Under the pieces are notes generated by a model, which searched no databases, was not told the origin of the DNA, and worked only from the letters and a program-made list of their open reading frames with translations. Below are positions 1 through 64,000 of a stretch of DNA of 64,000 nt, one piece after another (position 1 is the first letter of the stretch; the number at the start of each line of letters is the position of its first letter). The stretch is taken from positions 1 through 64,000 of the forward strand of contig JAPPIK010000001.1 in NCBI GenBank assembly GCA_028820655.1. Direction: 5' to 3'. A program made the position numbers and the translations under genes. Origin of the DNA: Candidatus Poribacteria bacterium. GTDB lineage: Bacteria > Poribacteria > WGA-4E > JAJDTR01.

Positions 1-88
1 AGAAGAGAAAAGCAAACAAATTGACCAGAAAGCAGTGAACTACTAAGTCCCTAAGCTTTTTCTCCGTGCGAAGTCGGCGGTACAAGGA

Positions 89-152
89 GATTTGCTATTG
101 CAGTCGTTATTCGCTCCGATGATGAATCTCTATCGCGCGTTCTGTCTAGTCG
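89..152 (+). repeat. two degenerate copies of the dispersed 35-bp repeat
   Basis: The stretches gatttgctattgcagtcg and atctctatcgcgcgttctg resemble the repeat whose best copies read roughly ggatttctatcgcgctcg followed by ctatccactcgcttgatc, for example near 15598 and 28690. The two copies lie back to back about 60 bases upstream of the transporter gene at 208. They are diverged, so the call rests on comparison with better copies elsewhere in the window. Confidence 0.5.
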
Positions 153-207
153 TCAAATCGAGTGCTCGACTTACGAATGTACTTGGTCGAAATCAGGAAG
201 GGCATCT

Positions 208-1350
208 ATGCGTTATTGGAACCGTGATTTTCGTCTGTTGGCTTGCGGCGTTTTCGGCGTAGGCGCGTTTTTCGGAATCCTGTTTCCACTCTTTAACAAT
301 TTTATCGTAGACCAGATTGGAGTTCAGCCTCACGAGTTAGGCTATATGGAATCGTTGCGTGAGGTGCCCGGGTTCCTCAATGCGTTTTTCACCGCTCTCA
401 TCATCTTCTTCGCGCCACCGATTGTTGCCGGTTTAGCTTTGATAGTGATGGGTATTGGTATGGCCGCGTATTCGCAAGTCAACAGTTTTTACGGCATCCT
501 TGTTTTTTCGTTCGTATGGAGTTTCGGTTTTCACGCGTGGTTGCCGTTGCGGTCGGCCATGACGCTCGCCTATTCAAGTAGTGAAGAGAAGGGGAAGTGG
601 TTTGGTCAGTTACGGAGTGTGGAGAGTTGCGCCACCTTAGCCATGATCGGTCTGTGTTTGTTCGCAACAGAACTGTTTGAATTCGGGGGGCTTTTCAAGA
701 TTGGAGGAGGTGTCGTTGCTGCAGGCGGCGTCGCCCTGTTTTTCGCGTCTCGGCGGTTGCAGACCAAGCGGGAAAACAGATTCGTACTACGGAAACCGTA
801 TTGGCTATACTACGCGCTTTCCTTTATGGATGGAAGCCGACGACAGATTTTTACGACATTCGCGATCTTCGCACTCGTCAAGGCGTTTGGTACAGACCGC
901 GGTGTCATTATCAAGCTCGTGTTGATTAACCAAGTGGTTGTTCTGTTCTTCTCGCCCATTATCGGCCGGCTCGTGGACAAACTTGGCGAACGTATCATGT
1001 TAAGCCTAAGTTACGCGGGATTATTCTTCGTGTTCGTCGGCTATGCAACGCTCAAGAACGTCACACATCTGTACGTGCTCTACTGCATCGACAATTTTCT
1101 ATTTGTTGGTCGGATCGCTTTAATGACCTACTTGAATAAAATTGCGCAGCCGGAAGATCTCAAGCCGACGCTTGCCATGGGCGTGACCATGAATCACGTC
1201 GCGGCGGTGAGTGTGCCGCTCATCGGAGGTTTGGCGTGGGTTTCATTCGGTTATCAAATTATCTTTATCGGCGGCGCCGTCTTTACATTGATTTCGCTAA
1301 CTTGCACGCAGTGGATGCGGATAGGAAGAGAGAGTGCGAAGTTGGAATAA
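208..1350 (+). CDS. MFS-type membrane transporter
   Basis: This 380-residue protein consists almost entirely of hydrophobic segments, about ten to twelve membrane helices, with short charged loops. A central charged linker (around residues 178-195, SRRLQTKRENR) separates two halves, as in major facilitator permeases. The second half has a loop GRLVDKLGERIM, which matches the MFS cytoplasmic signature between helices (G-x-x-x-D-x-x-G-x-R). It should sit in the inner membrane and move a small solute; the substrate cannot be inferred. The ATG is preceded by AGGAAGG at good spacing. The gene stands alone on this strand, with a minus-strand gene converging from the right. Family confidence is high and substrate confidence is nil. 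Confidence 0.85.
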   Translation: MRYWNRDFRLLACGVFGVGAFFGILFPLFNNFIVDQIGVQPHELGYMESLREVPGFLNAFFTALIIFFAPPIVAGLALIVMGIGMAAYSQVNSFYGILVFSFVWSFGFHAWLPLRSAMTLAYSSSEEKGKWFGQLRSVESCATLAMIGLCLFATELFEFGGLFKIGGGVVAAGGVALFFASRRLQTKRENRFVLRKPYWLYYALSFMDGSRRQIFTTFAIFALVKAFGTDRGVIIKLVLINQVVVLFFSPIIGRLVDKLGERIMLSLSYAGLFFVFVGYATLKNVTHLYVLYCIDNFLFVGRIALMTYLNKIAQPEDLKPTLAMGVTMNHVAAVSVPLIGGLAWVSFGYQIIFIGGAVFTLISLTCTQWMRIGRESAKLE

Positions 1351-1490
1351 GCAACGTGGGCAGTGTCTATTGATCAGCGGCCAGTGCGATTTCTGATCTG
1401 TCCTACCGTGATGTGGAATAAGTCCGTTGTGTCGTTTGGTTCGCCCTTGAAACTTCCTAGACTGGTGCAAGAGAGCATTTCAACGACCCT

Positions 1491-1521
1491 GTGGGTGCGG
1501 TTTGAAGCCGCGCCTACAAAG
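1491..1521. repeat. short hairpin repeat (ggtgcggtt...ccgcgcctac)
   Basis: An imperfect inverted repeat, gggtgcggttt and ccgcgcctac separated by about four bases, lies between the converging transporter and propeller genes. Related hairpins occur at 26751, 46137 and about 58380, so this is one copy of a REP-like family. Confidence 0.5.
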
Positions 1522-1563
1522 TATGTTAGTACATAGTCGATCCAGGCCAGTTGGTTCGTCGTA

Positions 1564-3000
1564 TTAGAATTTCCACATGTAAACATCTCCTTGGTCGTCT
1601 CTCACATCTGTCCACACCAGGATGATGTCGCCCGATTGGGATCTTAGTACGAACGGCGGATATTGCTCTCCCGGCGCCGTACAGATTGGTACGCCGTCAA
1701 CCTTCCAAGCCACCTCGCCCGCCAAATTGAACTGCTGCGCGTAAATCGCATCGCTGCTCTCATCTCCATAGTCTTCGCGGTAGTCTAGCCAAGCAACGAA
1801 GAACTGATTATCAGTAGAAGGCACGATGAAGGGTTTGTCTTGATGACCGCCGGCCGTACTGACTGGTACACCGTTCTCTTTCCACCGGACCGCCCCGAAG
1901 GCACCGACGCGTTGAGCGTAAAGATCCGAGTAAACATCACGTTCATCGCTCCAAACGGCGATGAGTCCACCGTTACCGTCGCTGGCAATTGAGGCACTTT
2001 TCTGGATGCCCGCCGCATCGCAGATTTTGACGCCTTCGTCCGCCCACAGCTTTTTGCCGTTAGAATCAATCCGTTGGGCGTAAAGATTATCGTTGATGAA
2101 GTCCTCGTAGATTTGCCATGCGATGATGAGCCCACCATCATGATCGGTGGTGACGAGCGGTATTCCATGCATTCCTTCGGGTGGGGTAACAACGATTGGG
2201 TTGTTCCAGACCGGGGATCCGTTCATGGCGAACCGGGTTACCATGATGTGCCACGATTCGTATCCGATCACATCCCACCATACGATATAGAACCCGACTT
2301 CACCATAGCCGATGAGAATGGGATCGCTCTGGAGAGACTCGGACGGGAAAACGGGTACTCCGTCCACTTTCCACATTGGATGACCATCCGGGCCGAGTCG
2401 TTGAATGTACAGATCTTGGTATTGTGCACTGCGCCGCGCGTCTTCCCAAACAAAAATTGCACCACCGGCGCCATCGCTCAGTATCGCCTGCGTGGATTGA
2501 TCGGCAGAATCCGTGCAAACCGGTACTCCGTCGGATTGCCACAGTATTTTACCGGATACATCAATCGCTTGAGCATAGATATCCCAATTACTCCGGTCGC
2601 GTCGATCATTCCATACCGCGATCACCCGATCAGAGGAGCGCGTCATTCTTAACCTACGTTGATTCCACCCAGCAGTGCATATCGGGACTCCATCCACTTT
2701 CCATATCGCCTTTCCAGCCGAGCTTACCCGCTGCGCGTAGACATCCCAATCCGTACCGGTGCGGTAATCCTCCCAAGCAACAATAGCGCCTCCTCTTCCG
2801 TCGCTGACCGTACGAGGCATAAATTGCCCATCCGGCGCAGTGCACACCGCAATCTCTACGGCGCTAGCGTTTTGAACGATGCCTAATAGTAGCAATACAC
2901 ACAGGAATTTCGGTTTGGGACAATTGTCGAAGATGATTGGATGGGAATGCAAAAATGACGGTGAGTGAGTTCCAGTTCTATAGCTTTCTGCTTTCCGCAT
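1564..3000 (-). CDS. secreted repeat protein, probable beta-propeller
   Basis: Read from the ATG at 3000, the protein has 478 residues. It begins with a basic leader and a hydrophobic segment ending in NASA, a likely signal peptide, although the leader of about 30 residues before the hydrophobic core is long. The rest is about seven copies of a unit of roughly 55-60 residues: a GVPVCTA-like turn, then DGxGGAIxVWxDxR, DxYAQRV and xWKVDGVP. This spacing is typical of propeller blades. The open frame extends upstream to 3123 but that would overlap the neighbouring phosphatase gene. The ATG at 3000 has AAGG upstream and leaves a 25-base gap. An extracytoplasmic binding or structural role is inferred; no catalytic motif is visible. 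Confidence 0.75.
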   Translation of the reverse strand: MRKAESYRTGTHSPSFLHSHPIIFDNCPKPKFLCVLLLLGIVQNASAVEIAVCTAPDGQFMPRTVSDGRGGAIVAWEDYRTGTDWDVYAQRVSSAGKAIWKVDGVPICTAGWNQRRLRMTRSSDRVIAVWNDRRDRSNWDIYAQAIDVSGKILWQSDGVPVCTDSADQSTQAILSDGAGGAIFVWEDARRSAQYQDLYIQRLGPDGHPMWKVDGVPVFPSESLQSDPILIGYGEVGFYIVWWDVIGYESWHIMVTRFAMNGSPVWNNPIVVTPPEGMHGIPLVTTDHDGGLIIAWQIYEDFINDNLYAQRIDSNGKKLWADEGVKICDAAGIQKSASIASDGNGGLIAVWSDERDVYSDLYAQRVGAFGAVRWKENGVPVSTAGGHQDKPFIVPSTDNQFFVAWLDYREDYGDESSDAIYAQQFNLAGEVAWKVDGVPICTAPGEQYPPFVLRSQSGDIILVWTDVRDDQGDVYMWKF

Positions 3001-3025
3001 AAATTTAACCTTGGATCGCGAATTT

Positions 3026-3514
3026 TCAGGACAAATCTCGCGGATACCACACTTGCACCAGCCTACCTTCGGTTGCCCCGTCCAACTCACTCCAGCAGTC
3101 AATGGGCAAAGAAAGATTGGCAAGCGCAGCCGTGGGCATCGTGCAGTTCTGCCCCAACCTCGCGACGAGTTCTTCCATTCCGGGATTGTGTCCTACTACC
3201 ATCACCCGCGAATATTCATCTGGAAGGTGGTTTAGGTACTCAATATAACTTCCAGCCGGAGCGTGATAGAATTGTGAAGTTAATTGAATTTCTCCTGCGT
3301 AGCGGCAAGCTTTGGCAACCCTTTTTGCCGTACTTCTTGCGCGTTTCGCAGTTGAACTTACGATCAGATCCGGAATTAGCCCTTGATGCAGCAGAAGTTC
3401 GCCGACACGGGGGGCATCGCGTTTGCCGCGCTTGTTCAGCGGGCGGTCGTGATCCAGCACTCCTTCGTCCTTCCAGCTAGACTTGGCATGACGCAGTATT
3501 AGCAACGTTTTCAT
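3026..3514 (-). CDS. sixA: SixA-type phosphohistidine phosphatase
   Basis: The 162-residue product starts MKTLLILRHAKSSWKD. The RHAKS motif is the SixA version of the histidine phosphatase RHG signature, carrying the phospho-accepting His. Further family motifs follow: DRPLNKRGKRDAPRVGELL, VSSTAKRARSTAKRVA and VVGHNPGMEELV, whose His is the second catalytic one. SixA removes phosphate from His residues of phosphotransfer proteins; in other bacteria it acts on ArcB or on PTS components. The open frame runs 20 codons further upstream, but homology begins at MKTLLILRHAKSS. The secreted repeat protein follows 25 bases downstream on the same strand, so co-transcription is possible. Confidence 0.88.
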   Translation of the reverse strand: MKTLLILRHAKSSWKDEGVLDHDRPLNKRGKRDAPRVGELLLHQGLIPDLIVSSTAKRARSTAKRVAKACRYAGEIQLTSQFYHAPAGSYIEYLNHLPDEYSRVMVVGHNPGMEELVARLGQNCTMPTAALANLSLPIDCWSELDGATEGRLVQVWYPRDLS

Positions 3515-3631
3515 AAGGTTTTCTTCTATGAGCAACAGGAGAATTGAATATTTATGAGTTTCCAGCTTCTGCAAGTGTTTAGTGGCTAGTGATCAGTGAA
3601 ATCCGTAAAACCGAAAGACGGGCAGAAAATT

Positions 3632-3740
3632 GGATCGCTATCGCCCTCCCTAATCAGTCAGTTGATTGCGCCTTACAAGAAATGGTTGGCAGGGGATTTC
3701 TATCGCACTCACTATCCGTTCACTTAATTCCACCCTACAA
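3632..3740. repeat. two degenerate copies of the dispersed 35-bp repeat, 60 bp apart
   Basis: The copies read gatcgctatcgccctccc followed by taatcagtcagttgattg, and ggatttctatcgcactcac followed by tatccgttcacttaattcc. The second is followed by ccaccctacaaatgtac, a tail also seen near 8464 and inside the element at 15288. They lie between the phosphatase and helicase genes. Confidence 0.65.
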
Positions 3741-3752
3741 ATGTACATACAT

Positions 3753-6320
3753 TCACTGAATGTCCCCGCGGATATGCTTCCATTTACCGTGATCGACATT
3801 GTATACGGCGAGTTCGTGGTCGAAGTCGTCACAGAACCGCACTTCGATTCCCGCGGCATAATCACTCCAGCGGGTTCGAATAGCGAATTCCTGGACCGAG
3901 AATTCCTCCGCAGGGCGTAAAATATACCATGTCTTCGATTCATCGTCCCAACGATATCCCTCGGATTTGAGCATATCTTTGATTTTAGTCGTGGGCGTAA
4001 AGCCCCGTCCGAATTGATTTCCGACTCTAACGGCGAAATACTTCATTTCGCCCACTAACGGGGGATAATTCGACCAATTTAGGTTTGAGAGATTAACCTT
4101 CTTTTCCATATCTTCAAGAAATGGGGAGACTTTCCCAGATTCAGTTAGAATGAACAACCTTTCAACAGCTCGGGTCAACCCCACGTAAAAGAGGCGTCGC
4201 TCTTCGGCGGTGACCCTTTCGAGGTCGTCGCCAAAAATTCGGGTAAAAATCAACTCGGAGTGCACTAATGGAAAACAGTGCTGTACGGCGTCAAGCAGGA
4301 TGACAACATCCTGCTCAAGACCTTTGTAGCTGTGGACCGTCGATGCAGTGACTCTTTCCTTGTATTCCTCAGCAAGAGACGCACGCACCACTGCGAGAAA
4401 AGAGTCGAGACCGCTATCGGATGATGACTCCTCGCGTGCTCCATAATTTACGTACCAAGGTAGATAATTCTTTCGGGAGAGCAAGACAACGCTCTTGTCG
4501 TCCGCGAAAGCACTGTTCACTAGACGCAGTACTGCGGGTGTGAAGCGGTCGCCCGGGTGTTCTCGTTCCTCCCGCAATGTTGGTATAAAGGTGGCAAGAT
4601 CGGCGATCATTACTTGTCCATTTGAATTTTTGTGAGCGCGGGCGGGTTTGCCCAAACCTTTCATCAGTGCATTACCGACTTTAACTATAGATTTTTCGGA
4701 GCGGTAGTTGGTTGTCACATGCAACGTGCGAGAATCCGAGAAATAGAGGGGAAAGTTTCGAAAGAAACGTAAATCGGAACCGGCAAAGCCGTTGATGGCT
4801 TGCCAGTCGTCTCCAACACAGAAAAAGCATGCATGAGGATTCTGTTTTCGCATCGCCTGCATCAGTTGATGAAAGAGTTCCGAGAAATCTTGATATTCGT
4901 CGATGAGCACATGTCGTATCCTTCTAAGGTCACCGGCACCGGTTTTCCGTCGAAATACGGTTTCACCGTTCACTACCCGTTTGGCGGCTTCTTGGAGGAG
5001 TCCGTCAAAATCCTGCTTACCTGCCGCATTCATGTGCCGGTGATAGGCGGCGTAAAATTTCCGCACCGCATCCAGGAACTGCCGCTCCACCTCATTAATG
5101 CATTGGTGATCATTGACCATTTCAGAGAGTGTCTGAGGCGTCATTGAGAGTTTTCGGGCCCGCTGTATAAAACGCTTTGCCGCTTTTGTGAACCGATCTA
5201 TTGAACGGTCCTTAATCCTATGCCACAATTCTTCCTCTCCGAGTCGAGAGCAGGACATTCCGCAGGATTCAAGCTCTTTTTTCAGTAGGGCGTAAAACTC
5301 TTCGTCACCATGGATTTCGATTTGATGAGGAAAAAATTCCAACAATGTCCATTCCGGCATCTCATGCCAATGATGTCGCTGATTCTCGGAATTAGCGTCA
5401 TAGTGGGCATCGCCTTGGGGCTCGACATATTCAATGACTATACCATGGTTGTTTCCGGTGAAAATGGTAAAGTCAGGACAATGATGTGCACCGTTCCACC
5501 AGAAATTCCGCCCGTAGTGGTACTTGATGTCGTGTTCAAACAGGAAGTTGGCGATGACTTTTTCTCCGGTTGATTTGACGTACATTCCATTAAGTGTTTC
5601 ATGAGACAACGACCGGCGATAGCGTACCATCTCTTCAGGAGGTCTATTGTACCCACCTGAAACGATGCGGCCCCAATCGAATCGAAAGTGCGCCATCATC
5701 AAGAGACGCACCTTATCGACGTTCTCCGGGAATTGCAAGAATCGGTCAATCTCGTCTTGCAGAGCGCGCTCTTGGCTTTGAGTACTATCAGGTTCGTCAA
5801 CAAACATTGCTTTAGGATGAGTGAGCGCATACGCCAGAGCGTGGAAGGTCATCACGTGGGGGATCGGTCCTTGTAGATGTGAGGCAAGTCGCCCTCGAAT
5901 TTCCTCTGCCGCTTTTCGATTGAACGCAAGTAGCAATATCTCGTCCGGCGCTAATCCACAGTGTTGTTGCAGGAACAGCGCTCGATTGACCAACGTGCTG
6001 GTTTTGCCGCTCCCGGCGCGTGCAACGACTTGCACATGCCCTTCGACCGCACCAATAGCCCTCGCCTGCTCGCGATCAGGACTGTTACTCAACTGATGTT
6101 CAACCCATTCACGCACAAAGTTTTCTTTTTCCATCTCGTACTGCTCGGCAGATATGATGTCTGCACACCGTGTGCGATGAAAGTCAGAAGCGTTAAGAAA
6201 GTCCCGACGAAAATGCTCCCTCAGTTCGTTGAGCAGGGATCGCTCTTCTTCTCCGCGGCGCCCGGCTTTCAGCCAAGCACCCCAACGCGCTGCGAATTTT
6301 CGGGGGAGTTTGATCATCAT
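3753..6320 (-). CDS. UvrD/Rep superfamily helicase, HelD (helicase IV)-like, with nuclease-like insertion
   Basis: This 855-residue protein carries the superfamily 1 motifs in order: Walker A ARAGSGKTS (residues 100-108), motif Ia LLAFNRKAAEEIRGRL, Walker B VLIDEYQDF (471-479), motif III GDDWQAINGF (503-512), HSYKGLEQDVVIL and RRLFYVGLTRA. It should be an ATP-dependent DNA translocase or helicase in repair or recombination; the overall plan fits E. coli HelD. Between motifs Ia and II, residues 253-305 read EKVIANFL, then PDFTI, then IVIEY. This order (Glu, Pro-Asp-Phe, Glu) resembles a PD-(D/E)XK nuclease core, but the usual Lys is not evident. The C-terminal ~100 residues after the helicase core are not recognised. 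Both neighbours are unrelated and no partner subunit is adjacent. Confidence 0.88.
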   Translation of the reverse strand: MMIKLPRKFAARWGAWLKAGRRGEEERSLLNELREHFRRDFLNASDFHRTRCADIISAEQYEMEKENFVREWVEHQLSNSPDREQARAIGAVEGHVQVVARAGSGKTSTLVNRALFLQQHCGLAPDEILLLAFNRKAAEEIRGRLASHLQGPIPHVMTFHALAYALTHPKAMFVDEPDSTQSQERALQDEIDRFLQFPENVDKVRLLMMAHFRFDWGRIVSGGYNRPPEEMVRYRRSLSHETLNGMYVKSTGEKVIANFLFEHDIKYHYGRNFWWNGAHHCPDFTIFTGNNHGIVIEYVEPQGDAHYDANSENQRHHWHEMPEWTLLEFFPHQIEIHGDEEFYALLKKELESCGMSCSRLGEEELWHRIKDRSIDRFTKAAKRFIQRARKLSMTPQTLSEMVNDHQCINEVERQFLDAVRKFYAAYHRHMNAAGKQDFDGLLQEAAKRVVNGETVFRRKTGAGDLRRIRHVLIDEYQDFSELFHQLMQAMRKQNPHACFFCVGDDWQAINGFAGSDLRFFRNFPLYFSDSRTLHVTTNYRSEKSIVKVGNALMKGLGKPARAHKNSNGQVMIADLATFIPTLREEREHPGDRFTPAVLRLVNSAFADDKSVVLLSRKNYLPWYVNYGAREESSSDSGLDSFLAVVRASLAEEYKERVTASTVHSYKGLEQDVVILLDAVQHCFPLVHSELIFTRIFGDDLERVTAEERRLFYVGLTRAVERLFILTESGKVSPFLEDMEKKVNLSNLNWSNYPPLVGEMKYFAVRVGNQFGRGFTPTTKIKDMLKSEGYRWDDESKTWYILRPAEEFSVQEFAIRTRWSDYAAGIEVRFCDDFDHELAVYNVDHGKWKHIRGDIQ

Positions 6321-6528
6321 TCTGCTTTAGATTTCACGCCCCGCCGCGCAATCCCCGATTACGATATGATCTACGAGTCATCACGGTCGGTAAGGATAGA
6401 TTCCCGATGACGCCATGGGTGTGGTTGGTCTGGCGTGATGCAACTGCATGATGGAAAAACCGTGGTCACACTGCCATACATGCGAAATGGTATCATTGTG
6501 GAATGGGAGAGTCGAATGTCGCCGGCAT

Positions 6529-7311
6529 TCAGGATAGTGCTCCGATTTCGTCCGCCATAGTCTGTATGGTGTACCCTTCTTTGCGTATACGGAGGTCATA
6601 ATACAACAGCGTTGTTGTAGCGATTTTAAGCGGTTCGACAATGAGAAGCGGCAATAGAATGGATAGGAATTCATTCACTTCCGTGATGCCACCGAATGCC
6701 CCGATCATCTCTGACAGCAAATATATAAGCGAACCAACGATAAGTTGAAGAATTGCCAAAAGCACAACAACAAAGAACGCCTTATTCCAGTACCCTTTGA
6801 CAATTACAAAGCTTCTCTTGAGGGCGCCAATTCCGCCCTCGCCCTCAATTGTTACCACTGCGGGCGCCAAACAGAACCAACCGTACAAAACCAGCCCCGG
6901 TATGGCGAGTGTGAATAATCCGGCGACAATAGCGATTGATGCGAAGACCAAGGTTCCGAACAACGGGAAAAACACGTCGACAATGTACAGGAGTGCCTTG
7001 CCGACGGAACTTGCTCCACCCGAGACGCGCATTGAGATAACAAGTGTCCCAAGGGCTATTCCGGCACAGGAAAGGAAAATCAGCAACGCGAAAAACGACA
7101 GTGTTCCTAGACTGGCTGTGGTACCAGAGGTCGTAGGCGTGGGGTTAGATTGCTGGTCAAAGATGAAAAGGTAAACAACCGCACCGATGACAGAGCATGG
7201 TGCAACAATTGCGAGTAGTTGCATCCACATTTCGCGGTAGAGCAGAAGCGACTCGCGAAAAACACCACCGACGGTGAGTGTGCGGAAGCTACTATGGGTT
7301 TCATCGCTCAT
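6529..7311 (-). CDS. polytopic inner-membrane protein of unknown function
   Basis: The 260-residue protein has a short soluble N-terminus (MSDETHSSFRTLTVGGVFRE) and about six hydrophobic segments. It resembles the broad family of glycerophosphodiesterase membrane-domain or DUF975-like integral proteins, with an amphipathic start and a GLVLYGWFCLAPAVVTIEG motif before the RSFVIVKGYW loop. No catalytic residues are visible. It lies 12 bases downstream of the TPR gene on the same strand and is probably translated from the same mRNA. A role in membrane organisation or transport is only inference. Confidence 0.7.
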   Translation of the reverse strand: MSDETHSSFRTLTVGGVFRESLLLYREMWMQLLAIVAPCSVIGAVVYLFIFDQQSNPTPTTSGTTASLGTLSFFALLIFLSCAGIALGTLVISMRVSGGASSVGKALLYIVDVFFPLFGTLVFASIAIVAGLFTLAIPGLVLYGWFCLAPAVVTIEGEGGIGALKRSFVIVKGYWNKAFFVVVLLAILQLIVGSLIYLLSEMIGAFGGITEVNEFLSILLPLLIVEPLKIATTTLLYYDLRIRKEGYTIQTMADEIGALS

Positions 7312-7323
7312 AATTTCGAATCG

Positions 7324-8040
7324 TCACTTGAACTGCGTGAGATACTGCTCAAGCTTTTTGTTTCGCGGGTCCAAGTAGTGAGCTTCGCGTAAATAATTCA
7401 CGGCAGAATCGGTCTGACCTATCTTCATGAGGAGGGATCCAAGGTTGTGGTATGCCGGGCTATAGGTCGGTTTAAGATCGATGGAACGCCTATAGGCATC
7501 TTCCGCTTTCATCAGGAACTGTTGCGTTTTGCCGATTAGCAGACGAATGGTCACTTGATCTTCCCAAGTTTCGGTGTAAACGATTGCCCCAAGTTCCTCG
7601 GCCTTTTGTTCGATAGCATCGGTCGATTCTCGATTCGCTGAATTCATCACAATGTATCCTGACTCGGTGTGCGCAATAGCCATTTGCAGTTCGTCAAGTC
7701 CTTCAGCCGCAGTTTTTCCTTCCAGGTCAGTTTCCCATGACGGCCAACTGGGACCCGCATATGCCAATCCGTATGCATAGTAGGTCGCACCGAGGTCGTT
7801 AAGCACTTCAGCATTTTCGGGACGCATCGTGATTGCGTCTTCGTAAAGCGAAATTGCCTTGTCATATTCTTTAGAAGCATAGGCGTCGTTCGCGTGAGTC
7901 CTAATCATCTTAAATTCGGCACTTTGCAGGTTTACACTTTCTCTCGTCCCTTCAGGGTCTTTTCTCGTATAATAGACAAGGGTAACGGCGAGGACGGCAG
8001 CGAAGCACAGTACGATAATTGTTGGAAGTTGCACGCGCAT
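7324..8040 (-). CDS. membrane-anchored TPR protein
   Basis: The 238-residue protein begins MRVQLPTIIVLCFAAVLAVTLVYY, an N-terminal anchor or uncleaved signal. At least two TPR units follow: DAYASKEYDKAISLYEDAI...NAEVLNDLGATYYAYG, and DAYRRSIDLKPTYSPAYHNLGSLLMKIG...AVNYLREAHYLDPRN. The start is set by a strong GGAGGTGAT seven bases before ATG-CGC at 8040. Two earlier in-frame ATGs overlap or abut that Shine-Dalgarno and are unlikely to be used. It is probably a scaffold on the outer face of the inner membrane. It forms an apparent two-gene operon with the downstream membrane protein. Confidence 0.82.
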   Translation of the reverse strand: MRVQLPTIIVLCFAAVLAVTLVYYTRKDPEGTRESVNLQSAEFKMIRTHANDAYASKEYDKAISLYEDAITMRPENAEVLNDLGATYYAYGLAYAGPSWPSWETDLEGKTAAEGLDELQMAIAHTESGYIVMNSANRESTDAIEQKAEELGAIVYTETWEDQVTIRLLIGKTQQFLMKAEDAYRRSIDLKPTYSPAYHNLGSLLMKIGQTDSAVNYLREAHYLDPRNKKLEQYLTQFK

Positions 8041-8522
8041 GTTCATCACCTCCATTTAGTATTAGTCAGGGCTCTCCGGTGTTCATCTGCGGTCGACACA
8101 CCAGCACCTATTTAGTTTCTATTGTCAATGTCAAAATTCAAGTGCAACGAAAGCGTGGGTGGAGTAACGATACTTGTGTGGAACCGGGTAAGAGGCCTCG
8201 TCTTCACACAAGGACAAACGAGACAATCTCCCTCCTTAATCGGTCAGTCGGACTCATTGTACAGGAAACTATGGGCGGCGGATCCCTTGGGCAAGGGTTT
8301 AAACATAGGAACTCCAATGCCGTCAGATCTTCATCGCAGAATATGCTAACTCAGTTGAAATTCGCTCCTTTGGTCTCCGTATTCTGCGGGTTGATCTATT
8401 CGCTAAAGTCATTCCCTCGCTCCCGAAACGACTTGTCGCTATTCGGTCGATTGATTCCACCCTACAGATATACTAACACACTGAAGGTGTTTGCCGCCTC
8501 CTCAATCTTTCGATACAAACCC
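8041..8522. other. intergenic region with degenerate repeats
   Basis: No coding frame is convincing here. There are weak copies of the dispersed repeat around 8228-8250 and 8392-8475; the latter ends ccaccctacagatatac, as at 3731. The promoter of the TPR operon should lie near 8041-8150, but no clear -35/-10 pair stands out. Confidence 0.5.
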
Positions 8523-9932
8523 CTATTGATATACTAAGTTGCGCGATCTCATTCTCTCTCCATCTCGCTCAAAATAGAGCGTCACCCGCTGCCGCTGCCG
8601 CAATCGGTTGATAGTGCGCTTGAAATCTTCAATTGAACCGACGGTTGAGTCGTTGATTCTGTAAAGTAAATCTTTTTGTTCCAGGAGTTCGGCCAGTGTA
8701 CCACGGCGATCGACCTTGGTAACCAGAACGCCGCGTTGTTTGTACTTTCGGGAAGCTTCCCTATCCAATTGCTTGATGGTAATTCCCCAACCGGGCACTC
8801 TGTACGACCACTGAAGTTTTCGAATCGAAAGAGTCACATCCTTGCGATTTCGATTTCTTATGAGTTGGACTGTGGTCGTTTTGTCATTTTCCAGCAACCT
8901 CGTTATTGAATCAAATGCCGACAGGTTTGGCGTCGGTTGGCCATTGATGGCTTCAATCACGTCGCTTCGTTTAATGCCGGCTTTTTTCGCTGGACTGCCC
9001 TTTTCCACGGAGGTCACCAATACCCCCAACCGGTCACCTAGATTGAGTTTTTCAGCGAACTCCGTTGTCAATGCCTGTGCTTCAATGCCTAGGTAGGGGG
9101 GCACGACTGCACCGTGAGAAGCGAGTAATACAATTATTCGCTCTGCAGTATTCACCGGGATTGCGAATCCGACGCCCTGAGATCCGCGGCTGGTCGAATG
9201 GATTGCGGCGTTGATCCCAATGAGTTTCCCATACATATCCACAAGCGCTCCGCCGCTGTTGCCCGGGTTAATGGAAGCGTCCGTCTGAATGAGCCGCTGG
9301 TACAGTCTGTCGTCAATCCTGATGGCACGGTTAGTGGCACTAACCACACCGATAGTAACCGTCGGCCTCGGATCGCCCCCGGTAACGGCAAATGGGTGAC
9401 CAATAGCAATTGCCCATTCTCCGACAAGCAGGTCGTCCGAATCGCCAAACTCAATCTGCGTAAGATTCGGTGCCTCAATTTCCAACAGTGCAAGGTCCGA
9501 GAGATAATCCTCGCCAACAACCGTTGCCTCAAATTCCCGTCCATCCGAGAGAATCACGCGTGTTTCATCCGCGCCCGCAATCACGTGCTGATTCGTCAAC
9601 ACATAACCATTCTTGTCAATGATTACTCCGGATCCGAGCCCATTAAGTTGCCGCTCCCGTGGGATTTCGAAGGGAAAATCGAAAAAGGGCGCCCACGGGT
9701 CGTCCAAGAATGATGGCGCCCTGACTTGCTTTGTTGTAATCGTGCTGATGTTCACAACCGCGGGACTAGCTTTTTCTACGGCGCGGACAAGCGCATTCCT
9801 CCGAGAAACCGCAAGATCCGTTTGAATCTCAACTTTTGATTGGCTCGCTACCGTTCGTGGCAGCAGCAGGGATGAGATGAGGACAAGCAGGAGTTTTGTC
9901 GGGAGAAAAAAGATGTGTCGGGACTTTATCAA
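8523..9932 (-). CDS. DegP/HtrA-family periplasmic serine protease
   Basis: The 469-residue protein has a signal peptide (MIKSRHIFFLPTKLLLVLISSLLL, probable cut after TVAS). The trypsin-like domain has a complete triad: His116 in LTNQHVIAG, Asp146 in YLSDLALL and Ser226 in INPGNSGGALVD. Two C-terminal PDZ domains follow, one around YLGIEAQALTTEF...GSPAKKAGIKRSDVIEAINGQP and a shorter one around GWGITIKQLDREASRKYKQRGVLVTKVD. It should degrade or refold damaged envelope proteins. The plan and length match DegP/DegQ/MucD. It appears monocistronic. An HtrA protease with all three catalytic residues intact is almost certain. Confidence 0.93.
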   Translation of the reverse strand: MIKSRHIFFLPTKLLLVLISSLLLPRTVASQSKVEIQTDLAVSRRNALVRAVEKASPAVVNISTITTKQVRAPSFLDDPWAPFFDFPFEIPRERQLNGLGSGVIIDKNGYVLTNQHVIAGADETRVILSDGREFEATVVGEDYLSDLALLEIEAPNLTQIEFGDSDDLLVGEWAIAIGHPFAVTGGDPRPTVTIGVVSATNRAIRIDDRLYQRLIQTDASINPGNSGGALVDMYGKLIGINAAIHSTSRGSQGVGFAIPVNTAERIIVLLASHGAVVPPYLGIEAQALTTEFAEKLNLGDRLGVLVTSVEKGSPAKKAGIKRSDVIEAINGQPTPNLSAFDSITRLLENDKTTTVQLIRNRNRKDVTLSIRKLQWSYRVPGWGITIKQLDREASRKYKQRGVLVTKVDRRGTLAELLEQKDLLYRINDSTVGSIEDFKRTINRLRQRQRVTLYFERDGERMRSRNLVYQ

Positions 9933-10039
9933 TGTGTATTTCTTTCCAATTGATATAACTGGCGGAAAAAATCAACGGATCAACGCGGCGGCCACATGTG
10001 TGCAGCACCGTTAAGGTACGCGGAACATTCTCACTATGT

Positions 10040-10897
10040 TCAGGTTTCCCATATCAATTTGGGCGCCACGTCAATATCACCATCCGGTTCAACGGTTCGA
10101 TCACGCGGATAACCGAGGCAATGCGACACGTAGAGCACGTCATTGAGACGCCGAAATCGGTCGCGATGTTGATGTCCGTAAACATGGACGGCAGAATTGA
10201 GTTGTCGAATCTGCTTTTCGAGGCAGGTACAACCGGCGACACGGCTGAAATTGAAGGTCGGATGGCGATCTCCGCGTCCCGTTTTAGCGGCGTTTTTCTC
10301 GCCCTTTGCACTGAACATAAGATCCTTCCGGGGGAGAAAATGGCTGAAGGAGATTACCGGCGCATCATAGATTCGCCTGAGGTTTTTCTCGTTTAATTGG
10401 AGGAAATAGTCTGCCCTCGACGTGCCGTTTTCAAGGATTGGCCACCTAGTGAATCGGTTATCGCTCCACATCGACAGTGTGGGGTCATCGCCGGTCTTTG
10501 GAATGTACAAGCTGCAATCTCCCTCCTCCGGCTTCACATACCATGAATACAGCGGCACGATCCAGACACCGGGAGCGCCTTCCGAGCCACCAACTCTAGC
10601 AGGAGTTGTCATCACATTCAGGGATTGGCAGAGACTCAAAATTCGCCAGAACTTTGCTATCGAATCAACAGCTTCTTCGCGTCGTACCCACAGGTCATGA
10701 TTCCCGGGTACGAAAAATATGCATCGAAATTTTGCTCTCAAATGGTCAAGACAGGTCATCAGCCGGTCAAGATCGTCGCTAATGTCGCCAGCTAATAGGA
10801 GGGTGTCGTCTACGTACTCAGTGGCGGAAATTTGTTGAATGAGGGACATGTTGCGTATGTAGTCAACATGGAGATCCGACAGTGCGTAAACGCGCAT
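10040..10897 (-). CDS. calcineurin-like metallophosphoesterase
   Basis: The 285-residue protein has the metal-binding motif series of the family: DLHVDY near the N-terminus (D-x-H), GDISDDLD, GNHDLW, FSHFLPR and a terminal VYGHQHRDRF (G-H-x-H). There is no signal peptide, so it is cytoplasmic. Such enzymes hydrolyse phosphomono- or diesters using two metal ions; the substrate is unknown. GAAGGAAAG precedes the ATG at 10897 at slightly long spacing. It has no close neighbour on its strand, and the 1.6 kb gap on its 5' side is filled with repeats. Confidence 0.86.
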   Translation of the reverse strand: MRVYALSDLHVDYIRNMSLIQQISATEYVDDTLLLAGDISDDLDRLMTCLDHLRAKFRCIFFVPGNHDLWVRREEAVDSIAKFWRILSLCQSLNVMTTPARVGGSEGAPGVWIVPLYSWYVKPEEGDCSLYIPKTGDDPTLSMWSDNRFTRWPILENGTSRADYFLQLNEKNLRRIYDAPVISFSHFLPRKDLMFSAKGEKNAAKTGRGDRHPTFNFSRVAGCTCLEKQIRQLNSAVHVYGHQHRDRFRRLNDVLYVSHCLGYPRDRTVEPDGDIDVAPKLIWET

Positions 10898-11164
10898 GCG
10901 AAGATTTTCTTTCCTTCAAGAATGTCCGGACAGGTTTCAGATTACCTATTAGATATCTTTCCAAAATAATGTCATTCGTATCAGACTTCTGTCACGGTGT
11001 TGAGGGACCAAAGGTGCAATGCACAGTCGAGAGATTAGAATGATTTACTTCTGTACCTTTTAACCTGCATATCCACTCAATTTACTGCTTGGTGCCTCTG
11101 AAGTTTCATGACTTGATTAATACAAGTTGCAACCTGTGGGACCTTTGTGGCATCACTACGGGAG

Positions 11165-11266
11165 CTCTACCGCGCTCGCTATTCACTCGCTTGCTGGATC
11201 TCTACCGCGCTCGCTATTCACTCGCTTGCTGGATCTCTACCGCGCTCGCTATTCACTCGCTTGATC
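11165..11266 (+). repeat. 35-bp tandem repeat, three copies
   Basis: Three head-to-tail units start at 11165, 11200 and 11235. Each reads ctctaccgcgctcgctattc then actcgcttgctggat, with the third unit ending differently (cttgat). The copies are almost identical, so the expansion is recent. The unit is a variant of the dispersed repeat found singly elsewhere in the window. There are no unique spacers, so this is not a CRISPR array. Confidence 0.9.
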
Positions 11267-11349
11267 TCTTACAGTAGGGAATCGCGATTTGGAGACCGCT
11301 CTCTCAGGGAGAAGAGAGAATTGTGTGCATGGCATTTCTATTCACATTG

Positions 11350-11364
11350 CACTCCGCTGGAGTG
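11350..11364. repeat. perfect small hairpin CACTCC-gct-GGAGTG
   Basis: A six-base-pair stem with a three-base loop. The same context (ttgc[a/g]ctccgc..) recurs at 14262-14280 with the stem GCGCT/AGCGC, which suggests a mobile or recurrent small hairpin. Confidence 0.5.
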
Positions 11365-11397
11365 CGGGAATTGAGATGTCCGTTTTCAATCGACATT

Positions 11398-11470
11398 GGG
11401 GATTTCTACCGCGCTCGCTATCCACTCACTTGCTGGATCTCTATCGTACTCGCTATTCACTCGCTTGATC
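11398..11470 (+). repeat. two further copies of the dispersed 35-bp repeat
   Basis: Two adjacent copies, one beginning ggatttctaccgcgctcgc and the next ggatctctatcgtactcgc, each followed by tatccactcacttg or tattcactcgcttgatc. They lie about 135 bases downstream of the tandem array and are slightly diverged from it. Confidence 0.8.
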
Positions 11471-12520
11471 ACCTACCGGCGTGGTAGAACAGTTTCGATT
11501 GCCAGTCTCGCAAGCATACAAGTCTTAACGGATAGACCATTAAAGCATTTGCGACGTAAGAAAATATCGAAAGACGCGAGCGGGTGACGTTAATGTTCTT
11601 TTGCAAAAATACCCAAAACGCATCAACAAAACATGTCCCGGAGATTTTGGAAAGCAAAAAATTACGATTGGTGCTTTCTGGTAGTGTTAGTTCTTCATTT
11701 GAATTCCTTTGTTGGTAGTGTATTCGCTCGAGATTAGAGCGCACAAGTTCGACACGCTCTGAAATTGCGCTTGAAGCCTTCCGTGGAGAGGCTTGAAGCC
11801 ATGTACGACACGCGCCACGTGAGTGCGCTTTTGTGCGCGCGTATTTTTCGACCCACTTTTTCAGGAACGCCTCGATAGCAGACTAGGAAGCAATGTTGCG
11901 CCCATAAGTTTGCCGTGTTCAGTATGTTATCAAATGCAGTTATCTCTTGTCTCAATGAACGCTTGAATCCCTATCGCACTCGCTGTCCACTCGCTTGATC
12001 ACCGTATTTTCTCCTTGAAGCGATATAGTGGAAAGAGATGCTAACGGAGCGCTGATTTGAGCGGCGTGTTAGCATTATTTGAAATGGAGAATCCCTTTGG
12101 CGGAACGGGTTCTCAGGAATCGTGATGCTAACAAGATGCCAACAGAAAAAATAGTTGCACCGCCATGACCGGCGCTATGTTAAAATATACCACATACATG
12201 TTAAGTTGTCAATGTAATATTTCCAAGTTGCGGAAGGGAAGAAGAGTCAACTTGACAGCGGTTATCAGGGCACAACCAAACTGTATTCCCCAGTGCGGCA
12301 CCCAACAAGTAACATCGGAGCCAGTGCTTGATTCAGGGAGTGGGTAATTGAATCGAGAGTGGACGCCACAAGATGGTTACCGTGGGCATATTGTCAGACG
12401 GTGCAAGATTTGCCACATCACCAAAGGCATCCCTCGAGAAGGCATCAAATCGTATGGTTATTCTACTCTGCAAGGTTACCATATCTGCAACGAGTTATTT
12501 CGGAGAGATATCTATTGAAA

Positions 12521-13930
12521 TCAACTTGAAACTTGCCGCAGTTTCGCTAATTCAAGTGACACACGGTATCCTTCCAAGCCGGGGTCGGTGTCGATCACCT
12601 CTTGTACCTCTGCGTTGGTGCGTCGTTGTGCGGGAAATTCGTCCGCGTTTGCAATGCGAAGTAAAAGCCTCGCCCCGACCGTGCTGGCTTGTCTAAGATT
12701 TTCCAGCTCGACTTTCTCCAAAGTGTCATAGGCGGTGTGCCCGAAGCCTCGTCCGTGGGGCGGCGCTTCGGGGTCGCTCATATCGGCTGACGGAACTCCT
12801 TGCAGAACAAACGGAAAGTGATCCGAGTAAGAGTTAAGTTTTTGTCCAACCGGAATCTCCGCAGCCATGTCTTTCGCCGCCTTTTTGAAAAAGGGCTCCA
12901 GTTCTTTCCATTGATGCAGTCCGATTCCCTTTCGACCAGTTCCGCCCGAGGCATCCATATTGAACATGAACCGTATATTGTCCAGTTCGTCCGTGTGAGC
13001 AGCCACATAACGGAACGCGCCGGTTAACCCGATTTCTTCCGTACCAAATGCAATGAATCGAACAGTGCGTTTAAGCCTCTTCGCCGCATACCGCGACAGA
13101 ACCCGTGAAGCTTCAATCACTGAAACCATGCCTGAAGCGGGATCATGCGCTCCTTGAGATATGTCGTGTCCGTCGTAATGGCATCCAACAATCACCATTT
13201 CGTCCGGCCTTTCAATTCCCGGAAGGTCACCGATAACATTCCACGATGTTCGCGCCTCGTTGATGTCAGTCGTGCGCACATGCAGACGCACGTTTCCATA
13301 TCTCTCCGCCAATCGAAACAAAAATGCCCCGTCCTCTTTACAGATAGAGATACCCGGAATCGGCGCGATGCTATCATTCTGAAGACTGCCCGTTTCCGGC
13401 CCAACACCGGGGTGCTCGCTGACAAAGATGAAAACCACCGCACCACCGAGTATAGCACGATCATATTTTTCTTTGCGATGCACCCACCGCCCCAAATCGG
13501 GTGGCGACGAACTTAAAGCCAAGACTATCGTTCCAGCCATCTGGCCGCCGATGCCTTCGAATTCTACCGGACTACCGCAACCCGCGGAGATGAGGTCAGC
13601 GGTGATATCATCCGCAGGACAGTAAGGCAGAGAAATACATGGAATAGATTTTTGAACGGGTTCTACAATGTCCAATGTTGCTTCCCCGCGAGACCAGCCG
13701 GCGTAGGAGTATGACTCCAAGCGCACATTCTTGAGCCCGTATCTTTCAAACGTCTCCTGAATGAATCCTGCGGCTCTCCTCTCCTCCGGCGTACCGGCGA
13801 ACCGCGACCCGAAATCATCACACAAGATGATTAGATTATCCATGGCTTCACGCGACGTATAGATATCGCCAACCATTTGTCGATCAAGCTGAAGATATTG
13901 GTGCTCGTGGTTCAATTCTGTTGTCCTCAC
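12521..13930 (-). CDS. M28-family zinc aminopeptidase-like peptidase
   Basis: The 469-residue protein shows the M28 di-zinc site: His251 in IVGCHYDGHD, Asp263 in GAHDPASG, the Glu pair 298-299 in FGTEEIG, Asp326 in MFNMDASGG and a late His in GFGHTAYDTLEKV. Residues about 95-230 resemble the protease-associated insert common in this family. No signal peptide is seen, so it is probably cytoplasmic, which is less usual for M28 enzymes with this insert. The frame opens with GTG at 13930 and no clear Shine-Dalgarno. A TTG five codons later has GAGG nine bases upstream and is a possible alternative start. Substrate: probably N-terminal residues of peptides. Confidence 0.88.
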   Translation of the reverse strand: MRTTELNHEHQYLQLDRQMVGDIYTSREAMDNLIILCDDFGSRFAGTPEERRAAGFIQETFERYGLKNVRLESYSYAGWSRGEATLDIVEPVQKSIPCISLPYCPADDITADLISAGCGSPVEFEGIGGQMAGTIVLALSSSPPDLGRWVHRKEKYDRAILGGAVVFIFVSEHPGVGPETGSLQNDSIAPIPGISICKEDGAFLFRLAERYGNVRLHVRTTDINEARTSWNVIGDLPGIERPDEMVIVGCHYDGHDISQGAHDPASGMVSVIEASRVLSRYAAKRLKRTVRFIAFGTEEIGLTGAFRYVAAHTDELDNIRFMFNMDASGGTGRKGIGLHQWKELEPFFKKAAKDMAAEIPVGQKLNSYSDHFPFVLQGVPSADMSDPEAPPHGRGFGHTAYDTLEKVELENLRQASTVGARLLLRIANADEFPAQRRTNAEVQEVIDTDPGLEGYRVSLELAKLRQVSS

Positions 13931-14482
13931 GTCGGATAATGTACTTTGTAAAATCGGTTGGTTTAAAGCTTGTATGAAAAACAGATTAAATCGAAATCTT
14001 TGTCATTTGGAGTGCTTTATTCAGTCGACACTCTGGCGCTTTCAGAGACCGATGTAGTGATCTTATCTCAATTTGGGGGCATGTCGGTCTCCGGAAAACG
14101 GCCATATCCCAAACGGTTCTTAAATTAGTCACTTGGGCGATTTTTACATTGGAATGGTTGGTACCAAGGGGTTGTGCAGGTAGGTGGATTGGATACACAC
14201 GTAGGCACCTTGATTGCGATTGCAAAATGTGATTAGGTCACCCTGTTGCCGTAAATACACATTGCGCTCCGCCGAAGCGCAAGAATCGTAGGTAGTGTAA
14301 TTCTATTGGCATTTCGCTTCTCTTGATCGAAAGCGTCCAACGGTAACTTGTACTCTTGTTCAGTTGGTTCGCTGAGGATACGACAGTCGCCCTGCCGCTT
14401 TCTTTGTTTTGGAATCTCGCGCCTAACCTTCCGAAGCTGTGATTCAGACAACAATTGTGCACACTCGCCAGGTTGGTAGCGC
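13931..14482. other. intergenic gap
   Basis: Nothing coding is convincing. The only structure noticed is the small hairpin GCGCT/AGCGC at 14264-14280, which is related to the one at 11350. Confidence 0.5.
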
Positions 14483-15274
14483 TTAGTTGGCTATCTTCTG
14501 CTCGGTAGGTGGCGCAAGGTTGTTGCTAGGAAGTTCAAAGAGATTCGGTTCTTCTTCCTCGTCGGGGGGTATTTCTAGTTCTTCCATTTTGGCATCAGCA
14601 ATTTTCTTCAATTTCCACTGATTCAGGATCCTGATTCGCCGGCCTTGGACCTCAATGATGCTCAACCGTTCCAACTCATTGAGAAGGTCGCTTGTCGTTT
14701 CACGAGTTGTCCCGGTAAGTTTGGCCAAATCGGATCGAGACAACTTCGAACGAAGTTGCATGCCGTTGCTATTGTGGACGCCGCCCCGATCAGCCAAGGA
14801 AAGCAGCAGGCGTGCAAGCCTAGAAGAAGCTGTTCGGAACGCCAGATTTTCGAGATGGTTTTGGATGCGCCGCCTATGAGTACAGGAAAACTTCGCCAGA
14901 CGCGTTGTCAGATCGGGATTCTTTTTCAGAAGCAACTCAAAATCACGCCGGCGCATTACATGGAGTAGCGAATCGTCTAGAGTCTCGGCTATCGTATCAC
15001 GGGCTTCGTCATCAACGTTTTTGCTTTCGCCAAAAATGTCGCCAGATTCCAGAACCTCTAGTGTAAGGCCTTCACCGTTAGGCTGGAGTTTGTAGATTTT
15101 GATTCTTCCCTCTTTAAGGAGATAGACAGTGTCTCCGACATCGGTCTTTCCGGTGACCTGTTCGCGACGTCGGTACTCCGCCAATTTAGCGCTTCGATGA
15201 AGCGTATAGAAGTCCGCGTCAGTGAATTTACAGAATATCTTGATATTTGTCAGACACCAAATCGGTACTTCCAT
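14483..15274 (-). CDS. Crp/Fnr-family transcriptional regulator
   Basis: The 263-residue product has an N-terminal cyclic-nucleotide-binding-type beta-roll (GDTVYLLKEGRIKIYKLQPNGEGLTLEVLESGDIFGES) and a C-terminal winged helix (SRSDLAKLTGTTRETTSDLLNELE, then RRIRILN). This is the order of Crp/Fnr activators. The cysteine cluster of Fnr iron-sulfur sensors is absent, so the ligand is unknown. A C-terminal tail rich in Glu (EELEIPPDEEEEPN) is unusual. The open frame continues 15 codons upstream to 15319, but those codons come from the end of a MITE-like element at 15288. The ATG at 15274 is therefore the better start, and the element lies only 13 bases before it. Confidence 0.87.
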   Translation of the reverse strand: MEVPIWCLTNIKIFCKFTDADFYTLHRSAKLAEYRRREQVTGKTDVGDTVYLLKEGRIKIYKLQPNGEGLTLEVLESGDIFGESKNVDDEARDTIAETLDDSLLHVMRRRDFELLLKKNPDLTTRLAKFSCTHRRRIQNHLENLAFRTASSRLARLLLSLADRGGVHNSNGMQLRSKLSRSDLAKLTGTTRETTSDLLNELERLSIIEVQGRRIRILNQWKLKKIADAKMEELEIPPDEEEEPNLFELPSNNLAPPTEQKIAN

Positions 15275-15287
15275 TTTCTCTTTCTTA

Positions 15288-15664
15288 GAACCTGTTTGAA
15301 AAGTCGGCAGCCAAGCCATTTTTCGTCATTTGAAGACTGTTTTTCATGTTTTTGTAATGGCTCGCTATATACCTTTGGGATCTCTATGGGATTTCTATCG
15401 CGTTCGCTATCCACTCACTTGATCACTCGTTATCCACTCGCTTGATCCCCGCTGGGGCTTAGATGCGTGGGGGTTCGGTGTTTCTATATACCTTCAAGAT
15501 CTCTATGGGATTTCTATCGCGTTCCCTATCCGGTCACTTGATCACTCACTATCCGTTCGCTTGATCCCCTCTGGGGCTTTTAGAGGCTGGTGCGCGGGAT
15601 TTCTATCGCGCTCGCTATCCACTCGCTTGATTGCACCCTACAAATTGTATTTTAAAACAGGCTC
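15288..15664. mobile_element. MITE-like element, 377 bp, with 3-bp target duplication
   Basis: The left end is GAACCTGTTTGAA (15288-15300). The right end is its imperfect inverse, TTTTAAAACAGGCTC. Both sides are flanked by TTA (15285-15287 and 15665-15667), as expected for a 3-bp target-site duplication. There is no transposase. The interior holds three copies of the dispersed repeat (near 15386, 15505 and 15598) and small GC-rich hairpins of the type CCCCGCTGGGG. A shorter relative with the same ends lies at 39997. The insertion separates the Crp/Fnr gene from whatever promoter it had before. Confidence 0.75.
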
Positions 15665-15667
15665 TTA

Positions 15668-16092
15668 GTGCCGTCGGTTGGACTCAAAGAGTTCAAGAGA
15701 TTCTTTGAACCACTCTTCCATTCTTTATCATATTTCAATGATTGTGGTGGATTGTTGTCATTTCAACCAAGAAACATATCCATAAAACTTACACAGTTCG
15801 ACCGGTGGAAACGCAGCTTACTTCGTATTATTGTAGGTGCGAGATCCTCTCGCCGAAGGAGCCCGCTCCCACAGGCAGATGATTTGTCCAAACAATCTTG
15901 AATTGTCACAGCGGTCAACATGCGATCTTTGTATGTGCTAATGTGAATGCGCTCGGTTGATCGCGCCTACCGTGTCTGGACAAGGCATTGGTTGGAAAAG
16001 GACTTAAGCAACGGGGATTCGTGGGAAAACGGGGCGATGAATCTCTCCGTGCCGTAAGTCCTATCCCACCACGCATCACGAGACTACATCCC
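15668..16092. other. intergenic gap
   Basis: No gene is supported. A hairpin-like stretch, gtaggtgcgagatcctctcg, and a following ggagcccgctcccac occur near 15833-15880. The open frames here and overlapping 16093-16330 on the plus strand are shadows of the Asn-Pro-Cys repeats. Confidence 0.4.
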
Positions 16093-17103
16093 TTAGGGGT
16101 TACATGGATTACACGGGTTAGCCGCACACGGGTTGCAAGGGTTACATGGGTTTGCGGCGCACGGGTTGCACGGATTGGCAGCGCATGGATTGCAGGGGTT
16201 GCCCGCACACGGGTTGCACGGATTTGCAGCGCACGGATTGCAGGGATTACCCGCACACGGATTGCACGGGTTCGCTGCGCAAGGGTTGCATGGATTACAC
16301 GGATTGTTCGCTTCGGCACCGGATGAACCGTACAGGCTCACGTTTATCTTGATATCCTCGCTCACCTTGAGGAAAGCCACCTGCGGCCTCTCAATATTGT
16401 GATCACCGAGCTTTACAGTGAAACCGCCTTCAATCCGAAGAAGGTTTCCCGGCAGAAGCGCTTGAGTGTCTTGGCTTTCTTTGAGAAAGGTCAACTTGAC
16501 CCCTTCCAAAACCACTCTCCGGCTAACGCCGTGGAGTTCGAGCGTCGCGTCCGCGTCCACTCTGACAGTCTGCATGTCATCCAGTTTATTTTTGGAAACT
16601 TTGGTCAGTTTATCGATGGTGAGAGTTGCTGTCGGGTACTTGTCAGTTTCCAAGTATCCCTCGCGCATGTGCTGATCTCTGAGGCTGATTCCGGTTGTTA
16701 TACTCGTAAGATCTACCTCAAACATTGCCATGGCCCCACTGGAGATGTCCATAGGATTAACAGAGACTTTTCCGGTGACTTTGTTTGTTCGTCCGATGAT
16801 TGTTTCCAGCGGCGCTTTCGACTCGAAGTCAAATACGTTTCGGTCGTCACCGATGGTAAAGTGGATCTTCGCCGCACATGGATTACACGGATTGGCTGCA
16901 CATGGATTACACGGATTACCCGCGCATGGATTACATGGGTTCCGCGGATTCGCCGCGCACGGGTTACATGGATTACACGGATTGGCAGCTTCCTCGCTCG
17001 CGCACGGATTGCATGGATTCTCATGGTGGTCAGCTAATGAGTCTGAACCAAGAAGTGTCAATCCGAGAAGTATTGTGAGGAAAAGAGTGGTTAAACGGTT
17101 CAT
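16093..17103 (-). CDS. secreted YceI-domain protein flanked by Asn-Pro-Cys repeats
   Basis: The 336-residue protein has a signal peptide ([24 protein letters not shown]). A repeat tract follows at residues 29-78 with 11 Cys, then a YceI-like domain at about 79-262 ([49 protein letters not shown]), then a second repeat tract to the C-terminus (266-336) with 18 Cys. The unit is NPCNPCAA or NPCNPCAG, eight residues. YceI folds are lipocalin-like barrels that bind isoprenoids or other amphiphiles in the periplasm. The repeats could bind metal, form disulfide ladders or act as rigid surface arms; none of this is demonstrated. GGGAG precedes the ATG at good spacing. The nearest upstream gene on the strand is a thioredoxin-like lipoprotein, which could matter for its cysteines. 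Confidence 0.88.
16096..16308 (-). repeat. 24-bp coding tandem repeats (C-terminal NPCNPCA tract)
   Basis: About eight units, mostly 24 bases, encode NPCNPCA[A/G]; two units are extended by an extra NPC. Codon use varies between units (aatccatgcaaccc-type alternations), so the tract is old enough to have drifted while the peptide was kept. Confidence 0.9.
16870..17019 (-). repeat. 24-bp coding tandem repeats (N-terminal NPCNPCA tract)
   Basis: About five units in the first quarter of the YceI-like gene, encoding residues 29-78. One unit is interrupted by SEEAA and another carries Arg in place of Cys (NPRNPCNPC). Together with the C-terminal tract this gives 29 cysteines. Confidence 0.88.
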
Positions 17104-17373
17104 GATATTTTCTCCCTTTGTTGCATTCTGATTTTGTCGGTAGCTTTAAACGACACTTCACTTGAATGACAAGTGAATGATTTATGATTATAAAATCTGC
17201 AATGTAGCTTGCTGCATCACCACGTGACGAAGACTAGCGATTGTATCACAGATCAGATTCAACGGCAACACAATAGTTAGCCGAAAAACTGCATGACACC
17301 GGAGGTCACGGACCGGTCAATTTCCAGCGAAATCGACAAAGGGGCATAGTGCCTACATCTTCCCAAGGCTGTG

Positions 17374-17958
17374 CTATGCCTCATCAAGAAGCATGTTGAT
17401 TTCTGCGTCCAGCGTGAGGGAATCCACGATGCCGGTGTGGCGGAACCGAATTCGATGGTTGCGGTCCAATATGATGGTTGTGGGCATCCCGATACCACCG
17501 TAATGTTCGCCATATATGTTTTCATCATCCCATAGGATCGGATAATTGATGTTGAATTCTTCAACGAAAGATTTAACAGCTTCCTCGTTTTTCACGAGAA
17601 TTCCGTTCTGATTGAGTAGATCCCTAGAGAGCCCTAGTATAGTGAAAGCTCTATTCCGGTATCTATCTTGAATTTCGACCAAGTCCGGGATCTCGTCCCG
17701 GCATGGTTTGCACCATGTTGCCCAAAAATTGATAGCAACCACTTGATTACGGAAGTCGTTCAGTGATACGAGATGTCCGTTCAAATCTTCAAGTTGAAAA
17801 ACGCTTGCGCCACCGAAATCGGGCGGTGCAATCAGGGGAGTAATGTCGGAGTTTCCGGATGAATCTTCGGCGACTTGTGTATCGTAGTAATCTTTACATC
17901 CAAAAAATCCAACTAATAAGATCAGTCCAACCAGCAAAATCAGCACAAGTTTGGGCAT
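17374..17958 (-). CDS. TlpA/ResA-like thioredoxin-fold lipoprotein
   Basis: The 194-residue product has a lipoprotein signal (MPKLVLILLVGLILLVGFFGC, lipobox Cys21). An AhpC/TSA-Redoxin-like domain follows, with the active site WATWCKPCRDEIP, a conserved GMPTTIILD cis-Pro loop and a DLNGHLVSLNDFRNQVVAINFW start. It should be anchored at the membrane with its thiol site in the periplasm, reducing or exchanging disulfides, for example in cytochrome c maturation. GGAGG sits eight bases before the ATG. It lies upstream of the cysteine-repeat YceI protein on the same strand, about 270 bases apart. Functional pairing is only a guess. Confidence 0.9.
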   Translation of the reverse strand: MPKLVLILLVGLILLVGFFGCKDYYDTQVAEDSSGNSDITPLIAPPDFGGASVFQLEDLNGHLVSLNDFRNQVVAINFWATWCKPCRDEIPDLVEIQDRYRNRAFTILGLSRDLLNQNGILVKNEEAVKSFVEEFNINYPILWDDENIYGEHYGGIGMPTTIILDRNHRIRFRHTGIVDSLTLDAEINMLLDEA

Positions 17959-18158
17959 CTTTGCAACCTCCGATTCACTTCCACACCGAGACTCTCAAAT
18001 CGTTCTCACAAACTCTTGGCAAGTCACCTATAACGATGAAATGTCGGAATCCCTTGATTTGAGTTGACCTATACTCAATTGCAAATGTATAATGAACCAT
18101 TGACCAAATTGGCTCTCACCAAGAATCGTCATCCAATTTCGCCGTATAAATCTAAACG

Positions 18159-19022
18159 ATGAACACCGTTCCCCGTCAGGAGACCTCACCGCATGCGCCG
18201 GAAGAGCCGCTCCGCCAACGTATGCGACAGTTCTATGAGACGTCGGAGAGGTACAAGGGGCTGCTCGCCGAGCATGACGAAGCCTACCACAAACCGTTTG
18301 TAGAACTGGTCAATCGGTATGCGCCGCCACACTCGCGAGTTTTGGAACTGGGCTGTGGGAATGGCATAGCGTCCAGGCTGCTCAATCGGTCGGGCCACCA
18401 TGTTATCGGGACAGACATCTCGGCACTCTTCCTCGGAGAGGCCGAAAAATGGCAGCAGACAGTAACCCATGACGGCGAACACAACTTGGAATATCGAGTT
18501 TGCGATGTCCTCGAACTTCCTTTCCAAGATGAGATGTTTGACGTGGTGTGTTCAAATGAATTGATTGAACACGTGCCGGATGCGGGAGCGGCACTTTCGG
18601 AGATGATTCGTGTGACCCGAAAGGGGGGAAGAATCATCATTTGCGGTCCGAATTTGTGCTCTCCACTCATGCCCCTTATCGACCTATTACGGTTAATTCG
18701 AGGGAAACCCGGACGACCGTTTTGGGGTGAAACAAAACGTCAGGCGTTCTCCAATAGCGTGAGGAACTTTCATCTCTATTTGAAAAAACGATTATCGTCC
18801 AAACCACAATTTCTTTACAGAGAACCCGAACTTGGGGGACAGGTTTTCGGCGGAGATGGCGACAGCGCCTACTATGCAAACCCAATTGATCTTGAGAAGT
18901 ATTTCCGACATCACGGTCTCCGGATCGTGAGGCGGTGCGTCGGTTTTAGCGCCAAAGGCAAGCTGATGTCTATCTGTTTCCCGCGCGTTAGCCTCTATAT
19001 TAGTATGGTTGTGAAGCGATGA
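18159..19022 (+). CDS. SAM-dependent class I methyltransferase
   Basis: The 287-residue protein carries a SAM-binding motif I (VLELGCGNGIASRLL), an acidic motif II (VIGTDIS), a YRVCDVLELPFQDEMFDVVCSNELIEHV stretch and a post-motif GGRIIICGPN. This is the Methyltransf_11 pattern. The C-terminal half (residues ~180-287, with PELGGQVFGGDGDSAYY) resembles methyltransferases in glycan or lipid modification, but the acceptor is unknown. The stop overlaps the start of the next methyltransferase by four bases (ATGA), so the two are translationally coupled. Confidence 0.87.
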   Translation: MNTVPRQETSPHAPEEPLRQRMRQFYETSERYKGLLAEHDEAYHKPFVELVNRYAPPHSRVLELGCGNGIASRLLNRSGHHVIGTDISALFLGEAEKWQQTVTHDGEHNLEYRVCDVLELPFQDEMFDVVCSNELIEHVPDAGAALSEMIRVTRKGGRIIICGPNLCSPLMPLIDLLRLIRGKPGRPFWGETKRQAFSNSVRNFHLYLKKRLSSKPQFLYREPELGGQVFGGDGDSAYYANPIDLEKYFRHHGLRIVRRCVGFSAKGKLMSICFPRVSLYISMVVKR

Positions 19023-19894
19023 ATATTCGCCCGGACGACTTTGTTCTCGAAATAGGGAGCGGGCACAATCCGAAGACCCGATCCGACATCCTCTGCGACA
19101 AGTTCATCAATGACGACCTACAACGAGGCGGAAGCATTGTGACCGACCGCCCACTTGTCGAAGCGGACGGCCAGTATCTACCTTTTCCCGATGCATCGTT
19201 CGATTACGTCATCTGTTCGCATATTTTGGAACATGTTGAAGATCCGGAATTACTGATTCGCGAGTTAACGCGCGTCGCCTCGGGCGGCTATATCGAAACA
19301 CCTTCCGAGATTGCCGAAAGGCTTTATGGATGGCCCTATCACAACTGGATGATAAATCTTGTGGACAACCGATTGGTTATCCAGAAGAAAGCGGTCAAGA
19401 GTCAATTCGGGCAGCTATTTCATGCCCTGGCAGCACACGACAAGAATTTTTCACGCTTTCACGTCACCCACCACAAACTCTTCCTTGTGCAGTACGAGTG
19501 GATAGGCAAAATTGACTATGAGATCCTCGGCCCCGAAACCTCGACGCTCAACCTGGAATCTCGAAAGACGATTTCCGGAATGCTCAGTGAGGTCAATCAC
19601 ACTTCATATTGGAACAGGTGGGGGGCGGTCGTCAAGAGCCGTGTACCGAGTAGCTTGGTTTCCAAGGCGAAATCCGTATTTGTTAAACGGCGCCGAAATT
19701 CAACAAAAACATTAAGGGATGTTCTCGCGTGTCCGCTATGTAAGGGCACGATCGGTTGGGAGGCGGATCGAGTGCGGTGCGGCGCGTGCGATTTGGAATA
19801 TCCCATTATCCGTGGTATCCCGCGCATGGTGCCTCCCGAGTCAAAGATGAATTGTGGCGACAATGCGCAGAATGGCGACCATACTGCACAATGA
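19019..19894 (+). CDS. methyltransferase with C-terminal Trm112-like zinc ribbon
   Basis: The 291-residue protein has an N-terminal methyltransferase core (FVLEIGSGHNP, then ADGQYLPFPDASFDYVICSHILEHVEDP) and a long middle region. It ends in CPLCKGTIGWEADRVRCGACDLEYPIIRGIPRM, with two CxxC pairs. That ending resembles Trm112-like zinc ribbons, which are found alone or fused to methyltransferases and glycan enzymes. It overlaps the preceding methyltransferase by four bases, so the pair probably works on the same substrate. The core lacks some canonical motif II residues, so it may be a partner or acceptor-binding subunit rather than fully active. Confidence 0.85.
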   Translation: MNIRPDDFVLEIGSGHNPKTRSDILCDKFINDDLQRGGSIVTDRPLVEADGQYLPFPDASFDYVICSHILEHVEDPELLIRELTRVASGGYIETPSEIAERLYGWPYHNWMINLVDNRLVIQKKAVKSQFGQLFHALAAHDKNFSRFHVTHHKLFLVQYEWIGKIDYEILGPETSTLNLESRKTISGMLSEVNHTSYWNRWGAVVKSRVPSSLVSKAKSVFVKRRRNSTKTLRDVLACPLCKGTIGWEADRVRCGACDLEYPIIRGIPRMVPPESKMNCGDNAQNGDHTAQ

Positions 19895-20144
19895 GCGGAC
19901 ATTCACCATGGATGCCATATTCCACACATATTTATCACAATGTATTCAACCTAAATCTCAATAGTTTTCGTGCATGAATTAAGCGAACACGCGAAACTTC
20001 GGATCGCGTAGATCACAAAGCCACGTCTCGCGTGAATTCGCGGGGAAGATTCTCCGCGTACAGGGAAAGTGATCGATCATTTCATGCACTATGAAAAGCG
20101 AAATGGTTTAAGAAGATTCGGAGACTGAGATTCAAAAGTTTACT

Positions 20145-21386
20145 ATGCCACAGCTCAAGATTTATACGACAGATTTTTGTTCTTGGTGCGACCGAGCGAA
20201 ACGGATACTCGAGAATCGGGGCATCGAATTTGAGGAAATCAACATACACGGCAACCCCGCGATGCGGGATGAAATTGAAACTTTGACGGGACGCCGCGAC
20301 GTGCCACAGATTTTTATCGACAACCAGCATATTGGAGACGATGACGATTTGGCGGAACTCGCCCAGACAGATCAACTGGAGAGAATGTTACAAATTGAAG
20401 GAGAATCAGGTATGACAACGACAGAAAATAAAGAAGATGATGTGATCGAGGAACGAAATGTTATCATCATTGGTGGCGGGACAGCGGGTTTCGCCGCCGG
20501 GGTTTATACTTCACGTGCGATGCTCGAACCTCTGCTACTAACGGGGGACGCGCTCGGGGGACAACTTTCGTTGACACTTGATCTTGAGAACTACCCCGGT
20601 TTCTTCGGAACCGAAGCCGTGGATTTCATCCAAGGATTGCAACAGCAAGCCGAGCGTTTCGGTACAGAGGTGCGGTTTGATATGGTCACAGAGGTTGACT
20701 TCAACCGACACCCGTTCTACCTGAAAACGTATGAAAAAGAATATCTTGCCAAGTCCGTGATTATCTGCACCGGCGCTTCGCCGCGCATGCTTGAGGTACC
20801 GGGTGAAGAGGAGTTCGGCGGGCGTGGCGTGTCGTATTGCGCGACATGCGACGGTTTCTTTTTCCAGAATCAGCGGCTAATTGTCGTAGGTGGAGGCGAT
20901 GCCGCTCTTGAGGAGGGTATCTTCTTAACGAAGTATGCCTCGGAAGTATACGTTGTTCATCGCCGCGACCAACTTCGGGCAAGCCAAATCATGCAGGAAC
21001 GCGCCTTCAAGAACGACAAAATCAAGTTTATCTGGAACACGGTTGTCGAAGAGATTCAAGGTGACGGCGACAAGGTAAATGGCGCCTTGCTGAGGAACGT
21101 TGAAACCGATGAGAAGCAGGTGTTCCCGATCGATGGGGTGTTTATCTTTGTTGGGCACATTCCGAACACCGAGTTGTTCAAGGGAACTATAGAATTTGAC
21201 GACCAAGATTACATTATTGTAGACAAGCTCCAGGGCACGAACATTCCGGGCGTATTCGCCGCCGGCGACGTTCATGACCATATCTTCCGTCAGGCGATTA
21301 CGGCGGGCGGCGCCGGCGCCGCTGCGGCGATTTCGGCGGAGAAGTTCATTGCGGAACTGGAGAATAGGTCATATCCGGGACAATAG
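20145..21386 (+). CDS. glutaredoxin-thioredoxin reductase fusion
   Basis: Residues 1-86 form a glutaredoxin domain (KIYTTDFCSWCDRAKRIL; active site CSWC at 12-15; RDVPQIFIDNQHIGD with the cis-Pro). Residues about 104-413 form a thioredoxin reductase: FAD motif IIIGGGTAGFAAG, redox pair CATC (232-235), NADPH motif VVGGGDAALEEG with HRRDQLRAS, and an FAD-binding GVFAAGDVHD near the end. NADPH electrons could pass from the flavin to the attached CSWC. An internal ATG at residue 90 (20412) has GAAGGAG nine bases upstream, so a free reductase may also be made. Fusions of this type are known in bacteria but uncommon. No thioredoxin gene is adjacent. Confidence 0.92.
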   Translation: MPQLKIYTTDFCSWCDRAKRILENRGIEFEEINIHGNPAMRDEIETLTGRRDVPQIFIDNQHIGDDDDLAELAQTDQLERMLQIEGESGMTTTENKEDDVIEERNVIIIGGGTAGFAAGVYTSRAMLEPLLLTGDALGGQLSLTLDLENYPGFFGTEAVDFIQGLQQQAERFGTEVRFDMVTEVDFNRHPFYLKTYEKEYLAKSVIICTGASPRMLEVPGEEEFGGRGVSYCATCDGFFFQNQRLIVVGGGDAALEEGIFLTKYASEVYVVHRRDQLRASQIMQERAFKNDKIKFIWNTVVEEIQGDGDKVNGALLRNVETDEKQVFPIDGVFIFVGHIPNTELFKGTIEFDDQDYIIVDKLQGTNIPGVFAAGDVHDHIFRQAITAGGAGAAAAISAEKFIAELENRSYPGQ

Positions 21387-21826
21387 GCGTTGTGGAGCCT
21401 TACAGCCTTGAGAAACTTCGCCGTGGGTAACGCTCATCATGAGGTTGAGTGTCTCGCGGGTTGCCGATTTGCAGAATTCATGATGAGCGGTAACTTTGGC
21501 AATTGAACTGAGCGTGGTAGGATCTTTCCGGATTGATGTCACCCATTTCGGTTTTTATCGCAATGTTGATTGACGAAGAAGCAAATGCACATTCAAGACT
21601 TTTGAGCCGATTTGCATCCGTGTTTTCCAGCTTGTTTCACCACTATTCCATTCCGAGCCTATTATTCTCCGTGATTTAATTCACACGAGCGGCTTCCTGT
21701 CCAAGTTTCCATCGCACGGCATTAACCGTCGCCTTTCTTATCCAGTCAGTTAATCGATCGGTTTGTTGACGTTCACTTGCTTGAAAACACCTCACACATG
21801 CGCAACGTCGAGTTGAGGGGAGAGAG
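21387..21826. other. intergenic gap with an inverted repeat
   Basis: A 12-base perfect inverted repeat (CGCTCATCATGA at 21431 and TCATGATGAGCG at 21478) lies just after the reductase stop, with a 35-base loop. There is no T-run, so it is not a classic terminator. A degenerate copy of the dispersed repeat is near 21716-21760. Confidence 0.5.
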
Positions 21827-22807
21827 ATGCGCGGCAAGCTGACAACCAGATTCATAGTGTATGCGTTGCTGTCCGTCTGTCTGACGGGTGCGGAGCTATG
21901 GTTGAGAAACGCACTCGCCTCCAACAACGGTCGAATTGTCTTTACGTCCAGGAGAGACGGCAACAGTGAAATCTATGTAATGGATGCCGATGGAGGAAAC
22001 CAAGCAAGACTGACTCACCATCCAGCGAATGACAGCGATCCGGATTGGTCGCCTGACGGGACGAAGATTGCGTTCACTTCCTCTCGCGACGGAAAACGCC
22101 AAATCTATGTGATGAACGCCGATGGAAGCCATCTGAAAAAACTGACCGACACACGGGATAACACCGATCCGGATTGGTCTCCCGATGGGCATACGATTGC
22201 GTTCACCGTCCACCCCGATTGGATGAACGATTGGGCAGATCATATCGCGGTGATGGATGCTGATGGTAGAAATCGTGTAAGGCATGAAGACCACGGGATG
22301 CATCCATCATGGTCTCCCGATGGGCGAGCGATTGCATTCGTATCTTCTAGACATGGAAACAATGAAATTTACGTGATAAGCGCAGACGGACAGAGGCTAA
22401 AAAGGGTGACGCACGATTTAGCGAGTCAACACCGCCCGGCGTTTTCGCCCGGTGGGGGACGGATTGCATACATGGCCCGGCACGAAGGATTCCTTCACAT
22501 CTATGTCGTGGACATTGATGGTACGAATCTCAAGAAGCTTACGCACAATCAAGGGCATCATTGGGATCCCGCCTGGTCTCCCGATGGAGGGATGATTGCA
22601 TATTATACCTATACCAAAGACGCTCGTGACGGAGCAAAGATTCACTTGATGACCGCAAATGGACAACATCTTAGGCAACTTGGCGATAGCCATGATTGGC
22701 ACGATTTTCAGCCCGACATTAGCCCGTTAGGACTAGCCGTGTCCCGCACTTCCAAAACAACCACAATTTGGGGTAGGCTTAAGCAACGTGCGTCGAACGT
22801 CCGATAG
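21827..22807 (+). CDS. secreted TolB-like WD40/PD40 beta-propeller
   Basis: The 326-residue protein has a signal peptide (MRGKLTTRFIVYALLSVCL...). Six or so PD40 units follow, each with a [N/R]xEIYVMDADG, LTH, DPDWSPDG and IAFTSSRDG series. This is the TolB C-terminal propeller pattern. It should lie in the periplasm or outside the cell. The TolB N-terminal domain is absent, so an actual Tol-Pal role is doubtful; a surface or scaffold protein is more likely. GGGGAGAG immediately precedes the ATG. No neighbour is close on the same strand. Confidence 0.85.
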   Translation: MRGKLTTRFIVYALLSVCLTGAELWLRNALASNNGRIVFTSRRDGNSEIYVMDADGGNQARLTHHPANDSDPDWSPDGTKIAFTSSRDGKRQIYVMNADGSHLKKLTDTRDNTDPDWSPDGHTIAFTVHPDWMNDWADHIAVMDADGRNRVRHEDHGMHPSWSPDGRAIAFVSSRHGNNEIYVISADGQRLKRVTHDLASQHRPAFSPGGGRIAYMARHEGFLHIYVVDIDGTNLKKLTHNQGHHWDPAWSPDGGMIAYYTYTKDARDGAKIHLMTANGQHLRQLGDSHDWHDFQPDISPLGLAVSRTSKTTTIWGRLKQRASNVR

Positions 22808-23352
22808 TGTGCAGGATAGGCTTTTGAACTAGGAATCCTGTAAATTGGGGAAAGGCGACTAGGCGAGTCATTGAAACCCTCGGAAGCGCCAAGGGCGTCA
22901 CGTGATTGGTGGGAGGTTGTCTAATCGCATTCGTGCACCCGTTCAAGACCGGTATTTTTCCCTCCACATTTGCCGCAACCGGGGTAGGCATAAGAGCTTT
23001 TTTGAAAAGTCGCTTGATTTGGTTTCGAATCAGGTGAATGAATACGATTTGCGCCAACTGGTTTGCGCGATGAGTGTTTGATGCAGGTGAGGAGGTCGCG
23101 ACTTGGACATCGCTCCTGCCGGCAGTCGAACGGCAAAGGGCAGTTTACGACCCACGCCGGGTCTCTATCGCCTACGTTAATCACCCAGTTGGGCCTGATC
23201 CCATCGGTTGATCGACAGAAAACCTTATCCAACCACGCCTGCTTGATTGGATGAATTCCGATTCGGATAGGATTCCAATCCCGCCGCCGTGCAAAATGGT
23301 TGCTGTTTTACAATAACTTCCACTCTCGGAGGAACTCCGGCACGGCGATAGT
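22808..23352. other. intergenic gap with a possible MITE-end remnant
   Basis: A stretch around 22990-23012 (agagcttttttgaaaagtcgc) resembles the inner part of the MITE ends (CCTGTTTGAAAAGTCGGC). No second end is evident. A weak repeat copy lies near 23160. Nothing coding is convincing. Confidence 0.4.
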
Positions 23353-25827
23353 CTATCCAACTGACGGAGGTGGAGGCACCGAGTCGTGTTGGATCGCGGG
23401 ATTGGCGTGATCCGTCGGTTTGGAGCCTACGGTGTGCTCGTTGGGTTTTAGTGCATGGTTCAACACTTGGTCAATGTGATCCGAGAACACGAATTCAAGT
23501 CCGTCCGTCGCGTCATCGGGGATTTCTACCAGATCCTTTTCGTTTCGCCTTGGCGCGATGACGGTTTTGATGCCTGCCTGCTTCGCCGCCAGCACTTTTT
23601 CTTTCAACCCGCCGATGGGGAGCACTCGCCCGCGCAGCGTGATTTCTCCCGTCATGGCGACCTCGGGTGCCACCGGTCGTCCCGTGGCTAGCGATGCCAA
23701 TGCGGTCGCAATGGTTACCCCAGCGGACGGTCCATCTTTCGGGATTGCTCCGGCCGGCACGTGGATGTGAATGTCGCTATTCCAGAAGTCGGGGTCGAAG
23801 TGTAACTCTTCGGTCTGTGATTTGATGTAACTCAGAGCGGCTTTTGCCGACTCCTGCATCACATCCCCGATCTGTCCAGTCAAGGTCAGTTTTCCCTCAC
23901 CGACCATACTCGTGGCTTCGATGAACAGAATCTCTCCGCCAGCGGGGGTTACCGAGAGCCCCGTTGCAGTGCCGACTTCCTCATTTCGATCCGCAACTTC
24001 GGAATAGAATTTCGGAGGTCCCAAGTATTTTGGCAGATTGTCGGCTGTCAAGTCTATCGGATCGGTTTCGCCCTCGGCGATGTTGCGAGCCGATTTACGG
24101 CAGAGCGTCCCCAGTTCTCGCTCAAGGTTTCGAACACCAGCCTCGCGTGTGTACTCGTCGATGACACGATTGATGGCTTTATCTCCAATGGCAAACTGAG
24201 CCTCGGTGATGCCGTGCGCTTCAAGTTGGCGGGGAATCAAATACTGTTTGGCAATCATCGACTTTTCAATCGCAGTATAGCCGGGCAACTCCAAGGTTTC
24301 CATGCGATCACGCAGCGGGGGCGGAATGGTGTGGAGCTGATTTGCCGTTGTGATGAACATTACCTTTGAAAGATCGAACGGCACGTCAAGATAGTTGTCG
24401 GTGAACGAATCATTCTGCTCCGGATCAAGCACCTCAAGCATTGCCGCCGCGGGATCTCCTCGAAAATCCGATCCGAGTTTGTCAATTTCGTCCAACATAA
24501 AAACCGGGTTATTGGATTCCGCCTGACGGATGCCTTTGATAATGCGTCCGGGCATCGATCCAATATACGTTCTTCGATGTCCGCGGATTTCCGCCTCATC
24601 GTGTGTGCCGCCCAGTGAAATGCGCACAAATTTCCGTCCCATGGCTCGCGCGACGGATTTGCCGAGCGACGTTTTTCCGACTCCCGGCGGACCGACGAAA
24701 CAGAGAATTGGCCCCTTCATATCTTGTTTAAGCATCCGTACGGCAAGATACTCCAGGATACGATCCTTAATCTTCTCAAGATTGTAGTGGTCTTCATCAA
24801 GAATCTCTTTCGCGTGGGGGATGTCAAGATTGTCTTCGGTACTAGTATTCCACGGAAGATTCATGAGCCAATCCAAATAATTCCGCGAGACGGTGGATTC
24901 CGGGGATGAGGAGTGCATTTTAGAGAGCCGGTTGAGTTCCTTTTCGGCCGCTTCTCGGGCTTTGTCGGGCATATCAGCGTTTTCAAGCTGTGCGCGCATC
25001 TCGTCTACTTCCAGCAGAAGGTCGTCGGATTCGCCCAGTTCTTTTTGGATGGCTTTCAACTGTTCGCGCAGAAAATATTCGCGCTGTCCTTTATTGATTA
25101 CCGCTTGCGCGTCGGACTGAATCTTGCTTTCCAACTCAAGAAGGTCGTGTTCCTTCGTCAAGATTACAATCAGATGGTTCAGTCGATCTTGAACCGAAAT
25201 CGACTCAAGAATGGTCTGTTTGTCATCGGACCGAAAGTCTAATACCGCGGCAATGTAATCCGCAAGTCGACCGGGCTCCTCAATATTTTCAGCAACAATC
25301 GCCAATTCTTCCTGATACCGCGATGACAACTTCACAATTTTTTGGACAATATCAAGCGCGCTGCGAACGAGGGCTTCGATCTCGACGTTCACATCTTCAG
25401 TATCTCCCTCCGCTACCTCCTCTATGACTTGTACGCGCGCTTTGAGGAATGGTTTGGTTTCAAGGATTTTTTCTATTCGCACACGCGCTCGACCGTGCGC
25501 CAAAAACAGCACATTCTCATCATCCTTCTTGTACCTCAAGATTTGAATCAACGTGCCCAAAGGAGCAAGATCCCCGGAGGTTTTTGGATTCGATTCACGG
25601 TTGGCGACCTGTCGAAAAACACATAGCGCTCGTTCCCCATTCACCATGGCATCATCGACAGCCTTGGTCACCCAATCGCCGGAAAGCGCGATATGGTGAG
25701 GCGCGAACGGCGGCACCGGCGGCATATAGGGAAACACGACCAAATCGTCAACAGGAAGAATAGGAATCTCGGCGGTGATTTCGGGATCTAGTACGTCGTC
25801 ATTCTCGGTTTCGTTTTCCTTCGACAT
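23353..25827 (-). CDS. lon: Lon ATP-dependent protease
   Basis: The 824-residue product has the full Lon plan: an N-terminal LON substrate-binding domain ([16 protein letters not shown]), a long coiled region ([18 protein letters not shown]), an AAA+ module ([36 protein letters not shown]) and a C-terminal Ser-Lys protease ([29 protein letters not shown]). It unfolds and degrades damaged and regulatory proteins in the cytoplasm. The length is close to the usual 780-830 residues. AAAGGAG precedes the ATG at seven bases. It starts 12 bases after hsp20, so the two heat-shock genes are probably co-transcribed. Confidence 0.97.
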
Positions 25828-25839
25828 TATCTAACTCCT

Positions 25840-26325
25840 TTATTCCTCTTTGACGGCTTTCATGGTTTTGGCTTCATCTTTTACTTGCACAGAGATTTCT
25901 TTGGTTGAATCCTGTTTCATTTTCGGGATTTTGATTTCGATAAATCCGTTTTCATAGCCGGCAATCGCCTCGCAATCTTCGTCCAATACATTTGGAAGAA
26001 CTACCGATCGCTCGAATGCGCCATAGCTTAACTCGGCTTGATGATAGTGCTGTTTTTTTAGCTGAGTTCGATCTCTTCGGTATCCCGTAATCTTGAGCAC
26101 GTTATTGTCCAAACGAAGTCTCACATCCTCGTCCGGTTGAACGCCAGCAAGTTCAATCTTTACAATGAAGTGTTCAACCGTTTCGTAGATATCCATCGGA
26201 GGACGCCAATTCGTGCTTTCACCCTTTACGCTCTGATGAGGAATACCGAAAGATTCAAAGGCGCGATCAAACTCCTTATTCATTTCGTAGAATTCTTCAA
26301 TCAATCGTCGTGGCTTCGATTTCAA
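25840..26325 (-). CDS. Hsp20/alpha-crystallin small heat-shock protein, TTG start
   Basis: The 161-residue protein has a charged N-terminus and a central alpha-crystallin domain (DIYETVEHFIVKIELAGVQPDEDVRLRLDNNVLKITGYR ... GAFERSVVLPNVLDED). The C-terminal IEIKIPKM supplies the I-x-I type anchor. It should hold unfolded proteins in the cytoplasm for refolding or for Lon. The start is TTG at 26325, seven bases after GGAGG. The nearby ATG at 26330 is only two bases from GGAGG and hits TGA after one codon. lon follows by 12 bases. Confidence 0.93.
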   Translation of the reverse strand: MKSKPRRLIEEFYEMNKEFDRAFESFGIPHQSVKGESTNWRPPMDIYETVEHFIVKIELAGVQPDEDVRLRLDNNVLKITGYRRDRTQLKKQHYHQAELSYGAFERSVVLPNVLDEDCEAIAGYENGFIEIKIPKMKQDSTKEISVQVKDEAKTMKAVKEE

Positions 26326-27174
26326 CGCATTGCCTCCTTGGGATATGGAGTGTTCGATTCTTAAGACGTGAGTTTTGTTTTAGAGGTTGACACGGCCAAA
26401 AAATGCAAATATGACTCGTCTTTGATTATCGCGAATCTCATCTGCGTATAGTGTATGGTTCAGATGTGGAATACGCAAGTCGTGTGCCAAGGATTCTTGA
26501 GGTAAATAGCCGAGTTTTTTCAGCCCGCTGAATTGACACCCGCTAGACGTCGAGCGGTGCGCTCAGATTCGAGGATGCCCTTCAATCCGCCACTACATAA
26601 TTTTTGATGACGATTTCGATACGATCGGCAAGTCCGCACGCATTCGAGTTAAAGTTTTCTCGGGAGGTTTGAGCAGTTCAAGAAAGACCGGCAACAGTTT
26701 ATACTTCAGGGCAAATTCGATTCACTAACCGAATCGGCGTCTTTTTAACTCGCGGGTGCGATTAGAAACCGCACCTGCCGACATCTGTGAACGTGTGAAT
26801 GGATTGGACTCTATATGCCAAAAATGCAAACTGTGCCGATTTGACAGCACCCCATACGGATACGACGCAGTATATCAAGACGCTGTCATCCTTCCTTGTA
26901 GTGGGCACATCCAACCTCGTTTCGGAAGCATCCGTCTTAGACGATCCTCAAGGCGATGTCGTTTCGCGACAGAGTGGCTGAAACTATTTTGTTTTACTCT
27001 CTAGACCGGCGTGATATAATCTTCGCCGGATCGAAAGTTCCGATCGAACGCGGGTGGGTGCTATGGCGCAGGGTTATGACGTTCTTCATCCCTTCCATGG
27101 CCGAACACGATTAGCCTAAAATCTATACACATTCAAATATGGACAAGAATGTAGCAAATAAGAGCGAGGTTTGC
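26326..27174. other. intergenic region between divergent genes
   Basis: No gene is supported here. Promoters for hsp20-lon and the downstream LamG-like gene should lie inside, but no CIRCE element or clear -35/-10 pair was recognised. A hairpin repeat lies at 26751-26779. Confidence 0.5.
26751..26779. repeat. hairpin repeat GGTGCG...CGCACC
   Basis: An inverted repeat with GCGGGTGCG on the left and CCGCACCTGC on the right, followed by a tail (tgtgaatggattggact) that closely matches the tail after the hairpin at 46137. The shared tail shows that both are copies of one dispersed element. Confidence 0.65.
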
Positions 27175-27741
27175 ATGAGTTCAACGGAGGAACAGGTTAT
27201 ATTTGAGGACAAATTTGCTGGTACATTAGATTCCGGCTGGTCTTGGATACGAGAACATTCGGACTTCTGGCGAATCAAAGAAGGCGGCTTGGAAATTCGC
27301 GTGGAACCGGGAAAAGCAGACACGGTTAGAAACGCGTTGGTCAGACCTGCCCCCGACCGCAACGCAGGTACATTTGCCATCGAGGTGACTGTGACGAATC
27401 ATACCAGTCCCACGGAGCAATATGAACAAGCGGGAATCACGTGGTATCACGATGGCGAGCCGGTGTTCAAAGAGGTGAAAGAGTTGGTTGACGGCGAGTT
27501 ATTCATCATTCCCGGGAAGGCGCCCATGCCTGCGGCGAGCGTTCGAATACGTCTCGTGGTCACGGCGAATTCATGGGAGGCCCAATACCGTGCCGTTGGA
27601 GATGCGGGATTCCAAACGGCGGCAACGGGAGAGCTTCCTGAGCCGGGAGACGATCAGGTGAGTATCCAGTGTTACAACGGTCCGCCGGATGGGGAGCATT
27701 GGATTCGATTCGAGGATTTCGGTATCAGGCAGGTTTCGTAG
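27175..27741 (+). CDS. concanavalin A/LamG-like (DUF1349-type) protein
   Basis: The 188-residue product reads as a single jelly-roll domain: EDKFAGTLDSGWSWIREHSDFWRIKEGGLEI, then AGITWYHDGEPVFKEVKELVDGE and WIRFEDFGIRQ at the end. These are typical of the DUF1349/beta-xylosidase C-terminal concanavalin-like family. There is no signal peptide and no catalytic residue is obvious, so sugar binding is only presumed. The frame opens earlier at 27139, but the ATG at 27175 has GCGAGG at good spacing and fits the domain start. It is a lone gene. Confidence 0.8.
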   Translation: MSSTEEQVIFEDKFAGTLDSGWSWIREHSDFWRIKEGGLEIRVEPGKADTVRNALVRPAPDRNAGTFAIEVTVTNHTSPTEQYEQAGITWYHDGEPVFKEVKELVDGELFIIPGKAPMPAASVRIRLVVTANSWEAQYRAVGDAGFQTAATGELPEPGDDQVSIQCYNGPPDGEHWIRFEDFGIRQVS

Positions 27742-27820
27742 GTGCGCGGACGCCAGCGATTGATGATTCGTCATGTCATTTCGGTGTTGCGCTTTCCGCA
27801 GGCTGATGAGAACGCGTCAG

Positions 27821-28016
27821 GAGCCTGTTTCAAAAAAAGGCAGCGACACCGTTTTTGAGCATTTGAGCAAGGCCTATTGCCATGAGTTTGCTGCTGGCAT
27901 CTATGCACCTGTCGCCCCGCTGGGGCTAAGAAAGACTGGTCCACGGAGTTTATCTTGATTCAATAATAGGATTTAAGATAATGGCTCTACTCAAAACGAC
28001 TTTTCAAAAAGGTTTT
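27821..28016. mobile_element. diverged MITE-like element upstream of ndk
   Basis: The left end GAGCCTGTTTCAAA and the right end (CGACTTTTCAAAAAGGTTTT) are diverged inverted copies of the ends seen at 15288 and 39997. The first 60 or so bases align with 15288-15345, and the interior has the hairpin GCCCCGCTGGGGC at 27914. No clear target duplication is seen. It ends about 45 bases before the ndk start. Confidence 0.55.
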
Positions 28017-28060
28017 GAGTTATGTTGAAAATATCAATGATTTATTTGGCAGGAGACTAG

Positions 28061-28525
28061 ATGGAACAGGAAAGAACACTTGTATTAATTAAGCCCGATG
28101 GGGTTCAGCGCGGATTGATCGGTGAAATAATAACCAGATTTGAACGCAAGGGGCTCAAACCGGTTGGGCTCAAACTTCTCACACTCTCCAAAGATAAAGC
28201 GGAGGAACTTTATTCACCCCACGTGGGCAAGTTCTTTTACGACTATTTGGTGCAGTTTATGACATCAAACCCGATTGTAGCGCTTGCGGTTGAGGGCAAC
28301 GACGCCATTGAGCTTGTCCGCATGATAAACGGCGCGACCAAGCCGATGGAGTCTGCACCGGGCAGCATTCGCGGTGATTTCTCGATTGATATTACCCATA
28401 ATGTGGTACACGCGTCGGACAGCCCCGAGAATGCCGAACGCGAACTGCGAGTGCTGTTTGATGACGGCGAGATTCTCGAATATCAGCGAATCGACGAAGC
28501 AGTTCTTTATGGGCCGGATCTGTAA
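28061..28525 (+). CDS. ndk: nucleoside diphosphate kinase
   Basis: The 154-residue protein matches Ndk through its length: TLVLIKPDGVQRGLIGEII at the N-terminus, GPYxxxR replaced by the local SPHVGKFFYDYL, GATKPMESAPGSIRGDFSID, and the active-site His117 in NVVHASDS. It transfers the terminal phosphate between nucleoside triphosphates and diphosphates through a phosphohistidine. AGGAG lies five bases before the ATG. It is a single gene with repeat-derived DNA on both sides, including a MITE-like element directly upstream that may now carry its promoter. Confidence 0.96.
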   Translation: MEQERTLVLIKPDGVQRGLIGEIITRFERKGLKPVGLKLLTLSKDKAEELYSPHVGKFFYDYLVQFMTSNPIVALAVEGNDAIELVRMINGATKPMESAPGSIRGDFSIDITHNVVHASDSPENAERELRVLFDDGEILEYQRIDEAVLYGPDL

Positions 28526-28689
28526 TTGAGTATTGGGATAAAATGCTATCGGGTTTGCGATTTCTTCTTGGTTCAACTCTTTGCATTGGAAACTTTCAAA
28601 GGCTCGTAGGATCCCTATCGAGTTAGCTGCTCGCTCATTTGAAAGCGCTCTACAAGCGTGAATTTTAGTTCGGCGCTGCGGGGCAAGGG

Positions 28690-28815
28690 GATTTGCTATC
28701 GCGCTCCCTATTCAGTCGCTTGATGGATTTGCTATCGCGCTAAGATCTCTATGGGATTTCTATCGCCTTCGCTGTTCGCTCAGTTGATCACTCGCTATCC
28801 GCTCGCTTGATTCCC
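28690..28815 (+). repeat. three to four copies of the dispersed 35-bp repeat
   Basis: The copies read gatttgctatcgcgctccc, gatttgctatcgcgctaag, gatttctatcgccttcgc and cactcgctatccgctcgc. The order and linking bases (gatctctatgggatttctatc, ttgatcactcg) are the same as at 15376-15440 inside the MITE-like element. Confidence 0.8.
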
Positions 28816-28904
28816 GGCTACGAGATTGGCGGTGATGAGTTAGCTTCTTGCTCACTTGAACGCGCTTTACAAGCGTGAATTTTAGTCCGGCACTGCGGGG
28901 CAAG

Positions 28905-28999
28905 ATGCCCCGCCTACGAGAATATGCCGGGCCTACGAGATTATGTACCGACTGCGAGACTATGCGCCGCTTACGAGATTGTGCCTCGGCTACGAGATT
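28905..28999 (+). repeat. 19-bp tandem repeat, five copies
   Basis: Units start at 28905, 28924, 28943, 28962 and 28981. The consensus is about ATGCCCCGCCTACGAGATT with moderate drift (tac for gcc, gcga for acga). There is no open frame through it and no hairpin symmetry. It sits about 60 bases upstream of the VOC gene. Confidence 0.8.
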
Positions 29000-29062
29000 G
29001 ATGCTGATTAGCTTCCCGCTCAATGCAGCCGTAATGCAAATATACTAATTCGAGCCAACATT

Positions 29063-29407
29063 ATGAGACATGAGTTGAAGTTTCACCACATGAGCATTCC
29101 AACCGATGTTCCACGTGAGAACGAAACCTATGTGGAAGCGTTCAAAGTGCACATTTCGGGATTGGACGGGAATCCGTATCGCGTGGATTGGTTACGGTTT
29201 GAGCCCGATAGTCCATTGCCGGATATACTAAAAACACTCCCGCACGTCGCCTATGTTGTAGATGACATTGAAGTTGCCATAGCAGATGCAGAGGTTATCG
29301 TCGCACCCACCACTCCAATCGAGGGCGTCACGGTGGCGTACATCGTCCATGATGGCGCTCCGATTGAGTTTCTACAATTCCATCGCGCAGAATCGCAAAG
29401 CGCATAA
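29063..29407 (+). CDS. VOC (glyoxalase-like) superfamily protein
   Basis: This 114-residue single-module protein starts KFHHMSIPTDVPRENETY, and the C-terminal part reads PHVAYVVDDIEVAIADAEVI...GVTVAYIVHDGAPIEFLQF. The His near the N-terminus and the late Glu are positioned like metal ligands of glyoxalase/bleomycin-resistance folds. The enzyme or binding activity is unknown. No clear Shine-Dalgarno is seen, so the start is uncertain within ten codons. The matrixin-TPR gene follows 24 bases downstream, so the two could share a transcript, though their functions look unrelated. Confidence 0.75.
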   Translation: MRHELKFHHMSIPTDVPRENETYVEAFKVHISGLDGNPYRVDWLRFEPDSPLPDILKTLPHVAYVVDDIEVAIADAEVIVAPTTPIEGVTVAYIVHDGAPIEFLQFHRAESQSA

Positions 29408-29431
29408 TTCGAACTAAGCACAGGTTGCCAA

Positions 29432-31702
29432 GTGAGAGGAACGAATAGACTACCCATAAAGGCAGCATTTTTTCTCTTCCTGTGCCCGGCTCTCGCCGGA
29501 TTGTCGACAAGCGGTTTTACGGGAGATGATTACTTTGATTACATCACCGTTTTCTCGAGTGGTCGGGTCGCACGATTCACGAAGATGCCGATTCGGGTCT
29601 ACGTCTCCCCCATGCTTAGGACAGATGCCTATTTGAACGCGATACGATACGGCATGCGCCAATGGGAATCGGCTTCCGGAGGGATTATCCAATTTGTAGA
29701 GACTCAAGTTAACAGGGAAGCCGACATTCGAGTGAGTTGGGGGAGAGCCGGACTTTGGCCAATCGCCGAGGTAACGGGCGCCAAAGCCCAGTTAACGCGT
29801 CTGGATGGGGATCGCATCAGGGTGGAAATCGTGCTGGTGCCTCACGAACCTCAACCCGACGAGGTCAATGATCCGGGGCGCTTGCGCGCAATCTGCCTCC
29901 ACGAATTCGGTCATGCGATCGGACTGTGGGGACACAGCCCGGACTCGCGCGACGCCGAATTTCACACGTCTACCGAGGAAACCCCTTCCCCTCAAGATAT
30001 CAATACACTTTTACGTGTTTACGCCACACCCCAGAACACTCCGCAACACGATGTTGCGGTTAGCACAATCAAGGAAAGCCTTGATGGAACCGCGGCTGAT
30101 GCGCGCCGACATTACCTTCTCGGCACCATCACTGCCGATGAAGGAAATATCAAGGGTGCAATCGGACACTTCAAGACGGCACTTGAGCTTGATCCGAACT
30201 CCGAACCTGCCCGTCAAAAGCTAATCCAAGTCTATCAAGATTTCGGCTATTATGACCAAGCGATCAGGTTGCTTAATGAAGTGTTGGCAGAGGCTCCGTC
30301 GCACGATGCCTACAACACTCTGGGTGTGATGTATTACCGTAACGGACGTATTGAAGAGTCGATTGCCGCGTTTCAAGACTCGATCGATCGGAATTCGCAC
30401 GATCTTGCCGCGCAACACAATCTCCACCAAATCTACCGGGAAAAAGGAATGGCCGCGCTCCGGTCCGAGAACTACTCACAGGCCGACATCTATTTCGACA
30501 AGGCGCTACAGTACGCCGCGCGCGATGCAAGCGCGGTCTACCGTCTGCAGGGCCACAGTTCCGAGAGGCGAGGTGATTTCGCCAAAGCCGTGCTGCAATA
30601 CCAAAAGGCGCTCGAAACCAATCCCGTTGATCGTGAAATTCAAGATGCGCTTGCACAGTGTCACAACAATCACGGCGTGGTATTGAGAAATGCTAAACGA
30701 TGGGATGAAGCCATATACGCATATAACCGCGCGTTAGCGTTGAAACCAACACTTACAGTCGCTCGGTCGAATTTGATAGACGCTCTATTAAAACGCGCCA
30801 ATCACTATCGCGAAGCGGGAAACTTCGATGAAGCGATTACAAGCTACCGTGACCTCGCGGCGCTGGAAACCGATCATATCGATGCCTACAGCCGACTGGG
30901 TGAGCTGTACCTCGAACAGAACGCGTATGCAGGAGCGATTGAGTCATTTCGATCCGCCTATGAGCTGAAACCGAGCCAATCCCAAACGCGGCACAATCTC
31001 GTAGTTGCGTATTCTACTTATGCCAAACACCTCGATTCGCAAGACCGGCACGACGAGGCTATCGAACAACTGCAACAAGCACTTGCCGTCGCGCCAATGC
31101 AGGTTAATCTTCACGTGAGTCTTGCCCGTGTTTATCAACGTGCAGGGAACCTTGTTCAGGCACAGTCGGCATTTACGACCGCATTGCGAATCCAACCGGA
31201 TGACGACTCGATTTTTCGGGAGTCAATCAATCTTCGGGCGCTTCGTGCGAACAGACTCTTGAGTGCGCGACGGTATAGCGCCGCCTTGACAGAGTTCGAG
31301 GCTATCCCGCGCGGCGAGAGAAGCGTCGATATTCACAACTCCATCGGCTACCTCTATCTAATAAGACGCAACTTTGCGGAAGCGATTGGCTCAATCGAGT
31401 CAGCACTTGCAATGGCGCCAACCAATCTAATCGCATATCAAAACCTGCTGGCGACTGAATCTCAGCTAATTCGCCAGCCGCCGCGCAGATTGACTCGGGT
31501 AGAAATCAATAACCTCCTCGCTCGGGCCCAAAATCAGCTTGCAATGTACTATTTGAATCAAGGGGAACACGCTAACGCAATAGCAAAATATCGGGCTGCA
31601 AGAGATCTTGGTCCGACCGATTACGAGGTTCGTAAAGGGTTGATCGCTACGGGGCAGAGCCTTGAACACGTATTAGGACAGAATGCACTTGAGATTGAGT
31701 AA
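29432..31702 (+). CDS. secreted matrixin-type zinc metalloprotease fused to a TPR superhelix
   Basis: The 756-residue protein starts with GTG and a signal peptide (KAAFFLFLCPALAGLSTSG). Residues about 50-185 are a matrixin-like domain: MPIRVYVSP, RQWESASGGIIQFVE and the zinc site HEFGHAIGLWGHSP (157-170), with His157, His161 and the third ligand His168. From about 195 to the end there are some 12-14 TPRs (for example HYLLGTITADEGNIKGAIGHFKTALELDPNSEPARQKL). The protease would cut proteins outside the cytoplasm, and the TPR arm could present substrates or partners. This pairing is unusual. The Met-turn is not obvious. It follows the VOC gene closely. Confidence 0.85.
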   Translation: MRGTNRLPIKAAFFLFLCPALAGLSTSGFTGDDYFDYITVFSSGRVARFTKMPIRVYVSPMLRTDAYLNAIRYGMRQWESASGGIIQFVETQVNREADIRVSWGRAGLWPIAEVTGAKAQLTRLDGDRIRVEIVLVPHEPQPDEVNDPGRLRAICLHEFGHAIGLWGHSPDSRDAEFHTSTEETPSPQDINTLLRVYATPQNTPQHDVAVSTIKESLDGTAADARRHYLLGTITADEGNIKGAIGHFKTALELDPNSEPARQKLIQVYQDFGYYDQAIRLLNEVLAEAPSHDAYNTLGVMYYRNGRIEESIAAFQDSIDRNSHDLAAQHNLHQIYREKGMAALRSENYSQADIYFDKALQYAARDASAVYRLQGHSSERRGDFAKAVLQYQKALETNPVDREIQDALAQCHNNHGVVLRNAKRWDEAIYAYNRALALKPTLTVARSNLIDALLKRANHYREAGNFDEAITSYRDLAALETDHIDAYSRLGELYLEQNAYAGAIESFRSAYELKPSQSQTRHNLVVAYSTYAKHLDSQDRHDEAIEQLQQALAVAPMQVNLHVSLARVYQRAGNLVQAQSAFTTALRIQPDDDSIFRESINLRALRANRLLSARRYSAALTEFEAIPRGERSVDIHNSIGYLYLIRRNFAEAIGSIESALAMAPTNLIAYQNLLATESQLIRQPPRRLTRVEINNLLARAQNQLAMYYLNQGEHANAIAKYRAARDLGPTDYEVRKGLIATGQSLEHVLGQNALEIE

Positions 31703-31779
31703 TTGGAGTTCAGGTTTGCGTTGATGCGACGGTGGAGGGGCGCGATTCTAGCTCGGCGCCAAAGTCGGCACGATCGAAT

Positions 31780-32262
31780 TCAATACATTCGGCGCAAGAA
31801 GGTGGAAAGTAAAATAACGATGAGGCTTAGAACAAGGGTCAAGTTTAGCCAGGGGGCGGGACGTTTTTGAATTGGCGCGTACACGGGATAGGGGAAAGTC
31901 AGGGCAATCCCAAGTATGAAGATAAGCGTTACGATGAGGAATTTGACCCCAAGCACCACGATATACATGGAGTAATCTGGCGCCAGATTGGGATCGGTCA
32001 CGGTGTGATTGCCCGTCGAAATTAGGAAAGTTATAAAATTGTAGACACCACTCACGAGTATCGTGACAAGCGCGATCCAAACAATGACTCTGAAGCGGCG
32101 AAATGCGGCATCAATGATTTGAGTTTTCTTCGGGTCGGGCAGGACTTTGGCAGCGGGCAGCAAAACAACGCGCAGGAAGAAAAAGCCACCAATCATCAAC
32201 ACGGCGGAACCAACATGCAGCCACTGCATCAAGACGGGAAGAAGCTCGTAATTAGGGGTCAT
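31780..32262 (-). CDS. four-helix membrane protein, CopD/DUF-like
   Basis: The 160-residue protein has four hydrophobic helices: QWLHVGSAVLMIGGFFFLRVVL, VIVWIALVTILVSGVYNFITF, YIVVLGVKFLIVTLIFILGIAL and LTLVLSLIVILLSTFL. His residues in helix 1 (WLHVGSA) and a K-F in helix 3 resemble CopD-like/DUF2269 membrane proteins, which may bind heme or copper. This is family-level similarity only. It faces the matrixin-TPR gene tail-to-tail. Confidence 0.7.
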   Translation of the reverse strand: MTPNYELLPVLMQWLHVGSAVLMIGGFFFLRVVLLPAAKVLPDPKKTQIIDAAFRRFRVIVWIALVTILVSGVYNFITFLISTGNHTVTDPNLAPDYSMYIVVLGVKFLIVTLIFILGIALTFPYPVYAPIQKRPAPWLNLTLVLSLIVILLSTFLRRMY

Positions 32263-32630
32263 AGAAATTAGAAGATTCGATTGTACGAGACACGGCTAGT
32301 GAAAGGCTAATAATACATTATCGTATGGATCAACGATGGTCAAGACAAAAGCTGTTCCAGGGCCATTGGGCGTCGGTTCGACGGCGTTGCTTCGTCTCAC
32401 GAGCAATTTCTGTACTGAAGATTTCCTTCAACGAGCCTTGAATTTCAGATTGACATCAGCGGACGGAGATGCTAATTTTGATGAATATTCTTAACTTGCA
32501 GTGGAAACACGCACGGATGTCCAGCAATCAAGTGGAAGCAGAATTCCCGCACTATTTCGAACTGGGGTCGGACAGTGGAGTCTAACGGCCCGTCCCACAT
32601 ACGTGAACAAGAAAACGGAGGGCAATACCA
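32263..32630. other. intergenic region between divergent genes
   Basis: No gene or notable repeat is seen. Promoters for the membrane-protein gene and the aldehyde dehydrogenase should lie here, but no motif was convincing. Confidence 0.4.
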
Positions 32631-34046
32631 ATGAGGATGCATCTTGGTGGTGAGTGGGTTGACAAATCGGAGAAAATTGAGGTTCTCAGTCCGTTCGATG
32701 GCTCGGTAGTTGATACCGTGCCGAAAGGCGATGCGGCTGATATCGAGCAGGCGCTGCAAACAGCGGAACGCGGCGCGAAGATTGTGGCTCAGATGACAGG
32801 ATTCGAGCGATACGAAATCCTGCACAAAGTCTCGGAGATGATGATCGAGCGTTCGGAGGAACTCGCCCGTATAATCACTATGGAGGAGGGGAAGATCCTC
32901 GCCGAGGGGCGGATAGAAGCAACGCGCGCAGCCGAGATTATTGCGCTCTCGGCGGAGGAAGCGAAGAGGCTTTACGGCGAAGTGATTCCTCTCGAAGGTG
33001 CGCCGGGGGTACAGGGAAAATTCGGCTTTACGGTGCGTGTGCCATGCGGCATCGTCGCCGGAATTAGTCCGTTCAATTTTCCGTTGCACCTGGTTTGCCA
33101 CAAAGCGGGGCCCGCCATCGCCGCTGGAAATGCTATCATTCTTAAACCCGCCACAGACACGCCGCTCTCAGCGTTAAAACTGGTTGAACTTTTTGTGGAA
33201 GCGGGCACGCCGCCCGAAGCGATCCAATGCGTGACGGGGGCCGGCAGCGAGATTGGAGATGCGCTCTGTTCGGACAGCCGCGTGCGGAAGATTACCTTCA
33301 CGGGTAGTCGTGACATCGGCGAGCATATCTGTCATGTTGCCGGTTTGAAACGTGTGACGATGGAACTAGGTTCTAACTCGCCCCTGATCGTCATGCCGGA
33401 CGCCGATCCGGAGAAAGTGGCGAAAGCGGCTGCCATGTCGGGTTATTCAAATGCCGGACAGGTCTGTATTTCTACTCAGCGGGTGATCGCTCATGACAAG
33501 ATTTACGGTGATTTTCTCGATGCCTTCAAGTCCGAAGTAGAGCAGATTAGCATTGGCGACCCGCTTGACGAACCAACGAAGATGGGACCGATGATTCGCG
33601 AATCGGATGCCGCTCGAGTAAGTGATTGGATTCAGGATGCGGTGAACGGCGGAGCAAAGTTGTTGACGGGCGGCGAAAAACACAACCAGTTCGTGACCCC
33701 CGCCATCCTGTCGGATGTCAGGCCGGACATGCAGATTTCCTGCGACGAGGTATTTGGGCCAGCGGTTGGCGTGACGCGCGTTCACGATATTGACGAAGCG
33801 ATCGCACTAGCCAACGACACAAACTATGGCTTGAGCGCCGCCATCTTTACCGAGAACATCAATTGGGCGATGCGTTTTGTTCGCGAGGTGGACTCCGGCA
33901 ATCTGATGGTGAATTGGGGTACACAGTGGCGGGCGGACCTGATGCCTTACGGCGGTCTTAAAGAGAGCGGTATGGGTAAAGAGGGACCCAAGTATGCGGT
34001 GGAAGAGATGACCGAGACCAAGATGGCGATCTTCCATTTGAGCTAG
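32631..34046 (+). CDS. NAD(P)-dependent aldehyde dehydrogenase
   Basis: The 471-residue protein is a full-length aldehyde dehydrogenase: GISPFNFPLHLVCHKAGPAIAAGNAIILKPA in the cofactor domain, FTGSRDIG, the catalytic Glu in TMELGSNSPLIV and the catalytic Cys in NAGQVCISTQRV. GGLKESGMGKEG lies near the end. It oxidises an aldehyde to its acid with NAD or NADP; the sequence looks closer to lactaldehyde/glyceraldehyde-3-phosphate (GapN-like) types than to betaine types. GGAGG lies nine bases before the ATG. It has no operon partner, but the alcohol dehydrogenase and other oxidoreductases elsewhere in the window could feed it. Confidence 0.93.
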   Translation: MRMHLGGEWVDKSEKIEVLSPFDGSVVDTVPKGDAADIEQALQTAERGAKIVAQMTGFERYEILHKVSEMMIERSEELARIITMEEGKILAEGRIEATRAAEIIALSAEEAKRLYGEVIPLEGAPGVQGKFGFTVRVPCGIVAGISPFNFPLHLVCHKAGPAIAAGNAIILKPATDTPLSALKLVELFVEAGTPPEAIQCVTGAGSEIGDALCSDSRVRKITFTGSRDIGEHICHVAGLKRVTMELGSNSPLIVMPDADPEKVAKAAAMSGYSNAGQVCISTQRVIAHDKIYGDFLDAFKSEVEQISIGDPLDEPTKMGPMIRESDAARVSDWIQDAVNGGAKLLTGGEKHNQFVTPAILSDVRPDMQISCDEVFGPAVGVTRVHDIDEAIALANDTNYGLSAAIFTENINWAMRFVREVDSGNLMVNWGTQWRADLMPYGGLKESGMGKEGPKYAVEEMTETKMAIFHLS

Positions 34047-34341
34047 TTGAATTGAGTCCGATTCGAAAGACTTCGATTTTGGCGGCAAGCGAACTTGTTG
34101 TCACGTGTTGTTGACTAGAATTCGGACAGTATGTGCAGATAATGAACGAATTGGTATTTGTCGGGCGTAGTTCGATCTCCTTCGCAGTGGCAAATTCGGT
34201 AATTCTTGGCGTGCTGTTGAATAGTCATGAAAATTGCATAAGTTACCTGTGGTGCAATTGATGTCTACTCGCATAAATTCAACGGATTACACTAGCCATT
34301 GAAACTTAAGGTCTCATCATGTGAGCGAAGGGGGTACAATT

Positions 34342-35283
34342 TTGAACATACGGATCTGCTTGGTTTTGGTTGTTCTCATCTGCATTATCGACATTCTTGG
34401 GTGCAGCCAAGATAAAGGCGACGTTAAGTGGCAACTCATCGAATCGGGAACCGATGCGCACCTGCACGGAGTGCACTTTGTTGATGCAAAGCGCGGTTGG
34501 GCGGTTGGCACGGAAGGGCTGGTGTTGTCCACTTCCGATGGCGGGTTGACGTGGAGCGAACTATCACCGAGGAAAGTTGTCTCTAGACATGCCCTCAACA
34601 AAGTCCATTTCTCCACGGCCATCAACGGTTGGGCGGTGACCCGGATGGGGGAGGTACTCTATACGGGGAGCGGCGGAAAATCGTGGACACGGCAGGCGAC
34701 GCCGGTTGACAAAGGCTTGCTTGATATTCATTTCATTAATGCCTCGGAGGGTTGGGCAATCGGCGGGTACGGCACCATTCTGCACACGGTTGACGGCGGC
34801 GGGAGTTGGGAAAAACAGCGCTCCCCGTCGAATTCGCATCTGTGGGCAGTGCATTTCGCGGACAATCGAAACGGATGGGCTGTCGGGGAGAATGGGGCAA
34901 TCGCTTTCACCCGGAACGGGGGCAAGAACTGGCTGGCTCAACAGAGCAATACCGAACAGCCGCTTTTGGGGGTGTTTTTCGCAGACGCAGAAACCGGTTG
35001 GATTGTTGGCACCAACGGGTTAATCTTGCACACGACTAACGGCGGCAACACCTGGGAACGCCAAACGGTACCCGTAAAGAAGACGATGCGCAGCGTGGCA
35101 TTTGATAGCCCCGAACAAGGGTGGGCGATTGGCGAGGACGGGTTGATTCTGCACACGATCGACGGCGGCGAGACGTGGGAAATTCTTCCGACATCCACGA
35201 ATTCAAATCTGCTCGACATCTATTTGCACAAGAATCGGAGTTGGGTGGTCGGAGCGAAGGGGACGATCATGCGCCGCGGTTAA
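34342..35283 (+). CDS. YCF48-like beta-propeller lipoprotein
   Basis: The product is about 313 residues. The likely start is TTG at 34342, which has GGGGG six bases upstream and gives MNIRICLVLVVLICIIDILGC, a clean lipoprotein signal. A GTG seven codons earlier (34321) is the alternative. The body has six or seven units with GWAVGxxGxILxTxDGGxxW, the pattern of YCF48/photosystem II assembly factor-like and BNR propellers. In bacteria without photosystems these are exported proteins of unknown role. It lies alone on the plus strand and converges with the PHP-type gene. Confidence 0.87.
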   Translation: MNIRICLVLVVLICIIDILGCSQDKGDVKWQLIESGTDAHLHGVHFVDAKRGWAVGTEGLVLSTSDGGLTWSELSPRKVVSRHALNKVHFSTAINGWAVTRMGEVLYTGSGGKSWTRQATPVDKGLLDIHFINASEGWAIGGYGTILHTVDGGGSWEKQRSPSNSHLWAVHFADNRNGWAVGENGAIAFTRNGGKNWLAQQSNTEQPLLGVFFADAETGWIVGTNGLILHTTNGGNTWERQTVPVKKTMRSVAFDSPEQGWAIGEDGLILHTIDGGETWEILPTSTNSNLLDIYLHKNRSWVVGAKGTIMRRG

Positions 35284-35385
35284 AATGCACGCAAATCGCG
35301 CTAGTCAAATCCTCAAAACGCCATCCATGCGATGTGTGTGCGAAAGATATGAGTTGGCCGGTTAATTAACGTACGAATCGGATAA

Positions 35386-37053
35386 TCACAGATCCTGCCG
35401 TTCGTTCATCTGAAAGTCGATCCAGATTGGGCTTGACCATGCCAGGTGGTCGTCGGTCTGAATGGCGCGAATGTAGTAGTACCGACTCGTCTGGGATTGA
35501 TTCACCCCGGTGTTTTCGATCTCGGTAACGAATGCGGCTCGATTCGGTTTCGCGCCCGCGTGCGCGTGCTCATACGTATGGATGACGACGCCGTTCCCAA
35601 TCACTTCGATTCTGTCAATCGGTGCGGTCCCTTTCACGGCGACCATCAGCTTCAGCGGGAATAGCGCATCCATCGTGTACTGATTCACCGGAATAATCGA
35701 CCCCATAAAGAAATCGTTAATCGCGAAGTTCAGTTTGATCTTTGCGCCGCTGGTCGCATAGGTTCGCCGAGCCTTTAGGGCATCGAAGATCGCCCCGCGC
35801 GTCAACTCCGGAGCGTAGACACCGGCGATGCACGATTGCCCCGGCATCACGTTGTGCCCGTCGGAAGAGCCGACGAATCCCAAGTGATATCCCCGCGCCA
35901 GCGCGTCCTGAACGTAGAAGCCCGGGACGGTTCTGTCGGGGACCTGCCGCATTGCCCCGTAGTGTTCCGAACTTCCCCAGTTGGAACTCACCTCGACCAG
36001 CGGGGACAACTCCGGATCGTGATAGTGCCAGTTCATCAGGTGGTGGGCATACGCCGGATGGTGCGGGACAACGAGAACGTCCCTCCCCAGGTCCTTCAGA
36101 TAACGATACAACCTTGGCGGTGAGTCGGTGCGGTTGTCGTAGCGGTTGATTTGGGGGGCAGTGTCATCGCGGAAGTATATGTTCCGATGCCCGTAGTCCA
36201 GCGATGTCCATTCGTTGCCGATGAGCGTGACAAACTCGCCCGGTTTGTTCTTTGAGTTGGCTAGCGCAATGGACCGCTCCCACTGCGATTCTGACTGATA
36301 TTCGTGATCGGTCAGGCAAGCGAAATCCAGCCCCGCCTCGTGTTCGGCAATCCGATAGTTTTCTTCCTGAGAGCCGTTTTTCGGCCATCCACAGATAGAT
36401 TGGTTGGTATGTATGTGGATGTCACCGAAATAGACGTTGTGATCGGCGTGCCGGCTCCAGCTATCCGGATCATCCGGATCGATTCCTCCCCAGCCGCTGA
36501 CGGCATCAAGGTCCAGGCCGCGGCGTTCCACTTCGAAGTCAGTGTCCGTCCAAGAGACAATCGTTGGGTTAGTCCCGATTCGCGTCCCCGGTGTCTCTTT
36601 GGAGCAGAAGGAGATCACGCCCAGGTATGCTAGGGGAAACGGATAGATGACGGGCTTTTCTCTCTCCCAATCCACAAGTTCCCCGAAAGGGGTTTTAAGG
36701 TAGATAAGTGTGTCTTCGTCCGATTCGGGAACAGTGATGAAATGCCACTCCCAAGTCTGCTCTTTAAGCTCGAAGGTGCGTTCCGACAAGGGACCTTGAA
36801 TCGTCACCACACAACTTTCAAGCGCCTCCACCTCCGCTCGCCCACCAAAGTTCGCAGCAAGGTAAAAACCGACCTCTGTCTCACCGGGACCTAGCGGCGG
36901 AAGTTTGACGCACGCGGTCTGATGAATTCTCCTAAAAGGCATTTCGGTTTCGGACTGCTCAAAATCCGTATTATGAATGTAGCCTTCAAAACCCCACTGG
37001 AGCAGGTGAGCCATGCGATTCCTGTCCTTTACCGTAACGACGTGCTTTGGCAT
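35386..37053 (-). CDS. PHP-domain metal-dependent hydrolase (DUF3604-like)
   Basis: In this 555-residue protein, residues from about 205 contain PHP motifs: VYFGDIHIHTNQSICGW, ACLTDHEYQ, TLIGNEWTS, VVPHHPAYAHH and FVGSSDGHNVMPG. The first ~200 residues form an accessory region and the end a beta-rich domain. This arrangement fits DUF3604/CehA-like phosphoesterase-type proteins; the substrate is unknown. There is no signal peptide. GGAGG lies six bases before the ATG. It is downstream of the two dioxygenase-like genes on the same strand, about 150 bases away, so it may belong to their transcript. Confidence 0.82.
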   Translation of the reverse strand: MPKHVVTVKDRNRMAHLLQWGFEGYIHNTDFEQSETEMPFRRIHQTACVKLPPLGPGETEVGFYLAANFGGRAEVEALESCVVTIQGPLSERTFELKEQTWEWHFITVPESDEDTLIYLKTPFGELVDWEREKPVIYPFPLAYLGVISFCSKETPGTRIGTNPTIVSWTDTDFEVERRGLDLDAVSGWGGIDPDDPDSWSRHADHNVYFGDIHIHTNQSICGWPKNGSQEENYRIAEHEAGLDFACLTDHEYQSESQWERSIALANSKNKPGEFVTLIGNEWTSLDYGHRNIYFRDDTAPQINRYDNRTDSPPRLYRYLKDLGRDVLVVPHHPAYAHHLMNWHYHDPELSPLVEVSSNWGSSEHYGAMRQVPDRTVPGFYVQDALARGYHLGFVGSSDGHNVMPGQSCIAGVYAPELTRGAIFDALKARRTYATSGAKIKLNFAINDFFMGSIIPVNQYTMDALFPLKLMVAVKGTAPIDRIEVIGNGVVIHTYEHAHAGAKPNRAAFVTEIENTGVNQSQTSRYYYIRAIQTDDHLAWSSPIWIDFQMNERQDL

Positions 37054-37208
37054 GAGATTCCTCCTTAAAGTCGGTAAACTGGTTGAGGGTCGTCGGAGTA
37101 GATGTGTCGGAAACGGCCATTTTGATTCATCGTGTGCGAGGACACATCCTAGCCATACGTAACCTAAATGAACAAGGTATCAAACAGTGGACGTTCGTGC
37201 TGATTTTA

Positions 37209-38084
37209 TTATATGCTTTGATCGGTTCTAGGTCGGACTACGGTTTCGCCATCGTCTTCGATTAGGGGGTGATCATAGACGTACGGCGGTTCCAACACCG
37301 CTTGTTGGGCTTCAGTCAACTCAGACACCCATTCCGGTTGGCTTGTTTGATAGGTCGAGGGAACCCAACTAAAATACTTTGGAACGTAGCGGAAAAAAAG
37401 TACCCGTCTTTCTCCTTTTCCCTTCCAGGGGATAGTGCCGTGGGTCGTCGCCTCATTGAATATAATCATATCCCCTGCCTTGGCGGTCGGGTTGTATACG
37501 ACCTCCCTATCATATTCGTAGTAACGAATGTGTTTGGGAAGAGGGAAATTTGCTTTATGACTGCCGGGGATAACCACCAAACCGCCATCACCGGGGTTGA
37601 CATCGGCCAGTTGGAACTGAAAGACAGTGAGCGCACAGCGTATCCTACCGTTCTGATATTTGTGATAACGCGAACCATCAAGTTCGGCATTTCCGTAACC
37701 GTGGAGATGCAGCCCCGAGCAACCGATCACGGCACTCGCAGCGTCCACGCCGTGATCCAAGCGCCACCCTCTTCCGAATATGGTGTTGCAGTAGGGGATT
37801 AGCTTGGGATGCGCCAAGAGGTCACGAAAGGGTTGGCACCACGGCTTAGGCCAGGTTAGCAGGCCGGAATATAGCCTGAAGATATCCCACTTCCCTTTCA
37901 GCCCTTCGGCGGTCTGATGGGGCGGTCCGAATTCGCCCCGTCTGTCTTCATTCGCATCCAAGGCATCATTGATGGCTTTCACCTCTTCTTTGCTGAGAAA
38001 GCCCGCCACGACGAGAAACCCCTGCAGGTCAAACAGATATTTCTCGCGGTCGGTCATCGTGGCATAATCGGCTACTTCGGGCAT
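37209..38084 (-). CDS. phytanoyl-CoA dioxygenase (PhyH)-family protein, copy B
   Basis: The 291-residue protein has the PhyH plan: EKYLFDLQGFLVVAGFLSKEEV at the start, a central double-stranded beta helix and GDMIIFNEATTHGTIPWKGKGERRVLFFRY. The late His (TTHGT) and the Arg that would bind 2-oxoglutarate are clear. The first iron site, usually H-x-D, reads GLHLHGYGNAELDG (H-x-H). It should be a non-heme iron oxygenase hydroxylating a small molecule, or possibly an altered form. GGAGG precedes the ATG. It follows copy A by 11 bases. Confidence 0.9.
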   Translation of the reverse strand: MPEVADYATMTDREKYLFDLQGFLVVAGFLSKEEVKAINDALDANEDRRGEFGPPHQTAEGLKGKWDIFRLYSGLLTWPKPWCQPFRDLLAHPKLIPYCNTIFGRGWRLDHGVDAASAVIGCSGLHLHGYGNAELDGSRYHKYQNGRIRCALTVFQFQLADVNPGDGGLVVIPGSHKANFPLPKHIRYYEYDREVVYNPTAKAGDMIIFNEATTHGTIPWKGKGERRVLFFRYVPKYFSWVPSTYQTSQPEWVSELTEAQQAVLEPPYVYDHPLIEDDGETVVRPRTDQSI

Positions 38085-38095
38085 CGCAATGCCTC

Positions 38096-38968
38096 CTACA
38101 GCCGCTGATCGAGCCTCGGACGCTCAACAGTCTCGGCGTCATCGTTAATCAGCGGATGACCGTAAACGTACGGCGGTTCCATCACCGCCTGCTGCGCTTC
38201 GGTCAACTCCGATATCCAATCGGGTTGGGTAGTCTCATAAGCTGCGGGAATCCAATTGAAGTATTTGGGGACGTACCGGTAGTATAGCGCCCGTCTCTCC
38301 TGTTTGCCCTTCCACGGCAAAGTGCCGTGCGTCGTTGCCTCGTTAAAGATGACCATATCGCCCGCTTTAACCGGGGGATTGTGGAAGATTTCGTGGTCGG
38401 CTTCATACATTCTAACGTAGTCGGGGAGCGGGTAATTGGCTTTGTGACTACCGGGAACAACGACTAGCCCGCCGTCGCCGGGGTTCACGTCGGTCAGCGG
38501 AAACTGAAATACGGTCAAAGCACAACGCATGCGCCCATTTTGGAATTTGTAATACCGTGACCCGTCGAGCACGGCATCACCCCATCCGTGAAGATGCAGT
38601 CCCTCACAGCCAATAACAGAACTGTTGGCAGAGACGCCATGATCGAGGCGCCATCCTCGCCCGAACATGGTGTTACAGTAGGGAATCAATTTCGGGTGAG
38701 CAATGAGATCCCGAAACGGCTCGCACCACGGCTTTTCCCAATTCAAGATATCGCCATAGGTTCGGCTCGAGAATTCACCTTTCAAACCCTCGGCTGTCTG
38801 GTGCGGAGGTCCGAAATTGCTGCGTTTGTCCTCATTGGCGTCGAGGGCATCATTCGCGGCTTTCACCTCGGCATCCGTCAGGAAGCCCTTAACCACGAGA
38901 AACCCCTGCAAGTCGTACAAGTATTTCTCACGGTCGGACATGGTTACGAAATCTACTTGTTCGTTCAT
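38096..38968 (-). CDS. phytanoyl-CoA dioxygenase (PhyH)-family protein, copy A
   Basis: The 290-residue protein is a close paralog of copy B along its full length (shared SDREKYLYDLQGFLVV, GPPHQTAEGLKG, HPKLIPYCNTMFGRGWRLDHG). It shares the same H-L-H in GLHLHGWGDAVLDG and the late TTHGTLPWKGKQERRALYYRY. They are clearly a tandem duplication within a probable operon with the SDR upstream (96-base gap). GAGG precedes the ATG by nine bases. Co-retention suggests two related substrates or a heteromer, but the sequence alone cannot say which. Confidence 0.9.
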   Translation of the reverse strand: MNEQVDFVTMSDREKYLYDLQGFLVVKGFLTDAEVKAANDALDANEDKRSNFGPPHQTAEGLKGEFSSRTYGDILNWEKPWCEPFRDLIAHPKLIPYCNTMFGRGWRLDHGVSANSSVIGCEGLHLHGWGDAVLDGSRYYKFQNGRMRCALTVFQFPLTDVNPGDGGLVVVPGSHKANYPLPDYVRMYEADHEIFHNPPVKAGDMVIFNEATTHGTLPWKGKQERRALYYRYVPKYFNWIPAAYETTQPDWISELTEAQQAVMEPPYVYGHPLINDDAETVERPRLDQRL

Positions 38969-39063
38969 TGATGATAACCTCTCTTAGGCAGGTGTTTACG
39001 GTACGTGCGCTCCTCGGACTGTGAAGCGCCGTTCATGGGATATCAGGAGATTGCCGCCTGTTA

Positions 39064-39822
39064 CTAACCGCGGCCGATGTACGGCATCCCGTTCGCCATG
39101 ACCGTGATGAAAGGGACATTTGTGTCTAGCGGTAGATTCGCCATGTACACTACGGCGCGAGCGACGTTGTCCGCATCCATTCTCGGTTCGACCACAACGG
39201 CACCGTGAGGTTGGAGGCTACCGCTGTCCGAGCGCGCAGTCATATCCGTGGCGGCATTTCCAATGTCGATTTGGCCGCACAGAATATCGAAGTTTCGTCC
39301 ATCTAGCGACGTTGAACGAGTGAGGCCGGTTAGCGCATGCTTCGTGGAGGTATACGGGGCCGAGTTTGGTCTCGGTACATGGGCAGATATGGAGCCGTTG
39401 TTGATTATGCGCCCGCCTCTCGGATCTTGATTCTTCATGATTTTAATTGCTTCTTGAGTACATAGGAAGGATGCGGTGAGGTTGGTGTCCACGACGGTCT
39501 GCCATTGTTCAAGCGTGAGCTCTTCCATGGGAACGCCCGGCGCGCCAACACCGGCATTGTTGAAGAGCAGATCCAGTCGTCCAAAAGTCTCGACTGTTTT
39601 TGCGAATAAGTTTCGGATGGCGGTAGGATCGGTCACATCGGTCGGCACAGCCAACACGCGCGAGCCGGCATCCCCGGCTTCCGCGACGGTCTCCTGCAGA
39701 CGTTCTGCGCGGCGCCCCGCAATGGCGACACAAAATCCGTCTGCCAAGAGCGCGAGAGCGGTTCGCTTGCCAATCCCGCTTCCTCCACCAGTTATAATTG
39801 CAACTCTTTCGAATGTACTCAT
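39064..39822 (-). CDS. short-chain dehydrogenase/reductase
   Basis: This is a classical 252-residue SDR: the cofactor motif [13 protein letters not shown], an NNAGVG stretch, and catalytic Ser (NNGSIS) and YxxxK in [10 protein letters not shown]. The preference for NAD or NADP is not clear from AGRRAERL, though the Arg pair favours NADP. It reduces or oxidises a hydroxyl/ketone. GGAGG lies eight bases before the ATG. It heads the strand with the two PhyH-family genes after it, which suggests oxidation of a hydroxylated product. Confidence 0.9.
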
Positions 39823-39996
39823 TCGTTACTCCTCCTTGAGAAAACCTCGTATTTTTGTCGCTGAAAAAAAATTTGATCTCGGGGCAGTTCACCCACAAAA
39901 TCACGTCGTGCTATGGTTTAGCATAGAAAGCAAAGGATTTCGAGCGTACAATGCCTACTTTTTAATTTCATTTCCCAAGGCAAAACGGGAATATAA

Positions 39997-40204
39997 GAAC
40001 CTGTTTGAATAATCAGTAGCAAAGCTATTGTTTCACTTAATAGGGATTTTTTCATGTATTTATTGTTGTCTACTACATACCTGTCGCCCCGCTGGGGCTT
40101 GGGTACACGGGGATTTGGCGTTTCTATACACCTTCCGCCCCGCTGGGGCTTTTAAAGGCTGGTGCGCACTGCGCACCTTAAAAATGTACTCTTCAAACAG
40201 GTTC
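39997..40204. mobile_element. MITE-like element, 208 bp, with 3-bp target duplication
   Basis: Perfect 13-base inverted ends (GAACCTGTTTGAA at 39997 and TTCAAACAGGTTC at 40192) are flanked by TAA on each side (39994-39996 and 40205-40207). The interior has two GCCCCGCTGGGGC hairpins and a palindrome GGTGCGCA-c-TGCGCACC at 40161. There is no coding capacity. The ends match the 377-bp element at 15288. It inserted between the SDR and the cobalamin riboswitch. Confidence 0.85.
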
Positions 40205-40384
40205 TAAGCTAATGTCCTACTATGATCATTCTACCACGATTTCATTGGCAACTCCACATAATACTGCGAGACTTAACCGGGGAGTCGAACGTTAGATCGC
40301 AACAGTGGCTTCGGACGAATTTTCCGGTTGACAATCAAATTTCTATGTGTTAGAATCGGCTTACATTTGAATAGTCTCGGATTC

Positions 40385-40556
40385 AGGGGCTGGCAACTAC
40401 GATGAGTTGCCAGAGAATAGGGAAGCGCGGTGAAAATCCGCCACGGCCCCGCCACTGTAAACGACGGAAAATTGTCTCGAAGACGCCACTGTCCAAAGCC
40501 ATGCGGACGGGAAGGTAGAGACGAGTTGTCGCGAGTCAGGAGACCTGCCTGAATTC
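40385..40556 (+). promoter_or_regulatory. cobalamin (AdoCbl-type) riboswitch aptamer
   Basis: The conserved blocks appear in order: a P2 stem (TGGCAACT...AGTTGCCA), AGGGAAGCGCGGTGAAAATC, GGCCCCGCCACTGTAA, GCCACTG, GGACGGGAAGG and the 3' core GAGTCAGGAGACCTGCC. These match the B12-box architecture closely, so the call is strong. By known mechanism, corrinoid binding lowers expression downstream. It lies on the leader of the propeller gene at 40758. Confidence 0.96.
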
Positions 40557-40681
40557 GGTTTCACACATCGGCTTTCGCGGGAAAGTTGTGAGACAGAGAT
40601 CGGTTTCGTCTTATCTGGACAGTGCGGCTGAAAATCTGAGCACGCCGCGTAATGTGCGCATTGGATGAATAGTGAACTGTA

Positions 40682-40714
40682 CCCCAGTTTCCCTCGCGGA
40701 GGCTGGGGTTTTTT
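40682..40714 (+). terminator. intrinsic terminator in the riboswitch leader
   Basis: CCCCAG pairs with CTGGGG, and inside it CCTC pairs with GAGG around a GCG loop. TTTTTTG follows directly. It is 44 bases before the propeller start, in the position of a riboswitch expression-platform terminator, so control by attenuation is likely. The anti-terminator partner is not worked out. Confidence 0.85.
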
Positions 40715-40757
40715 GTTGCTATAGCACATTGTCCCAGATGGACGAAAGGATTCACCG

Positions 40758-41969
40758 ATGTTAACACGTTGTATTAACACGATTCGCCGCTCCGAAAGGG
40801 GGCGTTTTGATTGGTTTGGAATATTCGCACTGCTTGTTTCGGCACTGGTTCTGATTCCAACCGTCGCAGTGGCGCAGGATCAGGTTAGCAAATTGGCGAT
40901 TGTCGCCAATGGTTTAACCAAACCTGAAGCCGATATCTTCCCATCGCTGTCAATCGTCAACCTCGACGAACCCGACGCTGGCCGAGCCGTCGCAGATGAG
41001 GAAATACCTCTCGGTGACATAATTCCCAGCGATCTGGTTGCGCAAGAAAACCTGTTATATGTGGTCACCCAGATACGCGACCCATTTTTTGACCCTCGCG
41101 GGGGATATGTCGAAGTAATTGACTTACTGACTCATTCTACCATAGAGAAGATCGCGATCGAGTCAGACACAACACCTAAACAGATTGCGATAGTTGAGTC
41201 ATCAAAAGCCTATGTTACTGGCCTATATAGTGATAAGGTTGACGTAGTGGATTTGAACCGTCATCAAGTCATCAAACGCATTTCTGTCGGCCAAATGCCT
41301 GACGGAATAACGGTGCTCAATGGCAAGGCTTACGTGGCAAACTCCGCATATTCGAAGGAGAAGGGCACTTGGAATATCAGTTATGACGACAATAGCAGTG
41401 TCACGGTGATCGACACCGCGACGGACACCGTACTGAAAACCATACCCATGCCGATTAATACCTCTAGCATCGCAAACGATGGAGAATCCAGCGTGATCGC
41501 GGTTTCAGGAGGAGTCGGCGACTGGATCGTTCCCGGGGGAATTCCGGGCACGATTGCAATCATCGACACGGTCACCGATGAAATCGTGGATACTGTTGAT
41601 TTGGAAGACAGAGCGGGAAACCCCGCCGTGGATAGCATGAAGCGTTTGTTCATCAGTTCCGGCGGATTGCTCGTTTACGACTTGGTAAATGGCCAATGGC
41701 TGCATGGAGTAGATAATCCGTTTTCCGATTTGGGTGGTGTCGGAGCGATTGACCAAGACGACAATCTTTATATCACCAAAGCCGATTGGACGGGCGGCGG
41801 AATGGATGAGTTGTATGTTGTTTCCCCCAATGCGGTGTTGCTAAATACGTATCGAGTGGGACACGGAGCGTCGGGAGTTGCGCTCGCCCAAGTTGAGACT
41901 CTCCTGACGGCAGTCAGTCCGCAGGGTAAGTTAGCGATAAGTTGGGGCAAACTCAAAACCAATAACTAG
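40758..41969 (+). CDS. secreted YncE-type beta-propeller under B12 control
   Basis: The 403-residue protein has a signal peptide (FGIFALLVSALVLIPTVAVAQ). Seven or so YncE-like blades follow, with GYVEVIDLLTHSTIEKI, KVDVVDLNRHQVIKRISVGQMPDGITVLNGKAYVANS and VTVIDTATDTVLKTI-type repeats. GAAAGG lies seven bases before the ATG. The riboswitch at 40385 and terminator at 40682 place it under corrinoid control. In Bacteroides, BtuG, a beta-propeller surface lipoprotein, binds B12 tightly and is riboswitch-regulated; this protein is a candidate analogue, though it has no lipobox. No enzyme signature is seen. First gene of the proposed corrinoid locus. Confidence 0.88.
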   Translation: MLTRCINTIRRSERGRFDWFGIFALLVSALVLIPTVAVAQDQVSKLAIVANGLTKPEADIFPSLSIVNLDEPDAGRAVADEEIPLGDIIPSDLVAQENLLYVVTQIRDPFFDPRGGYVEVIDLLTHSTIEKIAIESDTTPKQIAIVESSKAYVTGLYSDKVDVVDLNRHQVIKRISVGQMPDGITVLNGKAYVANSAYSKEKGTWNISYDDNSSVTVIDTATDTVLKTIPMPINTSSIANDGESSVIAVSGGVGDWIVPGGIPGTIAIIDTVTDEIVDTVDLEDRAGNPAVDSMKRLFISSGGLLVYDLVNGQWLHGVDNPFSDLGGVGAIDQDDNLYITKADWTGGGMDELYVVSPNAVLLNTYRVGHGASGVALAQVETLLTAVSPQGKLAISWGKLKTNN

Positions 41970-42027
41970 ACCTCTTACAAACGATGCCTGCGCCTCCTGT
42001 TCCCGCAGGGGAAACCGCCTAAAACAC

Positions 42028-44019
42028 ATGCACATGATGCTTCGCGATTTACGACGGACGTTTCAGCACATAGTGTTGGTTCTTTTCGTCATCGCATTTG
42101 CCAGTTGTACAAGTGGAGGGGTGCAGGCACCGCTTTCTTGGCACGTCAAGTTCGTATCACGCGGGGTTGAGGTTCACTTTGATGCGTCTAATCGACGTTC
42201 GATTCGTCAGGTACGCGTCCTCAGCGCGATCGGTGCGGATGAAATTGTCGTTGCCCAACTTCATTTGGACAGTCAGCCTCGCACTATAGAGACTCTCTAC
42301 TTTCGGTGGGAGAACGGAATAGAGTACCGGTTCGAGGTTCAGGGGGAGTCGGGAGATACCCTTTCCAAGACGCTACGAGCACCGCAGTCAGACCAACACG
42401 GTTCACTGGAGATTGCAATCCCTTACGGAACTATCGTGAGGGGGGGCCTTGAAGAATCAGATTCCCCGGCTTCGCTATCGGGTGAGTCATTGGTGCTCGA
42501 GGATAGCGACATGACAATGACTTTGCTCGTGCGAAACGATTTGAGAGCACCTGTTGATTTCGAGGTGAAAGTCGAGATTCCTTTCCCGCTTCGAGTGTCC
42601 GAGTTTCCCGCAGATTTGGATATCAAAAAGAAGGTTGTGAAATTTAGTTCATCACCTAGCGGAAGCGGGGGCGAGAATTCACACCTAACCGCATCGGGAC
42701 GATTCGCCGTGGAGTCGGAGGTCTGGTACAGGCAAGTAGGGTTGTATGTCCCGACGGAGCCGCTTTCAGATTCGACTCGAATTTCAGGACGGGTGTTTTT
42801 CAAATCGGTCGACGGGGTGTCTTGGGAGCGGCAAGTTTCCGTTCCTTTGCGGTCGGCGACGATTAACGAAATAGCTTCGCTAATCTCAATCGAGGACGTG
42901 TTCATGCCGACGGACGAAGTGGGCATTTTTGATCCGCGTCAACGGCCGGATGTAATCTCCAATCCCCAGCCCGTGCTAGGGCGTCTAGGCAAGTGGTTGG
43001 GAGTGAGAGCGGAGCATACAGACTATTTTGAGCCGATTTCGTACCAATCAGTGCTTCTTCGAAACGCTGGCGAACAAACTATCCATTTGCTTGTTTCGGG
43101 AGTGAACCTTGACGCAAGGAACGGGAACCCTGTCCCTTCCCTCGCCCCACCGGCTGAATTCAATGCAGGCACAAACCGGACGTTTGCTTTTGCAAGTTTG
43201 GAGGCACAGACCACCACTAACGTACCGTTACCAATCTACTTCAATCCGTCAATGGCCGAAGATACTGCATCGCGCGGATTCAAGGGGAGAGGCAGATATG
43301 CACGGGAGATAGAGGTAAAGGTTTGGGGAAGCGACAAAACCATAATCCATGCAACGAGACCCTTGTACATTGAGACGCCTAATCAGCAAGCCCTGGTTGT
43401 CACTGTGTGCGCATTTGGCGGCGCAATCGTAGGGTTTATTCTCTTTTTCGGTTATCATCGGGCAATCTTCAAGCGCTTCTCAACGAAGCAACTCATCGTG
43501 ATCGCTCTCTTTGGTGCGACCATTTTTGTTGCCGTTAGCATCCCGTCCACACTCATTGCCAACCTGATTTCCGCGTTGCTTGGACCTGCCTCGTTTCTCG
43601 TAACGGGTCTGATAAACGAGATGTTGTATTACGCCTTGCTGACGGCGTTGTTGATGCTGGTTCCCAAGACAGGGGTTATCACATTGGTATCTCTCGTTCG
43701 GTTGTTGCTTGGCGGCGTAGTATTGGGACTATTCAATCCAACAACGGTGGTCTTCACGGGCGTGAGCGCCCTGCTCTTGGAATTAGGTTTTAGAATCTCC
43801 GGAAACGGCCATCGCTTGTTGCCGCTCGCGTTGGCGTTCGGCGTGTGCGATTCCGCCGCTGTTTTCGTCGACTTTCAGATTAGTATGACGCTGTACCGCC
43901 TCTTTTATGCCGACTGGTATATTATTTCTCGATGCGTAATCGACGGGTTTATCTACACGTTTGTCGGTGTGTTTTTGGGCAGGCGTTTGGGATGGGGGTT
44001 GTGGCGCGTAGCAGAATGA
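42028..44019 (+). CDS. lipoprotein with extracytoplasmic domain and ECF S-component-like membrane domain
   Basis: The 663-residue protein begins with a lipoprotein signal (HIVLVLFVIAFASC) and a large soluble part of about 420 residues rich in beta strand. A first helix then acts as an anchor (QALVVTVCAFGGAIVGFILFF), followed by six helices starting TKQLIVIALFGATIFVAVS and ending GFIYTFVGVFLGRRLGW. Six helices is the count of ECF-transporter S-components, and the pattern of small and polar residues within helices (GPASFLVTGLINEMLYYALL) fits that fold. This is inference from composition, not a profile hit. It follows the riboswitch-controlled propeller by 58 bases, so a cobalamin or precursor substrate is plausible. 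No A or T subunit is in the window. Confidence 0.78.
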   Translation: MHMMLRDLRRTFQHIVLVLFVIAFASCTSGGVQAPLSWHVKFVSRGVEVHFDASNRRSIRQVRVLSAIGADEIVVAQLHLDSQPRTIETLYFRWENGIEYRFEVQGESGDTLSKTLRAPQSDQHGSLEIAIPYGTIVRGGLEESDSPASLSGESLVLEDSDMTMTLLVRNDLRAPVDFEVKVEIPFPLRVSEFPADLDIKKKVVKFSSSPSGSGGENSHLTASGRFAVESEVWYRQVGLYVPTEPLSDSTRISGRVFFKSVDGVSWERQVSVPLRSATINEIASLISIEDVFMPTDEVGIFDPRQRPDVISNPQPVLGRLGKWLGVRAEHTDYFEPISYQSVLLRNAGEQTIHLLVSGVNLDARNGNPVPSLAPPAEFNAGTNRTFAFASLEAQTTTNVPLPIYFNPSMAEDTASRGFKGRGRYAREIEVKVWGSDKTIIHATRPLYIETPNQQALVVTVCAFGGAIVGFILFFGYHRAIFKRFSTKQLIVIALFGATIFVAVSIPSTLIANLISALLGPASFLVTGLINEMLYYALLTALLMLVPKTGVITLVSLVRLLLGGVVLGLFNPTTVVFTGVSALLLELGFRISGNGHRLLPLALAFGVCDSAAVFVDFQISMTLYRLFYADWYIISRCVIDGFIYTFVGVFLGRRLGWGLWRVAE

Positions 44020-44239
44020 TGTGCGCTCGAGGATAGACTTTCACCCTTACTCGCGTTCCGCGACACACGCAATTCCAGCTAGGGTTTGCAAACGAAGAAA
44101 TTTATGTTCGTATATTGTCAATAGAAAGAGGGAAACGATACAGTTTGCAATTGTAGGTACAGGAGTTCGGTTTCCCGATCTGTTGCGAATTTGGTCCCGA
44201 TTCGGAAAGCCCTTTAATACCGCCGGCGTTCTACCGACT

Positions 44240-44256
44240 GGTGGGCAATGCCCACC
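44240..44256. repeat. palindrome GGTGGGCA-a-TGCCCACC
   Basis: Perfect 8-base arms, followed by ctacaaaagc. The same shape with different bases lies inside the MITE at 40161 (GGTGCGCA-c-TGCGCACC). It sits in the 270-base gap before the second propeller gene and may mark a small insertion or work as an mRNA hairpin. Confidence 0.6.
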
Positions 44257-44290
44257 CTACAAAAGCTACTAAGACAAGTGGAGGAATTTA

Positions 44291-45976
44291 ATGAAGGATG
44301 AGAATCTTCGATTGTGCATTTCTATCGCGCTAATTGTCTGCATTGCAGGTCTGGTCCGCAGCGCTTACGGAGCGGAAATTCAACACGATGACATTACATT
44401 CACTAGGCAGGGTGTTGTCATAGAGGCTAGGAATGAACCGACACTGCGCATTCAGGCGCAGATCCAATCTGACGCGGGACTGGTGCCGGTTGAAGTACTG
44501 CCGATTGACGGAGACCGCCTCTTTCTTCAATTTTCATGGCAACCTGCTACAGCCTATGAGATTCGTCTCGATTCACTGAATCTTGAAGGACGCCATGTCT
44601 CTCCGCTGAAGCCAAGCGTGTACCGGGTGCGTATGATCGAGCTGGATTCTCTGCTTTCACTCTTAGCAAATCTCAAGCGCCCCGCCGTGCCAACCACCGT
44701 CGCCTTTTCCCCGGACGGAAGCAAGCTTGCTATTGCAACGGATGCGGGCCATCTTGCGATTCTAGACCCGCTCACGGGAAAAGATATTTGGAGTACACGA
44801 ATCTCGGAGGGTTACGCCAAACATACGACATTTGGTCCTGACGGTACTCTATTCTATATTGGGGAACAATCCGCCGAGGGCTTGATTTACGCATACAAGT
44901 TGTCGAAAAAGGAACCTGAACTGGCCTGGACGTACCGGACAGCGGACGACATCGATACATCCCGACCAGTAAACCCGGACGACGTTTACGGGTGGGTACA
45001 ATATCCCGGACCCTATCGTATGGCTATGACGGCTGATGGCGATCTCTTGGCGTCGGCGAATCATTCGTGGACCGAGGATGGTAAAAATCTAAAAAAGGCA
45101 CAGTTTTACTGCTTTGACGGCGCCACGGGAGAGGTAAAATGGAAGTGGCCGAGTGATCGAGCCCTTCCAATGATTATCAAATGGTTTGACTACAGTAAAG
45201 ACGGCAAGACTGTCGCTCTCGTGTGCGACGGAGGCGCCACAGACGGTTCGTCACGTTACAGTTCGGGGACATTGTATGTGCTTGAGGGCGAATCCGGGGC
45301 GGACCGATGGAATCACACGTTTGACTCGCTAAAGCCTTACTACGGGGCAGTGACGTTCTGGCGAGGCGTGGCTGTTTCACCCGATGGATCGTGGATAAAT
45401 GTCTCTACGGATGATGGAAGAGTTTTCATCTTTGATTCGGCCGGCACCGACAGACATTGGAAAACCGACCTCACAACACCTCTGAAGGTCAGCGATGTTC
45501 CCGTCACCGCTACTGCGGGTACTATTGGCGCCACAAACGAAATTGCCGTGTTTGTAACCGGCGACACCTATATTCCCTATCATCTTAAGAAAGGTGCGCA
45601 ACAGCCACCGTCAGCGCATCCAAACGGTATGACGTTTTTCGCTTATTCGTGGACGGGAGAAAAGAGATGGCAGTGGAAATTGGAAAACATGCCGCAGGCC
45701 TTGCGAATAAACGCCAGGGGGAAATATGCCGTTGTTAGTCAATCAAAATATAATCGAAGCAACGTTCAACAATTGCACGGCGTCTCCGTCTATAATCTGA
45801 AGGAAGAAGGCGGCGGTCTTGAGAAATACCTGTACACGTATCGTACAGAGGGAATGCTTCCGTACGATACGATAGACATCAGCGCTGACGGAAGGCTAAT
45901 CGCCGTGGTTGAAACGCCGATTGTCATGCCGGATGAAACGGTGCGCGGAAAGAACCGAGTGCATATATTGAAGTAG
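44291..45976 (+). CDS. secreted PQQ/WD40-type beta-propeller protein
   Basis: The 561-residue protein has a signal peptide (CISIALIVCIAGLVRSAYG). An N-terminal beta domain of about 90 residues (FTRQGVVIEARN ... FSWQPATAYEIRL) is followed by a PQQ-like propeller: VAFSPDGSKLAIATDAGHLAILDPLTGKDIWSTR, FYCFDGATGEVKWKW, LYVLEGESGADRWNHTF, VFIFDSAGTDRHWKTD. Its N-terminal domain resembles the first part of the S-component-like lipoprotein upstream (VKFVSRGVEVHFD ... FRWENGIEYRFEV), which links the two. GGAGG precedes the ATG. It is probably in the same transcript, although a 270-base gap with a palindrome separates them. Confidence 0.85.
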   Translation: MKDENLRLCISIALIVCIAGLVRSAYGAEIQHDDITFTRQGVVIEARNEPTLRIQAQIQSDAGLVPVEVLPIDGDRLFLQFSWQPATAYEIRLDSLNLEGRHVSPLKPSVYRVRMIELDSLLSLLANLKRPAVPTTVAFSPDGSKLAIATDAGHLAILDPLTGKDIWSTRISEGYAKHTTFGPDGTLFYIGEQSAEGLIYAYKLSKKEPELAWTYRTADDIDTSRPVNPDDVYGWVQYPGPYRMAMTADGDLLASANHSWTEDGKNLKKAQFYCFDGATGEVKWKWPSDRALPMIIKWFDYSKDGKTVALVCDGGATDGSSRYSSGTLYVLEGESGADRWNHTFDSLKPYYGAVTFWRGVAVSPDGSWINVSTDDGRVFIFDSAGTDRHWKTDLTTPLKVSDVPVTATAGTIGATNEIAVFVTGDTYIPYHLKKGAQQPPSAHPNGMTFFAYSWTGEKRWQWKLENMPQALRINARGKYAVVSQSKYNRSNVQQLHGVSVYNLKEEGGGLEKYLYTYRTEGMLPYDTIDISADGRLIAVVETPIVMPDETVRGKNRVHILK

Positions 45977-46324
45977 TGGTCGAACCGAGGCATTTAGATT
46001 TTCTCGCCTTTGGGTGTATTGATAACCTCTTGCCATGTGCAATTCACGCTCGTCTCCTCCCACCTCTCCTAAACTCCCTTTTTTAGGTTGATGATTGCTT
46101 GTTATAGTAGAACCACATAGTTAACTATACACATCGGTAGGTGCGGTTGGAAACCGAACCTACCGAAATATGTGTGTATGAATGGAATTGACTATAGGAT
46201 TTCCGTAGCTGGATGTGGCACAGTGCAATTCCATTGACGTTGGTTGAGGTCTTTGTTAGACTTCAACTCCACCATTATGTTCGAGGAGTTGCCAATCCAT
46301 CTGAAAGCGGGGAGTTAACTAACC
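45977..46324. other. intergenic gap with hairpin repeat
   Basis: Apart from the hairpin at 46137-46165 nothing was recognised. The promoter for the lactonase gene should lie near its 3' end. Confidence 0.4.
46137..46165. repeat. 29-base hairpin repeat
   Basis: The stem is GGTAGGT-g-CGGTT, the loop gga, and the second arm AACCG-a-ACCTACC. A tail with tgtgtatgaatggaatt follows. Copies with the same tail lie at 26751 and, diverged, near 58380-58440. It is a REP-like dispersed element. Confidence 0.8.
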
Positions 46325-47419
46325 ATGTCCGAAAATCGCGGCGAAACACTTTACCTTTACGTTGGCACTTATACCGAAGGCGAGAGTGAAGGCATCTACG
46401 TCTATCGTATGCATTCAATTACCGGCGCCTTGGAACTGGCTAGTATTACGGACGCGTGGGAAAATCCTACATTCTTGGCTATCCATCCCCAACGTCGATA
46501 TCTTTACGCTGTCAACGAAATCAGCGAGTTTGACGGGAAAGCCGGCGGAAGCGTCAGTGCGTTTGCCATTGACCAGACGAACGGAGAATTGACGTTTTTG
46601 AACCGAAAGTCCTCAGTAGGGGATGGACCTTGTCACCTGGTCGTTGACAGCACCGGCAACTATGTGTTAGCGGCAAATTACGGCGGCGGCAGTGTATGTA
46701 TGCTGCCGATACTTGACGATGGACGGCTCGGAGACGCATCAGACTTTGTCCAGCACGAGGGTTCAAGCGCCGATTCCGGTCGACAGTCGGCACCGCACGC
46801 GCATTCTATTGTTACCGATCCTGCCAACCAATATGCCTTCGCGCCAGATCTGGGACTTGACAAAATCAAGAGTTACCGGCTTGATTTGACCGCAGGAAAG
46901 TTAGTCCCGAACGCCCCTCCTCACGCGGCGGTTGCAGCCGGAGCAGGACCACGCCATTTCGATTTCCATCCCAACCGTAGATTTGCCTACGTGATCAATG
47001 AGCTCGATTCCACCATTACCGGATTCGATTATGACGAATCCAGTGGCACTCTTAGCGAGATTCAAACGATTTCGACGCTTCCCGAGGATTTCTCCGGCAA
47101 GAGCCATACCGCCGATGTACACGTCCATCTGTCAGGAAGATTCCTCTACGGCTCCAACCGGGGTCACGACAGTATTGCCATTTTCGAGATTGACGAGACT
47201 TCCGGCAGACTCCGCTTGATCGGTTATGAACCAACGCAGGGAGAGACGCCGCGTAATTTTGGGATTGATCCTAGCGGAACGATTTTACTCGCAGCCAATC
47301 AGAACACCGACACGATTGTCACGTTCCAAATAGACCAAGAGACGGGCAACCTGAATCCGACGGGGCAGGTCATCGAGGTGCCGGCGCCCGTGTGTTTGCA
47401 ATTTGTCACTTTGTCTTAG
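46325..47419 (+). CDS. lactonase-family seven-bladed propeller (6-phosphogluconolactonase type)
   Basis: The 364-residue protein has the YbhE/Pgl lactonase pattern: LYLYVGTYTEGESEGIYVYRM at the start, NPTFLAIHPQRRYLYAVNE, DGPCHLVVDSTGNYVLAANYGGGSV, PHAHSIVTDPANQYAFAPDLGLDKI, GPRHFDFHPNRRFAYVINELDSTI and GETPRNFGIDPSGTILLAANQNTDTI. These are blade turns of the lactonase family. It probably hydrolyses a sugar lactone in the cytoplasm, as there is no signal peptide. GGAG precedes the ATG at ten bases. It sits before an accessory region with other sugar-type enzymes. Confidence 0.9.
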   Translation: MSENRGETLYLYVGTYTEGESEGIYVYRMHSITGALELASITDAWENPTFLAIHPQRRYLYAVNEISEFDGKAGGSVSAFAIDQTNGELTFLNRKSSVGDGPCHLVVDSTGNYVLAANYGGGSVCMLPILDDGRLGDASDFVQHEGSSADSGRQSAPHAHSIVTDPANQYAFAPDLGLDKIKSYRLDLTAGKLVPNAPPHAAVAAGAGPRHFDFHPNRRFAYVINELDSTITGFDYDESSGTLSEIQTISTLPEDFSGKSHTADVHVHLSGRFLYGSNRGHDSIAIFEIDETSGRLRLIGYEPTQGETPRNFGIDPSGTILLAANQNTDTIVTFQIDQETGNLNPTGQVIEVPAPVCLQFVTLS

Positions 47420-47574
47420 TTGCGCATTTTAATCTGTACCTCCTGCACAAAACTTGGTTCTGATAGTTATTGCCAGTTAATTGTGTAGAATAGCGATTAG
47501 GAGGGGAGATCATGACAAGGATGTCCCAGAGTCGCACAGGCACCTTTCCTGCCATTGGCTTCGCCGTCAGTCTA

Positions 47575-47789
47575 CTGTTGGTAGAAATTGTTGAGAGGGC
47601 GTCTAGGCTGACGGTTCGTGAGTTGGTGCTAGGACATCAACCTGCGGGCGAATATCAAAACCGGAGCCGTGCGGTGTATTGGGATGGACGCAATCAACAT
47701 GGTGAGGCGGTAGCGACCGGCATGTATTTTTTTGCACGCTGACAGCAGGCGAATTCAGCGCCGCACAGAAAATGTTGGTCAATAAATAG
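47575..47789 (+). pseudogene. FlgD-like C-terminal domain relic with a frameshift
   Basis: The frame reads VRELVLGHQPAGEYQNRS, then YWDGRNQHGEAVATGMYFF, and stops at 47742 just after a run of seven T. In another frame the sequence goes on as CTLTAGEFSAAQKMLVNK, then TAG at 47787-47789. Together these match the usual C-terminal end YFYTLTAGxFxATRKMLxxK of FlgD-like Ig domains in large secreted proteins. A single slip in the T-run (one T more or two fewer) restores the frame. Nothing of a full-length protein lies upstream. Confidence 0.75.
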
Positions 47790-47858
47790 GGGCTCTGCTT
47801 CAGTATTTGACTAGGGTGGAATGATGAACACAGAGGGTGGGATTAGAAGAATATGAGT

Positions 47859-48494
47859 TTACCATCCCGCCTGCTTTAGGAATTCCAACGCCATCAGCAT
47901 GTGACCTTCCGGGTTCGGGTGGACGCCATCCTGGGTGGTCCACAGTTTTCCCGGTTGTGCTGCCACGGCGTGGCGAAATGCTTCACTTGTCTTGACTAAT
48001 CGGGCGTTGAATTCGTCCGCCAGGCTGTGGATAACTCCGTTATAGGCGTCTACGGGTATAGGTCGAGGTTCCGCAACATCGGCCGCTATATAGAAAATCT
48101 CGAACATGAACAGTTCTGCAGTAAGTTCAACCTTTGCGCGAGAAAGGATGCGCCGGTAGCATGCCTCCCACTGCGGCAAATATTCTTCCGTAGACAGTCC
48201 GGCGGTCAACTGTCTGCTTGCGTTGTTGATACCAATCTTCACGGAAAGCCAATCCGGTCTCTCGGCGATTACGTCCGCCTCCCAGCGCTGCTCCAGCCCC
48301 TCGACAACATCGCCCCCGATCCCTTTGTTGACATATTCGATTCCCCGCTCAGGGTATTTCGCCGTTATGAGTTCAACTACTTTACTGACGTAACCGTTGC
48401 CGAACGGCGCGAATTCGTCGCGTCGACCGCAGTCGGTAATGCTGTCACCGATAAATAGGACTTTGTCACCTGATTGGAAGAGTAAATCGGTCAT
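47859..48494 (-). CDS. SGNH/GDSL-family hydrolase
   Basis: The 211-residue protein has block I (VLFIGDSITDCGRR) with the catalytic Ser, block III (KIGINNASRQ) and block V (DGVHPNPEGH) with the catalytic Asp and His. It is an esterase or acetylhydrolase of the type that removes acyl groups from sugars or lipids. There is no signal peptide. GGAG lies five bases before the ATG. It heads the minus-strand accessory region and may act on acetylated carbohydrates, though this is only context. Confidence 0.9.
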   Translation of the reverse strand: MTDLLFQSGDKVLFIGDSITDCGRRDEFAPFGNGYVSKVVELITAKYPERGIEYVNKGIGGDVVEGLEQRWEADVIAERPDWLSVKIGINNASRQLTAGLSTEEYLPQWEACYRRILSRAKVELTAELFMFEIFYIAADVAEPRPIPVDAYNGVIHSLADEFNARLVKTSEAFRHAVAAQPGKLWTTQDGVHPNPEGHMLMALEFLKQAGW

Positions 48495-48544
48495 AGAATC
48501 TCCAAGAGTGCCGGTATAAAAAACTTTATGATTACCAAATCTAT

Positions 48545-49363
48545 CTAACCGTCGCCGCTTCGGCCTGCCAGGCTCTCGGTAACTCGGGTGTAGCTCCCGT
48601 CTTTCTCGACATGATACACGGCGGCGTTATAACAGAGGGCTACGATCGGCTCCTCTGCGTGATTGATCAATGAATGTCCGGGCGGAGCAACCTGTATGGC
48701 CATCCCAGGTGTCTGGACGATGACCTCTTCACCGACCACGTGGACACCCTCACCCTTCAACATATACCACACGTCATCCTTGTCCGCTTTGAGTTCGTGA
48801 TTGTCACATGTCTGCATCGCTTCGATGCGCACGATCAGAATGGCGTGGCGCTGCACTAGGTTATTTGCCCTATCATGGATAAGATCGGTGGAACTCCCCT
48901 CGAAAACGCCGTGAACTGTCTGTTGCCAGTGGCCCATAGTCAGGTCATTCTCTCTGTAGTTGCTGATAATGGCGGTATCACTCTCCACCTCCGTTCCTTC
49001 CGGAACCAACTCCACCACGATGATGAGTTCCAGGGGGACATCTCCGTCATTAACAAACGTGTGCTCAACACCCGGCGGCACGTGGATACCGTTGCCTTCT
49101 CGAATGCGATGTTCCCCATCATCGGTGACGAGAGTTCCCGTCCCATCAGCGACAAAGAAGATCTCCTGAAACCCGTCGTTGACCTCGGGAAGCGAGGACA
49201 CTCCCGGCTCAAGGTACGCTCTGGCAAGGCTGTCAAATACCCTGAGGACAGCCCCCTCCTTGTGAGGGGCTTCCGGATTTTCCTTGGTAAATATGACGCG
49301 CTGAATCATATTACCATGAGTTAGCGAAGATGGACAGTCCAGCCAGTGTCTAGCAGCATCCAT
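48545..49363 (-). CDS. bicupin protein, divergent paralog
   Basis: The 272-residue protein is a paralog of the cupin genes at 57378 and 58469. The start MDAARHWLDCPSSLTHGNMIQRV aligns with their MKCARHWLDCPSS; the open frame extends 35 codons further upstream but this is not shared. Cupin 1 has SSLPEVNDGFQEIFFVADG. Cupin 2 reads CDNHELKADKDDVWYML, where the paralogs read H-x-H ... E (SHPHTTDKDEIW). So a His is lost and the Glu is Asp, which may have removed metal binding. Its role is unknown; a related sugar or acid substrate is possible. Confidence 0.87.
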   Translation of the reverse strand: MDAARHWLDCPSSLTHGNMIQRVIFTKENPEAPHKEGAVLRVFDSLARAYLEPGVSSLPEVNDGFQEIFFVADGTGTLVTDDGEHRIREGNGIHVPPGVEHTFVNDGDVPLELIIVVELVPEGTEVESDTAIISNYRENDLTMGHWQQTVHGVFEGSSTDLIHDRANNLVQRHAILIVRIEAMQTCDNHELKADKDDVWYMLKGEGVHVVGEEVIVQTPGMAIQVAPPGHSLINHAEEPIVALCYNAAVYHVEKDGSYTRVTESLAGRSGDG

Positions 49364-49497
49364 GGCTTTACCACGAGAAGGGATTTCGACAAGCCAAAAT
49401 CGGTAGAAAATCGAGACGCGCTGAGAGTTGCGAGAATCTTTAATTAGCGTTACGAAGTTCTGTTTCAATTAGTCAGTGATGTCGCGCTCCGATTGAA

Positions 49498-50184
49498 TTA
49501 TTCGTCGGAAAAATCTGCGGCACAGCGAAACCCGAAGTTGCGATACATCTGGTCAGGACGACACTCTTTACGTGTGGCTACGCGCAGGAAACATCTCCAA
49601 TTGTTCCAAGTGCCTCCGCGCACACAGCGAACTTCTCCCGTTTCAGGCCCCTTGGGATTCTTGACCGGCGAGCGGCTGTAATAGTCTTCCTCGTACCAAT
49701 CCGCGCACCATTCCCACACATTGCCCGCAACATCGTAAAGGCCGTATCCGTTGGGATCATAACTTCCTACCGGCATCGTACTGCCAAGTCCCAGATAATT
49801 GGCATTTTCGCGCGACAGTTCATCGCCCCACGGATAGCGCTTGCCGGCAAGACCGCCTCTGGCGGCGTATTCCCACTCCGCTTCAGTTGGCAACCTCTTG
49901 CCCGCCCAACTTGCGTAGGCGCTGGCATCAAACCAACTGGCGAAAATCATCGGATGGTCATCGCCGAGTGAATACTTGAGGACATTGTTCCAGCGATTGT
50001 CGTCAAATTCGTAACCACTCGTTTCGACGAACTCTCGAAATTTTCCCACCGTGACCTGATGTATGTCCATGTAAAAGGCATCGAGTTCTACGCTGTGAAC
50101 CGTCAAGGCGTCAAAAATATCGTCAAGGTGATCGCCCATCTCGAATCTGCCAGCGGGTATCAGCGCCATGTTATCTTGTGACAT
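49498..50184 (-). CDS. SUMF1 (formylglycine-generating enzyme-like) domain protein
   Basis: The 228-residue single-domain protein opens with MALIPAGRFEMGDHLDDI and has RLPTEAEWEYAARGGLAGKRYPWGDE, YDVAGNVWEWCADWYE and VRGGTWNNWRCFLRVATRKE, ending NFGFRCA. In true FGE two Cys in the GGS...C...C loop bind copper and convert a sulfatase Cys. Here there is only one Cys in that loop (WRC). No sulfatase is in the window. It may instead be a ligand-binding or other SUMF1-domain protein. GGAGG lies four bases before the ATG. A paralog lies next upstream. Confidence 0.88.
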   Translation of the reverse strand: MSQDNMALIPAGRFEMGDHLDDIFDALTVHSVELDAFYMDIHQVTVGKFREFVETSGYEFDDNRWNNVLKYSLGDDHPMIFASWFDASAYASWAGKRLPTEAEWEYAARGGLAGKRYPWGDELSRENANYLGLGSTMPVGSYDPNGYGLYDVAGNVWEWCADWYEEDYYSRSPVKNPKGPETGEVRCVRGGTWNNWRCFLRVATRKECRPDQMYRNFGFRCAADFSDE

Positions 50185-50215
50185 AAATCCTCCTACAGAA
50201 AGCGAAATGTTACTG

Positions 50216-50938
50216 CTATTCTCCAGAGACGTTCCGAACGCAGCGGAACCCGACGCAGTAACTATTGGCAGTTGGGGAATCGTGGTTGCGAGCTGCTACA
50301 CGGAGCGTTTGGGCGTCGTGGCGCCAAGATCCACCTCGCGCCACTCTATAGTAACCCTCCTCCGGACCCTTCGGATTATTCAGCGGCGAATTGCCATAAT
50401 AGTGTTTATCGTACCAATCCGCGCACCATTCCCAGACGTTTCCCGCCATGTCGTAGAGTCCGAATCCGTTTGGGCTAAAACTTTCCACCTGAGAGCAACC
50501 TTCCATTCCCGCATGGTTAGCGTTTTCTACCCTGACTTCATTTCCCCAAGGATAGCGTTCGCCGATAAGTCCACCTCGTGCAGCGTACTCCCATTCGGCT
50601 TCCGTAGGCAATCGCTTGCCCGCCCACGCAGCAAAGGCGGCGGCGTCGCTCCAATTCACATAAACCATCGGGTGATCATCAGAGGGCGAATATCTGGCGA
50701 CATTGTCCCAATTGTGGCAGCTGTAATTGTAACCATCTTCGTCAACGATTTTTCGGGTGTAATTGTATCCGCTATCTTCCACAAATTGCTTAAACTGCCC
50801 TACCGTAACCGGATGCGCGTCAATGTAAAAGCTGTCCAATTCGACAGTGTGAACCGGATGTGCATCCTCAATATTGTCGAGATGGTCCCCCATATCAAAA
50901 CTGCCGGCCGGTATGAGTACCATGGAATGTTGTAGCAT
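50216..50938 (-). CDS. SUMF1-domain protein, paralog
   Basis: The 240-residue protein is similar along its length to the gene at 49498 (PAGSFDMGDHLDNI, PTEAEWEYAARGGLIGERYPWGNE, AGNVWEWCADWYDKH). The loop reads RGGSWRHDAQTLRVAARNHD, with no Cys, so formylglycine synthesis is not expected. The start MLQHSMVLIP has GGAGG four bases upstream; the seven codons before it are unlikely to be used. Tandem duplication with its neighbour (31-base gap). Function unknown. Confidence 0.88.
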   Translation of the reverse strand: MLQHSMVLIPAGSFDMGDHLDNIEDAHPVHTVELDSFYIDAHPVTVGQFKQFVEDSGYNYTRKIVDEDGYNYSCHNWDNVARYSPSDDHPMVYVNWSDAAAFAAWAGKRLPTEAEWEYAARGGLIGERYPWGNEVRVENANHAGMEGCSQVESFSPNGFGLYDMAGNVWEWCADWYDKHYYGNSPLNNPKGPEEGYYRVARGGSWRHDAQTLRVAARNHDSPTANSYCVGFRCVRNVSGE

Positions 50939-50966
50939 GGTTCCTCCGATGAAAGTCATGCAGGTT

Positions 50967-52178
50967 TTACTTCCCTAATTCTGGATTAGGCGGCCAGGGC
51001 GCCAAACATGCTCCGCTTGGGCGCGGACCCAGCGGGCGCCACTTCACGTCTTCATACGACTGATATTCCACATTCAGCCAAGGCGTCTCGATTCGTTTTT
51101 CTCCTTGATAGCGCGAAGTCAGAGCGGCTTCCAATACTCCGCTGACGAGTAAGGTGCGTTCCACAGGGTACTGGGGGATACCGGTAAGAAACATCTCCTC
51201 AACATTTAAGCTCAAGTAACTGAAGTGCGCGTAAGGGAGTCCCGACGGACCTCCATGTCCCTGTGAGAAAATCCCGCAGGCTTGAGTCTCTCCATTCACT
51301 CGCGCCGCGTACGCCAGTTGATTTACGTACCCCCTCAGCATCAAGACAGCGCCCTTCAACCCATCGCAGTATTCCACAACGAATAGCGCAGGCGTCGCAC
51401 AGTTTTCCTCCATACCCCCCGGCGGCTTGTCGTCAATACAGGCGCAAGCGGCCTCCGCAAGATCGCGAGAATACAGTCCGTCATCCGCCGCCTGCCACAC
51501 GTTGTCGCCCTGCACGCAGGTGACGGCTTTTACTCCCGTCTCGCCACCCACGCGCCGTTCGACCATGCATTGGAGTACTTCGAGGGTGTGAAAACCGTAG
51601 ATATCCAAACCGGAGAATCCGATGGCTACGGCTTCGTCTATCGGTGTCTCCGGTTCGTGTTCAAGCCATGGATCTCGCCAAGCCAGCGGCTGGGAAGAGC
51701 CTGCCATGAATGGCGCGCCGAGCGTTTTGGCGCGGTCATACATCCACTTTGCATCGTGCCAGTTATAGGATAGGTGTTTATCGTTGAAGATTGGGGCGGA
51801 CCGACCGCTGGTCGCCATGACGCCGCATATCTGTTCCATGAAATACTTGCGCGGGAAGAGATGTTGCTCCTTTTCGTTCCAGGCGTAATCTCCGTGTTCT
51901 CCGATGAGGAGCACCCCGTCAACTGCCAACTCATTCGCGCCGAGGCACAATGCTTTGACAATGCTTGGATAGATAGGCACGACGTGTTCATGAGCGATTT
52001 GACGACCTATATCATCGTCGGGGAATTGGTCGATGTACATGGAAGCAACGTCTACCCGAGGCTCGAAAAATCCCTCATCCGTCGGGAAGCCTTTCAGGTA
52101 CTTCGTCACAATCACATCTGCGTGGGACAGCTCTTTGTACTCGGTAATTATGGCAGCGATTCTCTTGCGCTCGGCCAT
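50967..52178 (-). CDS. conserved protein of unknown function
   Basis: The 403-residue protein is soluble and has no signal peptide. It starts KRIAAIITEYKELSHADVIVTKYLKGFPTD and has long well-ordered stretches: ELAVDGVLLIGEHGDY, APIFNDKHLSYNWHDAKWMYDRA and FSGLDIYGFHTLEVLQCMVERR. The beginning looks like a Rossmann-type sheet. I recall similar proteins in planctomycete-like and related bacteria but no assigned activity, so I give none. It follows the small-lipoprotein region and precedes the SUMF1 pair on the same strand. Confidence 0.75.
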   Translation of the reverse strand: MAERKRIAAIITEYKELSHADVIVTKYLKGFPTDEGFFEPRVDVASMYIDQFPDDDIGRQIAHEHVVPIYPSIVKALCLGANELAVDGVLLIGEHGDYAWNEKEQHLFPRKYFMEQICGVMATSGRSAPIFNDKHLSYNWHDAKWMYDRAKTLGAPFMAGSSQPLAWRDPWLEHEPETPIDEAVAIGFSGLDIYGFHTLEVLQCMVERRVGGETGVKAVTCVQGDNVWQAADDGLYSRDLAEAACACIDDKPPGGMEENCATPALFVVEYCDGLKGAVLMLRGYVNQLAYAARVNGETQACGIFSQGHGGPSGLPYAHFSYLSLNVEEMFLTGIPQYPVERTLLVSGVLEAALTSRYQGEKRIETPWLNVEYQSYEDVKWRPLGPRPSGACLAPWPPNPELGK

Positions 52179-52210
52179 TTTAACAATTCATTTACCCGTT
52201 TACCTGCGCA

Positions 52211-52264
52211 CAACATTTTCCGCGTGGCGGTGAAATCACCTTCCGTGAGTGTATAGAAATAGAC
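52211..52264 (-). pseudogene. small FlgD-like C-terminal relic
   Basis: On the minus strand the bases encode VYFYTLTEGDFTATRKML, the near-terminal signature of the FlgD-like Ig domain, as also found at 47575. No gene leads into it, since the flanking frames belong to other genes. It is probably the last trace of a large secreted protein gene. Confidence 0.6.
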
Positions 52265-52286
52265 AGCGCTCGCCTCACATTCACCG

Positions 52287-53048
52287 TCATGGCGCTTTCC
52301 CACTTGTCGTTCCCTCGCCAATCGGGGACCATGGATCCGGGTCATCAGGTACAAAAGACGAGCAAAAGCGTTCATTGGTATCTCTGTAACGTACCTGATA
52401 TGTAGTACCAGGCTCAAGCCCTGAGATTGTGCCATTGATAGTAACTGTCTGGCCTGTGATACCTGTGGCGATTACATCAAAGCATCCTGAGGACCAAGAG
52501 CCGTGAGGCGTTTTTGTTCGCCATTGAACATCGTAGGCTTTAAGAGTATCCCCGAATTGAATTACATGCTTAAAACGGAGAACAAGTGAAGTGTCGTCAT
52601 CACCTGCCTCAACAACAAATGTCGAACTACCGTCGCGATTAACAGTCCAACTACCGTCGGGGTTTTTGCTGGCAGAAAAATTAGTACCGAATAAGTCATC
52701 CGACTCTATGTCGTAATTGACGCAAAAAGTCTGTTCCTCGGTCCGGATATTTAAGGGCCCAACTTCTAAAACATCTCCTGCCCTGCCTTTTCTACACGCA
52801 GATCCATCCTGACTAACAAAAAAGACAATTTTTTCACCATTACCAGAGTAACCACAACTCTCTCCCGGTTTCAGCGTCAGTCCAACAGCGCAAGTTCCTT
52901 TATCAATATACTGAACCTCCATCTCAATCTCTTCCTCACCCTCACTGCAACCAATAAGGAAAAGCGATGTGAGCAGAAGAGTTAATAAGGTGACATCAAA
53001 GACAGTGGCGAGAATTTGCTCGATGCTTCTCTCATTTATAATTGACAT
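52287..53048 (-). CDS. lipoprotein with four-Cys mini-domain and fibronectin-III-like end
   Basis: The 253-residue protein has a lipoprotein signal (TLLLTSLFLIGC). A cysteine-rich segment at 52-110 (GTCAVGLTLKPGESC, VFFVSQDGSAC, then TFCV) has four Cys, at 53, 65, 85 and 109. The C-terminal ~100 residues resemble fibronectin type III (LKAYDVQWRTKT ... ISGLEPGTTYQVRYRD). It is anchored to a membrane by its lipid. The same Cys-rich segment occurs in the decayed gene at 53985. The function is not recognised. Confidence 0.82.
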   Translation of the reverse strand: MSIINERSIEQILATVFDVTLLTLLLTSLFLIGCSEGEEEIEMEVQYIDKGTCAVGLTLKPGESCGYSGNGEKIVFFVSQDGSACRKGRAGDVLEVGPLNIRTEEQTFCVNYDIESDDLFGTNFSASKNPDGSWTVNRDGSSTFVVEAGDDDTSLVLRFKHVIQFGDTLKAYDVQWRTKTPHGSWSSGCFDVIATGITGQTVTINGTISGLEPGTTYQVRYRDTNERFCSSFVPDDPDPWSPIGEGTTSGKAP

Positions 53049-53463
53049 ATTCAGTTTAGAAACTTCCCTTCATCGGTTTTTTAGGCGCGCCGACAAGACC
53101 AACAGGTTTGCCTACAGATTCAACCACGCTGTGATATACATAACCCAAGTTGCTACTTACAAGATTTTAGACAAGCGCCACCGTTTTTGATCGAGAACAG
53201 TTCATTAATTGTGGAGATTTCGTAGCAATCGCGCGACTGAATAAGGAGTGTTATAGAACGTCCTGCTGTCAGTTTGCGCAACACGAGCACAATCTAACAG
53301 ATCGTGCTACAAAGGTAGCAACTTAAGTTACGTAAGTAAAAACCACTCTCTAATTCACTTTCCTAATCTAAGCCGACATCTTGGACCATAGACCTCCAGA
53401 AAGGTTAGGGTTAGGGGAGCGAATCCTAGGTTCAAGGGCCATTCTGCGGCATAGTTCAACTCA
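53049..53463. other. intergenic gap with an inverted dispersed repeat
   Basis: A minus-strand copy of the dispersed repeat lies near 53215-53255 (tagcaatcgcgcgactgaat reads in reverse as attcagtcgcgcgattgcta). No gene is supported. Confidence 0.4.
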
Positions 53464-53931
53464 TTAGAAGATACTTACCTCAGAACGAGCGTAGCTCTTA
53501 TATCGCACGCTCCTTGTACCCGGTGAAATGATATCGCTGAACTCCACTTCACCGTCAATCAGAAGCGTTAGACGAATAGGCTCGGACAGAGTGTTCATAA
53601 GTTCGATAGCGATGCCAGGCCTGTCGGGGTGAAGCGGGAATGTCCGGTCAAAGTCCTGAGTAATGGAGAATTCTTCCTTGGTATTGTAGATGATTTGAGG
53701 GGCATGAGCGGAATCGTCGAAACTTAGATTAATCCTGAAGTCGGTGGAGACGATTAGACGTAACGCATGAGCCGGGCTCAGTACCTTTGACGAGGGAATC
53801 TCCAGCTTCACCGTCGCCGTGTCGGGTAAATCGTTGTCGCCGTCACCACAACCAACAAGGAAAAGTGATGTGAGAAGAAGGGTTGATACGGTAAAGTAAA
53901 AGAAGCGGATAATGGTTTGATTGAATTTCAT
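53464..53931 (-). CDS. small lipoprotein
   Basis: The 155-residue protein has a lipoprotein signal (STLLLTSLFLVGC), nearly identical in its hydrophobic part to the lipoprotein at 52287. The remainder is a single beta-rich domain (TATVKLEIPSSKVLSPAHALRLIVST). AGAGG lies eight bases before the ATG. No known domain was recognised. Part of a small clustered family with the decayed gene just upstream. Confidence 0.78.
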   Translation of the reverse strand: MKFNQTIIRFFYFTVSTLLLTSLFLVGCGDGDNDLPDTATVKLEIPSSKVLSPAHALRLIVSTDFRINLSFDDSAHAPQIIYNTKEEFSITQDFDRTFPLHPDRPGIAIELMNTLSEPIRLTLLIDGEVEFSDIISPGTRSVRYKSYARSEVSIF

Positions 53932-53984
53932 TAGGCTGTCCTCTTTGAGTTGTCAGCTTCCGTGCCAGTTTCTACACTGGTTAT

Positions 53985-54854
53985 TATGGCAGATCTTTAA
54001 TAGTCCAACTACCATCATGATTTTTGTCTGCGGACAAATTGGAGTTGAAGGCGTCATCTCGCTCTATGTCGTTAGCAGTACAAATCTCGAAATTTTCAAC
54101 ATTGACATTCACTTTCGCCCCAAATATCTATTCAACTCTATTGATAGGTCCGCCTTCTCGACATGCAGTACCATCCTGACGGACAGAAAAAACAACATTT
54201 GCTTCACCAGCGACATGACTACAACTTTCTCCCGGCTTCAATGTCATCCCTGCTCTACAAGCCCCAAGGTCATTGAGTGGTGGCTCCGGCAACGGCGGTG
54301 GTTCCGGTTGTGGCTGCTGTTGGGCAGGAGGTTGTAGTGTCTGTTCGCCCGGTTGGGGATTAAGTGGTCGCTCCTTCGATGGCGGTGGCTCTGGATCTTC
54401 TATTACTACCGTAACGGGAACTTGCGCCGGGAGTGCAGGACCGTTGTATTCTGCTATCGCGTCCGCTCCCACGGTGAAGATGAGTGTGGCATCAGTGTCA
54501 ATATTTCCCTTGAATCTATGTTCAACCGAAATTTCTTTCTCGCTTACACGGTATACACCGAACCATGCGTTGTCTTCAAATGGTGCGATAGTTCACCGTC
54601 AATACCGGATACCATCAGGCATCACTGATTTTCCTTCGAAAACGTTCCCAAGCGCCATTGTCGAGCGTGACAACACTCTTATTTAGTGTTGCTTCGGTCA
54701 AAGGAGATGTAGTTGAGGCGGCTATCGATCCAGCCATAGAATTATCAACTAGCGGATTCGCGCTCTCATCTCCACCGCGGCCAACAAGGAATAGTGAAGC
54801 AAACAGGATGACTTGGATACCAAACGCCAACACCATCAATCGCACGTTTGTCAT
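53985..54854 (-). pseudogene. decayed lipoprotein gene of the four-Cys family
   Basis: The pieces in order, read in several frames, are: MTNVRLMVLAFGIQ...LFLVGRGGDE (signal, but the lipobox Cys is Arg), FEDNAWFGVYRVSEKEIS, a Pro-Glu-Gln-rich linker, GACRAGMTLKPGESCSHVAG with FSVRQDGTAC, and ENFEICTANDIERDDAFNSN with NHDGSWTIKD. These match the lipoprotein at 52287 (GTCAVGLTLKPGESC; DIESDDLFGTNFSASKNPDGSWTV). At least two frameshifts or stops break it, one near 54600 and one near 54125. An intact Shine-Dalgarno (AAAGGTGA) remains. Confidence 0.75.
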
Positions 54855-55015
54855 TGGAATTCACCTTTATTTATGTTCACACTTATCATCCGCATTATTG
54901 AGTACGTAAAAGTTTAATTTTCGCAATTCAACATTTTCAATTTCTTTAGCTCCGCCTCGCGGAAATGGAGTTACGTAGTTCCGTGGCTGCCTCGTAGGTA
55001 GCTGTACCTTGACGC

Positions 55016-55975
55016 TTAGTGCAGCGTTTCCTCCAATGCCATGAGTGTGGAATACAGCAACTGTACTCTCGTCATAGGGATCCCGTACTGGTTAGCGTCC
55101 TCAAGCAGGGGACCGAGACACGCGCTAAATTCTGTCGCTCGACCATTATGTATGGCTTGGAGAGCGGAATTTGTCGATTGGCTGCTCGCAAGGGAAGATG
55201 CCAACACCCTTTCAATCGCGTCTTTAGCGTCTCCACGACACCACGTCTTGATATGAAAGGGACCGAAATCGATTAAAGGAATGCCTTTCGCGTCAGCTAG
55301 GGCGCCCAATTCGCGGACCATTCCGATGTATTCAGTTGCAAGCAGTCGGTTCGAAAAAACACCTGCGTTGTTCTGTCTAGAAAGCGCTCCAAGTAGCCCG
55401 GCGGGTGTCCAACCGACCATCTTTGACCATGTAGCGGACACGATCTCATTGGACGCCTGTGTATCGAGTCCCGCAGTTTCAAAGATATCTACCATCCCGT
55501 TGACGCGGTCCGAGGATTGACCGTTCAGTTCCCCAAATAGCGTTCCGGCATCAAGCGTCCATTTCACTACCCCCGGCGCAGGACGCTCTCCAGCAACAAC
55601 CGCCAATGCACCCACGACTTGCTCCCTGCCGAAAACCTCAGCCAATTCCGCGTCTTTCAGCACACCATTTTGTAGTGAGGCTGCGAACTCATGCACATGG
55701 ATGTGGGCGGTCATCGCAAGCGCCGCTTGTGAATCTTGGGCTCTCACGGCGTTGATTAGGATATCGCACTCCCGGATACTCTTCGCGTTGTCAGTTGCGC
55801 CAATTTGAACCGTGAATTCTTTCAGTCCCGTAAGCCGGAGACCGTCTTCCTTGATAGTGTTGATATGGGTACCGGGACGACCGACAACGGTTACGTCGCA
55901 TTCACCCGTTCGTGCAAGGAGAGCGGCGATTGTGCCGCCGATGCCGCCCGGTCCGACAATTACGAGCTTTTTCAT
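55016..55975 (-). CDS. ketopantoate reductase-family (PanE/ApbA-like) protein
   Basis: The 319-residue protein has an N-terminal NAD(P)-binding motif IVGPGGIGGTIAALLA, VVGRPGTHINTIKEDGLRL and LINAVRAQDSQAAL. The C-terminal helical domain has the conserved K in SATWSKMVGWTPAGLLGAL. Members reduce 2-oxo groups such as ketopantoate, but many in accessory regions act on other oxo-acids. GGAG lies five bases before the ATG. It is 63 bases downstream of the alcohol dehydrogenase, which suggests a shared pathway with it rather than pantothenate synthesis. Confidence 0.85.
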   Translation of the reverse strand: MKKLVIVGPGGIGGTIAALLARTGECDVTVVGRPGTHINTIKEDGLRLTGLKEFTVQIGATDNAKSIRECDILINAVRAQDSQAALAMTAHIHVHEFAASLQNGVLKDAELAEVFGREQVVGALAVVAGERPAPGVVKWTLDAGTLFGELNGQSSDRVNGMVDIFETAGLDTQASNEIVSATWSKMVGWTPAGLLGALSRQNNAGVFSNRLLATEYIGMVRELGALADAKGIPLIDFGPFHIKTWCRGDAKDAIERVLASSLASSQSTNSALQAIHNGRATEFSACLGPLLEDANQYGIPMTRVQLLYSTLMALEETLH

Positions 55976-56038
55976 GATTGCTCCAAGCGTTGCTTTCGTT
56001 CTCGGGAGAGCAGGATGTCCCGAATAGGCACCGCGGAA

Positions 56039-57118
56039 TCATTCCATCGACAGCACACTTCGTGCGACTTCACCCTTGGCGAGCGCGTCAAAAGCGTCGT
56101 TTACACCCTCGAGCGGATACGTCCTCGAAACTAGCTCGTCCAGCTTCAGTTTTCCAGCCCTGTACAAGCCGATCAACCGGTAGAAGTCCACATGTGTGCG
56201 CGCAGATCCGTAGTAGCAACCGATGATTGACTTCTCATGCAGTAGCATACGAGCGTCCATGGCGAGCGGTGTGTTTACGGGGGCGTGGCCGACAAAGACA
56301 GTCACCCCACGCTTGCGCGTGCATTCGATGCTCTGGACAAAGGGTTCCCCGGTTAAGCCGATCGCCTCGAATGCATAGTGCACACCAGGTCCGCCGCTAA
56401 TCTCCTGAATACGTTCAACAGGATCTTCTTGAGAGGAATTGACCGTATGAGTGGCGCCAAATTGACGCGCCATTTCCAGCTTGTTGTTACGGATATCAAC
56501 GGCGATAATCGGCTCGGCGCTAGCCAAGGCGGCTCCTTGAACGCAGTTCAGTCCGACGCCGCCGCAGCCGAAAATCGCCACACTGCTTCCAGGTTCGACT
56601 TTAGCGGTGTTGATGACCGCCCCGACCCCTGTCATTACGCCGCAACCGATGAGCGCCGCCTGCGCGAAGGGAAAACCCTTATCGATTCGAATGATGGCAT
56701 CTTGAGGAACAAACGTAGAGGTACTGAAGGTGCCCATTCCCACGAACTTATTCATTTTCTCGCCGCTCTTTGTGTGGGGCAGACCAAATTCGTAAGGCGG
56801 CAGGTCGCACAGGTTGGGAAACCCATTCTGGCACATCTCGCAGTGCCCGCACTGGCGTTTCCAAGATAGAATGACGTGGTCACCTTCATCGATTCCACTA
56901 ACGTGGGATCCGACCTCTTCAACGACCCCCGCGCCTTCGTGGCCCAGAATCGTTGGAATGGGGTGTTGAGGCCAATCACCTTTCATGACATGAAAGTCCG
57001 AATGACAAACGCCTGCCGCTCTCAAGCCCACTCGAATCATGTCAGGCCCGGTCCGCGGCATCTCAAATTCTTCGATTATCAGCGGTTTATTGACTTCGTA
57101 GAGTACTGCACCTTTCAT
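56039..57118 (-). CDS. zinc-dependent alcohol dehydrogenase (MDR family)
   Basis: The 359-residue protein has catalytic zinc ligands in GVCHSDFH and LGHEGAGVVEEVG, a four-Cys structural zinc loop (CGHCEMCQNGFPNLCD) and the cofactor motif IFGCGGVGLNCVQGA. This is the class III/threonine dehydrogenase-like group. It should oxidise an alcohol or polyol with NAD. GGAGGAG precedes the ATG. It is followed by the ketopantoate-reductase-like gene, and three cupin/epimerase genes lie upstream on the same strand. Confidence 0.94.
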   Translation of the reverse strand: MKGAVLYEVNKPLIIEEFEMPRTGPDMIRVGLRAAGVCHSDFHVMKGDWPQHPIPTILGHEGAGVVEEVGSHVSGIDEGDHVILSWKRQCGHCEMCQNGFPNLCDLPPYEFGLPHTKSGEKMNKFVGMGTFSTSTFVPQDAIIRIDKGFPFAQAALIGCGVMTGVGAVINTAKVEPGSSVAIFGCGGVGLNCVQGAALASAEPIIAVDIRNNKLEMARQFGATHTVNSSQEDPVERIQEISGGPGVHYAFEAIGLTGEPFVQSIECTRKRGVTVFVGHAPVNTPLAMDARMLLHEKSIIGCYYGSARTHVDFYRLIGLYRAGKLKLDELVSRTYPLEGVNDAFDALAKGEVARSVLSME

Positions 57119-57377
57119 GAAAGCCGCTCTCCTCCGGTTGGTTGGTACTGAAACAAAAATCTAGAAATGCAAAGAGTGCTTTATTGACACTTACGGTTCT
57201 CGATTCTGTTGGCATTCGCGTTCGATACATGCGCAATTTTGACGAATGCACTCAACGGGCTGGGAGACCCAACCCCTACGGATTCTGAAGTCTAGCGAAC
57301 TGGCGCATCGTCTGGATGGTAATAGTAGCGTAGCGGCGGTTGCTATAGTCACCTACGAAAGTTGGGTAGCTTCTTTT

Positions 57378-58205
57378 TCACAACTTCGCTGTGCGGGAAC
57401 CGGGTAGGGGTTCGAGGACTCTTGCGTAGCTTCCGTCGTCTTCAACGCGATATACGGCGGCCGCGATATAAAAGGCCATTAGCGGTTCGCAGGTATGGTT
57501 AATGAGTGTGTGACCGGGACTGCATGGGGCAACCTGTATCGCCATACCGGGTTTATGTATGACCATCTCCTCACCTACCACATGGACACCTTCTCCCTTC
57601 AACATATACCAAATCTCGTCCTTGTCCGTGGTGTGCGGGTGGCTGTCCGAAGTCTGCATCGGGTCCATCACGACGACAAGGATGGCATGACGCTGCACCA
57701 TGCGATTCTTCCTGTCGTGGATGAGTTCATTTGGCGTTCCGGCAAAAACAGCGCGGTCAAGGAATTTCCAGTGCCCTATACCCATCGGGTTTTCGCGGTA
57801 GTTACTGATGAGGGCAGTCTTGGCTTCAACTTCCGCTCCATTCGGCACAACCTCCACTACGATAACGAACTCTAGCGGCTTATTCCCGCTGTTTATGAAT
57901 GTGTGCCTGACATCCGGCGGCACGTAGATACCGTTTCCTCCCCGGATTGGCCGTTCTCCATCGTCGGTGAGGAGGATGCCCTCACCATCAACGACGAAGA
58001 AGGTCTCCTGAATCCCCTCATTGACATGCGGAACGGACGAGACGCCGGGTTCCAAATAGGCGCGCGCGAAACTTTCGATATTCCGCATCACCGCTCCTTC
58101 CACACCGGGATTTTCAGGATCTTCTCTGGTGAATATGACACGCTGAATCATATTCCCGTGAGTCAGTGAAGATGGACAATCCAGCCAATGTCTAGCACAT
58201 TTCAT
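57378..58205 (-). CDS. bicupin protein, paralog 2
   Basis: The 275-residue protein has two cupin domains. The first has GVSSVPHVNEGIQETFFVVDGEG and GNGIYVPPDVRHTFIN; the second has SDSHPHTTDKDEIWYMLKGEG and APCSPGHTLINH. Cupin 2 keeps the His-x-His...Glu metal set. It is similar along its length to the protein from 58469. AGGAG lies seven bases before the ATG. It is probably an isomerase or dioxygenase acting on a small acid or sugar; the substrate is unknown. Confidence 0.9.
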   Translation of the reverse strand: MKCARHWLDCPSSLTHGNMIQRVIFTREDPENPGVEGAVMRNIESFARAYLEPGVSSVPHVNEGIQETFFVVDGEGILLTDDGERPIRGGNGIYVPPDVRHTFINSGNKPLEFVIVVEVVPNGAEVEAKTALISNYRENPMGIGHWKFLDRAVFAGTPNELIHDRKNRMVQRHAILVVVMDPMQTSDSHPHTTDKDEIWYMLKGEGVHVVGEEMVIHKPGMAIQVAPCSPGHTLINHTCEPLMAFYIAAAVYRVEDDGSYARVLEPLPGSRTAKL

Positions 58206-58468
58206 CGTCGCGCTCCTAGTCTCGGAATATTTGGTCGTTGGGGCGGAACGGTAGTGACAACCGTCACGGACTAACCAGCACCATAAAGAATATTTGGTCG
58301 GTAGATGTTATTGTAAACCCATTGGTTATTTGTACATGCGTGAGGTTCGGTGTCCTAGCCGAACGCTAATTCCTCTAATCTCGTCGGTTCGGTTAGAAGC
58401 GGCACCTACCAAATCTTGTGTAGGTGCAAATGGAAGGGCATTGACGAATTCCAATGATGAGTTTGCGA
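58206..58468. repeat. hairpin-family repeat remnants between two cupin genes
   Basis: Contains a diverged copy of the REP-like hairpin: gttcggttagaagcggcac with a tail cctaccaaatcttgtgtagg. Its partner half (aggttcggtgtcctagccg) is near 58342. No gene. Confidence 0.5.
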
Positions 58469-59290
58469 TCAATCGCCGCGCACTCCCGGTAACGTTTCGA
58501 GAACTCGTGTATAGCTGCCATCGTCTTCAATGCGATAAACTGCCGCGGCAATGTAGAACGCCATCAGAGGTTCTTCAGTATGATTGATTAGCGAATGCCC
58601 CGGGTCGCACGGAGCAACCTGTATCGCCATGCCGGGCTTTTGTATGACCATCTCGTCGCCAACAACGTGAACCCCCTCGCCCTTCAACATATACCATATC
58701 TCATCCTTGTCAGTGATGTGTCCATGATTGTCGGAGGTTTGCATCGGATCCATGAGAACGACGAGTATCGCGTGCCGCTGCACCATACGATTCTTCTTGT
58801 CGTGGATTAGTTCATACGGAGATCCTGAGAACACATCGTGAACAATGTGCTTCCAATGCCCCATGCCAAGGGGGCTCTCCCGGTAATTCTTGATATTTGC
58901 AGTGCTGCTCTCTACTTCCGCCCCATCCGGGATCGTTTCAACGACAATCAGGAACTCAAGGGGTATGTCCCCGTCGTTAACGAAAGTGTGCTCTACTCCG
59001 GGCGGTACGTAAACGCCATCCCCATCGCGAATGGATCGTTCCTGCCCGTCGGAAATCAGCGTTCCGGATCCATCAATCACGAAGAAGGTCTCCTGAAACC
59101 CCTCATTGATGTGAGGCACCGAAGAGACGCCAGGTTCCAAATACGCCCTGGCAAAGCTCTCTATCACATGCATGATGGCGCCTACTTTGTGCGGGTTTTC
59201 CGGATCCTCTCTTGTAAATATTACGCGCTGAATCATGTTTCCGTGAGTCAACGAAGATGGGCAATCCAACCAATGTCGAGCACATTTCAT
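58469..59290 (-). CDS. bicupin protein, paralog 1
   Basis: The 273-residue protein is the sister of the gene at 57378: the same MKCARHWLDCPSSLTHGNMIQRVIFTREDPENP start, GVSSVPHINEGFQETFFV, and in cupin 2 SDNHGHITDKDEIWYMLKGEG with the metal ligands present. GGAGG lies nine bases before the ATG. It is next to the epimerase-like genes. The repeated duplications suggest adaptation to several related substrates. Confidence 0.9.
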   Translation of the reverse strand: MKCARHWLDCPSSLTHGNMIQRVIFTREDPENPHKVGAIMHVIESFARAYLEPGVSSVPHINEGFQETFFVIDGSGTLISDGQERSIRDGDGVYVPPGVEHTFVNDGDIPLEFLIVVETIPDGAEVESSTANIKNYRESPLGMGHWKHIVHDVFSGSPYELIHDKKNRMVQRHAILVVLMDPMQTSDNHGHITDKDEIWYMLKGEGVHVVGDEMVIQKPGMAIQVAPCDPGHSLINHTEEPLMAFYIAAAVYRIEDDGSYTRVLETLPGVRGD

Positions 59291-59351
59291 AGATTTATTC
59301 CTCCGCTTGCGAAGTGGTCGTTAGATCGGGGTAGCACAGGCTACGTGGGTT

Positions 59352-60110
59352 TCAATTGTCTGCGACTTTATGCCACACCACCTCGAATCTGTCTTTTGGT
59401 GCAAAACCGAGAATCCGCTTCGCTTTGGCATTTGAGAACTTACCATGTGGTATGTCGGTGGTTATATAGAACACTTCGTTCTTTGACGGAAGACTCTTCA
59501 AGTCAACGTTGAGCCCCAGACGGCACGCTTCTGCCGCATCACGCACGGACACGACAAAGGGTGTCACATCGCGTCCAGGGAAGAAACGCGGATGCTCGGG
59601 ATTCTTCAAGCCACAAAATAGCAAACACATCACATGGACATCGTAATTCTCCGTGAATACCTTGCATATCTCCTGTCCCAGAGACTTACTTATTGAGTAT
59701 GGATTGTCACCTCCAACCAGGTCCACTCCCGAGTGTGGAGGAATATCTTCCGTTAACATAAAGTCGATGTGGTCGTATGTTGGTCCGGTAAGTATGGCGT
59801 GCGGACCGGTGTTAATCACTCTCTTGATGCCATGCGTGACCGCCGCGCTCATCATGTGATAGCTTCCAAGCGTGTTTACATCAAAAGCAATCTTCCGGTG
59901 TTCCCGCAGAACCGAGCAGTTGACAATTGCGTCCATTCCTTCCGCCGCTTCCACCACCTGAGTCATAGAAGCCATGTCAACATAGCGAAATTCGTGTGCA
60001 GTATCTTCCGGAGGATTGACATCGGTCACCCTCAACGTATGGTAAGGTTCGAGAGCGTTAACTACGAAAGGTCCCAGATTGCCGGTTCCGCCTAGAATCA
60101 ACACATTCAT
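59352..60110 (-). CDS. NAD-dependent epimerase/dehydratase (extended SDR)
   Basis: The 252-residue protein has the cofactor motif LILGGTGNLGPFVV, an acidic residue after strand 2 (RVTDVNPPED), NTLGSYHMMSAAV and the catalytic pair YSISK in GDNPYSISKSLGQE. The plan is that of sugar epimerases, but it is shorter than GalE-type (~330), so a simple dehydrogenase or a truncated variant is possible. It starts three bases after the next epimerase-like gene. Confidence 0.86.
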   Translation of the reverse strand: MNVLILGGTGNLGPFVVNALEPYHTLRVTDVNPPEDTAHEFRYVDMASMTQVVEAAEGMDAIVNCSVLREHRKIAFDVNTLGSYHMMSAAVTHGIKRVINTGPHAILTGPTYDHIDFMLTEDIPPHSGVDLVGGDNPYSISKSLGQEICKVFTENYDVHVMCLLFCGLKNPEHPRFFPGRDVTPFVVSVRDAAEACRLGLNVDLKSLPSKNEVFYITTDIPHGKFSNAKAKRILGFAPKDRFEVVWHKVADN

Positions 60111-60113
60111 CGT

Positions 60114-60836
60114 CTATTCCCTGAACCGATACTTCGGACTGTATCCTATTGTGCCCCTAGCCCGTCGAGCTGGTGGGTAGTCCGCGTCGGGTGCATCAGC
60201 TTCGATATGAAATACCGACCACTCCCGGTTGAGACCGGCCTGTTTTTCACCGAGTGCACATTCAAACGCATGGACGAGATCCCTGATCTCAATCCAAGCG
60301 GGGTCGTAGGGTTGGCCTTTGACATCTTCGACTCGGACGATTTCCCCGTATCTCAGACAGGTGATTTGAATCTGGGATGTTCTCGCAAATTCTTTGCAGG
60401 TAAACTCTCCCAAGTGCTTTCCCAGCACATACGGGTCGGTAGACGGGAGAGGCCTCCAATTTTCATTGACGGTTAAGTCGTCATCGTACTTGTCGAACAA
60501 CTCGAGCGTGCTCCCGTAGACCGCTTTCTTGACATTCTCCTCGACCGCCGCCCACAGCAAGTTGTAGGTGCATCGGGTTAGGAAGTCTATCGTCAGATTG
60601 TCCGAGTCCAACGAATCATCCGAATAATCGGGGGGAAGTTCCGCAAGATGGATGATGTTATCCATTCCTCTGACCAACTCATTAGTTGTCTCATCGTGCC
60701 CCAAATCACACCTAACGAACTCAAGATCGGTCTTGATGTCCACAATATCGGTCAAGCGTATTTGATGATCTTCGCTCAAGTGCGAGGCTAGTGCATGAGC
60801 CAACTCACTTGCTGCTCCGGTGACAAGGATATTCAT
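60114..60836 (-). CDS. extended SDR / epimerase-like protein, degenerate cofactor motif
   Basis: The 240-residue protein resembles the neighbouring epimerase (NLLWAAVEENVKKAVYGSTLELF, DPYVLGKHLGEFTCKEF, with YxxxK as YVLGK). The dinucleotide motif reads VTGAASELAHALA instead of the usual GxxGxxG, so binding of NAD may be weak or altered. GGAG precedes the ATG. It lies just before the other epimerase gene (three bases) and is surely co-translated with it, possibly as a heteromer. Confidence 0.82.
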   Translation of the reverse strand: MNILVTGAASELAHALASHLSEDHQIRLTDIVDIKTDLEFVRCDLGHDETTNELVRGMDNIIHLAELPPDYSDDSLDSDNLTIDFLTRCTYNLLWAAVEENVKKAVYGSTLELFDKYDDDLTVNENWRPLPSTDPYVLGKHLGEFTCKEFARTSQIQITCLRYGEIVRVEDVKGQPYDPAWIEIRDLVHAFECALGEKQAGLNREWSVFHIEADAPDADYPPARRARGTIGYSPKYRFRE

Positions 60837-61076
60837 ATGCTATTTCTCCGCGATTCGAGAACTTGATGAATTGCTGTCCCGCATTCAAACAATTGGGTAG
60901 AAGGACATGGTTATATTAGCCTTTACGCGCGGCACTGTCAACTGTTAAATCGGGAGAAGGGGAGGCGGAAGATTAGGGTGATTCCCCAATTCATCGGGGG
61001 CCGACTATCCTGGTTTCAGAGTATGAATTCCCAGGTCAATGGGTTCGGCAGGTGCTTACGCTTCGGTCCTCGGTTG

Positions 61077-61901
61077 TTAAGACCGGAAGAAGAAATTTCC
61101 GGCGGTCTTGCGAAGAATTTGGTCTCTATCCTCGGCGGATAGAAAATCTATGCGGTCACGAATTAATCCAATGCTATCTTCGTATGTATGGTCGGCGACT
61201 TGGAAGGGGCAATCACTCGCCCACATCATACGATCGGGACCGAAAGCATCGTAAACGCGTCGAATAAGGGGCACGAGATCGGCATAGGGGGGCGCCTTCC
61301 TACCGAGCGCATAGAATGCCGAAACCTTCACCATCATGTTGGCATGTTTTGCCATAGCGCACAGCCCCTCAATGTGAGAATCTTCTATCGGACCCGCAGC
61401 GCCGATTCGACTGAGATGATCGATGATGACCGGCGTGTCGGGAAACTGTGAACAGCGTCTATCCAAAGACGGCAGTGCCACCGGATTAATCAAAGGACAA
61501 ATGGCGAGATTATACCTGGCACCTGCCGCGAACATTTGCTCAATACCTGCGCCATCCAGCGCACGTTCATCCCTGACGTAGAGTCGGAAGCCGCGGACTC
61601 CCCGCGCCGCGAGGCGCTGCATGTCCTGATCGGGGCGGGCTCCGTTCCAATCAACGATAGCGATCCCAGAAAATACGTCAGGCTGTTTCGCCATCACATC
61701 AAGCATGTAAGAATTGTCAAAACCGTAGTAACTCATTTGAATTAGCACGATTCGATTGACGCCGCATGGCGTGGCATGGGCGAAAATGTCCTCGGGATAG
61801 AAGGTCTCAGGCTGCATATCGCTTTTTGTGTAAGCATCTGCCACGGGGTAAGTATTTAGGTCGGCCGTCCATACGTGAACATGTGCGTCAATGTATTCCA
61901 T
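61077..61901 (-). CDS. amidohydrolase_2-family hydrolase or decarboxylase
   Basis: The 274-residue TIM-barrel protein starts YIDAHVHVWT, the two His that bind metal, and has a conserved Asp in MMWASDCPFQVADHT. VIIDHLSRIGAAG supplies another His. Related enzymes hydrolyse lactones or amides of dicarboxylates or decarboxylate aromatic acids. It stands apart from the epimerase genes by about 240 bases but is on the same strand. AGGAG precedes the ATG at longer spacing. Confidence 0.88.
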   Translation of the reverse strand: MEYIDAHVHVWTADLNTYPVADAYTKSDMQPETFYPEDIFAHATPCGVNRIVLIQMSYYGFDNSYMLDVMAKQPDVFSGIAIVDWNGARPDQDMQRLAARGVRGFRLYVRDERALDGAGIEQMFAAGARYNLAICPLINPVALPSLDRRCSQFPDTPVIIDHLSRIGAAGPIEDSHIEGLCAMAKHANMMVKVSAFYALGRKAPPYADLVPLIRRVYDAFGPDRMMWASDCPFQVADHTYEDSIGLIRDRIDFLSAEDRDQILRKTAGNFFFRS

Positions 61902-62017
61902 CTCGGTTTAAGGCTCCTTAATCAAGTGATGACACCATCAATCTATAGTTTTCACGATGCACTAGGAATTCCGCCAAACAAGGGGAACGGCAATAGAGGA
62001 CGGGGATAGAGGATGTC

Positions 62018-63613
62018 CTAGGAATTCGGCGACATTCGATACAAAACGAAATTCTGCACACTCTCTCGAATGACAGTCGGTCGAAAAACTTTGAGATTTT
62101 GAAGGCCGTATTTTAATCGTATAGCTTCAGGGTAAACATGACCTGAAATTACCAGAATGTCTTCAGACGTTTCATTGCAGAACCGGCGAATTTCCTGAAG
62201 CACATCATCAGTTGGCAGGTAGGCAGTGCTGGCGTATGTCGGATCCCAAGAAACGAACGAGCCGAACCTTTTTGGTCGTGGATAGTAAAATTGTTCCCTT
62301 TCCAAGTATCCGAGAATTTCCAAGGAAACATCGCTGCGAACCTCAGGCGCAATCATCATGTCATCGAGTTCTGTGTTCTTGATGAACCGAGCCACCGCCT
62401 TACCTTCCGAGAATGGATGCTTGTAGTCCAAACTCGCCGCCGCAATGCCACCGGCCAACTGAACGACGAACAGTAATATCAACACGTAATTGAGACCTCT
62501 CCCCGCCGCAAAACTCAACTGATTAAGGCGTCTCCGTAATTGTCCCCGCTCTGTCCGTTGTCCCGCCGCCGAATCGGCACAGTAGCGAGATATCCAAATA
62601 GCAGCAAGAAATAGTATGAATAGGTTGCCCCAATGGCGTATGAATCCAAAATAGGACGCAAAGAAAGCCAATATACCGAGAGTCCCAATCAGATAAATCA
62701 GGAGTGCCGCCGGCTTCCTAAGTAGCAAGATTACGGCAAAAAGGAAGATCAGGGTTGCCAAGACAAACATCGCGCTATCAGCGCCGGGAATTGCGTCGAG
62801 AAGGAATGTGTTCCAAAATCGTAAGGTAATCTCGGGTATCGGGAAAAACGCTTTCGGGATAATGTTCACGGCATTTTGAAATCTTTCGAAATCGGACACG
62901 CCTCGTGTTAAATCTGTCCATTCAAAGCGCCCGGGATTAGACGGTTTCAACTGGATAATCGACGTGAGAATCCCAAAGAAAATCAGCGAAAGACCCACCC
63001 AAATATCCCTTTTTTCCGGACGGTTCGGTGTGGAAATCAGTTCCCAAGACAGTCCGACCGCAATCGCGATGGTAATAATCAGTGTAACGATATTTGTGTG
63101 GGCTAATAGCAGGAGAAGGAAACCGAGCAGCGGGAATCTGGTTTTCCATTCTTTGAATAGCGCGCAAAACAGGAAGAGTAGAAGCACTCCCAGCGCGTAG
63201 TTGCGGCAGATTATGGCGTATTCATAGAAAACCAGATATCCAAACGGGAACAGTGCTTTGTGTAATCTGGAGAACGGCGCGAACCTTACAAAAACGTAGA
63301 CGCTTGTGCAAGCAATGATGAGATGAAACGGCTGCATAATGATGGGTGACCAGGTGATCTGCTTAAGGCAATAAAGGAACAGATGCCACAGTCCAGGGTG
63401 ACCATCACCTCGGTTCAGGTGGTATAATACTTCGATAGGCGAGGCGCTGTCTCTCGCAATCAACCACGCTTGAATCTCGTCTCGCCACATCTCATGATGC
63501 CACGCGATGAATCCGCCAAGAAGGAGAAAGATTGCTGATAGCATCGCCGCGCAGGCGCTATCAGAAACTTGGAATCCAGGCTCTCTAGTAGGAGCCTTTT
63601 CAGGTTGATTCAT
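62018..63613 (-). CDS. polytopic GT-C-like membrane protein
   Basis: The 531-residue protein has about ten to twelve membrane helices in its first 400 residues and a soluble C-terminal ~120 residues. Near the N-terminus, an extracytoplasmic loop reads HEMWRDEIQAWLIARDSASPIEVLYHLNRGDGHPGLWHLF; an Asp/Glu pair at this place is typical of lipid-linked sugar transferases of the GT-C fold (PMT/ArnT-like). It probably moves a sugar from a lipid carrier on the outer face. The match is by plan, not by a full motif set. Confidence 0.72.
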   Translation of the reverse strand: MNQPEKAPTREPGFQVSDSACAAMLSAIFLLLGGFIAWHHEMWRDEIQAWLIARDSASPIEVLYHLNRGDGHPGLWHLFLYCLKQITWSPIIMQPFHLIIACTSVYVFVRFAPFSRLHKALFPFGYLVFYEYAIICRNYALGVLLLFLFCALFKEWKTRFPLLGFLLLLLAHTNIVTLIITIAIAVGLSWELISTPNRPEKRDIWVGLSLIFFGILTSIIQLKPSNPGRFEWTDLTRGVSDFERFQNAVNIIPKAFFPIPEITLRFWNTFLLDAIPGADSAMFVLATLIFLFAVILLLRKPAALLIYLIGTLGILAFFASYFGFIRHWGNLFILFLAAIWISRYCADSAAGQRTERGQLRRRLNQLSFAAGRGLNYVLILLFVVQLAGGIAAASLDYKHPFSEGKAVARFIKNTELDDMMIAPEVRSDVSLEILGYLEREQFYYPRPKRFGSFVSWDPTYASTAYLPTDDVLQEIRRFCNETSEDILVISGHVYPEAIRLKYGLQNLKVFRPTVIRESVQNFVLYRMSPNS

Positions 63614-64000
63614 AGTATCATGCGGAAACGTAGCCGGAGTCTGACCTATGTGGCGGCGGAGGATTTCGTCGATGTCGGTCAGTCAAGAGAAAAGCCGACG
63701 ATTAAATGCGGTATGAGACAAACCGCGGATGAGTTTTTCCAAACAGAATCCGGGGTTCCTGGAATCCAAACCTACACCGTTCGTTTTTAGATGACGTTAC
63801 AAAAATGGCGTGAATTGAGCTGTTCCAATGCGGGGCAACAAGATCTCTATCGCAGTCCTTATTCAGTCGCTTGATTCCCGTCTACACAGAAAGACTACGA
63901 TATAATCAAAACATCAAATGCGCTCACACTTCTGCAATATGGAACTAGAATCCCAGCGGCGCAATTTTGCCGGCAAATGGAGATGCGCTAGCGGCAAATC
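63614..64000. other. non-coding end of window with a dispersed-repeat copy
   Basis: Nothing coding is supported. A dispersed-repeat copy (gatctctatcgcagtcctt then attcagtcgcttgattcc) is at about 63839-63880, preceded by tgcggggcaa, which also precedes the copies at 28680. Confidence 0.6.

Follow-up and report, generated by a model that had tools for sequence, protein, structure and literature searches.

Lactobacillus delbrueckii takes up cobalamin through the ECF transporter ECF-CbrT (PMC5997447), and BtuM, a solitary S-component-like B12 protein, has been described as a predicted stand-alone transporter (PMC6072759). In Bacteroides, the BtuG propellers on the cell surface (PMC6143338, PMC10404256) belong to B12-linked operons; BtuG has been stated to be exclusive to Bacteroidetes. 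Among S-components of known structure, the closest to the locus presented here is PDB 5EDL, YkoE of the YkoEDC system, a thiamine S-component. Many microbes depend on B12 without a known B12 permease. The locus described below, a set of genes without a name so far, provides the Poribacteria, which are sponge symbionts, with a candidate importer putatively controlled by a riboswitch. It likely encodes a corrinoid ECF importer composed of a new S-component family, a lipidated Ig-like ectodomain, and BtuG-like propellers, with ligand binding and transport being inferred. No description of this combination of riboswitch, propeller, and S-component fusion was found in the literature searched, which was restricted to open-licence PMC papers.

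The window, meaning the whole stretch of 64,000 nucleotides that was analyzed, originates from a Candidatus Poribacteria MAG with a genome size of 5.88 Mb. A preliminary description, made from sequence alone, had proposed that a complete cobalamin riboswitch leads into genes for a secreted YncE-type propeller, a lipoprotein resembling an ECF S-component, and a second secreted propeller, and had interpreted these as a system for corrinoid capture outside the membrane followed by transport. The 3 open reading frames held exactly as proposed (Table 1). Overall, the observation was confirmed and the interpretation was largely supported, although B12 binding and transport remain inferences.

Table 1. 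Features of the riboswitch locus, in coordinates of the window.
Feature	Position	Strand	Basis
Promoter-like site TTGACA-17-TAGAAT, TG ahead of -10	40328..40356	+	11/12 consensus positions
Cobalamin riboswitch aptamer	40368..40566	+	RF00174 covariance model, 112.6 bits, full length
Intrinsic terminator-like hairpin ACCCCAGTTTCCCTCGCGGAGGCTGGGGT then TTTTTG	40681..40709	+	12-pair stem
P0001	40758..41969	+	ORF, 403 aa
P0002	42028..44019	+	ORF, 663 aa
P0002 lipidation Cys27 and extracytoplasmic beta-sandwich (about residues 27-451)	42106..43380	+	Cys27, modeled strands, Ig-like matches with low TM
P0002 membrane domain, residues 453-663	43384..44016	+	Seven predicted helices, model pLDDT 84.6
P0003	44291..45976	+	ORF, 561 aa

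The riboswitch proved to be complete, covering positions 1-189 of the RF00174 model and scoring 112.6 bits (gathering score, 31.5 bits; E 2e-27), and its true start lies 17 bases ahead of the one first proposed. The genome contains no other match to RF00174. The promoter-like site, which rests solely on its match to the consensus, ends 11 bases 5' of the riboswitch, while the terminator-like hairpin is situated between the riboswitch and P0001. The placement of the terminator agrees with cobalamin control of downstream expression, in which both the binding of cobalamin and the control itself are inferred. The same hairpin was found at 9 of 30 scanned loci, whereas none of 50 shuffled sequences gave an equally good one. 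The loci with the hairpin were all from f1 and f4 genomes, and a universal terminator 3' of the riboswitch was rejected on this ground.

Among 59 genomes of the same order, the riboswitch was detected in 57 and P0002 in 56. In 53 of the 56 genomes bearing P0002, the riboswitch was located upstream on the same strand, at a median distance of 1.7 kb, an association far beyond chance. Two of the exceptions (G007 and G021) carry the riboswitch and P0002 on separate contigs, and a third (G045) contains P0002 but no riboswitch match. In G004, the regulon is split in two, and each half is preceded by a riboswitch of its own. All 3 genes behind the riboswitch co-occur across four families of the order, as expected under the preliminary description; the opposite outcome, in which the riboswitch of related genomes would control only a distant gene, was not seen.

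P0001 encodes a secreted YncE/BtuG-like beta-propeller, with one N-terminal hydrophobic stretch and matches to propeller domains, in line with the YncE-type protein first proposed. Its family profile matched the BtuG structures 8PTD/8PTF/8BLW_B at 3e-16 to 5e-16 and those of BtuG2 and BtuG3 near 1e-9. Structures of BtuG1, BtuG2, and BtuG3 were all matched, with an in-register alignment over about 250 residues. This alignment and the B12-linked operon are shared with the BtuG proteins of Bacteroides. Unlike these, P0001 occurs outside Bacteroidetes, has no neighboring BtuB, and carries a signal peptide without a lipobox (its N-terminus, LIPTVAVAQDQ, is free of cysteine), so that the earlier assignment is adjusted to that of a BtuG-like non-lipoprotein. 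A further difference is the C-terminal dockerin found in 12 of 17 homologs, which is missing from the P0001 of the window. Cohesin proteins are encoded nearby in most relatives, while in the genus of the window P0001 is free of a dockerin.

The second propeller, P0003, is of the secreted PQQ/WD type, with a PQQ_2 match over the cut-off and a single N-terminal hydrophobic stretch, as had been anticipated. Its gene adjoins the other genes of the locus in four families and is a co-conserved third gene. As 271 bases separate it from P0002 in the window, a promoter of its own is conceivable.

P0002 combines the features of a lipoprotein with those of a membrane protein. The lipobox cysteine, Cys27, is invariant in 18 homologs, and is followed by about 430 extracytoplasmic residues that form beta-sandwich strands in the model and by one leading plus six further predicted membrane helices, so that the proposed six-plus-one helices and large ectodomain were confirmed. 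Foldseek searches with the full-length model returned generic Ig-like matches, and because their TM was only about 0.15, our assignment of the ectodomain stops at the Ig-like fold class. The AlphaFold model of the membrane domain (pLDDT 84.6) is predicted to have an ECF S-component fold. Its sole Foldseek match at probability 1.00 was the S-component 5EDL (E 0.011, TM 0.52/0.56), and RibU was matched as well (TM 0.51/0.61); a match to an unrelated fold, which would have refuted the proposal, was not obtained. An E of 0.011 and a TM of about 0.5 call for some caution, and the S-component assignment had to be adjusted in one respect: the nearest fold is that of YkoE, without any sequence similarity to CbrT. 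A profile of the membrane domain found nothing among all PDB sequences at E up to 10, CbrT and BtuM included, and P0002 alone had no match in hmmscan searches of Pfam and NCBIfam. Matches to PF09819, the YkoE family, stayed below threshold (best E 0.017-0.02 in single members; L145 scored 15.5 against a gathering score of 25.2 bits). P0002 resembles YkoE in its fold and in its inferred partners, a fused double ATPase and EcfT, but falls under the PF09819 cut-off, is linked to cobalamin rather than thiamine control, and is fused to an ectodomain. Like BtuM, it is an S-type membrane protein proposed for B12, in which a conserved cysteine, Cys607, could possibly act as a cobalt ligand. Unlike BtuM, to which it has no sequence match, it occurs in Poribacteria alongside an ECF module, and Cys607 is not retained in its methanogen homologs.

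ECF subunits encoded elsewhere in the genome were found once: the only ECF module of the window genome consists of a fused double ATPase and EcfT (G000:C60), located after two B12-binding radical-SAM genes and on a different contig than P0002. Each Poribacterial genome has one EcfT, away from the riboswitch locus. An S-component with a separately encoded ECF module is also the arrangement of ECF-CbrT, which further shares the proposed substrate (cobalamin or cobinamide) and the genomic logic of auxotrophy and missing BtuCDF. P0002 differs from CbrT in lacking detectable sequence similarity and in its lipidated ectodomain and two propellers, and the Poribacterial ATPase differs in being a single fused double-domain protein.

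The closest relatives of this unusual transporter are present in methane-producing archaea. Homologs of P0002 in Methanosarcina, which share the S-domain and part of the ectodomain at about 32% identity, directly adjoin genes for an ECF ATPase-ATPase, EcfT, and CobN. The operon, present in Methanosarcina and Methanococcoides, carries no name and also encodes P0003-like propellers, which are duplicated within it. In a phylogenetic tree, the Poribacterial EcfT grouped with that of the methanogen operon, apart from 18 paralogs (support 98/95), although several joins were flagged as possible long-branch effects. The S-component, double ATPase, EcfT, and P0003 share ancestry with their methanogen counterparts. 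The methanogen operon differs in that it has no P0001 homolog, contains CobN as well as one more transporter pair (an ABC ATPase and an ABC-2 permease), and encodes the double ATPase and EcfT together with the S-component.

Two markers of de novo corrin synthesis, CbiC and CobN, were absent from all 16 genomes tested, despite the presence of B12-binding proteins. BtuCDF was rejected as a B12 route, because the single full-score FecCD permease (BtuC family) of the window genome sits in a heme-type HmuY/ABM locus, away from the sole riboswitch, and because no full-score FecCD was found in 9 of 16 genomes, among them the single-contig genome G012. As for BtuB, the window genome encodes 17 TonB receptors, but none in the 16 genomes reached the cut-off of the TonB-B12 receptor model, and no TonB receptor gene was found in the riboswitch locus. 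The outer-membrane route for corrinoid is unidentified, which is a point against the uptake reading.

In the mechanism we propose, the operon would be repressed by cobalamin, and transcription would read through the terminator at 40681 when intracellular cobalamin is low. P0001, bearing a dockerin in most relatives with nearby cohesin proteins and free in the genus of the window, would capture corrinoid outside the cytoplasmic membrane, and P0003 may help to relay or present it. P0002 would be anchored through its lipidated N-terminus, its Ig-like ectodomain taking the ligand or docking the propellers, while its S-component domain would bind corrinoid within the membrane, energized by the sole ECF module. 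The regulatory layout, the S-component fold, the co-conservation, the ancestry shared with methanogens, and the lack of two de novo synthesis markers are computed results; that the ligand is a corrinoid, how it is handed on from protein to protein, the complex of S-component, ATPase, and EcfT, and ATP-driven transport are inferred. This reading is supported by the sole riboswitch with its promoter and terminator, the layout in 53 of 56 genomes, and the split regulon, as well as by the S-component fold, the ECF and CobN neighbors in methanogens, the single EcfT per Poribacterial genome, the EcfT tree, the BtuG matches, and the radical-SAM neighbors. The absence of CbiC and CobN beside B12-binding proteins and the patchy FecCD add to this. 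Against it, there is no direct evidence for the ligand, and the membrane domain has no sequence match to solved proteins, only subthreshold matches to PF09819, and a modest Foldseek E and TM. The location of P0002 and the ATPase-EcfT module on different contigs, the possible long-branch effects in the EcfT tree, and the gap ahead of P0003 also weigh against it.

Three alternatives were considered, all of which we regard as very unlikely. The same machinery could import cobalt ions, like some Cbi-type ECF systems controlled by B12 riboswitches. Cobalt transporters under cobalamin riboswitches are known from other bacteria (PMC2667541), and the weak Pfam matches were to a family named ABC_cobalt. 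However, CbiC and CobN are missing in 16 genomes, so cobalt for corrin synthesis would be of little use. In addition, the membrane domain contains no invariant histidine, the Poribacterial EcfT did not meet the cut-off of the cobalt CbiQ equivalog model (71.3 against 111.8 bits), and the operon includes a BtuG-like propeller. Alternatively, P0002 could be part of a tetrapyrrole transporter whose specificity is broader or different (e.g., heme or porphyrin fragments), and which the riboswitch merely links to B12 status. Staphylococcus lugdunensis has an ECF transporter for heme (PMC7299338), a role in metalloporphyrin salvage has been discussed for CobN-like proteins of Bacteroides and Methanosarcina (PMC10846266), and CobN is part of the methanogen operon. 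Arguing against this, the window genome has a separate HmuY heme-type locus, and almost every genome of the order has the locus under the control of a cobalamin aptamer. Lastly, the membrane domain could be an unrelated seven-helix anchor, with P0002 a receptor passing corrinoid to another permease, as the subthreshold sequence matches and an ectodomain atypically large for an S-component might suggest, but the Foldseek matches to 5EDL and RibU, the ECF genes immediately adjoining the methanogen homologs, and the EcfT tree speak against it.

With a corrinoid importer as the preferred reading, the fusion to a lipidated ectodomain represents a new S-component architecture, BtuG-like capture is extended past Bacteroidetes, and a dockerin-based display of vitamin binders is suggested. 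The unnamed Methanosarcina operon also gains a likely role, which is testable in genetically tractable archaea. A bolder reading, which we put forward only tentatively and lean slightly against, is that P0002 founds a new family of S-components, in which features of ECF importers and of importers dependent on binding proteins are combined. The lipidated Ig-like ectodomain of P0002 would take corrinoid from secreted BtuG-like propellers, displayed through cohesin-dockerin pairs in most Poribacteria, and the methanogen version with CobN would import or salvage corrinoids or other metallated tetrapyrroles.

The regulatory layout of the locus, its co-conservation, the S-component fold of P0002 (the second of three genes behind the riboswitch), a single ECF module of matching ancestry and the BtuG-like sequence of P0001 are all shown here by computation. 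The preliminary description had proposed a complete cobalamin riboswitch followed by three genes, and this held, being confirmed by the RF00174 score and the ORF coordinates. In a scan of the 5.88 Mb genome (61 contigs, with the window spanning 1-64000 on contig 20), this riboswitch was the sole RF00174 copy.

Features of the riboswitch locus and its surroundings in the window
Feature	Position	Strand	Basis or remark
Promoter-like site	ends 11 bases 5' of the riboswitch	+	consensus match at 11/12 positions
Cobalamin riboswitch, complete	40368-40566	+	RF00174, 112.6 bits
Terminator, 12-pair stem and T-run	at 40681, 5' of the first gene		
P0001	40758-41969	+	same strand as riboswitch
P0002	42028-44019	+	same strand as riboswitch
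P0002 residues 607-608	43846-43851		Cys-Asp pair
P0003	44291-45976	+	same strand as riboswitch
Short palindromic, possibly repetitive motifs flanking the operon	40080-40155 and 44230-44262		CGCCCCGCTGGGGCTT twice; GGTGGGCAATGCCCACC; read directly from sequence
Two pairs of adjacent similar genes	37209-38968 and 49498-50959	-	resemble phytanoyl-CoA dioxygenase-type and formylglycine-generating-enzyme-type paralogues on visual inspection alone

Among 59 genomes of the same order, the riboswitch was present in 57 and P0002 in 56. In 53 of these 56, a same-strand riboswitch lay 5' of P0002 (median separation, 1680 bases); of the remaining three, two carried the riboswitch and P0002 on separate contigs and one had no riboswitch match. 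The order riboswitch-P0001-P0002-P0003 was retained in families f1, f2, f3 and f4. At the level of the phylum, P0002 occurred in 70/73 genomes of the order, versus 0/12 outside it. In one relative, G004, the unit is split, with one riboswitch 148 bases 5' of P0002-P0003 and a second before a P0001 homologue on another contig. Such a split, with a riboswitch on each half, is the expected trace of selection for co-regulation, and it speaks against the view that these genes merely adjoin some other target of the riboswitch. At another locus (L070 1263-4846, on G021:C394), the genes that come after a cobalamin riboswitch encode an IscB-like RRXRR/HNH protein and a Cas4-Cas1 fusion; this could reflect an insertion, a misbinned contig or a separate target.

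P0002 is a lipoprotein whose lipobox cysteine, Cys27, is invariant among 18 homologues, and mean column identity is 65% in the membrane domain versus 52% over the whole protein. Modelled with AlphaFold (pLDDT 84.6), the membrane domain has seven helices, and its top Foldseek match was the ECF S-component 5EDL (probability 1.00, E 0.011, TM 0.52/0.56); RibU was matched as well (TM 0.51/0.61). Sequence methods do not support placement in a named S family: the membrane domain gave zero matches to PDB sequences at E up to 10, and matches to PF09819 all stayed below threshold. The ectodomain consists of a series of beta-sandwiches; its structural matches have low TM, and our claim for it therefore stops at fold class. 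ECF cobalamin transport by CbrT (PMC5997447) is already known, as is BtuM (PMC6072759), while an S-component with a lipidated ectodomain was not found described in the open literature searched. The Cys-Asp pair at residues 607-608 is invariant among Poribacterial P0002 proteins, and its cysteine is not conserved in methanogens; by analogy with BtuM, this cysteine could possibly be a cobalt ligand.

The decisive context for reading P0002 is the archaeal gene neighbourhood. All named records among the related loci belonged either to Candidatus Poribacteria or to methanogens, Methanosarcina and Methanococcoides among them. P0002 homologues in these two methanogen genera are ~32% identical, and the similarity extends into part of the ectodomain. 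The methanogen operon starts with a small protein, two P0003-like propellers, CobN (2223 bits, NCBIfam) and the P0002-like protein, followed by a double ATPase (an ECF ATPase above the NCBIfam cut-off) and EcfT. CobN occupies 6084-9908 in the methanogen locus L145, and the equivalent place in other methanogen loci, inside the operon with the S-component homologue. The same Methanosarcina/Methanococcoides operon ends with an extra pair, an ABC ATPase and an ABC-2 permease.

Exactly one EcfT was found in 28/30 Poribacterial genomes, and the 13 such EcfT loci that were read lie away from the riboswitch locus. In the window's genome it lies on contig C60 next to a double ATPase that shares 41% identity with its methanogen counterpart, directly after two B12-binding radical-SAM genes. 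This tandem pair (L166 1914-6047) carries a DUF4070 domain, and pairing of a B12-binding radical-SAM gene with the ECF module recurs in several relatives. In a tree of 36 EcfT sequences, Poribacterial and methanogen operon EcfT grouped together, and 18 paralogues drawn from four methanogen genomes fell outside that group (support 98/95), with possible long-branch effects flagged for some joins. Together with the methanogen operon content, this makes the S-component, double ATPase, EcfT and P0003 look like one inherited machine, whose ECF module has likely relocated away from the S-component in Poribacteria; P0002 would then partner with that module. No description of a machine common to Poribacteria and methanogens was found in the open literature searched.

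CbiC and CobN were not found in any of 16 genomes tested, making de novo corrin synthesis unlikely. B12-binding proteins are nonetheless present: three are radical-SAM proteins, and one is a methyltransferase-type corrinoid protein encoded next to a RACo-type activator. A full-score FecCD permease (BtuC family) was not found in 9/16 genomes, including the single-contig G012. The lone one in the window's genome belongs to a heme-type locus (L192 7036-14617, on contig C42) that also encodes HmuY, a TonB receptor, a binding protein, an ATPase and an ABM monooxygenase and resembles Bacteroidetes Hmu systems. None of that genome's 17 TonB receptors reached the B12-receptor model cut-off, leaving the outer-membrane corrinoid route unidentified. 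Corrinoid as the ligand is an inference. It rests on the cobalamin riboswitch, on the lack of synthesis markers and, in many relatives, of the alternative permease, and on gene linkage, with CobN in archaea and with B12 radical-SAM genes in the window's genome. The main rivals are that the substrate is cobalt ion or other tetrapyrroles.

If corrinoid is the ligand, P0001 and P0003 may capture it and hand it on. P0003, a PQQ/WD-type propeller with duplicated homologues in the methanogen operon, has the least certain role. The first match of the P0001 family profile was the archaeal surface-layer propeller 1L0Q, via repeats, followed by 8PTD, 8PTF and 8BLW_B over a single in-register stretch of ~250 residues (3e-16 to 5e-16), and by 8BMX, 8OKV and 3DSM near 1e-9. 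Of these, 8BLW is BtuB1G1, 8BMX is BtuG2 with cyanocobalamin, 8OKV is BtuG3 and 3DSM is apo BtuG2 (PMC10404256). Unlike BtuG, itself already known (PMC6143338), P0001 has no lipobox, and we therefore term it BtuG-like rather than class it as BtuG. A C-terminal dockerin is present on 12/17 P0001 homologues and absent in the window's genus; dockerin-bearing BtuG-like propellers outside Bacteroidetes were not found described in the open literature searched. Cohesin-domain proteins directly adjoin P0001 homologues in G014, G018, G007 and G004, the G018 neighbour being assigned by clustering with the domain-scanned G014 protein. This adjacency raises the possibility, inferred from gene order, of cohesin-dockerin display of a vitamin-binding propeller. 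Cohesin-domain genes beside dockerin-bearing homologues were seen at L063 11138-12667, L178 1-1398 and L080 6315-7364.
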